Positions 1 through 42,825 of a DNA stretch of 42,825 nucleotides are shown here, piece by piece. The notes under the pieces are model-generated. The model was not told the origin of the DNA. It was given only the letters and a program-made list of their open reading frames with translations, and made no database searches. Origin of the DNA: Prevotella sp. Lineage in GTDB: Bacteria > Bacteroidota > Bacteroidia > Bacteroidales > Bacteroidaceae. Position 1 is the first letter of the stretch. Each line of letters starts with the position of its first letter. The position numbers and the translations under genes are program-made. The stretch lies in NCBI GenBank assembly GCA_017483185.1, contig JAFULM010000057.1:1-42825 (forward strand). Direction: 5' to 3'.

Positions 1-208
1 AGTCTTTAAGTTGGGTAACCATAGTCCCCTCCTTCCGAAGTAGGGGTTAGGGGTGGTTAAACAATAACCTCCTGTAAGTCATCACCTTAAATAACGGATT
101 ATGACTAACCACCCCTAACCCCTCCTTCGGAAGGAGGGGACTATGGTTACCCCACTTAAAGATTTCCGGATGAGTTCGTATCTTGATACACTCTTTTCAT
201 TTAATACG
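1..208. repeat. P1 palindromic element, copy a (cut by window start)
   Basis: Two inverted arms at about 1-59 and 106-164 pair almost perfectly. The spacer of about 46 nt starts AACAATAACC. Each arm contains its own small hairpin around CCTTCCGAAG, so the element can fold as a nested palindrome. The outer flank at 165-208 (TCCGGATGAGTTCGTATC) matches, inverted, the left flank of the copy at 24318, so the true left end lies before base 1. No coding content is apparent. Confidence 0.85.
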
Positions 209-211
209 GCA

Positions 212-606
212 GAAACGTCAGAATAATATCAAATTTTTAACATTTCGCTTTCCTTCAAAATCGAGACAAAAATGCCGCGATTTTAACATTACCATGTCAT
301 TTTCCGACCAAAAAATTTTTGCGGCCTTGCCGTAAGGGCCTTATTGCATCCTGGCGAGCATGCCGTTGGTCTGCAACGGGCACGCCGTCGCAATGCAACG
401 AGCGCCCCGCCAGGATGCAATAAGGCCCTTACGGCAAGGCGCGGAATATGTAAAAATCTTTCGTCGTGACGTATTCGGCTGGCTGTCAACGGGTTATGAA
501 AATCGCCGAAAAATCACGATTTTTGACCCGAGAACAGGATTTTTCCGAATGACGCGAATTTTGCGAGATGTTTGTAAAAATTGTTCCGAGTTTTTAACAC
601 TTCGCA
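212..606 (+). repeat. P2 long interspersed repeat, copy A (about 395 bp)
   Basis: The flanks are conserved with copies at 15850-16240 (same orientation) and 24815-25208 (inverted). It begins near GATAATATCAAATTTTTAAC and ends near GAGTTTTTAACACTTCGC, so both ends carry a TTTTTAACAYTT motif as a short direct repeat. The centre is a perfect 32-bp inverted repeat that includes CCGTAAGGGCCTTATTGCAT, at about 323-354 and 409-440. No convincing gene is present; the short open frames here are not conserved between copies. It could be a non-autonomous mobile element or encode a structured RNA. Confidence 0.8.
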
Positions 607-624
607 CCGCTTTAAGCGAATCTA

Positions 625-833
625 CTCCCTACACACATCTTTATCGCAATTTATACACCCACAAGTAGGGTCGCGACCCGTCGCGACCGCCTCCTTGGCA
701 TATAATCAATCGCCTGACGGACCGCGCATATAAGCCAACCGAACGGGTTGTATCACGTGGCAAGGAGGCGGTCGCGACGGGTCGCGACCCTACTTGTGGG
801 TGTATAAATTGTGACAAAAATGTGTGCAGAGAG
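625..833. repeat. P3 GTAG-headed inverted pair (REP/BIME-like), copy 1
   Basis: Inverted arms lie at about 625-697 and 761-833. Inside each arm GTAG (665-668; complement CTAC at 790-793) is followed by a perfect hairpin, GGTCGCGAC-CC-GTCGCGACC. GTAG plus palindrome in inverted pairs is the known architecture of REP/BIME sequences. The outer ends carry the module CTGCACACATYTTTRTCGC that also borders the P1 copy at 15541. The rest of 834-1084 holds a decayed half of a P1 arm (about 846-882) and AT-rich DNA. Confidence 0.8.
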
Positions 834-1012
834 TGGCTTCGACGGGGAACTGCGATTAGCCCACTTAAAGACGTTCCAAAAGGGCTTGTCACGTTGGTAT
901 TGATTGACATATCACTCCAAATATCGGATGGGCACAAAGTGGAACGGCGTCGGCCGATTTTTTAATTATTAATTTTTAATTATTAATTTAAAAACTTCTT
1001 CATTTTAATTTG

Positions 1013-1020
1013 TAATTTTG
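1013..1020 (+). promoter_or_regulatory. Bacteroidetes -7 element upstream of yicC
   Basis: TAATTTTG matches the phylum -7 consensus TAnnTTTG about 65 nt before the yicC start. I do not see a clean TTTG -33 box; the upstream DNA is a run of A and T. Confidence 0.5.
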
Positions 1021-1084
1021 CACCGCCCACCATATTATATATAAGAACAGGCGGGCGACATAATAAAGAAACAAACATATATTT

Positions 1085-1960
1085 ATGATACAGTCAATGA
1101 CAGGTTACGGTAAGGCTACCGTGACGTATGGAACAAAGAAAATCACCGCCGAGGTGAAGTCTCTTAACAGCAAGGCGCTCGACCTCTCCACACGCATCGC
1201 ACCCATCTATCGCGAGAAGGAGATGGAGATACGCCAGATGATATCCGTCGCTCTCGAACGGGGCAAGGTGGACTTCTGCATCTGGATTGAGCGTGACGCC
1301 TCGGCCGACGCCACACCGGTCAACGGAGCGCTGGTGGCCAACTATTATGGCCAAATCAAGGATATCGCCGCACGCACCGGCATACCGGAGCCGACGGACT
1401 GGTGGTCGACGCTGTTGCGCATGCCCGACGTCATGACGCGCACGGAGATCGAAGTGCTCGACGAGGAAGAGTGGAAGGTCGCACGCAAGGCCATCGAGGA
1501 GGCCGTGGCCAATCTTCAGGCGTTCCGCCGTCAGGAGGGTGAGGCGCTGGAGAAGAAGTTTGCCGAAAAGATAGACAACATCGAGGCTCTGCTCGCCGAC
1601 ATCGAACCTTACGAGAAGATGCGCGTCGAGAAGATACGCGCCCGCATCGTCGACAGTCTCAGCAGCATCCACGGCGTCGAATACGACAAGAACCGGCTGG
1701 AGCAGGAACTCATCTACTACATCGAGAAGCTCGACATCAGCGAGGAGAAGCAGCGACTGACCAACCATCTGCGCTACTTCCGCGAGACAATGGCCGAAGG
1801 CCACGGACAGGGCAAGAAGCTGGGATTCATCGCACAGGAGATGGGTCGCGAGATAAACACGACAGGCTCGAAGAGCAATCTGGCCGAGATGCAGAACATC
1901 GTGGTCAAGATGAAGGACGAGCTGGAGCAAATCAAGGAGCAGGTGCTCAATGCGCTGTAA
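1085..1960 (+). CDS. yicC: YicC/YloC family endoribonuclease
   Basis: The 291-residue length is normal for the family. The N terminus MIQSMTGYGKA and the C-terminal block GREINTTGSKSNLAEMQN are the two conserved signatures of YicC-like proteins (YicC_N and the DUF1732 C-terminal domain). Members are cytoplasmic RNases; E. coli YicC takes part in small-RNA turnover. The middle is rich in charged helices (about 150-250). The gene leads a forward set with gmk and nadD, an order common in Bacteroidales. A -7 box lies 65 nt upstream. Family assignment is firm; the RNase activity is inferred from homologues. Confidence 0.93.
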   Translation: MIQSMTGYGKATVTYGTKKITAEVKSLNSKALDLSTRIAPIYREKEMEIRQMISVALERGKVDFCIWIERDASADATPVNGALVANYYGQIKDIAARTGIPEPTDWWSTLLRMPDVMTRTEIEVLDEEEWKVARKAIEEAVANLQAFRRQEGEALEKKFAEKIDNIEALLADIEPYEKMRVEKIRARIVDSLSSIHGVEYDKNRLEQELIYYIEKLDISEEKQRLTNHLRYFRETMAEGHGQGKKLGFIAQEMGREINTTGSKSNLAEMQNIVVKMKDELEQIKEQVLNAL

Positions 1961-1979
1961 TCAGGACTTTTGAGAGCTT

Positions 1980-2030
1980 TTAAGGTCCTTTAAGTCTAAA
2001 AGACCTTAAGGAGCTTAAAGACCTTTTTTT
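1980..2030 (+). terminator. Terminator-like overlapping hairpins between yicC and gmk
   Basis: AGGTCCTTTAAG (1983-1994) can pair with CTTAAAGACCT (2014-2024), followed by a run of seven T. An alternative perfect 8-bp stem, TTAAGGTC (1980-1987) with GACCTTAA (2002-2009), uses the same left strand, so the two folds exclude each other. That layout could be a simple terminator or a weak attenuator; only the pairing is seen. Confidence 0.5.
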
Positions 2031-2064
2031 AAAAAACCTCTTCCCCCATCCAAAAGACAGAACG

Positions 2065-2631
2065 ATGGCCAAAGTAATCATAATCTCCGCACCAAGCGGA
2101 ACAGGAAAGAGCACCATCATCAAGTGGCTCATGGCTCACGAGGAGCTACGCCTGACGCTCTCCGTCTCATGCACAAGCCGACGGCCGCGGACCGGCGAGA
2201 CCGACGGTGTCGATTATCACTTCATCTCCGACGCGGAGTTCCGCAACAGGATTGACGCCGGAGAGTTTCTCGAATACGAGGAAGTCTACGGCGGAACGCT
2301 CTACGGAACACTCAAGCAGCAGGTCGAGGACAAGCTCGCACAAGGACGCAACGTCGTCTTCGACGTCGACGTCAAGGGCGGCTGCCGCATCAAGGAGTAC
2401 TATGGCGACCGCGCCCTCAGCCTCTTTATCCAACCGCCATCCATCGACACCCTGCGCCAGCGCCTCACGGACCGCGGCACGGAGACGACAGAGAAGATAG
2501 AGATGCGTGTCGCACGCGCCGCAATGGAGATGGAATATGCGCCGCGCTACGATCGCACCGTCATGAACGACGTGCTCGACGAAGCCGAACAGCAGACGTT
2601 GGACATACTCCGCGACTTCTTAGAGAAATAA
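2065..2631 (+). CDS. gmk: Guanylate kinase
   Basis: The product converts GMP and ATP to GDP and ADP in purine nucleotide synthesis. Its length is 188 residues (family about 190-210). The P-loop APSGTGKST is at residues 9-17. The GMP-binding part carries SCTSRRPRTGE (about 35-45) and GVDYHF (48-53), and FDVDVKGG follows near 100. The C-terminal helix ends DILRDFLEK. It lies 104 nt after yicC, with hairpins in between, and 33 nt before nadD. Nothing is missing. Confidence 0.96.
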   Translation: MAKVIIISAPSGTGKSTIIKWLMAHEELRLTLSVSCTSRRPRTGETDGVDYHFISDAEFRNRIDAGEFLEYEEVYGGTLYGTLKQQVEDKLAQGRNVVFDVDVKGGCRIKEYYGDRALSLFIQPPSIDTLRQRLTDRGTETTEKIEMRVARAAMEMEYAPRYDRTVMNDVLDEAEQQTLDILRDFLEK

Positions 2632-2664
2632 AAGCAGGAAGAAAAGAAGCCTTTAACTCCTTAT

Positions 2665-3309
2665 ATGAAAACAGGCATTTTCGGCGGATCATTCAATCCG
2701 ATACACAACGGCCACATCGCCCTCGCCGCGGAGATACGCCGCCGCGCCGGCTTGGACGAGGTGTGGATGATGGTCTCTCCGCAAAATCCGCTCAAGCAAG
2801 GTGACTGTCTGTTGGACGAGAACGCGAGGCTGCGGCTGGCCCGACTGGCTCTCGAAGGCCACGAAGGACTCGTGGCTTCCGACTATGAGTTTGCCCTGCC
2901 GCGCCCGTCCTACACGTGGGACACGCTATGCCGGCTCACGGCCGACTATCCCGACCGACAGTTTTCGCTCATCATCGGCGGTGACAACTGGGCGCTGTTT
3001 GACCGTTGGCGTCACCACGATGACATCCTCCGTCACCACCGCATCATCATCTATCCGCGCCGCGGCAGCGACATCGACCGCGGGACACTGCCCGATGGAG
3101 TCACACTCGTGGACACACCGCTGCTCGACATCAGCAGTACGGACATACGGGAACGCATCGGCTGCGGGCAGTCCATCGACGGAATGGTGCCGGACGGCAT
3201 ACGCGACGAGGTCGTAAGCCTCTATCGCGGCATGGCGACGGCCCGTGCCACAGCAGCACGGCAAAACGTGGCAATGGGCCGCGGACAACACCAGGATAAG
3301 CATTTATGA
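2665..3309 (+). CDS. nadD: Nicotinate-nucleotide adenylyltransferase
   Basis: This enzyme adenylates nicotinate mononucleotide to form deamido-NAD in NAD synthesis. The nucleotidyltransferase motif GGSFNPIHNGH is at residues 7-17 and the second motif ISSTDIR at 156-162, with IGGDNWALFDRW between them. The length of 214 residues is slightly longer than usual (about 190-205) because of an Ala/Arg/Gln-rich tail after about residue 190. The stop overlaps the next start by four bases (ATGA, 3306-3309), indicating translational coupling to the envelope gene that follows. Confidence 0.95.
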   Translation: MKTGIFGGSFNPIHNGHIALAAEIRRRAGLDEVWMMVSPQNPLKQGDCLLDENARLRLARLALEGHEGLVASDYEFALPRPSYTWDTLCRLTADYPDRQFSLIIGGDNWALFDRWRHHDDILRHHRIIIYPRRGSDIDRGTLPDGVTLVDTPLLDISSTDIRERIGCGQSIDGMVPDGIRDEVVSLYRGMATARATAARQNVAMGRGQHQDKHL

Positions 3310-5243
3310 ACATAAAGCCATCTCTATCAACAAACGGGACGGACGAGTCCGCACGTCAGAATCGTTGGCGCGGCACATCCATCCGGCGGTTGCTCGCCAA
3401 GGCGGCCATGCTCCCGCTGCGCCCGATAACCGCCAATCCGCTCTTTTTCATATTCATGTTGGCCGTGGGCTACGCCGCTTTCCGGCTCACGTTGCCCGAC
3501 CGCAAAGGCTTCGAACCATACGCCTTTGCCGCCCATGAGCTGTTTGCGGATGTGTATATGGCATGCGCCGTGCTGGCCATGCTGCCCCTTTGGCTGCGCC
3601 GCGTGACGCGGGCGGCCATATACGCCGTGGTCTATTCCACGGCCGTGGCAGACCTCTACTGCTTCGTGAAATTCGGCGCGACACTCAATCCGACCATGAT
3701 TTTGCTCGCCGGCGAGACCAATTCGGGCGAAGCGACGGAGTTTCTGGACACATATCTCACCGCCGATGTCCTCTTGTCGGGCGTCGGCATCGTGCTGGCT
3801 ATAATGCTGGCGCACATCTGTTGCAACATCGCCGCCCCTATCTTGCGTCCACGCATAAGTTGTGTGGCAGAACAGCTGAATGAGAAGCTGAGCCATGCCA
3901 ATATGCCGTGGCAGCTGATGAGATATGTCCCCGGACTGCTCGTTGCCGTCCTTTTCGTCGTCAGCATCATCTGCTCGTGGGAAAACAAGACCGCCACCGC
4001 ACGGCTGATGTCGTATGAGAACATCGGCAGCGTGGAGCACGAGCTGACCCGCAAGGACAAGGCGACGCTCTATCATCCCGTCTACCGGCTGTGGTTCAGT
4101 ATCTACGCCAACCGTCTGACGGCGCGACAGCTCGACCGTCTCATCGAGACGACCCGCCACCTGACGGTCGACAGCTGCTCGTTCCGCAGTCCCGACATCG
4201 TCTTCATCATCGGGGAGAGCTACAACCGCAGCCACTCGCAGCTCTACGGCTACGACAAACCCACCGCACCGCGTCAGCAGGAGCGGATGGAAAGAGGCGA
4301 ACTGACACGCTTTGACGATGTCGTCAGTTCGTGGAATCTCACAAGTTTTGTTTTCAAACACGTCTTCTCGCTATACGCCGTGGGAGACTCGGGCGAGTGG
4401 TGCGACTATCCGTTGTTCCCTGAAGTCTTCCGACAGGCGGGCTACAACGTCACGTTCGTCACCAACCAGTTTCTCCCGCAGGCCAAGGAAGCGGTCTATG
4501 ACTTCAGCGGCGGATTCTTCTTAAACAACCCCGTGCTCAGCGCGGCACAGTTTGACGCACGCAACGTCTCGCTCCATGACCTCGACCGGGGCGTGCTTGA
4601 CGACCTCGACAGCCTCGACAGCCGGCGCAAGGAGGCCAATCTGACCATCGTCCACCTCAAAGGTCAGCACTCGACTTACCGCGAACGCTATCCCCTCAGT
4701 CACAAGAAGTGGCTGGCGCGCGACTACAAACGCCCGCGGCTGAAGGGGCGCGAGCGCTGGATCTTGTCCGACTATGACAACGCGACGCTCTACAACGACT
4801 CCATCGTCGACGAGGTGATCAGGCGTTTTGAGGACCGCGACGCCATTGTCATCTACATGCCCGACCACGGAGAGGAATGTTTTGACGATGACATCCACGT
4901 CAGCGGACGGCTCCATTCGGCCGCCATCGACTACCGGTTGGCGCGCGAGGAGTTTGAAATCCCGTTCTGGATATGGTGCTCGCGCAGCTATGCCGCGGCC
5001 CGGCCGGACGTCATTCGCCGCATCAGGGAGGCCTCCTCGCGGCCGTTCATGACCGACCGCGTGGGCCACATGCTGCTCTGGCTCGGTGGTATAGCATGTC
5101 CCGACTATCGCAGCGAACTGAACATCCTGAGCGACGACTACGACACGGAGCGGCGACGGACGCTCAAGAACACCGCCGACTATGACCGGTTGAGGGACGA
5201 CTATCGCAAAAAGCAGGGCGGAAAGACCAATGTCAATGAATAA
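3306..5243 (+). CDS. Phosphoethanolamine transferase-like inner-membrane protein
   Basis: The protein has 645 residues. The N-terminal part has about five membrane segments (roughly residues 45-65, 77-98, 100-120, 155-180, 205-225). The periplasmic alkaline-phosphatase/sulfatase-fold domain follows. It has the metal-site segment IIGESYNRSH (GES at 303-305), a probable nucleophile in WNLTSFVFK (T346 or S347), and MPDHGEE (D520, H521, E523). This resembles EptA/CptA-type enzymes that move phosphoethanolamine from phosphatidylethanolamine to lipid A or a glycan, rather than a true sulfatase, which would have the CxPxR motif. The acceptor is unknown. It is coupled to nadD upstream and overlaps the acyltransferase downstream. 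Confidence 0.85.
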   Translation: MNIKPSLSTNGTDESARQNRWRGTSIRRLLAKAAMLPLRPITANPLFFIFMLAVGYAAFRLTLPDRKGFEPYAFAAHELFADVYMACAVLAMLPLWLRRVTRAAIYAVVYSTAVADLYCFVKFGATLNPTMILLAGETNSGEATEFLDTYLTADVLLSGVGIVLAIMLAHICCNIAAPILRPRISCVAEQLNEKLSHANMPWQLMRYVPGLLVAVLFVVSIICSWENKTATARLMSYENIGSVEHELTRKDKATLYHPVYRLWFSIYANRLTARQLDRLIETTRHLTVDSCSFRSPDIVFIIGESYNRSHSQLYGYDKPTAPRQQERMERGELTRFDDVVSSWNLTSFVFKHVFSLYAVGDSGEWCDYPLFPEVFRQAGYNVTFVTNQFLPQAKEAVYDFSGGFFLNNPVLSAAQFDARNVSLHDLDRGVLDDLDSLDSRRKEANLTIVHLKGQHSTYRERYPLSHKKWLARDYKRPRLKGRERWILSDYDNATLYNDSIVDEVIRRFEDRDAIVIYMPDHGEECFDDDIHVSGRLHSAAIDYRLAREEFEIPFWIWCSRSYAAARPDVIRRIREASSRPFMTDRVGHMLLWLGGIACPDYRSELNILSDDYDTERRRTLKNTADYDRLRDDYRKKQGGKTNVNE

Positions 5244-6300
5244 AGAAACGACAATGAACGATAAAAAAGAATGGCTGAGCCGCGCCGAATGTTCCGCGCT
5301 CAGAGGTCTGGCCATACTCGGCATCATGCTTCACAACTACTGTCACTGGCTTTCGGTGGCGGTGAAGGAGAACGAATATACGTTCACCATCGGCAACAGC
5401 CGCCGTCTTTGGTATGTCCTGACCCATCCCGACGACCTGCTGCCCGTCCATCTGGTGTCCTATTTCGGCCACTACGGTGTCCCCGTGTTCCTCTTCCTGA
5501 GCGGTTTCGGACTGGTGATGAAGTACGAACGCAGTGGCGGAGACCTGCCCTTCGTGCCGTTTGTGAAGCGTCAGTACGTCAAACTCTTCCGCATGATGAT
5601 AGCCGGACTGACGGCCTTTCTCATCGTCGACGCCATCACCCCCGGCTCTTTCACATACCATGCGAACCACGTTCTGGCCCAGTTGACCATGACAATCAAC
5701 CTCTTTGACCGTCCCGACCGCATCATCTGGCCCGGTCCTTACTGGTTCTTCGGACTGATGATACAACTCTATATCGTCTGGCGGCTGCTCATCTACCGCC
5801 GCCATTGGGGCGTCATGGCAGCCCTGATTGCCATCTGTTGGCTGCTGCAAGCGGGATGTGACCCGCTCGGCGAGACGCTCAACCGTCTGCGTTACAACTT
5901 CGTCGGCGGCCTGTTGCCCTTCTGTGCCGGTGTGATGTTGGGTCGTCTGACTCCTCCCGACATGCTCGGCCGCATGACGCGGTGGCACTGGCTTGTCGTC
6001 GCCGCCGTCGCCGCCTCGCTCACTCTCGCTCTCTGCTTCGGATTTCAGACATGGCTGTGGGCGCCGGTGGCCGTCCTCCTGACATGCGTCGCCACGATAA
6101 AGGCACTGCCGGCAACCGTCTGCAACGTTCTTGAATGGGTCGGAGGCATATCCGCCGCCATGTTCGTCACCCATCCGATGCTCCGCAAGATCTTCATCCC
6201 CATATCACGACATGGCGACATCTACGACGGACTGGCACTCTACATCGTCACCGCCGTGGCCGTGGCGTGGCTGTTTGACAGGAAGATAATAAGAAAATGA
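5230..6300 (+). CDS. Membrane acyltransferase (Acyltransferase_3/OafA type), first copy
   Basis: This polytopic protein has up to 356 residues and about ten hydrophobic segments. It begins with the family signature LRGLAILGIMLHNYCHW, whose Arg and His fit the OafA-type catalytic region, and continues with GVPVFLFLSGFGLVMKYE. Such enzymes transfer acyl groups to glycans at the inner membrane. The start overlaps the preceding gene by 14 nt. In-frame ATGs at 5236 and 5254 are alternatives, and the last has the purine-rich stretch AAAGAAACGA before it. The stop codon TGA (6298-6300) is the first unit of a TGAAGAATGAAGAAC repeat, so the native C terminus may have been altered. Confidence 0.85.
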   Translation: MSMNKETTMNDKKEWLSRAECSALRGLAILGIMLHNYCHWLSVAVKENEYTFTIGNSRRLWYVLTHPDDLLPVHLVSYFGHYGVPVFLFLSGFGLVMKYERSGGDLPFVPFVKRQYVKLFRMMIAGLTAFLIVDAITPGSFTYHANHVLAQLTMTINLFDRPDRIIWPGPYWFFGLMIQLYIVWRLLIYRRHWGVMAALIAICWLLQAGCDPLGETLNRLRYNFVGGLLPFCAGVMLGRLTPPDMLGRMTRWHWLVVAAVAASLTLALCFGFQTWLWAPVAVLLTCVATIKALPATVCNVLEWVGGISAAMFVTHPMLRKIFIPISRHGDIYDGLALYIVTAVAVAWLFDRKIIRK

Positions 6301-6410
6301 AGAATGAAGAACGAAAAATGAAGAACGAAGAATGAAGAGTGAAGAATGAAGAGTGAAGAATGAAGACGTGTTGATGAGCTTAGTGAGTAATTTGCTGCCG
6401 CCGTTCAGTG
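6296..6410. repeat. P7 GAAGAATGAAGAGTG repeat with conserved tail
   Basis: Short purine-rich units (TGAAGAATGAAGAAC, TGAAGAGTGAAGAAT) run to about 6365. A conserved tail follows, containing CGTGTTGATGAGC and TGCTGCCGCCGTTCAGT. The same composite occurs inverted at 12056-12145. The rest of the 203-nt gap to the next start is a CATCCCTCCCATTAATCC-like low-complexity run. Confidence 0.75.
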
Positions 6411-6503
6411 CGGTTCCCATCCCTCCCATTAATCCTATCCCTCCCATCTCTCCCATAAATGCCCATCTCTCCCATAAATAAATATCAATTATCCCACCTT
6501 CCT

Positions 6504-7595
6504 ATGACCAACCGTCCTATTGAATTCTCCGATCTCAGCCGCCACCGCGGGGCTCTCATGGGCATCGCCATGATTATGGTTGTGCTATTTCACGTTGGCG
6601 GCATGCGCCACGACGATATTTGGTGGTGCATCAGCCGATGCGGCAATGTCGGCGTGGACATGTTCCTTTTCCTCAGCGGCATAGGCCTGTGGTTTGCGTG
6701 GACGAAAAAGAGTGAAGAGGGAAGAGTGGAAAGTGAAGAGGGAAGAGTGAAGAGTGAAGAATCCAATAGCGGTAGAGGATTCTTCCCTCTTCCCTCTTCC
6801 CTCTTCACTTTCTACCTCCGCCGCTACCTCCGCATATATCCCGCGTGGCTCATCGTCGCTTGTCTCTACTACATTCCGCGCTACGCCGACGGTCGGCTCG
6901 GACTCACCGACACACTGCTCAGCATCGCCGTCAACTGGGGATTTTGGGAGCACGACGAACTGACGTTCTGGTTCATCCCCGCCATCATGATGCTCTACAC
7001 CGTTGCTCCGGCCTATATGGAACTCATCCGTCGACGGCCGGTGTGGCGCTGGCTGCCCGTGGCCGCCATGCTCCTGTGCATACTCCTGCGCTATTGGGGA
7101 CCGCTCTATCATGCCGTCGGCCACCTGGAAATCTTTTTCAGCCGCATCCCCATCTTCCTGCTCGGCGTCAATGCCGGTCTGTGGGTCAAGGAGCGGCGCA
7201 CACTCGAGCCTTCCGCCCTGTGGCTGCTGCTATTGCTCTTCGCCATGTCAGCCCTCGTCTGCATCAATTTCGAGAACGGTCTGCGCCCCCGTTTCCCGCT
7301 CTTTCTCGAGCGCATGGCCTACATCCCGCTGACCGTCTCGATGCTCCTGCTGCTCAGCCGTCCGCTCGCCGCCGCCCCCGCGTGGGTCGGTCGCCTGCTG
7401 GCTTTCTTCGGCGGCATCAGTCTCGAGATTTATCTCCTGCACTACCAGTTCATCCTCGTCCACATCCGACAGTGGCAACTCGGCTACTGGCTCACCGCCA
7501 TCGTCCTTCTCGTCCTGTCCGCTGCGGCCGCGTGGTTGCTCCACAAAGCAATCGACATCGTCACCCGACCGCTCCACAAGGCGCTTAACATCTAA
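6504..7595 (+). CDS. Membrane acyltransferase (Acyltransferase_3/OafA type), second copy, with repeat insertion
   Basis: The start at 6504 (MTNRPIEFSDLSRHRG) is preferred over 6459, because the extra codons come from a low-complexity CTCCCAT run; this gives 363 residues. The N-terminal motif RHRGALMGIAMIMVVLFHVGG and VGVDMFLFLSGIGLWFAW are typical of the family, with about ten membrane segments. Residues about 70-102 (TKKSEEGRVESEEGRVKSEE and following) do not look native. They are encoded by an imperfect inverted repeat (6729-6764 and 6777-6812) of the same GAAGAG type seen between genes. The insertion is in frame, in a predicted cytoplasmic loop just before FYLRRYLRIYPAW. The stop lies inside a CATCTAACATCTACC repeat. 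Confidence 0.85.
   Translation: MTNRPIEFSDLSRHRGALMGIAMIMVVLFHVGGMRHDDIWWCISRCGNVGVDMFLFLSGIGLWFAWTKKSEEGRVESEEGRVKSEESNSGRGFFPLPSSLFTFYLRRYLRIYPAWLIVACLYYIPRYADGRLGLTDTLLSIAVNWGFWEHDELTFWFIPAIMMLYTVAPAYMELIRRRPVWRWLPVAAMLLCILLRYWGPLYHAVGHLEIFFSRIPIFLLGVNAGLWVKERRTLEPSALWLLLLLFAMSALVCINFENGLRPRFPLFLERMAYIPLTVSMLLLLSRPLAAAPAWVGRLLAFFGGISLEIYLLHYQFILVHIRQWQLGYWLTAIVLLVLSAAAAWLLHKAIDIVTRPLHKALNI
6707..6812. repeat. P7-type inverted repeat inside the acyltransferase gene
   Basis: The 36-nt arms at 6729-6764 and 6777-6812 have about three mismatches around a 12-nt loop (AATAGCGGTAGA). They are preceded by further GAAGAGGGAAGAGTGG units from 6710. The whole is read through without a stop. Confidence 0.85.
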
Positions 7596-7623
7596 CATCT
7601 ACCATCTGCCATCTACCATCCGC

Positions 7624-8499
7624 ATGCTACATTCCATCAAAATCATCCGTCCCCAACAGTGGGTTAAGAATCTCTTCGTCTTCATCCCCATGTTCTTCGG
7701 CGGCAGTCTGCTTGACACGGCCGACATCATCGCCTCGATTGTCACATTCATCGCGTTCAGCCTCACGGCCTCGTCTGTCTATTGTTTCAACGACATCATC
7801 GACGCCGCCGCCGACCGCCGCCATCCTGTCAAATGCCACCGCCCGATAGCTTCCGGCGCAGTCTCGCGGGCACAAGGCTACATGCTCATGGCCACGACAC
7901 TGGCCGTCGGCATGGCCGCGACCCAACTGCTCCCGCAATGCCGCATGGAGGTGGCTGCCGTCATCGGATGCTACTACGTCATCAACCTCGCCTACTGCAC
8001 ATGGCTCAAGCACCACGCCATCATCGACGTATGTACGATAGCCTTCGGCTTCGTCCTCCGTATCATCGCCGGCGGCGTGGCCACGGAGATCGTCCTGAGC
8101 CAATGGATAGTCCTGATGACCTTTCTGCTGACCCTCTTTCTGTCGTTGGCCAAACGCCGCGACGACGTGCTGCGTATGGAAGCGACCGGCGAGGCTCCGC
8201 GTAAGAACACCGTGCGCTACAACCTGACGTTCATCAATCAGGCCATCACCATCGCGGCAGCCGTCACCATCGTCTGCTACATCATGTACACCGTCTCGCC
8301 GGATGTCGTCAGCACCTACCGCACCAACCATCTCTATCTGACCAGCATCTTCGTCATCATCGGTCTGCTCCGCTACCTTCAGATAGCTATGGTAGACCAA
8401 AAATCCGGTGACCCGACAAAAGTAGTGCTCCACGACCATGTCACCCAGCTCATCATCGTCTTCTGGGGACTGTCATTCCTGATTCTGATATATTTCTAA
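7624..8499 (+). CDS. UbiA-family polyprenyl-phosphate phosphoribosyltransferase (DPPR synthase-like)
   Basis: The 291-residue protein has about eight or nine membrane helices. It opens with IIRPQQWVKNLFVFIPMFF and carries the metal/diphosphate motif NDIIDAAADRRHP followed by KCHRPIASG (about 57-80). The second polar loop is LAKRRDDV. This pattern is that of decaprenyl-phosphate phosphoribosyltransferase (the mycobacterial Rv3806c type), which joins PRPP to a polyprenyl phosphate, rather than of menaquinone or haem UbiA enzymes. The HAD phosphatase begins 2 nt downstream, and the two domains are fused in many other bacteria, which supports a shared pathway. Substrate specificity is inferred. 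Confidence 0.85.
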   Translation: MLHSIKIIRPQQWVKNLFVFIPMFFGGSLLDTADIIASIVTFIAFSLTASSVYCFNDIIDAAADRRHPVKCHRPIASGAVSRAQGYMLMATTLAVGMAATQLLPQCRMEVAAVIGCYYVINLAYCTWLKHHAIIDVCTIAFGFVLRIIAGGVATEIVLSQWIVLMTFLLTLFLSLAKRRDDVLRMEATGEAPRKNTVRYNLTFINQAITIAAAVTIVCYIMYTVSPDVVSTYRTNHLYLTSIFVIIGLLRYLQIAMVDQKSGDPTKVVLHDHVTQLIIVFWGLSFLILIYF

Positions 8500-8501
8500 T
8501 A

Positions 8502-9158
8502 ATGCACATCCACGCTTTCGACTTCGACGGGACACTGACCACCCGTGACACCCTGATAGAGTTCATCCGCTACGCCTGCGGCCGTCGCGCCTTTCTCCTC
8601 GGTTTCCTGCGCTACGCCCCGCTGCTGGTGCTCATGAAACTCCGTCTCTATCCCAACTACCGCGCCAAGCAGCGCGTCTTCGCCCACTTCTTCCGCGGCA
8701 TGCCGGTCGAGCGTTTCGACGCGCTCTGCACCGCTTTTGCCCGCGCCAACCGCTATCTGCTGCGCCCTGCCGGCATCGCCGCCGTCCGTTCGGCCATCAG
8801 CCGCGGCGACACCGTGGTTATCGTCAGCGCGAGTGTCGACCGCTGGGTCGCCCCGTTTTTCTCCGACATGCCCACGGTCACAGACGAAAATCGCGCCACT
8901 GACAATTCTTCCGGCATTGCCACCACACCGTCGACGTGTTTCACAATCCTCGGCACATCTGTCGAAACCTCTGCCGGTCGTCTGACGGGACGTTTCGCCA
9001 CGCCCAACTGTTACGGCGCGGAGAAAGTCCGCCGTCTGCTCGCCTTATACCCCGATCGCGCCGCCTACCGCCTCACGGCCTACGGCGATAGCCGCGGCGA
9101 CCGCGAGTTGCTTGCCTTTGCCGATGAGGCCCACTACAAACCGTTCAGGGAGGAATAA
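8502..9158 (+). CDS. HAD-IB family phosphatase paired with UbiA-like transferase
   Basis: The 218-residue protein has the HAD motif I DFDGTLT (about 7-13) with nucleophile and acid/base Asp, motif II SAS near residue 110, a motif III Lys in GAEKVRRL and motif IV YGDSRGDREL. The helical cap spans about 20-90. Relative to familiar HAD-IB proteins there is a stretch of roughly 20 extra residues (TDENRATDNSSGIATTPSTC) before the LGTSVE/GRLTGRF strand. The likely role is to remove the 5-phosphate from the UbiA product on the cytoplasmic side; this is inferred from the 2-nt spacing and known fusions. It is the last gene before a strong terminator. Confidence 0.82.
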   Translation: MHIHAFDFDGTLTTRDTLIEFIRYACGRRAFLLGFLRYAPLLVLMKLRLYPNYRAKQRVFAHFFRGMPVERFDALCTAFARANRYLLRPAGIAAVRSAISRGDTVVIVSASVDRWVAPFFSDMPTVTDENRATDNSSGIATTPSTCFTILGTSVETSAGRLTGRFATPNCYGAEKVRRLLALYPDRAAYRLTAYGDSRGDRELLAFADEAHYKPFREE

Positions 9159-9184
9159 AGCCTAACCCTGTCTCTCCAAAAATG

Positions 9185-9246
9185 AGAAGACCTGCGGAAT
9201 GAAAGTATAGGGGCACGCCCCTATACTTTCATTCCGCAGGTCTTCT
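9185..9246. terminator. Bidirectional terminator, perfect 29-bp hairpin
   Basis: The arms 9185-9213 and 9218-9246 are perfectly complementary around the loop CACG. The site lies between the convergent HAD and rseP genes. Its GC-rich top (GGGG/CCCC) and its position suit termination from both sides; the T-runs are short. Confidence 0.8.
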
Positions 9247-9279
9247 TATGGAAGGTGAAAATACTCTGGCTCTCTTGCG

Positions 9280-10644
9280 TCACATCACATTCAGCCAGCG
9301 CAGAATGTCGTTGAGATTGGCGACCACCATGAGGAGTATGAGGATGCCGAAGCCGACATATTCGGCGTAGAGCATGAAGTTCTCACTCGGTTTGCGGCGC
9401 GTCACCATTTCATATAGCAGGAACAGGACGTGGCCACCGTCGAGGGCGGGGATGGGCAGGATGTTCATGAAGGCGAGAATGATGCTCAGGAAAGCGGTCA
9501 TTTTCCAGAACAGATACCAGTCCCACGAGCCGGGGAAGAGGCTGCCGATGGTTCCGAAACCGCCCACGGACTTGGCTCCGTCGGCAGTGAAGACGTACTT
9601 CATGTCGTCCACATAGCCGCCCAGCACGTTCAGACCGTAGCTGACTCCGGCGGGGAAACTCTCGAAGAAACCATACTTGCGGGTGACCGGTTCATAGTGC
9701 GGGACCTTCGGGACATATCCGAGTTTGAGTTCCGGCGAAAGCACGATGGTCGCCGTGTCTCTCACGCCGTCACGCTCTGTGACAACACTTGTGGTGCGCA
9801 CACGCAGACTGTCGGCCGGAGTCTCGACCGTGGCCAGTACGTCGGAGAGGCAGCCTACCTCGTTTTCGACGTCGTTATATGAATTTGTCGGTTTGCCGTT
9901 GAAGGCGACGATGCGGTCGCCCTTCATCACTCCGGCCTTGGCCAACGCTCCTCCTGGGATGATGCTGTCTATTTCGGACGAGATGAGCTGTTTGGCAAAG
10001 AGGGGCTTGTTCTTCAGCATGTCGAGCAGATTGAGGTCCCCCGGCAGTGTAATGCTCATGGGCTTGCCGTCACGGATGATGTCCGCGCGGGTGGCCTTTG
10101 ACAGGTCGCGATACATGTCCACGCCCCACTCCTTGAACTCGCCCTTCTCCGTTCCCACGAGTATGTCGCCGTCTCGGAAACCGAGTGCCTGAGCCTCGCT
10201 GTTGAACTTCATTCCGTCGGTCATGTTTTTCGTGGGGATGTAGGTGTCACCCCAGGTGAAGAGCAGCATGGAGTAGATGAACAGGGCGAGCAGGAAGTTG
10301 ATCAGCACGCCGCCAATCATGACCAACAGACGCTGCCACGCGGGTTTCGAACGAAATTCCCACGGCTGCGCCGGTTGCTTCATCTGGTCTGTGTCAAAGG
10401 ACTCGTCGATCATGCCGGCTATCTTGCAGTAGCCTCCCAACGGCAGCCAACCGAGACCGTAGGTCGTCTCGCTCTTCTTCGGCTTGAACTCGAAGAGATG
10501 AAACCAGGGGTCAAAGAACAGATAGAACTTCTCCACGCGGATGCCGAAGAGACGGGCGAAGAGAAAATGACCGCCCTCATGCAACAACACCAGAATGGAT
10601 ATCGAAAGCATGAACTGCAGTGTCTTTATAAGAAATATTTCCAT
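9280..10644 (-). CDS. rseP: RseP-type site-2 intramembrane zinc metalloprotease
   Basis: The 454-residue M50B protease has HEGGH at residues 22-26 in the first membrane helix (HExxH zinc ligands). The second part of the active site, LPIPALDGGH, is near residue 410. The central region holds one clear PDZ-like domain (GDRIVAFNGKPTNSYNDV) and a more divergent one before it. Such proteases cut transmembrane substrates such as anti-sigma factors and signal-peptide remnants. It is the last gene of the reverse set tsaB-DUF4290-murA-rimM-dxr-rseP, 111 nt after dxr, with a hairpin repeat in between. Confidence 0.93.
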   Translation of the reverse strand: MEIFLIKTLQFMLSISILVLLHEGGHFLFARLFGIRVEKFYLFFDPWFHLFEFKPKKSETTYGLGWLPLGGYCKIAGMIDESFDTDQMKQPAQPWEFRSKPAWQRLLVMIGGVLINFLLALFIYSMLLFTWGDTYIPTKNMTDGMKFNSEAQALGFRDGDILVGTEKGEFKEWGVDMYRDLSKATRADIIRDGKPMSITLPGDLNLLDMLKNKPLFAKQLISSEIDSIIPGGALAKAGVMKGDRIVAFNGKPTNSYNDVENEVGCLSDVLATVETPADSLRVRTTSVVTERDGVRDTATIVLSPELKLGYVPKVPHYEPVTRKYGFFESFPAGVSYGLNVLGGYVDDMKYVFTADGAKSVGGFGTIGSLFPGSWDWYLFWKMTAFLSIILAFMNILPIPALDGGHVLFLLYEMVTRRKPSENFMLYAEYVGFGILILLMVVANLNDILRWLNVM

Positions 10645-10680
10645 ATTTAAGTTTTGAATTATGAATTACGAATTAGGAGT

Positions 10681-10770
10681 GGTGAGTGGTAAATGGTGAG
10701 TAGTGAGTGGTGAGTTGGTCGACCGCTGGCCGACCAACTCACCACTCACCATTCATCACTCACCATTCAT
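10681..10770. repeat. P8 TGAGTGGTGAGT inverted repeat overlapping the dxr 3' end
   Basis: The core arms 10703-10721 and 10731-10749 are perfectly complementary. Looser TGGTGAGTRRTGA units extend outward on both sides. The right arm contains the last codons (Asn-Gly-Glu) and the stop of dxr (10756-10767). Confidence 0.75.
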
Positions 10771-11940
10771 AATTTGCATTGCGACCTCTCTTGCCTCGCG
10801 GTCGGTGGCGACGTAGGTGTCGTATGTCGGGGCAGCGTCGAATGGGACGCGCGACATTGTCTTCTCGATGATGTCGCTCATCCGGAGGAAACCGCAGCGG
10901 TCTTCAAGAAAACCGCGATTGACAATCTCGTTGGCGGCATTTACGATGCAGGGCATATTGCCGCCGCGACGTATCGCCTCAAATGCCAAAGCAAGGCATC
11001 GGAACTTCTCCAAGTCGGGGCGGAAGAATTCCAGCGGACGGGAGAAAAGGTCGAGACGCTCCGACGACAGACAGAGACGGTCGGGATAAGAAAAGGCATA
11101 CTGGATGGGCAGACGCATGTCGGGCACGCCCAGCTGGGCTTTGACGGCTCCGTCATGAAACTGCACCGCGCTGTGGACAATCGACTGAGGGTGAACGAGC
11201 ACCTCTATCTTGTCGGCATCGACGCCGAAAAGCCATTTGGCCTCTATGACCTCAAAGCCTTTGTTCATCATCGTCGCGCTGTCGATGGTTATCTTCGCTC
11301 CCATATCCCATGTCGGATGATGGAGCGCGTCGGCCTTTGTCACGGTTGCCAGTTGGTCGATGGTATAGTTGCGGAACGGGCCGCCCGACGCCGTGAGGAG
11401 GATTTTCTCTATCTCGTTGTCTCCTTCTCCGGCCAAACACTGGAATATGGCGGAGTGTTCGCTGTCCACGGGGAGTATCGGTGTGCGGTAGCGTGCGGCC
11501 AGTTCGCAAATCAGTTCGCCGGCGACGACAAGCGTCTCCTTGTTCGCCAGACAGATGGTCTTGTGCGCCTTGATGGCATGAATGGTCGGCGAAAGACCGG
11601 CAAAGCCCACCATCGCCGTGAGCACCACGTCGATAGGACCGGCCTCCACAATCTCGTCGAGAGCCTTTGCGCCGGCATACACCTTTATGTCCGGCTCGTC
11701 GTCAAGCAGAGTCCGCAACTCGTCATAACGGTCTTCGTTGGCAATGACGACGGCGGCGGGCTTGAAACGGCGGGCTTGTTCGGCAAGCAATTCCACGCGG
11801 TTGTTGGCCGTAAGGCAGTAAACTTCATATCTGTCCGAATGTTCCTCGATGACCTGAAGGGCCTGAGTGCCTATCGAGCCGGTGGAGCCGAGTATGGCAA
11901 TCTGCTTCTTTGGAGCCTCGGATTGTTGTTTGTGTGTCAT
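10756..11940 (-). CDS. dxr: 1-deoxy-D-xylulose 5-phosphate reductoisomerase
   Basis: This enzyme catalyses the committed step of the MEP isoprenoid pathway, forming methylerythritol phosphate from DXP with NADPH. It has 394 residues. The NADPH loop LGSTGSIGTQ is at 17-26, NKETLVVAGE is in the linker, and the metal/substrate site has PVDSEHSA with LTASGGPFRN further on. The C-terminal helical region ends EVAMQIMNGE, with the last three residues encoded by an adjoining TGAGTGGTGA repeat. Together with the UbiA-like enzyme upstream it shows active polyprenol use. Confidence 0.96.
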   Translation of the reverse strand: MTHKQQSEAPKKQIAILGSTGSIGTQALQVIEEHSDRYEVYCLTANNRVELLAEQARRFKPAAVVIANEDRYDELRTLLDDEPDIKVYAGAKALDEIVEAGPIDVVLTAMVGFAGLSPTIHAIKAHKTICLANKETLVVAGELICELAARYRTPILPVDSEHSAIFQCLAGEGDNEIEKILLTASGGPFRNYTIDQLATVTKADALHHPTWDMGAKITIDSATMMNKGFEVIEAKWLFGVDADKIEVLVHPQSIVHSAVQFHDGAVKAQLGVPDMRLPIQYAFSYPDRLCLSSERLDLFSRPLEFFRPDLEKFRCLALAFEAIRRGGNMPCIVNAANEIVNRGFLEDRCGFLRMSDIIEKTMSRVPFDAAPTYDTYVATDREAREVAMQIMNGE

Positions 11941-11954
11941 ATATCGTTAATTAA

Positions 11955-12055
11955 AAAACCACCTCAAAAACCACCTCAAAACCCACCCCAACCCTCCCGA
12001 AGGGAGGGAGCTGGATATGTCTTTTGTGGTAGAACGGAGGAACGGAACGCTGCAC
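11955..12055. repeat. Single P5 arm (CCACCCCAACCCTCCCGAAGG)
   Basis: In the 190-nt gap between rimM and dxr, CCACC-type units lead into CCCTCCCGAAGGGAGGGAG at about 11991-12010. That stretch is a hairpin by itself. It is a half copy of the element at 16401-16507. Confidence 0.7.
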
Positions 12056-12145
12056 TAATGAACGGCGGCAACAAATTACTCGCTACGCTCATCAACACGT
12101 TTTCACTCTTCATTCTTCATTCTTCACTTTTCACTCTTCACTTAA
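12056..12145. repeat. P7 composite repeat, inverted copy, overlapping the rimM stop
   Basis: The conserved tail ATGAACGGCGGCAACAAATT and CATCAACACG precedes CACTCTTCATTCTTCATTC units. Read on the minus strand the repeat supplies the final Ser-Glu-Glu and stop of rimM (12131-12142). Confidence 0.75.
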
Positions 12146-12643
12146 AATTCCTTCCGGGAGGCGCATCACTATCTTCCGGGCTGACGTGTCCACGTCTTCG
12201 ATGAGTTCGGCCGCGGCGGGGATGAGCCGGCCGTCCTCCATTTCGAACAGCGTGTTGACGGTCGTGTCGTCCACCGAGGCGATGCGTCCGGCATTGCGCC
12301 CCGTCACGGAGTCAATGATTTCAAATCCCGTGATGGCGGCGTAGGACGGCGCGCCTTCGCCGGTAGCGGCCACGTCACGCGGGAAATAGACTTCGCATCC
12401 GGTCAACTCGGCTGCCCGTTCCTGCGTGTCGATGTCGCAGAACTTGACCAACGCGGTCTCTTCGCTGCGGAACCGGTATTCCTCCATGAAAAACGGCACC
12501 ATGATGCCGTCTATCCGCAGGATGAGATAGTCGCAGTCCGTGCGGTCGAATATGTCGTCGGCGAAGTGCATCGACACCTCGCCTTTGACACCGTGGGGCT
12601 TGCCCAGCTTACCTATTTTATATACATCTTCTTCTCGTATCAT
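12131..12643 (-). CDS. rimM: 16S rRNA processing protein RimM
   Basis: This ribosome maturation factor for the 30S head binds S19. It has 170 residues. The N-terminal RimM barrel begins YKIGKLGKPHGVKGEVS (about 8-24); the PRC-barrel domain (about 95-165) contains GFEIIDSVTGRNAGRI and ends MRLPEGILSEE. The last three residues and the stop come from the neighbouring GAAGAGTGA repeat. The start lies 3 nt from the end of murA, so the two are cotranscribed. Confidence 0.94.
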   Translation of the reverse strand: MIREEDVYKIGKLGKPHGVKGEVSMHFADDIFDRTDCDYLILRIDGIMVPFFMEEYRFRSEETALVKFCDIDTQERAAELTGCEVYFPRDVAATGEGAPSYAAITGFEIIDSVTGRNAGRIASVDDTTVNTLFEMEDGRLIPAAAELIEDVDTSARKIVMRLPEGILSEE

Positions 12644-12646
12644 GCT

Positions 12647-13951
12647 TCATTCCCTCCTTATCCGCGCTCCGAGCTGTCCCAGACGCGCTTCGATGTCTTC
12701 ATATCCGCGGTCTATCTGCTCGATGTTGTCTATCCGGCTGGTGCCTTCCGCGCTCATGGCGGCTATCAGCAAGGCGATGCCGGCACGTATGTCGGGGCTT
12801 GCCATGCGGCCGGCGCGGAGCCGGATGCCACGGTCGTGGCCGACGACGACAGCACGGTGGGGGTCGCAGAGTATGATCTGTGCTCCCATGTCAATCAGTT
12901 TGTCCACAAAGAACAGGCGGCTCTCGAACATCTTCTGATGGAAGAGGACGCTGCCGCGGGCCTGTGTCGCGACGACGATGAGCACCGAGAGGAGGTCCGG
13001 GGTCAGTCCCGGCCACGGAGCGTCGGCCAGCGTCATGATCGTTCCGTCGATGAACGAGTCTATCTGGTAGTGGTCCTGACGCGGAATGATGAGGTCGTCG
13101 CCCTCAACGTCGATTCTCACGCCGAGTCGGCGGAAGGCGTCGGGTATGATGCCGAGGTTGTGCAGCGACACGTCCTTGATGCGTATGCCGTCACCCACCA
13201 TAGCGGCCATGCCGATGAACGAGCCGACCTCGATCATGTCGGGCAGTATGGTGTGGGTCGTGGCGTGGAGTGTCTTGACGCCGACGATGGTCAGCAGGTT
13301 TGAGCCGATGCCGCTTATCTGTGCTCCCATGTGGTTGAGCATGTGGCAGAGCTGCTGTATGTAGGGTTCGCAGGCGGCGTTGTATATGGTGGTGGTGCCT
13401 TCGGCCATGACAGCGGCCATGATGATGTTGGCCGTGCCGGTGACGGAGGCTTCGTCCAATAGCATGTAGCATCCCTTCAGCTGTCGTGCCTCAATCTCGT
13501 AGACATCGCGTCCCGGGACATGGCGGAAGTCGGCGCCGAGATGTCGGAAGCCGAGGAAGTGGGTGTCGAGCCGGCGTCGTCCGATCTTGTCGCCGCCGGG
13601 TTTTGTGATGACGGCCTTGCCGAACCGCGCCAGCAACGGACCTATCATGAGCACCGAACCGCGCAGTGAGGCACATTTGTTGACGAACTCGTCGCCTTCG
13701 AGATAGTCGAGATTGAGGTTGGCGGCGCGGAATGAATATTCGCCGTGACCGCGGTGGTCTACCGTGACGCCGATGTCGCTGAGCAGCCGGATCAGGTTGT
13801 GGACATCGAGTATCTCCGGGATATTGGATATTGTCACCTCCTCTGCCGTGAGCAGCGAGGCGCATATCACCTCGAGGGCTTCGTTTTTGGCGCCCTGCGG
13901 TCTGATTGTTCCTTTCAGCGGATGTCCGCCTTCGATGATGAATGATGCCAT
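12647..13951 (-). CDS. murA: UDP-N-acetylglucosamine 1-carboxyvinyltransferase with Asp in place of the active-site Cys
   Basis: The first committed enzyme of peptidoglycan synthesis adds enolpyruvate from PEP to UDP-GlcNAc. The start is set at 13951 (MASFIIEGGHPLKGTI), preceded by purine-rich AAAGAAGAAG. The open frame continues upstream to 14185 only through non-homologous sequence. That gives 434 residues, normal for MurA. The family block PQGAKNEALEVICASLL, the RGSVLMIGPLLARFG strand and the loop TKPGGDKIGRRRLDTH are present. In the loop the usual Cys (E. coli Cys115) is Asp121 (codon 13589-13591). Asp at this site is known to keep activity and to give fosfomycin resistance. Confidence 0.95.
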   Translation of the reverse strand: MASFIIEGGHPLKGTIRPQGAKNEALEVICASLLTAEEVTISNIPEILDVHNLIRLLSDIGVTVDHRGHGEYSFRAANLNLDYLEGDEFVNKCASLRGSVLMIGPLLARFGKAVITKPGGDKIGRRRLDTHFLGFRHLGADFRHVPGRDVYEIEARQLKGCYMLLDEASVTGTANIIMAAVMAEGTTTIYNAACEPYIQQLCHMLNHMGAQISGIGSNLLTIVGVKTLHATTHTILPDMIEVGSFIGMAAMVGDGIRIKDVSLHNLGIIPDAFRRLGVRIDVEGDDLIIPRQDHYQIDSFIDGTIMTLADAPWPGLTPDLLSVLIVVATQARGSVLFHQKMFESRLFFVDKLIDMGAQIILCDPHRAVVVGHDRGIRLRAGRMASPDIRAGIALLIAAMSAEGTSRIDNIEQIDRGYEDIEARLGQLGARIRRE

Positions 13952-13969
13952 TTGTTTTTCTTCTTCTTT

Positions 13970-14018
13970 TTTATGATAGCTCTTGTAGCTGCAATAGCTA
14001 TTATAGCTATGATAGGAA
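13970..14018. repeat. Degenerate 9-bp tandem repeat upstream of murA
   Basis: On the minus strand about five units follow the pattern ATCATAGCT, ATAATAGCT, ATTGCAGCT, ACAAGAGCT, ATCATAAAA in the 67-nt gap between the DUF4290 gene and murA. It is read in frame only if the unlikely upstream murA start is used. Confidence 0.6.
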
Positions 14019-14627
14019 TCATTTTCTCCTCTTCCGCTTCTGCATGTCGTTGCCGTCCGTCGGATATATCTTGTCAAACCTGAACGTGTTGAGGTCGAGA
14101 CGTATGCGTCCGTCGGTGAGGCGTTCCAGATCGGCGGCCACGCGCTCATCGTCGGCCGAGCCGTGTCCCCACGTGCTGAGGTCACGCTTCATCTGGTTGG
14201 CCGTCATGCCGACCAGCGCGTCGCGCTCCGGTCCTTCGGGCATTTCCTTGAGACGGGCGAAGAGTTTCTCCATGAGCCGGCCGTAGTGGCGCAGATGTAC
14301 TCCGCCATTATGTGAGGGCAACTTCATCGGCTGCGGTTTGGTCAATATCTTCTCCGCCTCGGCCACGTCATACGGCCACTCGATGTCGAGCTGCTTGTGG
14401 CTCATGAGATAGAGGTGGTCCCAGAGCATGCGCTCGCAGTCGGAGTTTTCCCGGAGCTGCGGCACCTTCGTACCCATCAGTTTGACGATGGTCTCCGCAC
14501 ACGTCTGTCTGTCTCTCTTGTTTGACAGCGAGACGGCGTAGTTGACCATCTTCTGTATTTCCCGTCCGTATTCGGGCATCATCAGCGGTTCGCGCTGTGT
14601 GTTATAATCCAATCCGTTGATTTCCAT
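14019..14627 (-). CDS. DUF4290 family protein
   Basis: The 202-residue protein has no signal peptide or membrane segment. It begins MEINGLDYNTQREPLMMPEYGR, the signature of the Bacteroidetes-restricted DUF4290 family, and is mostly helical. The basic tail (QKRKRRK) may bind nucleic acid, which is only a guess. It is found beside murA and rimM across the phylum, and here it sits 24 nt after tsaB. Its function is unknown. Confidence 0.85.
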   Translation of the reverse strand: MEINGLDYNTQREPLMMPEYGREIQKMVNYAVSLSNKRDRQTCAETIVKLMGTKVPQLRENSDCERMLWDHLYLMSHKQLDIEWPYDVAEAEKILTKPQPMKLPSHNGGVHLRHYGRLMEKLFARLKEMPEGPERDALVGMTANQMKRDLSTWGHGSADDERVAADLERLTDGRIRLDLNTFRFDKIYPTDGNDMQKRKRRK

Positions 14628-14651
14628 TTTTTTTCTTTCCGTTTTTTAGCG

Positions 14652-15344
14652 TTAGAGCAACTTCCGCGGTGTCTTTGCGACAAAGTCCTTGAGGTAGAAG
14701 GGGACGAAATAGGCGACGTCCTCGGTCTCTCCGGCAGCCATGCGCTTGTCAGCCAATGGCTGCATCCAGCGCGCCAGCGGTTCGATGCCTTCGATGAGGT
14801 GGGCGTTGGGGTGGGCGATGATGTCCATACACTTTGCCGCGCCGTTGCCGAAGAAGTAGACGGGATGAGCGTCCAGCAGACTGCGGTAGGTGTCGGCGTC
14901 GACAACGTCGGCGCTGATCTCTCTCACGGGGCGCAGCGCACGGTCGTAGACACCGGCGTAGACCTCCATGCGGCGTGCGTCGAGCATCGGGCAGAGCAGC
15001 GCGTCCTCCTCAAGGTCGTCATGTCCGAGGAGCACGGGGACGCAGAGCAGTTCGTGCGTAGGTACGGCCACCAGACTCACGCCACGTCCGTAGCAGATGC
15101 CCTTGGCCATTGACACGCCGATGCGCAGACCGGTATAAGAGCCGGGACCGCTGCTGACGGCCACGGCGTCGAGCTTCAGCCCGCTGCTGTCGATGAAGGT
15201 CAGAGCCTCGTCGACAAAGACTCCGAGCTGGACGGCATGGTTGGGGCCGCTATGGTCCTCGCGGCTCATGAGACATCCGCCGTCATGGCTCACAGCCACC
15301 GAGCAGACGTCGGTGCTGGTCTCTATATGCAATATACACGACAT
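14652..15344 (-). CDS. tsaB: tRNA threonylcarbamoyladenosine biosynthesis protein TsaB
   Basis: TsaB is the partner of TsaD in making t6A at position 37 of ANN-decoding tRNAs. Its 230 residues include the ASKHA-fold signatures LHIETSTDVCSVAV (5-18) and SSGPGSYTGLRIG (64-76), then AVPTHELL. It is the first gene of the reverse operon; a -7 box lies about 65 nt upstream. Family length and motifs are normal. Confidence 0.94.
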   Translation of the reverse strand: MSCILHIETSTDVCSVAVSHDGGCLMSREDHSGPNHAVQLGVFVDEALTFIDSSGLKLDAVAVSSGPGSYTGLRIGVSMAKGICYGRGVSLVAVPTHELLCVPVLLGHDDLEEDALLCPMLDARRMEVYAGVYDRALRPVREISADVVDADTYRSLLDAHPVYFFGNGAAKCMDIIAHPNAHLIEGIEPLARWMQPLADKRMAAGETEDVAYFVPFYLKDFVAKTPRKLL

Positions 15345-15406
15345 ATATGTATGTAAATAGGATATGTAATGTTATATATAAATGTGCTTTGTTATGGTTT
15401 AAAGTG

Positions 15407-15414
15407 CAAAAATA
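15407..15414 (-). promoter_or_regulatory. Possible -7 element for the tsaB operon
   Basis: On the minus strand the sequence reads TATTTTTG, matching TAnnTTTG, with a leader of about 60 nt to the tsaB start. No correctly spaced TTTG -33 box is evident. Confidence 0.45.
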
Positions 15415-15540
15415 CGGATTTTTTCCGTCAATACATATTCTTTTCGGGGGAATTTTTGCAATTGGACCGCGCAGCCCATCTGAAAAGCCATATCCGACAT
15501 CCTGCCCAATCCTCCCGGAAAGCCTCTCCCGACCTCCCCG

Positions 15541-15826
15541 AAGATATTCTCTGCACACATTTTTGTCGCAGGTTATACACCAACATGGCATGCTCTCCGG
15601 ACGCCTTTAAGTGGAGTAATCTCAGTCCCCTCCTTCCCAAGGAGGGGTTAGGGGTGGTTTGTTATTCATCGTCGTCTAAAACAATGATTTCCAATGAGTT
15701 TTGTTCAACCACCCCTAACCCCTCCTTGGAAAGGAGGGGACTGAGATTACTCCACTTAAAGGCGTCCGGAGAGCATGCCATGTTGGTGTATAACCTGCGA
15801 CAAAAATGTGTGCAGAGAATATCTTT
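15541..15826. repeat. P1 palindromic element, copy b, with extended arms
   Basis: The arms at about 15541-15659 and 15707-15825 (119 nt) are nearly perfect inverted repeats; I count only a few mismatches. The outer module is CTGCACACATTTTTGTCGC plus GGTTATACACCAACATGG. The inner part is the P1 core, TTTAAGTGGAGTAATCTCAG followed by a CCTTCC hairpin. The spacer matches that of the copy at the right window edge in the opposite orientation. Confidence 0.88.
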
Positions 15827-15849
15827 GGGAAAGCCGGGAGGGGCTTCTT

Positions 15850-16240
15850 TCTGTCAGGATAATATCAAATTTTTAACATTTCGCTTTTCTTCAAAATCGA
15901 GACAAAAACGCTGCTATTTTAACATCGCTACGTCGTTTTTCGACCGAAAAATTTTGGCGGCCGAACCGTAAGGGCCTTATTGCATCGCAACGGCATGCTT
16001 GTTGTCATGCAACGGCGTGGCCGTTGCAATGCAACGAGGGCCCCGTTGCAGACCAACGGGGCCCTTACGGCAAGACGCCCGATATGTAAAAATCTTTCCG
16101 CGTGGCGTATTTAGTTGACTGTCAGTGTATTATGAAAACCACCGAAAAATCGCAAATTTTGACCCGAAGGCGGGAAATTTCCTAATCGTGCAGGTTTTGC
16201 GAGACATTTGTAAAGATTGTTCCGAGTTTTTAACACTTTA
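15850..16240 (+). repeat. P2 long interspersed repeat, copy B
   Basis: Same orientation as copy A. The flanks are conserved (CAAAATCGAGACAAAAACGC; ATATGTAAAAATCTTTCCGC). The centre has CCGTAAGGGCC and GGGCCCTTACGG at its ends, but the interior of GTTGCAATGCAACG units differs from copy A. It ends TTTTTAACACTTTAGATGCC. Confidence 0.8.
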
Positions 16241-16245
16241 GATGC

Positions 16246-16372
16246 CAAGAGTAACTATTCATCGGTAGGTGTTCCAAGATCAGGCATAAGAGATGCGGTT
16301 GGCTGCTTCGCGCATCAACCGCATCTCTTGTGCCTGTTCTTGGGTCACTCATCTCTGAATAGTTGCCGCCAA
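16246..16372. repeat. Unique long inverted repeat
   Basis: The arms at about 16246-16301 and 16316-16370 share GCATAAGAGATGCGGTTG/CAACCGCATCTCTTGTGC and TAACTATTCA/TGAATAGTTG. The loop is GCTGCTTCGCGCAT. I do not see this family elsewhere in the window. Confidence 0.7.
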
Positions 16373-16400
16373 GACCTAAAACCCGAAACTCAACCTAAAA

Positions 16401-16550
16401 AAACCACCCCAACCCTCCCAAAGGGAGGGAGTTTAGATACTCTCGGGGGTGTGAAGGAAGGCAATAAGGCATATCAAGCTCCCTCCCTTTGGGAGGGTTG
16501 GGGTGGGCTGGGCTATGGTTGGGTTTTAGTGGGCTATGGGGTGGGTTTTC
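16401..16550. repeat. P5 inverted repeat (AACCCTCCCAAAGGGAGGG), full copy 1
   Basis: The arms ACCACCCCAACCCTCCCAAA and TTTGGGAGGGTTGGGGTGG flank a spacer of about 45 nt containing GATACTCTCGGGGG and GGAAGGCAATAAGGCATATC. Each arm holds its own CCCTCCC/GGGAGGG hairpin. The spacer reappears inverted in the copy at 24646-24810. Confidence 0.78.
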
Positions 16551-16603
16551 GGACCGAGGCGGTAAAGAATTTGAATTATGCCAAAAAAGAAACGGATTTT
16601 TGT

Positions 16604-16634
16604 TTTGTTCTTACCGCGATTTGCACTATCTTTG
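16604..16634 (+). promoter_or_regulatory. Bacteroidetes promoter for the PASTA-rluD-ddl operon
   Basis: TTTG (16604-16607), a 19-nt spacer and TATCTTTG (16627-16634) fit the phylum sigma consensus. The leader to the start codon at 16688 is about 45-50 nt. Confidence 0.8.
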
Positions 16635-16687
16635 CATAAGATAGGCGGCACTACGGCAGGGTCGCACTGTCTGTCAAGTAACACGAA

Positions 16688-17356
16688 ATGAAGATAAAGG
16701 AATTCTTCGGCAAATTTGTCAGCCGCATCATCTGGATGAATATCCTCGCGATGATTGTCGTGGTGGTGGCTGTCTGTATGGGGGTGGACTACGGACTGAA
16801 GGTCTACACTCACCACGGTGAGGGCATCCCCGTGCCCGAACTGCGCAAAATGGTGTTTGCCGAGGCGCGGAAACTGGTTGAACAGGACGGGCTGCGGATC
16901 GTCGTGAGCGACTCGGGATACAACAAGCGGCTGCCGGCCGACTGCATATTGATTCAGACGCCGGGACCGGGCTGTCGGGTGAAAGCCGGCCACACAATCT
17001 ATGTGACGGTCAACACGCCGCTGTCACCGTCGCTGGCTATGCCGGATCTGGCGGAAAACAGCAGCGCCCGCGAGGCGGAAGCGAAGCTGACGGCAATGGG
17101 ATTCCGATTGCTCGAACCGAAATATGTGCCGGGCGAAAAGGACTGGGTCTATGCCATCGAGTGCCGCGGACGGCGCATCGGAGCGGGCGACCGCATCTCG
17201 ATAGACACGCCGCTGAGACTGGTCATAGGCAGCGGGACGTATGACGAAGACGAGGAAGCCATCAGCTACACCGAACCGGAGTTTGACACCGGGGTGGTGA
17301 GCGACGTGGATGACTTTGAGGAGGTGAGCGAACCGCCCGCCGCCGGGACCGAATGA
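16688..17356 (+). CDS. Membrane-anchored PASTA domain protein
   Basis: The 222-residue protein has a short cytoplasmic N terminus, one membrane segment (about 15-37) and an extracytoplasmic part with two PASTA-type repeats (about 45-110 and 113-178: VPELRKMVFAEARKLVEQDG; MPDLAENSSAREAEAKLTAM). An acidic tail (YDEDEEAISYTEPEFD) follows. PASTA modules bind muropeptides or peptidoglycan in other proteins. No kinase or transpeptidase domain is attached. It starts an operon with rluD, ddl and an acyltransferase, which suits a cell-wall role. The exact job is unknown. Confidence 0.85.
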   Translation: MKIKEFFGKFVSRIIWMNILAMIVVVVAVCMGVDYGLKVYTHHGEGIPVPELRKMVFAEARKLVEQDGLRIVVSDSGYNKRLPADCILIQTPGPGCRVKAGHTIYVTVNTPLSPSLAMPDLAENSSAREAEAKLTAMGFRLLEPKYVPGEKDWVYAIECRGRRIGAGDRISIDTPLRLVIGSGTYDEDEEAISYTEPEFDTGVVSDVDDFEEVSEPPAAGTE

Positions 17357-17538
17357 CGGACGGCGACGAAACGTTTTTCTAACACCTTATTTATATAATA
17401 TATGCAGGTCCGCATGAGGACCTTGAAAAAAGATTGACGGATAGCGCTCCGTTCCGGATGCGACCGGCGGGACAGACCGAAAGGCCGCTCACAGACCGCG
17501 CCGGGAGGAGGAAAGAAAGGAGACAAGAGAGAGACAAA

Positions 17539-18627
17539 ATGGCAGAAGACTTTGAAGACATTGACGGTCTGGAGCTGATTGATCCGGAGGATCCGGGCGA
17601 TGACGACACCCAGGACAGACAACTCTACGAGCACTACCGATTTGCGGTGGACGCGGGCCAGGACCCCGTGCGCGTGGACAAGTTTATGTTTGAGAAAATG
17701 CAGCACTCCAGCCGCAACCGCATACAGAAAGCGGCCGACGCAGGTTTCGTGCATGTCAACGAACACCCGGTCAAGAGCAACTACAAGGTGCGCCCGGGCG
17801 ACGTGGTGACGCTCATGCTCGACCGGCCTCATTACGACACACGCATCGAACCGCAGGACATACCGCTCGACATCGTCTATGAGGACGACAGTCTGATGGT
17901 GGTCAACAAGCCGGCGGGCCTCGTGGTCCATCCTGGCTGCGGAAACTTTGACGGAACGCTGGTCAACGCCGTGGCGTGGCATCTGCGCAATCTGCCGACC
18001 TACGACCCCAACGATCCGCAGGTGGGACTCGTCCACCGCATTGACAAGGACACGAGCGGACTGCTCGTGGTGGCCAAGACACCGGAGGCGAAGATGGAGT
18101 TGGGCGCACAGTTCTACAACAAGACAACCCACCGGAGCTACAACGCGCTCGTCTGGGGCAACTTCTCCGAAGAGCGGGGCACCATCGAAGGCAACATCGG
18201 CCGCGACCCGAAGGACCGGCTGCGCATGGCGGTATTCCCGCCGGGATCGGAGACAGGCAAGTCCGCCGTGACCCACTATCGGGTCATCGAGCGCTTCGGA
18301 TATGTCACGCTCGTGGAGTGCATCCTCGAGACTGGACGCACACACCAGATACGCGCACACATGCGCCACATCGGACATCCGCTCTTCGGCGACGAACGAT
18401 ACGGCGGCACGGAGATATTGCGCGGCGAGCGCACGGGAAGCTACCGCACGTTTGTGACCAACTGCATCAGCTTCTGCCCGCGTCAGGCCCTCCACGCACG
18501 CACGTTGGGCTTCGTCCATCCCGTGACACACGAACAGATGGACTTCACCAGCGAACTGCCCATCGACATGTGGGCCCTGATAGAGAAGTGGAGGAAGTAT
18601 ATGGGAGCGAAGATAAAAAACACATAA
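17539..18627 (+). CDS. RluA/RluD family 23S rRNA pseudouridine synthase
   Basis: The protein has 362 residues from the start at 17539 (MAEDFEDIDGLELID). An in-frame ATG at 17434 would add an Arg-rich stretch unlike the family. An acidic N-terminal extension precedes the S4-like RNA-binding domain (about 50-110, RVDKFMFEKMQHSSRNRIQ). The catalytic domain has HRIDKDTSGLLVVAKT with Asp169 as catalytic residue, and GRTHQIRAHMRHIGHPLFGD near the C terminus. It probably modifies 23S rRNA in the way RluD does; the exact sites are inferred. Ddl follows 22 nt downstream. Confidence 0.92.
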   Translation: MAEDFEDIDGLELIDPEDPGDDDTQDRQLYEHYRFAVDAGQDPVRVDKFMFEKMQHSSRNRIQKAADAGFVHVNEHPVKSNYKVRPGDVVTLMLDRPHYDTRIEPQDIPLDIVYEDDSLMVVNKPAGLVVHPGCGNFDGTLVNAVAWHLRNLPTYDPNDPQVGLVHRIDKDTSGLLVVAKTPEAKMELGAQFYNKTTHRSYNALVWGNFSEERGTIEGNIGRDPKDRLRMAVFPPGSETGKSAVTHYRVIERFGYVTLVECILETGRTHQIRAHMRHIGHPLFGDERYGGTEILRGERTGSYRTFVTNCISFCPRQALHARTLGFVHPVTHEQMDFTSELPIDMWALIEKWRKYMGAKIKNT

Positions 18628-18649
18628 AGAAACACCCGAAAACTCACCA

Positions 18650-19654
18650 ATGAAAAGAAACATAGCTATCGTCTGCGGAGGCGACTCCTCCGAACACGAC
18701 GTCTCGCTGCGCTCAGCGCGCGGACTCTACTCTTTCTTCGACAAAGAGCGTTACAACATTTATATAGTCGACATCAAAGCCCACAACTGGCATGTGGAAC
18801 TGAACGACGGCACCACCGCACGCATCGACCGCAACGACTTCTCCTTCATGGAGGACGGACGGAAAGTGGTGTTCGACTACGCCTACATCACCATCCACGG
18901 CACTCCGGGCGAAAACGGACTGCTGCAAGGCTACTTCGAACTCATCGGTATGCCGTACTCTACAAGCGGCGTGCTCGTCGAGGCACTGACGTTCGACAAG
19001 TTCGTACTCAACCAATATCTGCGCGGCTACGGCGTGCTCGTGGCCGACTCGCTGCTCATCCGCAAAGGTTATGAGGAGATGGTCAGCGACGACGAGGTCG
19101 AACAGCGCATCGGCATGCCCTGCTTCGTCAAGCCCGCGGCCGACGGCAGCAGCTTCGGCGTGTCGAAAGTGAAAAACAAGGACCAGCTCGCCCCGGCCAT
19201 ACGCAAGGCTATCATGGAGAGTCCGGAGGTCATGGTGGAGCAGTTTATCGAAGGCACGGAAATCTCCATCGGATGCTACAAGACGCGCGAAAAGAGCGTC
19301 GTGCTGCCTGCCACGGAGGTTGTGACGGCCAATGAGTTCTTTGATTATGACGCGAAATACAACGGACAGGTCAAGGAGATCACGCCCGCACGCCTCAGCG
19401 AGGATACCGCGCGCCGCGTCAGCGAAATCACCAGCCACATCTATGACATACTCGGATGCAACGGAATCATCCGCATCGACTACATCATCAGCCGTCAGAA
19501 GGATGCCGACGGCGTGGAGAAGGAGCGCATCTACATGCTCGAGGTCAACACGACACCGGGCATGACGGCGACCAGCTTTATACCGCAGCAGGTCCGCGCC
19601 GCCGGTCTGGAAATGAAAGATGTGCTCACGGACATCGTCGAAAACCAATTCTGA
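18650..19654 (+). CDS. ddl: D-alanine--D-alanine ligase
   Basis: This ATP-grasp enzyme makes the D-Ala-D-Ala dipeptide for peptidoglycan. The 334-residue chain begins MKRNIAIVCGGDSSEHDVSL with the substrate Glu-His motif. It has the ATP-site strand PCFVKPAADGSSFGVSKV, EQFIEGTEISIGCY, and the metal-ligand block LEVNTTPGMTATSF near the C terminus. Length and order of motifs are normal. Its neighbours (PASTA protein, rluD, acyltransferase) form the usual Bacteroidales set. Confidence 0.95.
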   Translation: MKRNIAIVCGGDSSEHDVSLRSARGLYSFFDKERYNIYIVDIKAHNWHVELNDGTTARIDRNDFSFMEDGRKVVFDYAYITIHGTPGENGLLQGYFELIGMPYSTSGVLVEALTFDKFVLNQYLRGYGVLVADSLLIRKGYEEMVSDDEVEQRIGMPCFVKPAADGSSFGVSKVKNKDQLAPAIRKAIMESPEVMVEQFIEGTEISIGCYKTREKSVVLPATEVVTANEFFDYDAKYNGQVKEITPARLSEDTARRVSEITSHIYDILGCNGIIRIDYIISRQKDADGVEKERIYMLEVNTTPGMTATSFIPQQVRAAGLEMKDVLTDIVENQF

Positions 19655-19680
19655 GCAAACCGCAAGATAGTCCCTACATA

Positions 19681-19735
19681 TTTAATATATACCCATCGAA
19701 AGGTCACTACCTGTTTAATATATACCCATCGAAAG
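19681..19735 (+). repeat. Two exact 22-nt direct repeats before the acyltransferase
   Basis: TTTAATATATACCCATCGAA plus AG occurs at 19681-19702 and 19714-19735, a 33-nt period, ending 2 nt before the start codon. It could be a regulatory or RNA-binding site, or a recent duplication. Confidence 0.7.
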
Positions 19736-19737
19736 CT

Positions 19738-20898
19738 ATGAACATACCAGCGAAGTTTGACCCGATACGTTCGTATGAGCCCGAGGAACTGCCCGCGGTC
19801 TACGACCGGCTCATTGCCGACCCGCAATTTCGCGCCGTCATGGAGCACGTCTTCAGCGGAGTGCCATACGACGCGCTTGCGGCAAAGATACGCTCATGCC
19901 GCACCAACCTCGATTTTCAGAAGCAGCTGTGCTACGGTTTTCTCGCCTCGTTGCTGGTGAAAGTCTCCGACGGATGCACGATGGACTCGTCGCGGGTGGA
20001 CGTCGGCAGCCGTTACACCTTCATGAGCAACCACCGCGACATCGTGCTCGACTCGGCTTTCCTCGACAAGATGCTTGTCGACGCGGGCTTCGGGACAACC
20101 TGCGAGATTGCCATAGGCGACAATCTGCTCGCCGCTCCGTGGATTGAAGACCTCGTGAGGGTCAACAAGTCATTCATCGTCCGCCGCAGCGCAGCCATCA
20201 AGGAGATGCTGGCCAACAGCCGGTTGCTGTCCGAATATATGCACTTTGTCATCGCGGAGAAGCACGACAACGTGTGGATAGCACAACGCGAGGGCCGCGC
20301 CAAGGACAGCGACGACCGCACGCAGCAGTCGCTTCTGAAGATGATGGCGATGGGCGGGGAGGGTAGTGTGGCCGAACGTCTGGCCCAATTGCACATCGTT
20401 CCGCTCGCCATTTCGTATGAATATGACCCTTGCGACTATCTCAAGGCACGCGAGTTCCAGCTCAAACGCGACGTCGAAGGATGGAAGAAGACCAAGGCCG
20501 ACGACGTCATGAGCATGCAGACGGGCATCATGGGACGCAAAGGACGCATCCACTACCACTGTGCGCCGTGCATCGACGGCTGGCTCGGGACCCTGCCGGA
20601 AGACATGCCGAAAGGCGAGCTCTTTGCCGCCGTCGCCCGACACATCGACCGCGAGATACATCTCGGCTACCGGCTTTATCCCAACAACTACGCCGCCGCC
20701 GACCTCTTGCGCGGCAACAGGGACTTCGCGGACCGCTATACGTCGGCCGAGCGCACTGCTTTTGAGGAGTATATAGCCGGCCGCATCGCTCTGATAGACC
20801 TGCCGGAGAAAGACGAGGACTATCTACGTGAACGTCTGTTGACCATGTATGCCAACCCGGCCATCAACCAGATGGCGGCTCTGGAGGAAACCGTATGA
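19738..20898 (+). CDS. PlsC-like 1-acyl-glycerol-3-phosphate acyltransferase
   Basis: The 386-residue protein carries FMSNHRDIVLDSAF, whose His99 starts the catalytic NHxxxxD-type motif. The next Asp here is at spacing five (Asp105) rather than four. The substrate-binding segments FIVRRS and AQREGRAKDSDD follow, the latter matching the EGxR block. Such enzymes acylate lysophosphatidic acid or related lipids at the membrane. The C-terminal third, after about 260, has no clear family match for me. The stop overlaps the start of the NigD-like gene (ATGA), so the two are coupled. Confidence 0.83.
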   Translation: MNIPAKFDPIRSYEPEELPAVYDRLIADPQFRAVMEHVFSGVPYDALAAKIRSCRTNLDFQKQLCYGFLASLLVKVSDGCTMDSSRVDVGSRYTFMSNHRDIVLDSAFLDKMLVDAGFGTTCEIAIGDNLLAAPWIEDLVRVNKSFIVRRSAAIKEMLANSRLLSEYMHFVIAEKHDNVWIAQREGRAKDSDDRTQQSLLKMMAMGGEGSVAERLAQLHIVPLAISYEYDPCDYLKAREFQLKRDVEGWKKTKADDVMSMQTGIMGRKGRIHYHCAPCIDGWLGTLPEDMPKGELFAAVARHIDREIHLGYRLYPNNYAAADLLRGNRDFADRYTSAERTAFEEYIAGRIALIDLPEKDEDYLRERLLTMYANPAINQMAALEETV

Positions 20899-21623
20899 TG
20901 ACGCCGGCCGCGATATTGAAACGTTGTCGGGCTGCGTATGGTCGTTGTCCGGGTGCCGTGGCGTTTGTGGTGATATTCCCGGCGCTGCTTTTGGCGCTGC
21001 TTTCGGCATGCTCGTCGGACAGCTACGACACCGGCACGGGCACCTATTCGCTCACTCGGGCGGACTTCGGCGAGATACATTCGGCTGCCCCGAAGACGGC
21101 CGACTATATCGTAACGGACGACGGAGACCGCCTCGCGTTGACCGCTCCGAAGACGGCCGACTGGTTGGCAAAGGGCGACACGCTCTACCGCGGCATCATC
21201 TACTACAATCTGAAGGAGGACGGCCGCGCCGAAGTGGTGAGCATGGGAGCGGTCCCGGTGCTCTCCGCCAAGCCGCAGGAAGAGTTTGAGGAGGGTGTCA
21301 AGACGGACCCGCTGAAGTTTGAGAGCCTTTGGTTGAGCAGGAGCGGGCGCTTTGTCAACATCGGTTTCTACATGAAAGTCGGAGTTGCTGAAGACCCCGA
21401 GGCAATCCACACGATAGGTCTCGTCGATGAAGGGACGGTCGATAACGCCGACGGAACGCGCACGGCTGTCTATCGGATGTACCACGATCAGGGTGGCGTG
21501 CCGGAGTATTATTCTTCCCGCTATTACGTCAGTATAGCCCGTAAGACCATCGACGCCGACTCCGTAAGACTCCTGATGAACACCTACGACGGCGAAATCG
21601 AGCGCGTGACAGCCGTCAGATAA
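20895..21623 (+). CDS. NigD-like lipoprotein
   Basis: The 242-residue protein has a lipoprotein signal ending LLALLSAC, with Cys39 as the predicted lipidated residue after an unusually long positively charged start. The mature part looks like the two-domain NigD-like family of Bacteroidetes. An N-terminal OB-like domain (about 50-110, DDGDRLALTAPKTADWLAKG) precedes a beta-sandwich (about 125-235, SLWLSRSGRFVNIGFYMKVG). The role is unknown; named members lie near bacteriocin-type or envelope genes. Translation is coupled to the acyltransferase. Confidence 0.7.
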   Translation: MMTPAAILKRCRAAYGRCPGAVAFVVIFPALLLALLSACSSDSYDTGTGTYSLTRADFGEIHSAAPKTADYIVTDDGDRLALTAPKTADWLAKGDTLYRGIIYYNLKEDGRAEVVSMGAVPVLSAKPQEEFEEGVKTDPLKFESLWLSRSGRFVNIGFYMKVGVAEDPEAIHTIGLVDEGTVDNADGTRTAVYRMYHDQGGVPEYYSSRYYVSIARKTIDADSVRLLMNTYDGEIERVTAVR

Positions 21624-21697
21624 TTTTTATTGGAGACTTTATATAAGCGCAAAGGCATACTTATGTAAAGTAACAAACATCGTAAATGCAATAACAT

Positions 21698-21786
21698 AGT
21701 AGGGACACATTCTTGTATTTGTCCATCAAACGATTGTTGAAATATCAACGTGGACAGGCGGACAAATACAAGAATGTGTCCCTACT
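21698..21786. repeat. P4 GTAG-headed inverted pair (REP/BIME-like), copy a
   Basis: The 27-nt arms 21698-21724 and 21760-21786 are perfectly inverted: GTAGGGACACATTCTTGTAT then TTGTCC. GTAG is followed by a GGACA/TGTCC hairpin within each arm. It fills the gap between the NigD-like gene and ackA, which converge. Confidence 0.82.
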
Positions 21787-21858
21787 GCGTGCATAAACCA
21801 GCCTCCGATACGCTCTTTCACGCTGCAATGATACGCTCAAGCGTATCGGAAAGGCTTA

Positions 21859-23052
21859 TCAGAGCAGCTCCATTGTGTCCGTGGCAATCATCAGTTCCTC
21901 GTCCGTGGGAACGACAACGACGGTCACCTTTGAGTCCGGAGCGGAGATAATGGCCTCTTCGCCGTGGATGGTGTTGTTCTTTTCCACGTCGAGCTTGATG
22001 CCCATCCACTCCATGTCCTTGCACACATATTCGCGCATGTTGGCCTGATTCTCACCGACACCGGCAGTGAAGACGATGATGTCGACGCCGCCCATAGCTG
22101 CTGCGTAGGCACCGACATACTTCTTTATGCGGTAGTTGTACATGTCGAGAGCCAGTATTGCCTTGTCGTCGCCCTTCTCTGCGGCTGCGTCAATCTCGCG
22201 CATGTCGCTTGAGATGCCCGTGATGCCGAGCACTCCGCTCTTCTTGTTGAGCAGGTTGGAGATGCCGTCGGCGTCGAGTGAGAGCTTCTTCTGTATGAAA
22301 GCGACTGCGCCGCCGTCGATGTCGCCCGAGCGAGTGCCCATCATGACACCCTCCAGCGGGGTCAGACCCATCGACGTGTCGACACACTTGCCGCCGTCGA
22401 CAGCTGCCACGGAGCCACCGTTGCCGATGTGACAGGTGATGACCTTCTTGTCTTCGGGCTTCACGCCGAGGAAATCGCAGACGCGCTTTGACACGTAGCG
22501 GTGGCTCGTGCCGTGGAAACCGTAGCGGCGGATGGCATACTTGTCATACAGTTCGTAGGGGATGGCATACATGTAGGCTTTCTTCGGCATGGTCTGATGG
22601 AAGGCTGTGTCGAACACTCCCACCTGCGGCAGACCCGGCATAAGTTCCGAAACGGCCTTCACGCCCTTGAGGTTGGCGGGGTTGTGGAGCGGAGCGAGGT
22701 CGCTGCACTCCTCGAAGACCTTGAGCACTTCGTCGTTGAGGACAACGCTCTTGTTGAACTTCTCACCTCCGTGGACCATGCGGTGGCCGACGGCGTCAAT
22801 CTCCTTGAGGTCTTTGATCACGCCGATCTCGGGGTCGGTGAGCAGGCTGAAGATGAACTTCACGCCCTCGGTGTGCTCCGGGATGTCGTGCATGATCTGT
22901 TTCTTCTCGCCGTTAGCGAGCTTTACTTTCACGAACGCGCCGTCAAGTCCCACGCGCTCTGCGCCGCCGGATGTCATCACCGAGCGGTCGTCCATGTTGT
23001 ATAAGGCGTACTTTATGGACGAAGAACCGCAATTTAAAACAAGTATTTTCAT
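21859..23052 (-). CDS. ackA: Acetate kinase
   Basis: It converts acetyl phosphate and ADP to acetate and ATP, the energy-yielding end of fermentation. The 397 residues are the standard length. The signatures are LVLNCGSSSIKYAL (4-17) and RRYGFHGTSHRYVSKR, with CHIGNGGSVAAVDGG and a DTSMGLTPLEGVMMGTRSGD phosphate-binding block. It lies downstream of pta on the same strand, but 199 nt with a P4 repeat separates them, so part of the pta transcript may stop there. Confidence 0.97.
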   Translation of the reverse strand: MKILVLNCGSSSIKYALYNMDDRSVMTSGGAERVGLDGAFVKVKLANGEKKQIMHDIPEHTEGVKFIFSLLTDPEIGVIKDLKEIDAVGHRMVHGGEKFNKSVVLNDEVLKVFEECSDLAPLHNPANLKGVKAVSELMPGLPQVGVFDTAFHQTMPKKAYMYAIPYELYDKYAIRRYGFHGTSHRYVSKRVCDFLGVKPEDKKVITCHIGNGGSVAAVDGGKCVDTSMGLTPLEGVMMGTRSGDIDGGAVAFIQKKLSLDADGISNLLNKKSGVLGITGISSDMREIDAAAEKGDDKAILALDMYNYRIKKYVGAYAAAMGGVDIIVFTAGVGENQANMREYVCKDMEWMGIKLDVEKNNTIHGEEAIISAPDSKVTVVVVPTDEELMIATDTMELL

Positions 23053-23088
23053 AAATTTAATTTTGAATTATAAGGTATGAGGAGGCTA

Positions 23089-23225
23089 TGTCAAAATTCA
23101 AATGAAGCACACCGTAGGGACATATTCTTGTATCTGTCCGTTTGCCACATATTGACAATCAACATTCGTTTGGCGGACAAATACAAGAATATGTCCCTAC
23201 GGTGTGCTTCACTTGCATTTTGACA
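23089..23225. repeat. P4 GTAG-headed inverted pair, copy b, extended arms
   Basis: The arms at about 23089-23140 and 23174-23225 contain GTAGGGACATATTCTTGTAT. They extend outward through AAGCACACC to TGTCAAAAT. The variable bases (ACATATT against AATATGT) differ from copy a but remain complementary. Confidence 0.82.
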
Positions 23226-23251
23226 CATACTCTTCTTCATTCTTCATTTTC

Positions 23252-24262
23252 TTATTTCTTCGCGTCCATAGCCTGACAGGCGGTGATGGCCACGAGATAG
23301 TAGATGTCTTCGACGGAGCATCCGCGGCTCAGGTCGTTGACCGGGCGGGCGATACCCTGGAGGATGGGGCCGATGGCCACGGCGTCACCGAGGCGCTGGA
23401 CGAGTTTGTAGCCGATGTTGCCGACCTCGAGGTTGGGGAATACGAGGACGTTGGCCTTGCCGGCGATTTCGCTGCCCGGGGCCTTCTTGGCGCCGACGGC
23501 GGGCACGAGAGCGGCGTCAGCCTGCAGTTCGCCGTCTATCTTCAGCTCGGGAGCCATCTCCTTTGCCAGGCGTGTGGCCTCGACGACCTTGTCGACGACC
23601 TCGTGGCTTGCGCTGCCCTTGGTCGAGAAGCTCAGCATGGCCACGCGCGGGTCGGCAAATCCGGCGACGCTCTTGGCTGTCTGTGCCGTGCAGACGGCTA
23701 TCTGAGCCAGCTGGCCGGCGTCGGGCATCGGGGTCACGGCGACGTCGCCGACGACGAGGATACCGTTTTCGCCATACTGCGGCTGCTTCGTGATGAGCAG
23801 CATCGCACCGCTCACGCAGGTGATGCCCGGGGCGCACTTGATGATCTGCAGGGCGGGACGGAGCGTGTCGCCCGTCGTGCTCAGCGCACCGCTGATCTGT
23901 CCGTCGGCACCCTCGGTCTTGATGATCATGCAGCCGAGGTAAAGCGGGTTCTTCACCAGTTCGCGTGCCTTCTCGATGGTCATGCCTTTCTTTGCGCGCA
24001 GCTCGGCGAGCAGCTGGGCATATTCCTCGCTCTTCGGGTTGTTCTCCGGGTCGATGAGCGTGGCCTTGCCGATGTGCTCCAGGCCGTACTCCTTGCACAT
24101 GGCCTCCACCTTCGCCGGGTTTCCGATGAGGATGAGGTCTGCTATACCGTCACGCAGCACCATGTCGGCTGCTTTGAGTGTGCGCTCCTCCTCTGCTTCG
24201 GGGAGCACGATGCGCTGTTTGTTGTTTTTCGCGCGTTCGATGATTTGTTGTACTAAATCCAT
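23252..24262 (-). CDS. pta: Phosphate acetyltransferase
   Basis: It forms acetyl phosphate from acetyl-CoA, feeding acetate kinase. The 336 residues are the short form with only the catalytic PTA_PTB domain. The motifs include [18 protein letters not shown] (18-35), [20 protein letters not shown], and [18 protein letters not shown] is followed at once by GAAAATGAAGAATGAAGAAG repeat units (23228-23251), as at several other 3' ends here. Confidence 0.96.
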
Positions 24263-24317
24263 AGTAGTTGCTTGTTAAAATATATATGTATCAATGTTGT
24301 TTTTCGGTTACCTTGGG

Positions 24318-24566
24318 AGGGTGTATTAAAATTCAGTATCAAAATACGAACTCATTTGTAAGCCTTTAAGTGTGGTAATCTCAGTCCCCTCCTTCCGAAG
24401 GAGGGGTTAGGGGTGGTTAGTCATATTCTGTTATCTAAAGTGATGATTTATAGAATGTTATTGTTTAACCACCCCTAACCCCTCCTTCGGAAGGAGGGGA
24501 CTGAGATTACCCCACATAAAGACTTCCGGATGAGTTCACTTTTTGATACCGAATTTTGATACACCC
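24318..24566. repeat. P1 palindromic element, copy c (spacer inverted)
   Basis: The arms at about 24318-24419 and 24467-24566 run from GGTGTATTAAAATTC and ACGAACTCATTTG through the P1 core. The 46-nt spacer is nearly the exact reverse complement of the spacer in the copy at 32519-32722. This shows that the elements have a defined internal sequence and can lie in either direction. Confidence 0.87.
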
Positions 24567-24645
24567 ACTACGAGTATTAACGACTACAAAAGTAAGAAAA
24601 AAAATCCGTATTAGAGACGGCGGAAGGGATAAAATTTCCCCAACC

Positions 24646-24810
24646 CCCAAAAACCACCCCAACCCCCAAATCCACCCCAAACCCACCCCAACCCTCCCAA
24701 AGGGAGGGAGCTTGATATGCCTTATTGCCTTCCTTCACATCCCCCGAGAGTATCTAAGCTCCCTCCATTCGGGAGGGTCGGGGTGGGTTTTTGGTGGGTT
24801 TCTGGGCTTG
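24646..24810. repeat. P5 inverted repeat, full copy 2 (spacer inverted)
   Basis: Repeated CACCCCAACCC units lead to the arms AACCCTCCCAAAGGGAGGG and CCCTCCATTCGGGAGGG. The spacer reads GATATGCCTTATTGCCTTCC, the complement of the spacer in the copy at 16401. Confidence 0.78.
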
Positions 24811-24814
24811 GTAT

Positions 24815-25208
24815 CTAAAGTGTTAAAAACTCAGAACAATCTTTACAAATGTCTCGCAAAACTTGCACGATTAGGAAATTTCCCGCCTTCGGGTCAAAAT
24901 TTGCGATTTTTCGGTGGTTTTCATAATGCGCTGACAGTCAACCAAATACATCGCACGGAAAGATTTTTACATATCGGGCGTCTTGCCGTAAGGGCCCCGT
25001 TGCAATGCAACGGGGCCCTCGTTGCATTGCAACGGCGTGCTCGTTGCGAGCCAACAACCATGCCGTTGCGATGCAATAAGGCCCTTACGGCTCGGCCGCC
25101 AAAATTTTTCGGTCGGAAAACGACGTAGCGATGTTAAAATAGCGGCGTTTTTGTCTCGATTTTGAAGAAAAACGAAGTGTTAAAAATTTGATATTATCGT
25201 GACAGAGA
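24815..25208 (-). repeat. P2 long interspersed repeat, copy C (inverted)
   Basis: Reverse-oriented copy with the same ends (AAAGTGTTAAAAACTC; AAATTTGATATTATC) and flank ATCTTTACAAATGTCTCGC. The central block again has CCGTAAGGGCCCCGTTGCAA and AATAAGGCCCTTACGG, with a different internal arrangement. Confidence 0.8.
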
Positions 25209-25268
25209 AAATCCTCTCCCGGCCTCTCCGAAGGGGAGGAACCGGATATGTCCGACTTCCAATGCACA

Positions 25269-25462
25269 CATCCACAAGTAGGGTCGCGACCCGTCGCGAC
25301 CGCCTCCGAGCCGCGTGACACCGGCCTCACCCCGGCCCTCCCCTTGGGGAGGGTGCCTCCGGGATGATGAGAGAATGTTCTGACATCTGTAACGTCAACC
25401 GGACAAGTTAAACAATGTGGCTCGGAGGCGGTCGCGACGGGTCGCGACCCTACTTGTGGATG
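25269..25462. repeat. P3 GTAG-headed inverted pair, copy 2
   Basis: The arms 25269-25312 and 25419-25462 contain GTAG (25278-25281) followed by GGTCGCGACCCGTCGCGACC. Another small palindrome, CCCTCCCCTTGGGGAGGG (about 25337-25355), is nested in the spacer. Beyond it, 25463-25640 shows only AT-rich DNA. Confidence 0.8.
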
Positions 25463-25644
25463 CTTATGTCGTTTCAAACATCTCAAATCTTATTTTCGGG
25501 CCCGAGTTATGATTTGTAAGTATATCGGGTGAATCTGATTGCAATATCAAATTAAAACAGTCTGATATCTGCCGGATTGCAATCAGACGTCTGATATGTT
25601 GTTTTATCAGTATCGCGATGTTGTCATATTGCAACATTTATTAG

Positions 25645-25652
25645 TACTTTTG
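25645..25652 (+). promoter_or_regulatory. -7 element upstream of the gltB/gltD remnant
   Basis: TACTTTTG fits TAnnTTTG. GTTG at 25620-25623, with a 21-nt spacer, may serve as the -33 box. The start codon follows at 25692, so the promoter of the original glutamate synthase operon seems to be kept. Confidence 0.55.
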
Positions 25653-25691
25653 CACGCAATATGTCATCAATAGAGACTTTGAGCAAACTTA

Positions 25692-26420
25692 ATGCAACTA
25701 AATATGGTAAATGGATTGTACAATGCCGACTATGAGCACGATGCGTGCGGCGTCGGCATGGTGGTCAACATTCACGGTAACAAAAGCCACGAACTGGTCG
25801 ACAACGCCCTGAAGGTGTTGGAGAACATGCGCCATCGTGGTGCGGAGGGCGCCGACAACAAGAGCGGCGACGGAGCGGGCATCATGCTCCAGATACCCCA
25901 TGAGTTTCTCCTCCTGCAGGGCATCCCCGTCCCCGAGAAGGGCAAGTACGGCACGGCCCATCGTCAGGGCTGCCGCAGCGTGACGCAGATCGAAATCATG
26001 CCGAAGCCGCCCGTCGGACCGGACGACCCGAACAATCCGTGGCCGAACTTCCCCCGCACGTTCAAGACGACGTCAAGCCACGAGGAGGGCTGCACCCGCC
26101 GCTGGAACATCAATACGCTCGAATTCCTCGGCAAGGACGGCCGTCTCACCGGTGTGCGCGTTCAGGAGATTGCATGGAAACCCAATCCCGACGGCGGCCG
26201 CCCCATCATGGAGCCTGTGGGCCGTCCAGAAGTCATCAAGTGTGAGCTCGTCCTGCTCGCTATGGGCTTCCTCAAACCCCAGCTGCCGCAGTTTGCCCCC
26301 AATGTCTTCATCGCCGGTGATGCCGCCACTGGTGCATCGCTCGTCGTTCGCGCCATGAGCGGAGGCCGCAAGGCTGCCGAGGAGGTGGAAAGATATTTTA
26401 GGAACCCACCCCAAGCCTGA
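25692..26420 (+). pseudogene. In-frame gltB-gltD deletion chimera (glutamate synthase remnant)
   Basis: Residues 1 to about 86 are the start of the glutamate synthase large subunit: NADYEHDACGVGMVVNI with Cys19, the amidotransferase nucleophile, then NMRHRGAEGADNKSGDGAGI. From about residue 87 the sequence is the last third of the small subunit: GTAHRQGCRSVTQIEIMPKP, then FIAGDAATGASLVVRAM near the end. The FMN/2-oxoglutarate domain, the Fe-S cluster residues and the GltD N terminus are absent, about 5 kb of a normal gltBD pair. The join (about 25949-25958) falls on a Gly-Thr shared by both parents. The 242-residue frame is open, but the product cannot be a glutamate synthase. The last codons are repeat-derived. 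Confidence 0.85.
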
Positions 26421-26454
26421 ACCCCAACAACCAACCTAAAACCAACCCCAACGA

Positions 26455-26577
26455 GGGTTTTGCCGAAGCACACTGTAGGGACAAATTCTTGTATCTGTCC
26501 GCCAAATAATTATTGATTTTCAATACGAGGCGGACAGATACAAGAATTTGTCCCTACAGTGTGCTTCGGCAAAACCT
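26455..26577. repeat. P4 GTAG-headed inverted pair, copy c
   Basis: The arms at about 26455-26502 and 26530-26577 extend from GGTTTTGCCGAAGCACACT into GTAGGGACAAATTCTTGTAT. The variable triplet is ACAAATT here, paired with AATTTGT. Confidence 0.82.
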
Positions 26578-26609
26578 TCTGCTTAATATGTATCAGAGTC
26601 CATGTAACT

Positions 26610-26716
26610 CAAAGAGTATTCAAGCTCCCTCCTTTTGGGAGGGTTGGGGTGGGTTTTAGGTTTGGCTTTGGGGTGGGTTTCAGGTTGGTTGTTGGCTTGT
26701 GTTTCAGGTTGCGTTT
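26610..26716. repeat. Single P5 arm next to the aldo/keto reductase stop
   Basis: CAAGCTCCCTCCTTTTGGGA and then GGGTTGGGGTGGGTTTTAGG continue as GGTTTNGGNTTTGGGG-like units up to the reductase stop codon. Confidence 0.7.
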
Positions 26717-27661
26717 TTATTTTACGCACCTCAGGTTCCTCTCCAGCTGTGCCGTGCTGCTCGCTCCGACCAGCACCGAGGTGACGGCTTTCTGTTCGAG
26801 CACCCACTCCAAAGCCATTTCGGAGAGCGTCTTGCCCTGCTGTTGTGCTTCGTCGTTGAGTTTGTGCAAGTGAGCCAGCAGGTTGGGTGTGAGGACATCC
26901 TTCTTGAGAAATTTGCCCCGCGACATGCGGCTGTCTTCCGGCACGCCGTTGAGATAGCGGTCCGTGAGCAGTCCCTGTGCCAATGGTGAGAACGAGATGA
27001 AGCCGACACCCTCACGCTCACACAGATCCGTGATGCCCTCCTCGATGGGTGCGCGGTCGATCATGTTGATGCGGCCCTGATAAATCAGCAGCGGCACGTC
27101 GCGCTCACGCAGATATTTGATGGCCGTCTGCAGGGCCTTGAGCGGCCACCGCGATATGCCGACATACAGTGCCTTGCCGGCGCGCACGACGTCGACCAGC
27201 GCCTGAAGCGTCTCTTCGAGCGGCGTCTCCGGGTCGTAGCGGTGGCTGTAGAAGAGGTCCACATAGTCCAGACGCATGCGCCGCAAACTCTGGTCGAGGC
27301 TGGCCATGAGATACTTCCGTGAGCCCCAGTTGCCGTAGGGGCCGTCCCACATGTCATATCCCGCCTTCGTGCTGATGAACAGTTCGTCGCGGTAGGGCCG
27401 GAAGTCGTCGTCCATCAGCCGTCCCATCGTCTCCTCGGCGCTGCCGTAGGGCGGGCCGTAGTTGTTGGCCAGATCAAAGTGGGTGATGCCGTGGTCGAAG
27501 GCATAGCGTGTTATCTCGCGGCTGCGCGTGTAGTCGTCGACGCCGCCGAAGTTGTGCCAGAAGCCGAGGCTCACCTTGGGCAACAGCACTCCGCTGCGGC
27601 CGCATCTCTTGTATTGCATGCCGTTGGCATAACGGCTCTCGTTTGCAACGTATTTTTCCAT
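26717..27661 (-). CDS. Aldo/keto reductase, YghZ (L-glyceraldehyde 3-phosphate reductase) type, shortened
   Basis: The 314-residue TIM-barrel NADPH-dependent oxidoreductase resembles E. coli YghZ closely: MQYKRCGRSGVLLPKVSLGF, WHNFGGVDDYTRSRE, THFDLANNYGPPYGSAEE, STKAGYDMWDGPYGNWGSRK. The catalytic tetrad fits Asp63, Tyr68, Lys99 and the His in FYSHR. The protein ends GASSTAQLERNLRCVK, about 30 residues earlier than E. coli YghZ, exactly where a repeat begins; the lost part is the last helices, which often help close the active site. It is probably a detoxifying reductase for small aldehydes; its present activity is uncertain. Confidence 0.85.
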   Translation of the reverse strand: MEKYVANESRYANGMQYKRCGRSGVLLPKVSLGFWHNFGGVDDYTRSREITRYAFDHGITHFDLANNYGPPYGSAEETMGRLMDDDFRPYRDELFISTKAGYDMWDGPYGNWGSRKYLMASLDQSLRRMRLDYVDLFYSHRYDPETPLEETLQALVDVVRAGKALYVGISRWPLKALQTAIKYLRERDVPLLIYQGRINMIDRAPIEEGITDLCEREGVGFISFSPLAQGLLTDRYLNGVPEDSRMSRGKFLKKDVLTPNLLAHLHKLNDEAQQQGKTLSEMALEWVLEQKAVTSVLVGASSTAQLERNLRCVK

Positions 27662-27689
27662 AGGCAGTCAGTTGTTTTAGTACACATCG

Positions 27690-27697
27690 CAAAGTTA
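27690..27697 (-). promoter_or_regulatory. -7 element for the aldo/keto reductase
   Basis: The minus strand reads TAACTTTG, a match to TAnnTTTG about 30 nt before the start codon. No well-spaced TTTG is seen. Confidence 0.5.
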
Positions 27698-27744
27698 TAT
27701 AAAAATTTCGAGAAACACCGCCTCAGATGCAAAAAAGGGTAACA

Positions 27745-27865
27745 AGCCTACAACCCTACATGCCACCTAAAAACCCCACAACCCTACAACCCACCTAAAA
27801 CCCCCACAACCCTCCCGAAGGGAGGGAGTTTGAATACCTTAAAGCATATCAGACCCGAAGGTGTT
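27745..27865. repeat. Degenerate CCACCTAAAACCC run with one P5 arm
   Basis: Imperfect ACAACCCTACA / CCACCTAAAACCC units precede CCCTCCCGAAGGGAGGGAG. The P5 side module AATACCTTAAAGCATATCAG follows; it also occurs at 42541 and, in variant form, at 32755. Confidence 0.65.
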
Positions 27866-27878
27866 GCAGAACGCACAC

Positions 27879-27967
27879 GGTAGGGACATATTCTTGTATT
27901 TGTCCGCAAATAAAATATTTAATATAAAAACATGGCTTGCGGACAAATACAAGAATATGTCCCTACC
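27879..27967. repeat. P4 GTAG-headed inverted pair, copy d
   Basis: The 31-nt arms 27879-27909 and 27937-27967 are perfectly inverted around an AT-rich spacer and contain GTAGGGACATATTCTTGTAT. Confidence 0.82.
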
Positions 27968-28017
27968 GAAAGCATGCAGCTGTATCACTCCAAATATCGG
28001 ATGAACCTTTTATTTTC

Positions 28018-28261
28018 AACGCAAAGACGCTATTTTAAACGCAAAGACGCAAAGACACAAAGAGGGCGCCGCCGCGCATACGGAAGTACGCAAAGGCATG
28101 ACAGACGTCATGCAACAACACTTGCACGTATGTCGCAACACACCGAACGGCGCAGCGCATGACGTCTGTCATGCCTTTGCGTACTTCCGTATGCGCGGCG
28201 GCGCCCTCTTTGTGTCTTTGCGTCTTTGCGTTGAAAAGTTTAAAATAGCGTCTTTGCGTTG
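28018..28261. repeat. P6 long inverted repeat of GCAAAGACGC units
   Basis: The arms at about 28018-28112 and 28157-28261 are nearly identical over about 95 nt. They begin AACGCAAAGACGC, pass through GGGCGCCGCCGCGCATACGG and end in GCATGACAGACGTCATGC. The outer part is built of AACGCAAAGACGC tandem units. Confidence 0.82.
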
Positions 28262-28400
28262 AAAAAAACATCCGTCTTCCCAACAATGTGCTTCCACCGC
28301 ATTTTGATACATCCACAGTGAGATTTCCCCACGTAAAGACTTTCAAATGTGATATTTATTTGAAATATCACTCCGGATGTCGGATAAGCCGGATTTTTAT

Positions 28401-28408
28401 TATCTTTG
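28401..28408 (+). promoter_or_regulatory. -7 element for the GH43-GH28 gene
   Basis: TATCTTTG matches the phylum consensus. The leader of about 110 nt contains two copies of ACAATAATATAATAAT (about 28478-28509) just before the start codon. Confidence 0.55.
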
Positions 28409-28517
28409 CAACCGACAAGCTGCATCCCGGCAAACTGTGAATGAATTCACATTGCGTCCGGCCGTGCTCCATCGTTACAATAATATAATAATACAATAAT
28501 ATAATAATACAGACCTG

Positions 28518-30842
28518 ATGACACTGCTGACAATCATCCTTTTGCTACTGGCCGTGGTTCCGGCATACTCGCAACCGGCCAATCCCATCATCCTCGATGC
28601 CTATTCCGCCGACCCCTCGGCCCATGTCTTCGGCGACACACTGTGGGTCTATCCCAGCCACGACAGGGACGACGCCGTCTCGTTCTCGATGGAGGACTAT
28701 CATGCTTACAGCACCACCGACATGGTGACGTGGCGCGATCATGGCGTCATCTTCAACCCGCTCCGCCAGACCTCATGGGCGAAGAGCGCGGCGTGGGCCC
28801 CCGACTGCGTCTTCCGCAACGGCCGCTACTACCTCTATTATCCCACCGACAAGCGGCACATCGGCGTGGCCGTGAGCGACACGCCCTACGGACCGTTCCA
28901 CGACCCGCTCGGCCGGCCGCTCCTTTCGATAGACTCTCCCGGTGTGGTGTGCGACAGAGACTTCATCGACCCCGCCGTCTTCATCGACGACGACGGCCAG
29001 GCCTACCTCTTTGTCGGGCAGAACACCGTCTGCTGCGTCCGGTTGAATGACGACATGGTGTCCTACGACGGCACGGTGCACATCGTCGAGGGCGTCAGAG
29101 ACTTCTTTGAAGCCGTGTGGGTCCACAAGCGCGACGGCATCTATTACATGTCCTATTCCGACGGTCCTTTCCACGGTCACGAGCCGCGCATAGCCTATTG
29201 CACCGCCACGTCACCTCTGGGCCCATATACATACAGGGGCGTCATACTCGACCCGGTCAACAGCGGCACCAACCATCATTCCATCGTCAACTACCGCGGT
29301 CAGGACTATCTCTTCTACCATACGGCCGACATCTCGCGCCACCTCGCACCCGACTACCACTGCGGCGTGCGCCGTTCGGTCTGCGTCGACTCGCTCTTCT
29401 ACAATCCCGACGGCACCATACGCAAGGTGCGTCCCACGCTCGATGCGTCGCGGCTCAGCCTTGACGGCATCGACGACAGGCGCAAGGCGTCACTCATCGC
29501 CGGCAGCGTCAGGCAGCCGTCGATAGCCAAACGCACGTTCATGTTTGACCCGAAACATGCCGACTCGAAGCTGCCGCTTCGCCGCCATCTGCAGACACTC
29601 GTCGACAGCGTCTCTGCCGTGGGCGGAGGCACGGTCGTGGTGCCGGCGGGCGACCACTTCATGGACGGACCGCTGGAGCTGAAGAGCGGCGTGCGTCTTC
29701 ATCTGAAGGACGGCGCCGTGTTGCGGTTCACGTCGGAGCCCGACGCCTATCTGCCCGTGGTGCTCACGCGCTGGGAAGGTACGGAAGTCTATGGCCGTTC
29801 GTCGATGATCCGCGCCTGCGGACAGACTGACGTCGCCGTGACCGGCGAGGGTTCGGCCACCATCGACTGCGGTGGCGCGGTGATGGCGCGGTGGGGCATG
29901 CCGACAGATGTGGACGAGTTTGAGGAAAACATCCACGGCACCCACGGCGAGACACCGGAGATGCCGGACGTCCGTCGGCTGCGGCAGATGGGCGACGACC
30001 TGACGCCGGTGGCCGACCGCGTGTTCGGCGAGGGCACCCGGCTGCGCCCCTGCGGCATCGAGTTCAACGCCTGCCGCCGCGTGCTCATCGACGGCATACG
30101 GCTGAAGGACAGTCCCTTCTGGTGCATCCATCCGCTCTATTGCGAGGATGTGACGGTCCGCCGCGTCACCATCGACTCCCATTTCCCCAACAACGACGGC
30201 TGCGACCCCGAGTCGAGCCGCCGCGTGCTCATCGAGGACTGCACCTTCCGCACCGGCGACGATGCCGTGGCCATCAAGTCCGGACGTGACGCCGACGGCC
30301 GGCGTGTGGGCCGCCCGTCAGAGGATATCGTCATCCGCCGCTGCCGTTTCTTCAGCCGGTGCAACGGACTGTGCATCGGGTCGGAGATGTCCGGCGGCGT
30401 CAGCGGTGTCTATATGACCGACATCGAGGTGGGTGACGTCAAGAACGCCCTGCTCTTCAAGTCCAATCTCGACCGCGGCGGCTATATAGAAGATGTGTTT
30501 GTCGACTCCATCACCATCGGCGATGTGGCCGGCGCCGTGCTGCGTTTTGAGACCAACTATTTTGGCTATCGCGGCGGCAACCATCCCGCACGCTATTCCG
30601 ACTTCCGCATCAGCAACGTCTCGGCACGTTCCTCCGCGGCCTATGCCATCTATTTCGACGGCAACGAGGCCGAACCCATCCGTGACATCCGTGTCCGCAA
30701 CTTCTCCGTGGCCGACGCGCCCCATCCCCACTATCTCTTCCACACCCGCCGCTGCACGTTCGAGGACTGCACCGTCGGCGGCGCCGTGTTGCCGGTGACG
30801 CTGCCGGAGAGCGCCGCGAGACAGCAGTGCGACGTGTGGTGA
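28518..30842 (+). CDS. Secreted GH43-GH28 fusion, probable pectin-degrading enzyme
   Basis: The 774-residue protein has a signal peptide of about 18 residues (cleavage after AYS). Residues 20-320 form a GH43 five-blade propeller with the acid triad Asp32 (YSADPSAH), Asp151 (FIDPAVFID) and Glu198 (FFEAVW). Residues about 335-765 form a GH28 beta-helix with NNDGCDPESS (Asp560) and TGDDAVAIKSG (Asp581, Asp582), followed by CIGSEMSGG. GH43 enzymes cut arabinose, xylose or galactose side chains; GH28 enzymes cut galacturonan, so the pair could trim and open one pectin region. No sorting tail is visible at the C terminus. It shares a neighbourhood with a pectate lyase. Exact substrates are inferred. 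Confidence 0.87.
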   Translation: MTLLTIILLLLAVVPAYSQPANPIILDAYSADPSAHVFGDTLWVYPSHDRDDAVSFSMEDYHAYSTTDMVTWRDHGVIFNPLRQTSWAKSAAWAPDCVFRNGRYYLYYPTDKRHIGVAVSDTPYGPFHDPLGRPLLSIDSPGVVCDRDFIDPAVFIDDDGQAYLFVGQNTVCCVRLNDDMVSYDGTVHIVEGVRDFFEAVWVHKRDGIYYMSYSDGPFHGHEPRIAYCTATSPLGPYTYRGVILDPVNSGTNHHSIVNYRGQDYLFYHTADISRHLAPDYHCGVRRSVCVDSLFYNPDGTIRKVRPTLDASRLSLDGIDDRRKASLIAGSVRQPSIAKRTFMFDPKHADSKLPLRRHLQTLVDSVSAVGGGTVVVPAGDHFMDGPLELKSGVRLHLKDGAVLRFTSEPDAYLPVVLTRWEGTEVYGRSSMIRACGQTDVAVTGEGSATIDCGGAVMARWGMPTDVDEFEENIHGTHGETPEMPDVRRLRQMGDDLTPVADRVFGEGTRLRPCGIEFNACRRVLIDGIRLKDSPFWCIHPLYCEDVTVRRVTIDSHFPNNDGCDPESSRRVLIEDCTFRTGDDAVAIKSGRDADGRRVGRPSEDIVIRRCRFFSRCNGLCIGSEMSGGVSGVYMTDIEVGDVKNALLFKSNLDRGGYIEDVFVDSITIGDVAGAVLRFETNYFGYRGGNHPARYSDFRISNVSARSSAAYAIYFDGNEAEPIRDIRVRNFSVADAPHPHYLFHTRRCTFEDCTVGGAVLPVTLPESAARQQCDVW

Positions 30843-30852
30843 GAGGCCGCGC

Positions 30853-32067
30853 CTATACGCACGTGTTTCCGTCTTCGTCCTTGACCGTGCCGAAGACGTC
30901 TCTTGTGCCGTAGCCGACAGTATGTCCGAATTTGTCCACGATGCGGACACTCTCGCCCATGTTGTTCATCACGCCGAGCGCTCCGAGTGCTATTCCGAGT
31001 GCGCAGGCTATGAAACCGGCGATGATGGCGATGGCGATGAAGAGCATGCCGAGTATCATGATGGAGTAGGCGATGCCGCTGCCGCAGACGACGTAGAGCA
31101 GCGCATAGAAAACACCGTCAGCCCAACGCTTTTTCGTAAACTGCCATATCATGCCGATGACCGCCGGGACGAGCATGGTGGCGAAGCACAGGACGTAGGC
31201 CATGCCCGGCAACCGGCCGTCCATGAAGTAGTTGACCCACATCAGAATCAGCAGTATCACGCCCGCCGCCAACGGCAGAAAGACACACATCGAGAGCCAC
31301 AGCGGCGCGTATTCCACCTCTCCGTCTGCGGATTTTCCGGCCTTGCCGCTGCCGGCGGTCTTGCGCCAGAAACTCTTGACCCACACGATGGCGAACAGGA
31401 CAAACTGCGTGGCAAACACCGCCCCCATCAGGACGAGGTTCAGGATCGTGTGCCACCAGCCGCCGCACTTGGACGGCGAGACAAACCACAGCATGTTCTG
31501 GTAGAAGCTCAAGATGTACATGACCTCCGCGCCGGCAGTCACCATCAGCGCCACGGCAGTCGTGACGAGACCTGCGGAGGCGAATCGTTCGACTTTGGAG
31601 CTCACGGCGTAGGCCACCATGCCGACGGCCAGCGCGACGAAAATCAGGTAGAGCAGGGTCATGTGGCCCGGTGTCGCGTTCATCGCCCATTCCATCTGTC
31701 TGACGAGAAAGCGCTCTTCCATGCCGCGGTTCTTTATGGAGCTGTCGTGGACGAAGACGAGCCTGTCGTCCGGCGATGTCTTGACGGGATATACCTGTGC
31801 ATAGTCGACAAAGCCCTTGATGCCCTTGTGTGTGACGGGGAGATACATGATGCGTTCGCCTTCGTTGGCGACTATATATGCCGCCGTCTCTTCGTTGGCG
31901 AAGAGCGTGTCCCCCTTTTCGATTGTTGCCAGTTCGCTCCTGCCCACACCCGTATCGGTGTTGACGAGTTTTGTGTCGCTCAGGCTCACGTAAGCCTTGT
32001 TTTCGGCCGGTGCCGTGACGGCAGTGAGGATGGCGACGAGTAGTACTGATAGGATTTTTCTCATCAT
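30853..32067 (-). CDS. Unrecognised SH3-like/multi-pass membrane protein
   Basis: The 404 residues run from MMRKILSVLLVAILTAVTAP; a longer frame to 32133 would place 22 residues before this signal peptide and is unlikely. After cleavage, residues about 22-95 look like a bacterial SH3-type domain (IEKGDTLFANEETAAYIV, KGIKGFVDYAQVYPV). Residues about 130-370 hold six or seven membrane segments with a hydrophilic loop (KTAGSGKAGKSADGEVE). The penultimate helix pair is Ala/Gly-rich. A short soluble tail ends FGTVKDEDGNTCV. I do not recognise the family. It faces the GH43-GH28 gene, with 10 nt between their stops. Confidence 0.75.
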   Translation of the reverse strand: MMRKILSVLLVAILTAVTAPAENKAYVSLSDTKLVNTDTGVGRSELATIEKGDTLFANEETAAYIVANEGERIMYLPVTHKGIKGFVDYAQVYPVKTSPDDRLVFVHDSSIKNRGMEERFLVRQMEWAMNATPGHMTLLYLIFVALAVGMVAYAVSSKVERFASAGLVTTAVALMVTAGAEVMYILSFYQNMLWFVSPSKCGGWWHTILNLVLMGAVFATQFVLFAIVWVKSFWRKTAGSGKAGKSADGEVEYAPLWLSMCVFLPLAAGVILLILMWVNYFMDGRLPGMAYVLCFATMLVPAVIGMIWQFTKKRWADGVFYALLYVVCGSGIAYSIMILGMLFIAIAIIAGFIACALGIALGALGVMNNMGESVRIVDKFGHTVGYGTRDVFGTVKDEDGNTCV

Positions 32068-32141
32068 TGTGTAATTGTTTTGGTGGTTAGTGAAAAAAGT
32101 GCTCTCCCTTGAAAAAATCGCTGTTGTCTGCAATCAAGACC

Positions 32142-32205
32142 TTGCTATTCTGTTCTTGATTGTTTGCTATTCTGCTCTTGATTGTTTGCTATTTTGTTCT
32201 CTCAT
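32142..32205. repeat. Three tandem 22-bp repeats
   Basis: TTTGCTATTCTGYTCTTGAT plus TG is repeated with period 21-22 at about 32142, 32163 and 32185, upstream of the minus-strand membrane protein gene. It might carry regulator sites. There are no unique spacers, so it is not CRISPR. Confidence 0.65.
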
Positions 32206-32340
32206 TATATAGTCTTACACTTTGCGCAGTGGATCGCGCATTACGGTGTTTGGGCAAAGATAATAAATAATCTTTAATATCCTATAAAACAAAGGCTTAA
32301 AAAGCCTCTTCGGCTTCCTTCTTCTCAAAAAAAAGCATCT

Positions 32341-32518
32341 GCACACATCTTTTTATCTCTGTTTGTATGCAACACAACATGCCCTTTTGAAAGTCTTTAA
32401 GTGCGGTAATCGCAGTCCCTTCCTTCGCAAGCTACTCTCAGCACACATCTTTTTATCTCTGTTTGGATGCAACACAACATGCCCTTTTGAAAGCCTTTAA
32501 TGTGGGGTAATTGCAGTG
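32341..32518. repeat. Direct repeat of M1 module plus half P1 core
   Basis: GCACACATCTTTTTATCTCT and GCAACACAACATGCCC occur twice (about 32341 and 32440). Each is followed by a broken P1 half core. The junction CTTCGCAAGCTACTCTCAG at about 32425 is repeated at 42626 as CTTCGGAAGCTACTCTCTG. Confidence 0.7.
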
Positions 32519-32722
32519 TGGGTGTATCTTCGGTATCAAAATGTGAACTCATCCGGAAGTCTTTATGTGGGGTAATCGCAGTCCCCTCCTTCCGAAGGAG
32601 GGGTTAGGGGTGGTTAAACAATAACATTCTATAAATCCTCACTTTAGATAACAGAATATGACTAACCACCCCTAACCCCTCCTTCGGAAGGAGGGGACTG
32701 CGATTACCACACATAAAGGCTT
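32519..32722. repeat. P1 palindromic element, copy d
   Basis: The core arms at about 32558-32615 and 32661-32720 have GGTAATCGCAGTCC paired with GGACTGCGATTACC. The left flank is the GTATCAAAATGTGAACTC module and the right flank is a different module, GCAAGTTCTGCAACATC. This makes it a mosaic of two side modules. 32723-32882 holds a P5 side module and AT-rich DNA. Confidence 0.85.
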
Positions 32723-32882
32723 CAGAGCAAGTTCTGCAACATCTTCGAGCTTGAATACCTTAAAGCGTATCAGACACCTCCGTTTTGGGGAGGTAGGGTA
32801 GGGCCGTTTCGGTGCTTTTTTCTTTTAATTGTTAAAAAATGATTACAAATCCGTTTCTATCTAAAAACAGCGTCATTTTTGT

Positions 32883-32913
32883 TTTGTTCGTATGGATATT
32901 TGCACTATATTTG
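32883..32913 (+). promoter_or_regulatory. Bacteroidetes promoter for the surface protein gene
   Basis: TTTG (32883-32886), a 19-nt spacer and TATATTTG (32906-32913) precede the start codon by 40 nt. The sequence resembles the promoter at 16604, sharing TTTTGTTTTGTTC and ATTTGCACTAT. Confidence 0.8.
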
Positions 32914-32953
32914 CGGTATTATTAATAATAATCTTTAAAATAAGTGTTTTATT

Positions 32954-35272
32954 ATGAAACAACTCTACATGTTTAAGTCCCTCTTGATCGCCTGCATCAT
33001 GATGCTTTTCGGGGGGGGTAATTTTGCGTTTGCGCAAAATTTGAAGACAATTGAGTCTAATTTTATAGACAAGAACTTAACTGTTGGTGAGGGTGAATTA
33101 AGTTGGACAGCATCCATTAGTGCTAATTCTTTCGAAGGAAGTAGCCCTAATAGAGGTGTGCAGTTCGGTGCAGCTAAAGGCAAATTTACATTGACGTCAA
33201 ATAAAGATATAGCCAATGTAACTAAAATAGAAATAACAGGTTCAACAAATGATACTGGCAAGAAAAATACGATCAGTATAAAAGTAGGTAATACAACTTT
33301 CTCCCCTAACTCAATTTCTTTAGAAAAAGTGAATAATACTATTTGGGCTTTTGAAGGTGATGGAAGCGGAACTATTGTAATAAGTTGTAATGACGTCCAA
33401 AAATCTATCTATTTCAAAAAGATAGTCGTTACATATTCCGATAAAAATAATCAGGAATTCTATTTTCCCACTTCTGAGGCTACGGCAATAATAGGTGAGG
33501 ATTTTACTGCCCCCGAACTGACAAACACTTATGAAGATAAAAATGTCACTTATTCGAGTTCTGTAGAAACCGTTGCTACTGTTGACGCAGAGGGTAAAGT
33601 TAGTCCACTGAGCGTAGGAACAACGGTAATCACAGCAACGCTTGCATCTGACAATACAGTTACGGCTTCATACACTCTGACAGTGAAAGAAGCCGGACTC
33701 AAGACCATGACCTTGTCCATAGACCCTGCGGCCGGAACATATCCTGCGGCACAAACAGTTACGTTGACATCTTCTTTTGATGGTGCCAAGATATATTATA
33801 CGACAGACGACACAGAACCGACAACAGAATCCGCAGAATATACGGCTGCTATTCCTGTCACAATCAGCGGAACAACAGTCAAGGCTCTCGCAGTAGCCGA
33901 AGGTTATGATAATGCGACAACAGAAGCCGCATACACCATCAAGCCCGATCAGCCTGCGTTCAGCGAAGAGTCAAAAACATTTAAGGATCCATTGGCCGTG
34001 ACGCTGACCTTGCCCGAAACTGCTTCAGCCGGTGCTAAGATTCACTATGCGATAGGTGGAACTGCAACGGCAGAATCAGACGTTTACGACGGAACGCCAA
34101 TCACAATTAGCGGCGAGAATGACGGCGACAAGATTATTCTTCATGCAGTAGTGGTCGATGAATACGGCAATGTGGGCATGGAGAAGTTTTGCACTTATAC
34201 ATATTCAGATGCCATCGTCTTTGACTTTACGGCAAATCCGAATGTGTGGGGTATTGAGCCTACAAGCAATAATAGTGTAAGTAATACAGACGGTAAGGAA
34301 CTTGAAGTCGCTGGTGTTGTGCTGACGACAACATCAGGATCGGGATCAAAGACTTGTATATGGAATACTCCAGAACTCCGCATGTATTCAGGTAGTACAA
34401 TAACGTTTACAGCTCCTGTCAATTATGAGATTGTTTCTGTGGCGTTTACCGGTGCTAAAGGCACACTTAAAGAAACAGGCACGACTACAAATATTTCTGC
34501 CAATGGTGGTCTGTGGACGGGCAATAAAGAGAGTGTTACGTTTGAAAATGTTGCCAATAGCCAAATCAAGACTATATCCGTTACTCTGAAAGAAATGCCA
34601 GCCCCCACCACCGGCACCTTCACCTTTGTCGCTCAGGATGCTGATGGCAACTATTACGCTACGTTCAGCACTGACCATTATATCGTATTCCCGGAGGAAG
34701 TTGAGCTTTCCGCGGTGAACGGCATCAATGAAGACGGAACTTTGCATTACTTTGTTAAAAGACTTGAGACAATGACTGTTACTGACGAAGTGGGCTCAGT
34801 GAAGGGTAGTCTCGTTCCGAAAAACACCGGTGTGCTGCTGAAAAGTTCGAAAGCCGAAGTAACCTACTATTTCCCCACGAGCAATATTACTGGAAGCATT
34901 AATAGCTGGTTTAAGCCGGTAACGAATGAGGACGGAACGTTCGAGGGTCGCGAAGGCTACAAATATTATAAGTTGGCATACAACGACTATGAGGCAAAGA
35001 CAGGACTCGGATTCTATTGGGGTGCGGAAAATGGTGCGCCGTTTAAGTCGAAGAAGGGTCTGGCATATCTCGAAATTCCGGAAACGACAACTTCCGGAGC
35101 TGCTCCGACACACTTCCTCATCGGCGGCGGCACGGACGGCATCAGCAATGTCGAGAGCGACGTGAAGGCTGACAAGGACGGCGTCATCTACAACATAGCC
35201 GGACAGCGCGTCAACGCAGCCACAAAGCCCGGACTCTACATCATCGGCGGCAAGAAAGTCGTTGTCAAATAA
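32954..35272 (+). CDS. Large secreted surface protein with Ig-like and chitobiase-C domains; poly-G tract
   Basis: The 772-residue protein has a signal peptide ending GGGNFAFAQ. The first part (about 30-165) is beta-rich and unassigned. A BIG2-like domain follows (about 168-250, DAEGKVSPLSVGTTVITATL). Two chitobiase/hexosaminidase C-terminal-type domains come next (about 255-335, GAKIYYTTDDTEPTTESAEY; and 338-420). Two further beta regions precede a C-terminal tail, VIYNIAGQRVNAATKPG then LYIIGGKKVVVK, which resembles Bacteroidetes surface-sorting ends. No catalytic domain is recognised. Codons 20-22 contain eight consecutive G. The first 1.7 kb is clearly richer in A and T than its neighbours, hinting at a separate origin. 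Confidence 0.8.
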   Translation: MKQLYMFKSLLIACIMMLFGGGNFAFAQNLKTIESNFIDKNLTVGEGELSWTASISANSFEGSSPNRGVQFGAAKGKFTLTSNKDIANVTKIEITGSTNDTGKKNTISIKVGNTTFSPNSISLEKVNNTIWAFEGDGSGTIVISCNDVQKSIYFKKIVVTYSDKNNQEFYFPTSEATAIIGEDFTAPELTNTYEDKNVTYSSSVETVATVDAEGKVSPLSVGTTVITATLASDNTVTASYTLTVKEAGLKTMTLSIDPAAGTYPAAQTVTLTSSFDGAKIYYTTDDTEPTTESAEYTAAIPVTISGTTVKALAVAEGYDNATTEAAYTIKPDQPAFSEESKTFKDPLAVTLTLPETASAGAKIHYAIGGTATAESDVYDGTPITISGENDGDKIILHAVVVDEYGNVGMEKFCTYTYSDAIVFDFTANPNVWGIEPTSNNSVSNTDGKELEVAGVVLTTTSGSGSKTCIWNTPELRMYSGSTITFTAPVNYEIVSVAFTGAKGTLKETGTTTNISANGGLWTGNKESVTFENVANSQIKTISVTLKEMPAPTTGTFTFVAQDADGNYYATFSTDHYIVFPEEVELSAVNGINEDGTLHYFVKRLETMTVTDEVGSVKGSLVPKNTGVLLKSSKAEVTYYFPTSNITGSINSWFKPVTNEDGTFEGREGYKYYKLAYNDYEAKTGLGFYWGAENGAPFKSKKGLAYLEIPETTTSGAAPTHFLIGGGTDGISNVESDVKADKDGVIYNIAGQRVNAATKPGLYIIGGKKVVVK

Positions 35273-35318
35273 TAAAGCAAGAAAGAATTTATCAAAAGAA
35301 TAAAAAAGTAAAAACGAA

Positions 35319-35504
35319 ATGACAATGAAGAAATATATCAAACCCGAAATAACAGTCGTGGACATCGAGACGGAAAACATCTTGGTTGCCAGCTTGACTA
35401 CACCCTCAGACTCCCTCCCGGGCCACGAGATAGGCAACGAAAATAACAACGTGTTTTCCAAGGGTCACACCGACATCTGGGGATTTGACGAGGACGAAGA
35501 CTAA
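35319..35504 (+). CDS. Small acidic protein (KYIKPEITVVDIE type)
   Basis: The frame has 61 residues, or 59 from the second Met at 35325. There is no signal peptide. It begins KKYIKPEITVVDIETENILV and then ASLTTPSDSLPGHEIGNEN, and ends in an acidic patch WGFDEDED. I recall similar short proteins next to surface-protein genes in Prevotella and Bacteroides, but cannot name a function. It sits 46 nt after the surface protein and is followed by a strong terminator, so the two probably share a transcript. Confidence 0.6.
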   Translation: MTMKKYIKPEITVVDIETENILVASLTTPSDSLPGHEIGNENNNVFSKGHTDIWGFDEDED

Positions 35505-35550
35505 TATCGTCTTCCGGCGGTAACGACGCCGCGAAAACAACTAAGTATGG

Positions 35551-35598
35551 CTGCGGCCGAAGAGACGACAAACGCTCTTCGGCCGCAGTCGCTTTTTT
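35551..35598 (+). terminator. Rho-independent terminator
   Basis: The 14-bp perfect stem CTGCGGCCGAAGAG (35551-35564) and CTCTTCGGCCGCAG (35575-35588), with a 10-nt loop, is followed by TCGCTTTTTT. The sequence CGGCCGCAGTCGCTT is repeated just downstream (35599-35613). Confidence 0.85.
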
Positions 35599-35639
35599 CG
35601 GCCGCAGTCGCTTCCGCATGGAGAACTGACGCCGATGTG

Positions 35640-35715
35640 CCATCCACACAGTCTCCTCCCCTTTGGGGAGGTCGGGTGGGGCTTTCAGTCGGGTGGGGCC
35701 TCTCGCCGGGTGGAA
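35640..35715. repeat. Degenerate P5-like CCTCCCC/GGGGAGG hairpin and GGGTGGGGC units
   Basis: CCTCCCCTTTGGGGAGG forms a short hairpin, followed by GTCGGGTGGGGCTTTCA and GTCGGGTGGGGCCTCTC, two tandem units. It is a decayed member of the C-rich repeat group. Confidence 0.55.
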
Positions 35716-35728
35716 CTTTGACCTTATT

Positions 35729-35742
35729 CGTAAACGTTTACG
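35729..35742. promoter_or_regulatory. Palindromic LacI-type operator
   Basis: CGTAAACGTTTACG is a perfect 14-bp palindrome with the central CG typical of LacI/GalR-family operators. It lies about 45 nt before the TAAATTTG box at 35788 and 120 nt before the small secreted protein that precedes the pectate lyase. No LacI-type regulator gene is in the window. Confidence 0.6.
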
Positions 35743-35787
35743 TCTAAAAAACATTGCCGCGGCAGACCGATAATCGGAATTTTGCCG

Positions 35788-35795
35788 TAAATTTG
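35788..35795 (+). promoter_or_regulatory. -7 element for the 35860-38639 gene pair
   Basis: TAAATTTG fits TAnnTTTG about 65 nt before the start at 35860. No spaced TTTG is apparent, which would be consistent with an activator- or repressor-controlled promoter. Confidence 0.5.
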
Positions 35796-35859
35796 CCATT
35801 TGAATAATCAGACCTTGTTATACTACAACCGAATCTATAAACCCCAAACATATCACATT

Positions 35860-36216
35860 ATGAAAAGATTACCTATCTTATTGTCCTCTCTCCTCATAGG
35901 CGCGGCCGCTTCATGGGCAGACATGGGACAGACCGTCACCATCGACGGAACGGTGGTCGCCAAGTTCGCCACCGGACTGACCTTTGACGGCGACAACGTC
36001 ATTCTCTCCTTTGAGGACGGTACGAGCCAGACAGCAGACATGTCGCTCGTCTCCATCGACCTGACATACGATGCCTCGGCCATCACAGAAGTCACGACCG
36101 GCAGTGAGGCCGCAACGCGCGTCTACACCATCGGCGGCCAGTATGTCGGAACGACGACGGAAGGACTGCCCGGCGGACTCTATATCGTCAACGGAAAGAA
36201 AACAATAATCCACTAA
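35860..36216 (+). CDS. Small secreted protein with GLYIVNGKK tail
   Basis: The 118 residues run from MKRLPILLSSLLIGAAASWA (signal peptide); the longer frame from 35800 would bury the signal and is rejected. The mature part is a short beta-rich domain (TVTIDGTVVAKFATGLTFDG, DNVILSFEDGTSQTADMSLV). It ends YTIGGQYVGTTTEG then LPGGLYIVNGKKTIIH, the same kind of tail as the 772-residue surface protein. The function is unknown. Its stop touches the first ATG of the pectate lyase frame, so the two are cotranscribed. Confidence 0.7.
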   Translation: MKRLPILLSSLLIGAAASWADMGQTVTIDGTVVAKFATGLTFDGDNVILSFEDGTSQTADMSLVSIDLTYDASAITEVTTGSEAATRVYTIGGQYVGTTTEGLPGGLYIVNGKKTIIH

Positions 36217-36236
36217 TGCAGAAAGGAAACACGAGA

Positions 36237-38639
36237 ATGAAGAAGTTTACACATTATTATATATATAGCATCCTCGCGTCAGTGATGATGCTCTCGGCCG
36301 CCACGGCCACAGCCCAGACATGGGACTTCTCGTCTGTCAGCGCCACCGACAAGACCAACCTTGCCGCCGACGCCGCCGGCTGGACACACGAATCGTCATC
36401 GAGCAACGACCGCTATAAGAACGTCGGGACGTATGACGTCGAGCCGCTCAAGGCCAACGGTGCCGAACTGGAGTTCACCCGGGGTATGCTCTTCACCATC
36501 ACGGCGGCCGACGCCGTGCGTGTTGACATCAAGGGCAAGCGCATGGCGATGAACAAGGCGCTGACCATCACACTCAAGGACCTTAAGGCCGGCGACAAGC
36601 TGACCATGAAGTGCAAGACGTCGAAGTCGGGCACGGCACGCGGCGTCAATGTCACCAACCTCACGGCGGAGAGCGGTTCGTTCAACTCGACTTCCGCCGA
36701 CGACCAGACCAACGTGGCCACTGTCACGGCCGACGGTGACGTCACGCTGACCAACACGGGCGGACTCTATGTCTACGCCATCAGCGTCACTGACCCCTCG
36801 GGCGGCGGCGACACGCCGGTTCCGGGCGGCGACGACCACTCGACGACGCTCAATACGACGCGCAGTCAGGCCCAGCTGACGACGGCCGGCAACGTCATCA
36901 AATACTACAACACGGCCGACGTGGCCGGCATAGCCATCGACCGCGCAGCCGGAACGGTCACCGTGACACCTAAGTCGGGCGACTGGACGGATGTCTTCAC
37001 ACGCTCGGTGAGCAACATCGCCTTCTCCAAAGCGTCGCAGACGGGCGGCGGCTCGGACATCGAAAACGCCGGAGTGGTCATCACCCGCGCCGAAGGATGG
37101 AACGAGTCTGTATATGCCGAGTGGCAACTGCTCGACGGAGCGACATCATATAAAGTATATGTCAAGGGCGGAAAGCACGCCGACTGGACGGCCGTCGACC
37201 GCGAACTCGTCCGTAACTACGGCACCTACGGGCGTGTCGATGTGGTCGGTCTGACGGCTGCGGCAGACTACGCGCTGAAGGTTGTGCCTGTCATCGGCGG
37301 CACAGAGGATGAGACGAAGGCCAGCACGGCGTCGGGAATGACCGTCAGGAGCTATGACCGCTCGGGCTTCGCACACTTCAACAACAGCGGTGTTGGAGCA
37401 TACGAGGACGACGGAACGCTCAAGGCCACGGCCCGCGTGATATACGTTACGGCCCAAACGGCAAAGACGGTGACGCTCGATGTCGTCACCAGTTCAAATG
37501 GAAGTACAACCGAATTTACCGGTTTGCAGGCCATTATCAACGCTTATCAGAAAGGACTGGAGACCCGTCCGCTTGCCATCCGCATCGTCGGAACCATCCG
37601 CGACACGGACATGGATTCGTTCGGAAGTTCAGCCGAGGGTCTGCAGGTGAAGGGAAAGAACAACACGACGCCGATGAACATCACCATCGAGGGTGTCGGT
37701 GAGGATGCCGCCATCTGGGGCTTCGGCATGCTGTTGCGCAATGCGGTGAGCGTCGAGTTGCGCAACTTCGCCGTCATGCTTTGTATGGACGATTGCATCT
37801 CGCTCGATACGGACAACAAGTATTGCTGGGTTCACCATATCGACCTCATGTACGGTAATACCGGTGGCGACAGCGACCAGGCAAAGGGCGACGGCTCGGT
37901 TGACATCAAGAGCGACTCGCAGTATATCACCGTGGCCTACTGCCACTTCCTCGACTGCGGAAAGACGTCGCTCTGCGGTATGAAGAGCGAGTCCGGACCT
38001 AACTATATCGACTACCATCACAACTGGTTTAACCATAGCGATTCGCGTCATCCGCGTGTCCGCACGATGACCGTGCACGTCTGGAACAACTACTATGACG
38101 GTTGCGCCAAGTACGGCGTGGGTGCAACGATGGGCTCGAGCGTATTTGTGGAGAACAACTATTTCCGCGGAACGAAGGACCCGATGATGATCTCTCAGCA
38201 GGGAACGGACGGCAAGGGCGACGGCACTTTCTCGGGAGAGGCCGGCGGTATGATAAAGAGCTACGGCAACGTGTACGCCGAGAAGGGCGCAAGCAGCAAC
38301 TATACCGTTATCACCCATCATGAGAGCGCTACCGATTTCGACTGCTATGAGGCTGCCACACGCGATGAGCAGGTGCCTTCCGCATATAAGGCTCTCGTGG
38401 GCGGAACGACTTACAACAACTTCGACACCGACCCGTCGCTCATCTACAACTATACTCCCGCCGCCGCGACGGACGTTCCCGCTGTCGTGACAGGCTACTG
38501 GGGAGCCGGCCGTCTGAACAAGGGTGACTTCCACTGGACATTCAACAACGCCCTCGATGACACCGACTATTCCGTCATCACGGAGATGAAGAACGCTCTG
38601 AAGAACTACCAGAGCAAGCTCGTGGGCATTTTTGAATGA
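36237..38639 (+). CDS. Secreted pectate lyase, polysaccharide lyase family 1
   Basis: The start at 36237 (MKKFTHYYIYSILASVMMLS) has AGAAAGGAAAC upstream; an ATG at 36216 would add seven residues. The 800-residue protein has a signal peptide to about TATAQ, and an N-terminal beta region to about 195 that may be a carbohydrate-binding module. A linker rich in Gly/Pro (SGGGDTPVPGGDDH) and a fibronectin-III-like segment (about 270-375) follow. The PL1 beta-helix covers about 400-790, with DDCISLDTDNKYCWVHHIDL, DYHHNWFNHSDSRHPRVR (Arg607/Arg609, the catalytic Arg region) and NNYYDGCAKYG. It cleaves polygalacturonate by beta-elimination. It complements the GH43-GH28 enzyme. Confidence 0.9.
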   Translation: MKKFTHYYIYSILASVMMLSAATATAQTWDFSSVSATDKTNLAADAAGWTHESSSSNDRYKNVGTYDVEPLKANGAELEFTRGMLFTITAADAVRVDIKGKRMAMNKALTITLKDLKAGDKLTMKCKTSKSGTARGVNVTNLTAESGSFNSTSADDQTNVATVTADGDVTLTNTGGLYVYAISVTDPSGGGDTPVPGGDDHSTTLNTTRSQAQLTTAGNVIKYYNTADVAGIAIDRAAGTVTVTPKSGDWTDVFTRSVSNIAFSKASQTGGGSDIENAGVVITRAEGWNESVYAEWQLLDGATSYKVYVKGGKHADWTAVDRELVRNYGTYGRVDVVGLTAAADYALKVVPVIGGTEDETKASTASGMTVRSYDRSGFAHFNNSGVGAYEDDGTLKATARVIYVTAQTAKTVTLDVVTSSNGSTTEFTGLQAIINAYQKGLETRPLAIRIVGTIRDTDMDSFGSSAEGLQVKGKNNTTPMNITIEGVGEDAAIWGFGMLLRNAVSVELRNFAVMLCMDDCISLDTDNKYCWVHHIDLMYGNTGGDSDQAKGDGSVDIKSDSQYITVAYCHFLDCGKTSLCGMKSESGPNYIDYHHNWFNHSDSRHPRVRTMTVHVWNNYYDGCAKYGVGATMGSSVFVENNYFRGTKDPMMISQQGTDGKGDGTFSGEAGGMIKSYGNVYAEKGASSNYTVITHHESATDFDCYEAATRDEQVPSAYKALVGGTTYNNFDTDPSLIYNYTPAAATDVPAVVTGYWGAGRLNKGDFHWTFNNALDDTDYSVITEMKNALKNYQSKLVGIFE

Positions 38640-38640
38640 T

Positions 38641-38680
38641 GGGCCTCACCCCCGGCCCCTCCCCAAAAGGGAGTGGAGAT
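38641..38680 (+). repeat. P9 C-rich hairpin after the pectate lyase stop
   Basis: GGCCTCACCCCCGGCCCCTC then CCCAAAAGGGAGTGGAG begins at the stop codon. A close inverted copy lies at 38975-39023, after the stop of the convergent Na/Pi gene. Confidence 0.65.
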
Positions 38681-38753
38681 GTATGCGACAGAGTCGATAA
38701 TTACCGGATATTATATATTAATGTATTTATCACCGGATAGATGTTACATAACG

Positions 38754-38795
38754 AAGAGATGGCTGCGCAATGAACTTTGCGCAGCCATCTCTTTT
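38754..38795. terminator. Terminator hairpin 1, bidirectional
   Basis: The 17-bp perfect stem AAGAGATGGCTGCGCAA (38754-38770) pairs with 38777-38793, with loop TGAACT. AA/TT ends give short U tracts on both strands. Confidence 0.8.
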
Positions 38796-38868
38796 AATCG
38801 GCATTGTTCATAACTATTTCTATCGGACAAAAAGTGACCCTGTAGAAAATCATTGGAGTTTCATAAAA

Positions 38869-38908
38869 AAGAATTGGCTGCGCAGAACTCACTGCGCAGC
38901 CAATTCTT
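38869..38908. terminator. Terminator hairpin 2, bidirectional
   Basis: The 17-bp perfect stem AAGAATTGGCTGCGCAG (38869-38885) pairs with 38892-38908, with loop AACTCA. An A-run before it and TTCATTTT after it fit termination in both directions. The stem core GGCTGCGCA is shared with hairpin 1, so one may be a duplicate of the other. Confidence 0.8.
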
Positions 38909-38974
38909 CATTTTATAATTCTCTATCGCCCGCAGGCCGACAACTCGTTGTTTATAATTCTAAAATAATAGGCT

Positions 38975-39023
38975 CTGTAGCAAATTACTCCCCTCCCTCT
39001 TGGGGAGGGGCGGGGGTGAGGCT
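38975..39023 (-). repeat. P9 C-rich hairpin after the Na/Pi gene stop, inverted copy
   Basis: On the minus strand: GAGCCTCACCCCCGCCCCTC then CCCAAGAGGGAGGGGAG. It directly follows the Na/Pi stop codon, mirroring 38641-38680. Confidence 0.65.
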
Positions 39024-39028
39024 CCTCT

Positions 39029-40723
39029 TCACGCTCCTTTCTGTCTTGTTCCCATGCGTGCCTCGACGACATTGACAACGTAGTCGCCCAGTTTCTCACA
39101 TTCGCTGACGATATCCATATACATCGTACCCATCTCGTAGGTGTATTCGTGGTTGTTGACGTCGTTGATGTTTTGCGTGCGGAGCTGGTTGCGGTAGTTG
39201 TTGATTTCGTTCTCGATGTTGAACGAGCGGTTGGCGTCGAAGTTGTCCTTGCGTCCCGTCATGAGGACATTCATCTGCGTGAGCGAGTCGTCAGTCAGTT
39301 CGAGCATCTGGTGGAGATGTTCATACTGCTTCTCGGTGAAGTCGTCCTTGCCCGCCAGTTTGCGGTTGAGCGTGCGTGCGATGTTGTAGCAGCTGTCGCC
39401 GATGCTCTCTATCTCCGAGATTTCGCGGAGCATGGCTCTGATCTTGTCCTTCGTGTCGTCGCTCAGGTGTGCGTCGCTGACGTTGTTGAGATACTTCGCA
39501 ATCTCTATCTCCATGTTGTCGCTGATGCCCTCATACTTCTCTATGCGTGAGTAGAGTTTGTTGAAAGCGTTGGTGTCGGTCGTGCCGAGCAGCTCGCGGA
39601 CGAGTCCGAACATGCGCTGTATGCGCTTTCCGAACGACTGTATCTCCTTCTGTGCTTCCAGAACGGAGAGCTCCGGTGTCTTCATGATGGTGTTGCCGCC
39701 GATGTAGCGCAGGCGGAAATCCTCTTCCTCGTCGGCCTTGCGGGGCTTGATGGCCCAGCAGCAGAAGCGTTCTATCTGCGGGATAAACCAGATGAGAATG
39801 AACGTGTTGGTCACGTTGAACATCGTGTGGAACGTCGCCAGGACGAACGACAGACGCACGGCGTTGATGCTCTCGGCCGTCGGGTTGACGCCGTTGAGCG
39901 AGCAGACGAAGTTGACGAAGGGGAAGAATACGGACAATACCCAGATTACGCCGAAGACGTTGAAGAACATGTGTGACAGGGCAGCCCGCCGGGCCTGTGT
40001 GTTGCCCGTCATGGCGGCGAGGTTGGCCGTGATGGTCGTGCCGATGTTCTCGCCCATGACCAGCGCGATGCCGGGATAGATGGACAGCACGCCGCTCGTG
40101 CAGAGCACCATCGTGATGGCCATCAGGGCGGCCGACGACTGTACGCAGAAGGTCAGTATGGTGCCGATGACGAGGAAGGCGAGTATCGTTCCGAAGTTGT
40201 TGGGATCAAACTGGGAGAAAAATTCGGCCAGCGAGGCGTTGTGTGCGAGGTCCATCTCCTTGCCCGTCAGGTTGAGTGTGCCGAGGGCGAAGAACATGAA
40301 TGAAGCTCCGAAGAGGAAGTCGCCGATATACCTGTACTTCTTCATGTATATCAGGACGATGCCGATGAGGAATGCCGGCCAGACGAAGTTGGTGATGTTG
40401 AACGAGAATCCGGCACTCATGATCCATGCCGACAGTGTCGTTCCGATGTTGGCACCCATGATGACGGAGATGGCCTGGGCCAGGGTGAGCAGTCCGGCGT
40501 TGACGAAAGAGACCGTCATCACCGTCGTTGCGGCAGACGACTGAACCGACGCCGTGACAAACATTCCGGTGAGCATGCCCGTGAAGCGGTTGGTAGTCAT
40601 CGCCCCGAGGACGTGGCGCAGCTGTGAACCGGCCATTTTCTGAAGAGCCTCACTCATGGCTTTCATACCGTAGATGAGCAGGGCGATGGCGCCAATCAGC
40701 TTGAAAATAATAATTATAGACAT
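39029..40723 (-). CDS. Na/Pi cotransporter with PhoU-like C-terminal domain
   Basis: The 564-residue protein starts MSIIIIFKLIGAIALLIYGM. The membrane half (about 1-320) has the two inverted Na/Pi repeats with SVQSSAATTV and CVQSSAALMA, each followed by GANIGTT or GENIGTT. The C-terminal half (about 345-560) is a helical PhoU-like domain (KYEGISDNMEIEIAKYLNNV; ISEIESIGDSCYNIARTL). Such proteins (NptA/YjbB type) move phosphate with sodium, in or out, at the inner membrane. It is divergent from the kinase at 40819. Confidence 0.92.
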   Translation of the reverse strand: MSIIIIFKLIGAIALLIYGMKAMSEALQKMAGSQLRHVLGAMTTNRFTGMLTGMFVTASVQSSAATTVMTVSFVNAGLLTLAQAISVIMGANIGTTLSAWIMSAGFSFNITNFVWPAFLIGIVLIYMKKYRYIGDFLFGASFMFFALGTLNLTGKEMDLAHNASLAEFFSQFDPNNFGTILAFLVIGTILTFCVQSSAALMAITMVLCTSGVLSIYPGIALVMGENIGTTITANLAAMTGNTQARRAALSHMFFNVFGVIWVLSVFFPFVNFVCSLNGVNPTAESINAVRLSFVLATFHTMFNVTNTFILIWFIPQIERFCCWAIKPRKADEEEDFRLRYIGGNTIMKTPELSVLEAQKEIQSFGKRIQRMFGLVRELLGTTDTNAFNKLYSRIEKYEGISDNMEIEIAKYLNNVSDAHLSDDTKDKIRAMLREISEIESIGDSCYNIARTLNRKLAGKDDFTEKQYEHLHQMLELTDDSLTQMNVLMTGRKDNFDANRSFNIENEINNYRNQLRTQNINDVNNHEYTYEMGTMYMDIVSECEKLGDYVVNVVEARMGTRQKGA

Positions 40724-40773
40724 ATTTTTGTTTTATTTAATTGCCTGTCGGTTTCCAAATCACTTATTTTGAG

Positions 40774-40781
40774 TAACTTTA
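40774..40781 (+). promoter_or_regulatory. Possible -7 element for the nucleoside kinase gene
   Basis: TAACTTTA, one base off TAnnTTTG, lies 38 nt before the start codon in the divergent gap. The match is weak. Confidence 0.35.
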
Positions 40782-40818
40782 CCGCAATGTAAGAAGCTAA
40801 CCACAAAACCTTATGATT

Positions 40819-42480
40819 ATGGAAAAAGAGATACAAATCCGTTGCAAAAATAATAAAAAAACATTAAATATATGCATCGGCAGTACACTTTCTGAAATAT
40901 TTCGTCAACTGAATATCGAAGTGGAGTACGGTCCGGTTTGTGCCCGGGTCAACAACAAGGTGGAGGGGATGCACTATCGCGTCTACCAGTCGAAAGAGGT
41001 CGAATTTCTCGGCCTGCGCTCGCCGTCGGCCTTGCGCAACTACACCCGCACGCTCTTCATGGTGCTCTGCAAGGCAGTGACCGATCTCTTCCCCGACGGC
41101 CATGTGGTGATCGACATCCCCGTGTCCAACGGCTACTACTGCAATCTCAACATCGGGCGGCCCGTCACCGACGCCGATGCCGACGCCCTGCGCACGCGGA
41201 TGAAGGAGCTGATCGACGCCGGACTGCCCATCCATCGCCATGAGACCACCACGGAGGAGGCCGTCGAGATGTTCCGCGCTATGGGGGAGATGGCCAAGGT
41301 GAAACTGCTCGAGAGCACGGGCCACCTATATACCATATATTATGACCTCGACGGCTATCGCGACTATTATTACGGAGCGCTGCTCACCAACACCGCCGAC
41401 CTCCACCTCTTCGGTCTGGAGCGATACTATGACGGTCTGCTCCTGCGCGCCCCGTCCGCCGAGGACCCGTCTCGTCTCGGCCCCCTGATCCGTCAGGACA
41501 AGATGTTTGACATCTTCCGCGAGCACCACCGCTGGCAGAACATACTCGGTCTGACCGCCATCGGCAGCCTCAACGAGGCCATCGACCGCGGCTGGTCGGC
41601 AGAACTCATCAATGTCTCGGAGGCACTTCAGGAGAAGAAGATTGTCCGCATCGCCGACGAGATAGCCTCACGGCCGGACATCCGCATGGTGCTCATCGCC
41701 GGGCCGTCGTCGAGCGGCAAGACCACCACGTGCAAGCGCATCTCCATACAGCTCCTCGCCAACGGCATCCGACCCGTCGACATCTCGCTCGACGACTATT
41801 TCGTGGACCGCGAGAAGACACCGCGCGACGCCTCGGGCGACTACGACTTCGAGAGCATCCACGCCCTCAACATCCCGCTGCTCAACGCCCAGCTCGCCGC
41901 TCTCTTTGCCGGCGAGGAGGTGGAGCTGCCGCGCTACAACTTCCAGACCGGCCGCAGCGAGATGAGCGGACGCCGGTTGAGGCTGCGTGAGGGCGAGGTG
42001 CTCGTCGTCGAGGGCATCCATGCGCTCAATCCGGAGCTGACGGCGCAGATTCCCGACAGTCTGAAATATCGTGTCTATGCCTCGGCGCTGACCACAATAC
42101 TCATCGACGAGCACAACTATGTCCCCACGACCGACAACCGTCTCTTGCGCCGCATCATCCGCGACTATAAATACCGCGGGTGCAGTGCCCGTGAGACCAT
42201 ACGCCGCTGGCCGTCAGTCCGTGCGGGCGAAAACCGCTGGATATTCCCCTATCAGGAGCAGGCGGACATGATGTTCAACACGGCCATGCTCTTCGAGCTG
42301 GCTGTCATCAAGACTCAGGCCGAGCCGCTTCTGGAGCAGGTGCCGGAGAACTGTGAGGAGTACAGCGAGGCCTACCGGCTGTTGAAGTTCCTTCGCTACA
42401 TCCGTCCCATCCCCTACGATCAGGTGCCGTCGACATCGTTGCTACGCGAGTTCCTTGGCGGAAGCTCGTTCAAGTATTGA
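40819..42480 (+). CDS. Nucleoside (uridine-like) kinase with N-terminal TGS-like domain
   Basis: The protein has 553 residues from MEKEIQIRCKNNKKTL; an ATG two codons earlier (40813) is possible. Residues 1-65 resemble a TGS/ubiquitin-like fold, and the next part (about 70-250) resembles the threonyl-tRNA synthetase second additional domain (LPIHRHETTTEEAVEMFRAM). The C-terminal phosphoribulokinase/uridine-kinase domain starts with the P-loop IAGPSSSGKTTTCKRIS (about 293-309), followed by DISLDDYFVDRE and LVVEGIHALNP. Proteins of this layout are usually labelled nucleoside or uridine kinase; the real substrate and the role of the synthetase-like half are not established. Confidence 0.87.
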   Translation: MEKEIQIRCKNNKKTLNICIGSTLSEIFRQLNIEVEYGPVCARVNNKVEGMHYRVYQSKEVEFLGLRSPSALRNYTRTLFMVLCKAVTDLFPDGHVVIDIPVSNGYYCNLNIGRPVTDADADALRTRMKELIDAGLPIHRHETTTEEAVEMFRAMGEMAKVKLLESTGHLYTIYYDLDGYRDYYYGALLTNTADLHLFGLERYYDGLLLRAPSAEDPSRLGPLIRQDKMFDIFREHHRWQNILGLTAIGSLNEAIDRGWSAELINVSEALQEKKIVRIADEIASRPDIRMVLIAGPSSSGKTTTCKRISIQLLANGIRPVDISLDDYFVDREKTPRDASGDYDFESIHALNIPLLNAQLAALFAGEEVELPRYNFQTGRSEMSGRRLRLREGEVLVVEGIHALNPELTAQIPDSLKYRVYASALTTILIDEHNYVPTTDNRLLRRIIRDYKYRGCSARETIRRWPSVRAGENRWIFPYQEQADMMFNTAMLFELAVIKTQAEPLLEQVPENCEEYSEAYRLLKFLRYIRPIPYDQVPSTSLLREFLGGSSFKY

Positions 42481-42483
42481 TTT

Positions 42484-42565
42484 GGGGGATTATACCCCCC
42501 CTAAAACCCACCCCAACCCTCCCGAAGGGAGGGAGCTTGAATACCTTAAAGCATATCAGACCCGA
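42484..42565. repeat. Single P5 arm after the kinase gene, with GGGGG/CCCCC hairpin
   Basis: GGGGGATTATACCCCC is a small hairpin 4 nt after the stop. AAAACCCACCCCAACCC then CTCCCGAAGGGAGGGAG follows, and then the AATACCTTAAAGCATATCAG module. Confidence 0.7.
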
Positions 42566-42575
42566 AAGTGTTGCA

Positions 42576-42825
42576 GAACTCGTTGAGGAAGTCTTTAAGT
42601 GGTGTAATCTTAGTCCCCTCCTTCGGAAGCTACTCTCTGCACACATCTTTGCGATTATGATGAAACAACGTAAGGATACTCATCGGGAAACCTTTAAGTG
42701 GGGCAGTCGCAGTCCCCTCCTTTCGAAGGAGAGGTTAGGGGTGGTTAAACAATAACTATATGAAAATCATTGTTTTGGATAATAATGGATGACTAACCAC
42801 CCCTAACCCCTCCTTCGGAAGGAGG
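42576..42825. repeat. P1 element, copy e, mosaic and cut by the window end
   Basis: A half core (about 42590-42625) is joined to the M1 module (GCACACATCTTTGCG). A second, apparently complete P1 starts at about 42691 (CTTTAAGTGGGGCAGTCGC), with the AACAATAAC spacer. Its right arm runs off the window. Confidence 0.8.

Follow-up and report, generated by a model that had tools for sequence, protein, structure and literature searches.

A G8 tract in the signal-peptide codons of a Prevotella gene as a probable phase-variation switch, and similar designs in the genus and family

Introduction

Does a run of eight guanines near the start of a predicted surface-protein gene of Prevotella act as a genetic on/off switch? 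The locus that raises this question lies in a 42.8-kb stretch of DNA that was analysed over its whole length (hereafter, the window). The window corresponds to contig C44 in a draft assembly of 61 contigs and 2.47 Mb (completeness 74.7%). A first-pass annotation had placed the run (G8) at positions 33011–33018, in codons 20–22 of a 772-residue protein and followed by TAAT, a description that agrees with the sequence and the open reading frame, and had read it as a probable phase-variable switch. That reading is supported by comparison with a second gene of the same genome, a relative in another genome, a census of similar genes and a pair of SusC alleles, and from it we infer switching within the window strain itself. 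Taken together, the evidence makes it very probable that the tract functions as a contingency locus. A broader claim appears reasonably probable when taken as a whole, namely, that Prevotella and its family possess a general signal-peptide contingency design, in which G runs close the hydrophobic core, directly ahead of the signal-peptidase site. Such runs would have arisen or spread on several occasions among surface adhesins and SusC nutrient receptors, in some cases as a 5' segment common to otherwise unrelated bodies, and would provide enzyme-free on/off switching in a group described as switching by DNA inversion.

The window gene and its reading frames

The gene is 772 codons in length (positions 32954–35272, plus strand) and, based on its open reading frame from the ATG at 32954 and on Pfam matches, is predicted to encode a secreted surface-type protein. 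Upstream of it, TATATTTG at 32906–32913 on the same strand is a candidate −7 promoter box, identified by its fit to TAnnTTTG, which we take to be the Bacteroidetes −7 promoter consensus. The gene start reads MKQLYMFKSLLIACIMMLF-GGG-NFAFA-Q and looks like a Sec signal peptide that occupies codons 1–27 (32954–33034, plus strand), judged by the score of its hydrophobic stretch and, by inspection, by an AxA-like cleavage site, A-F-A before Gln28. The proposed slipping switch, the G8 tract (33011–33018, plus strand), follows a C at 33010, and codons 20–23 read GGG GGG GGT AAT. The poly-G thus falls in signal-peptide codons, a mechanistic likeness only to the gonococcal pilC genes discussed below.

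The remainder of the protein, also encoded on the plus strand, contains a Big_2 Ig-like domain (aa 184–232; 33503–33649) and a CHB_HEX_C_1 domain (aa 258–320; 33725–33913) overlapped by Fn3_assoc at aa 269–320. These three were the only Pfam matches at E ≤0.1, and no PilC homology was found among them. The C-terminal region (aa 550–772; 34601–35269) is common to the second gene of the genome and to the relative described below; by eye, it is like a short secretion or anchor tail, and it may serve as an anchor. Its resemblance to a T9SS sorting domain was likewise noted by eye alone, and no T9SS C-terminal sorting-domain model in Pfam or NCBIfam matched the protein at E ≤0.1. Neighbouring genes include those of a GH43/GH28 protein (28518–30839) and a pectate lyase (36216–38636). 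The surface location of this and the other tract-bearing proteins is a prediction.

In the proposed mechanism, slipped-strand mispairing during replication would add or remove a base in the G run. When the tract has eight G, the body follows in the frame of the start codon and the full secreted protein would be made; the signal peptide, including its glycines, would then be removed from it at A-F-A|Q. The mature protein should be unchanged by in-frame changes in tract length because the run, judging from its position, sits in the part that is cleaved off. One-base slips have the consequences that the first-pass annotation had foreseen: with nine G, TAA follows at once and the start frame ends after 22 aa, and with seven G, a stop codon is reached about eight codons past the tract and the start frame ends after 29 aa. 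Either one-base change of this homopolymer inside the reading frame therefore ends translation early, and the surface protein would be absent. We infer the slippage, its rate and its reversibility, as well as expression of the gene and a protein-level off state, while the benefit would presumably lie in phage, immune or nutrient-niche variation.

Chance and the setting of the run

By itself, the G run does not exceed what chance would give. The window contains three G7 words, compared with 4.54 expected from shuffles, and the draft genome contains 24 distinct runs of G8 or longer (21 if repeated contig stretches are counted once). Furthermore, G runs beside short C runs can form hairpin stems, which are an additional source of chance matches. 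It is the place of the run that does exceed chance. GGG is the rarest glycine codon (33 of 749, or 4.4%, in 23 hand-picked window ORFs), and the expectation by codon use for three glycines written as GGG GGG GGT is 0.0004. Among 398 genus genomes, the pattern ATGAAR-N{36,63}-TTY-G7+ returned 40 rows, 37 of which were read. Six of eight exact-G8 matches combined a hydrophobic start with at least 450 codons of body, and one of the 23 exact-G7 matches did so (Fisher p 0.00025). If the two genes of the window genome itself are left aside, the comparison is four of six against one of 23 (p 0.003), or against two of 23 if one borderline G7 case is added (p 0.008). This preference for eight over seven is not what simple run-length decay would give.

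These figures bear on a simpler account, in which the run is an ordinary, length-stable glycine stretch and the out-of-frame copies described below are homopolymer sequencing or assembly errors. The window copy is in frame and G8 is not rare in its genome, as such an account would have it; however, both the rarity of GGG among glycine codons and the favouring of G8 over G7 behind such starts argue against it.

Relatives of the window gene

The window genome carries a second gene of this kind on contig C60 (L065), which starts MKQFCLLKLFLINFMLIFFGGG and has a G8 at codons 20–22, the same codons as in the window gene. Its start frame ends after 25 aa, and its body is open for 1,389 codons in another frame. 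Its product shares 45% identity with the window protein across 229 aa of the C-terminal part, and Big_2 matches occur in three stretches of it. Within one genome, therefore, two copies with equal tract length (G8) differ in state, the window copy being in frame and the C60 copy out of frame. An out-of-frame copy could instead be a dead gene in decay, unable to switch, and, as assembled, the full protein cannot be made from the start codon of such copies; nevertheless, the C60 body continues to the conserved C-terminus.

A relative in another genome (G128; L128) encodes 821 aa and has an in-frame G8. It is 76% identical to the window gene over the first 28 codons, ungapped (67% for the 57 bases that precede the tract), and 74% identical, with gaps, over the last 500 bases, while the C-terminal 225 aa are 52% identical. 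Five 150-base stretches past the signal peptide gave 51–64%, like shuffled DNA (mean 62%). By these identities, the relative keeps the start and the C-terminus of the window gene, not its middle. There was no sign of a common promoter of the two genes, the upstream identity of 73% falling within that of shuffles (up to 75.7%). A GTDB scan for the tract with its right flank found six stretches, of which only that in the G128 relative has a signal-peptide context, and the exact flank is therefore not a shared motif. Nine stretches in viral contigs fit a peptide pattern, none of which encodes a relative, and a protein search together with tract-pattern searches of the 398 genus genomes found no near-identical allele of the window gene.

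A census in the genus and family

A wider pattern, ATGAAR-N{36,63}-TN-G8, had matches in 69 of 398 genus genomes and 31 of 301 family genomes, with the window genome included in both sets and 22 of the family set belonging to the genus. The design is sparse, only part of the matches in those 69 genomes being such genes. Pattern rows numbered 87 in the genus and 40 in the family, compared with 15 and 22 for a reversed-pattern control, and outside the genus the excess is weak. The genus pattern gave 81 distinct matches, from which two (G162 C1:1504646 and G019 C36, neither signal-peptide-like by eye) were left out. The family pattern contributed 28 new loci and 11 stretches picked by eye (eight longer pieces of those loci and three new), with four matches left out (G539 C43, G503 C7, G489 C80 and G466 C132), and one locus (L035) entered through a protein search rather than the pattern.

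The collected loci contained 144 distinct tracts of G8 or longer, 51 of which follow a signal-peptide-like stretch, and 36 of these precede a body of at least 450 codons. One candidate (L181) was removed because its body looks like mid-SusC, which left 35 genes. The counts depend on an MK start, a tract of G8 or longer and a simple hydrophobicity rule that was loosened once, from a 9-residue mean of 2.0 (25 loci, 18 in frame and seven out) to the final 8-residue mean of 2.0, which admitted L177.

The 35 genes, with signal-peptide-like starts, tracts of G8–G14 and bodies of at least 450 codons, comprise 23 in frame and 12 out of frame, all of these states coming from single assemblies, one genome per species and mostly many-contig drafts in which homopolymer errors are possible. 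Both frame states hence exist with long open bodies, the long body being a condition of the count, and the 12 out-of-frame bodies are open over 461–1,576 codons, partly by construction. The excess of in-frame over out-of-frame states was counted against the switch reading. Because at least 450 codons were required, decayed out-of-frame genes went uncounted: 15 of the 51 signal-peptide-like starts have shorter bodies and were left out (nine in frame, six out), and the six out-of-frame cases, which may be decayed or non-genes, are compatible with gene death.

Tract lengths in the 35 genes are eight in 20 cases, nine in 12, and 11, 12 and 14 in one case each. Miscounts in draft assemblies could occur at any single locus, including the G077 allele described below, and the account by a stable glycine stretch draws on this; it fits poorly with 12 of 35 genes out of frame and tract lengths of up to 14, and with the codon and G8 preferences also against it, we regard it as unlikely. 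The tracts begin at codons 16–22, a range partly set by the search pattern. In 27 of the 35, a loose regular expression that also takes some implausible sites found a peptidase-like site no more than 13 residues past the tract, which suggests that most of the runs are placed just ahead of the signal-peptidase site. Nine of the genes are from outside the genus, representing seven genera by their printed labels (five in frame, four out). A Pfam scan of all 35 bodies identified seven of the SusC/TonB-receptor type and nine without a match at the threshold used. The others contain Big_2/Big_3, LRR, InlB-type repeat, BACON, fn3, Ig or dockerin domains, apart from one TPR protein (L242) that is less surely a surface protein. 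Two candidate allele pairs from these loci, L168/L167 and L245/L247, were rejected, their starts being similar and their bodies only 29% and 31% identical.

SusC alleles that differ by one base in the tract

A difference in tract length between near-identical alleles was seen for a SusC member of the census, which has G8 and is in frame in G274 (L160, C84) and has G9 and is out of frame in G077 (L159, C24). The aligned region of 5,801 bp is 99.88% identical, with six substitutions and a single indel, the latter being one tract G. At two other places, G274 is 88% and 88–91% identical to G077, and 94–95% to G038; therefore, the SusC region was evidently exchanged recently between two species. 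Since that exchange, the sole length change fell on the tract, or one of the assemblies miscounts the G run.

A third version, found in G038, has a T run next to its G8 and is likewise out of frame. Here the body matches TIGR04056 to the model end (profile positions 17–981 of 981) and, compared with G274, gives a dN of 0.023 and a dS of 0.388 (dN/dS 0.059). A complete body of this kind, a G077 allele with just one indel relative to its in-frame counterpart, and the extended C60 body make it very unlikely that the out-of-frame copies are simply dead genes. A fourth SusC gene, in G108, shares 76% identity across the query; with its G8, start and body are in frame over the 635 codons that the locus covers. 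A search for the SusC 5' end in 338 genus genomes gave ten matches, four of them over the whole query.

The allele pair also bears on a role of the run at the RNA level. Homopolymers can promote polymerase or ribosome slippage, and transcriptional slippage or programmed frameshifting on G8 would produce a fixed leak of both frames without heritable switching. An added effect of this type is compatible with the DNA data, but it leaves natural alleles of eight and nine G in otherwise nearly identical DNA unexplained, and as the function of the run it is extremely unlikely. Slippage in the DNA, with heritable switching, remains the reading that we prefer.

Relation to known phase-variable systems

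The mechanism is known, as in Neisseria gonorrhoeae pilC, and the phylum is new to such switches as far as our literature searches show. According to the available text of one source, homo-guanine tracts in the signal-peptide region of pilC mediate on/off frameshifting (PMC5354566), while the accessible part of another holds no statement found on the pilC tract (PMC7593972). The likeness to the window gene, as far as that text goes, is poly-G in the signal-peptide codons of a surface or adhesion gene. In contrast to pilC, the genes described here belong to another phylum and to unrelated proteins (SusC receptors and Ig-like, LRR and InlB-repeat proteins of one bacterial family), and they are known from DNA sequence alone, whereas pilC switches in the gonococcus.

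Poly-G contingency loci within genes include meningococcal hmbR/hpuAB and Campylobacter jejuni cgtB (PMC3786947; PMC6437147). They resemble the present design in that one-base slips of poly-G in the reading frame switch translation, and differ in genes and phyla; the census tracts begin at codons 16–22, partly as set by the pattern. For cgtB, a population of cells with eight or nine G was observed (PMC6437147), and tracts of such size can therefore vary. A study of Akkermansia muciniphila describes G runs (G8) in genes proposed to mediate phase variation (PMC3048395); this gut commensal likewise has G8 in genes, and phase variation is a prediction there too, although it belongs to another phylum and capsule-synthesis genes are named there.

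Bacteroides and other Bacteroidales are described, in the text available from two reviews, as switching by DNA inversion, with SusC/SusD included (PMC11868660; PMC12632263). The main text of the former never mentions 'Prevotella', and neither 'slipped' nor 'homopolymer' appears in the latter. Random on/off expression of SusC-type outer-membrane receptors, as reported in the available text for Bacteroides fragilis SusC/SusD, is common to both systems, but it is driven there by an invertase and here would require a one-base slip without a dedicated enzyme. No report of homopolymer switching in Prevotella or other Bacteroidota was recognised, by title or start of abstract, among the matches listed for the open-licence literature.

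If the general design holds, surface variation in host-associated bacteria of this genus and family would include a layer hidden by assemblies, which show just one state of it, and what is assembled as a 'pseudogene' may be a gene in its off position. There would be consequences for strain behaviour, phage sensitivity and gene calling, SusC receptors and adhesins being plausible phage receptors, antigens and nutrient gates.

Other G runs in the window genome and in the family

Several further runs were noted. In the window genome (G000), a G8 lies near codon 22 of a 906-codon ORF on contig C19 (L072, 3701–3708), with an identical stretch on C56 (L081). By eye, the tail of this ORF is like that of the window protein, and its start is unlike an ordinary signal peptide; a Pfam scan of it gave no match. 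C19 and C56 are identical over ~3 kb, and a repeat between C11 and C58 was judged by identical printed contexts around G runs; either pair may reflect assembly redundancy or real duplication. A G13 run on the minus strand of C60 (L064; 23576–23588) has no long ORF around it. Elsewhere, one contig (L173; G189 C132) ends seven bases past a G9 in a signal-peptide-like start, as it might where reads disagree on tract length. In L209, a signal-peptide-like start is directly followed by a G9, with a 168-codon body out of frame, and, in another genus of the family, a G14 precedes a 1,086-codon TonB-receptor body, also out of frame (L249).

Other runs lie close to putative promoters. In other Bacteroidaceae genomes (L125 and L126), TTC-G8/G10-TAATTTTGC occurs outside any signal-peptide frame, and TAATTTTG within it also fits what we take to be the TAnnTTTG box. 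In the window genome, two intergenic runs on the minus strand, both with the flanks TC-G-TAAA, stand upstream of such boxes: a G8 on C59 (L063, 1294–1301), at a distance of 19 bases, and a G9 on C33 (L074, 3760–3768; C33:18759–18767), at 26 bases. The genes that follow these boxes were named by eye as a thioredoxin-like secreted protein and a small HTH-like gene, respectively, and the two runs are possible promoter-spacing switches.
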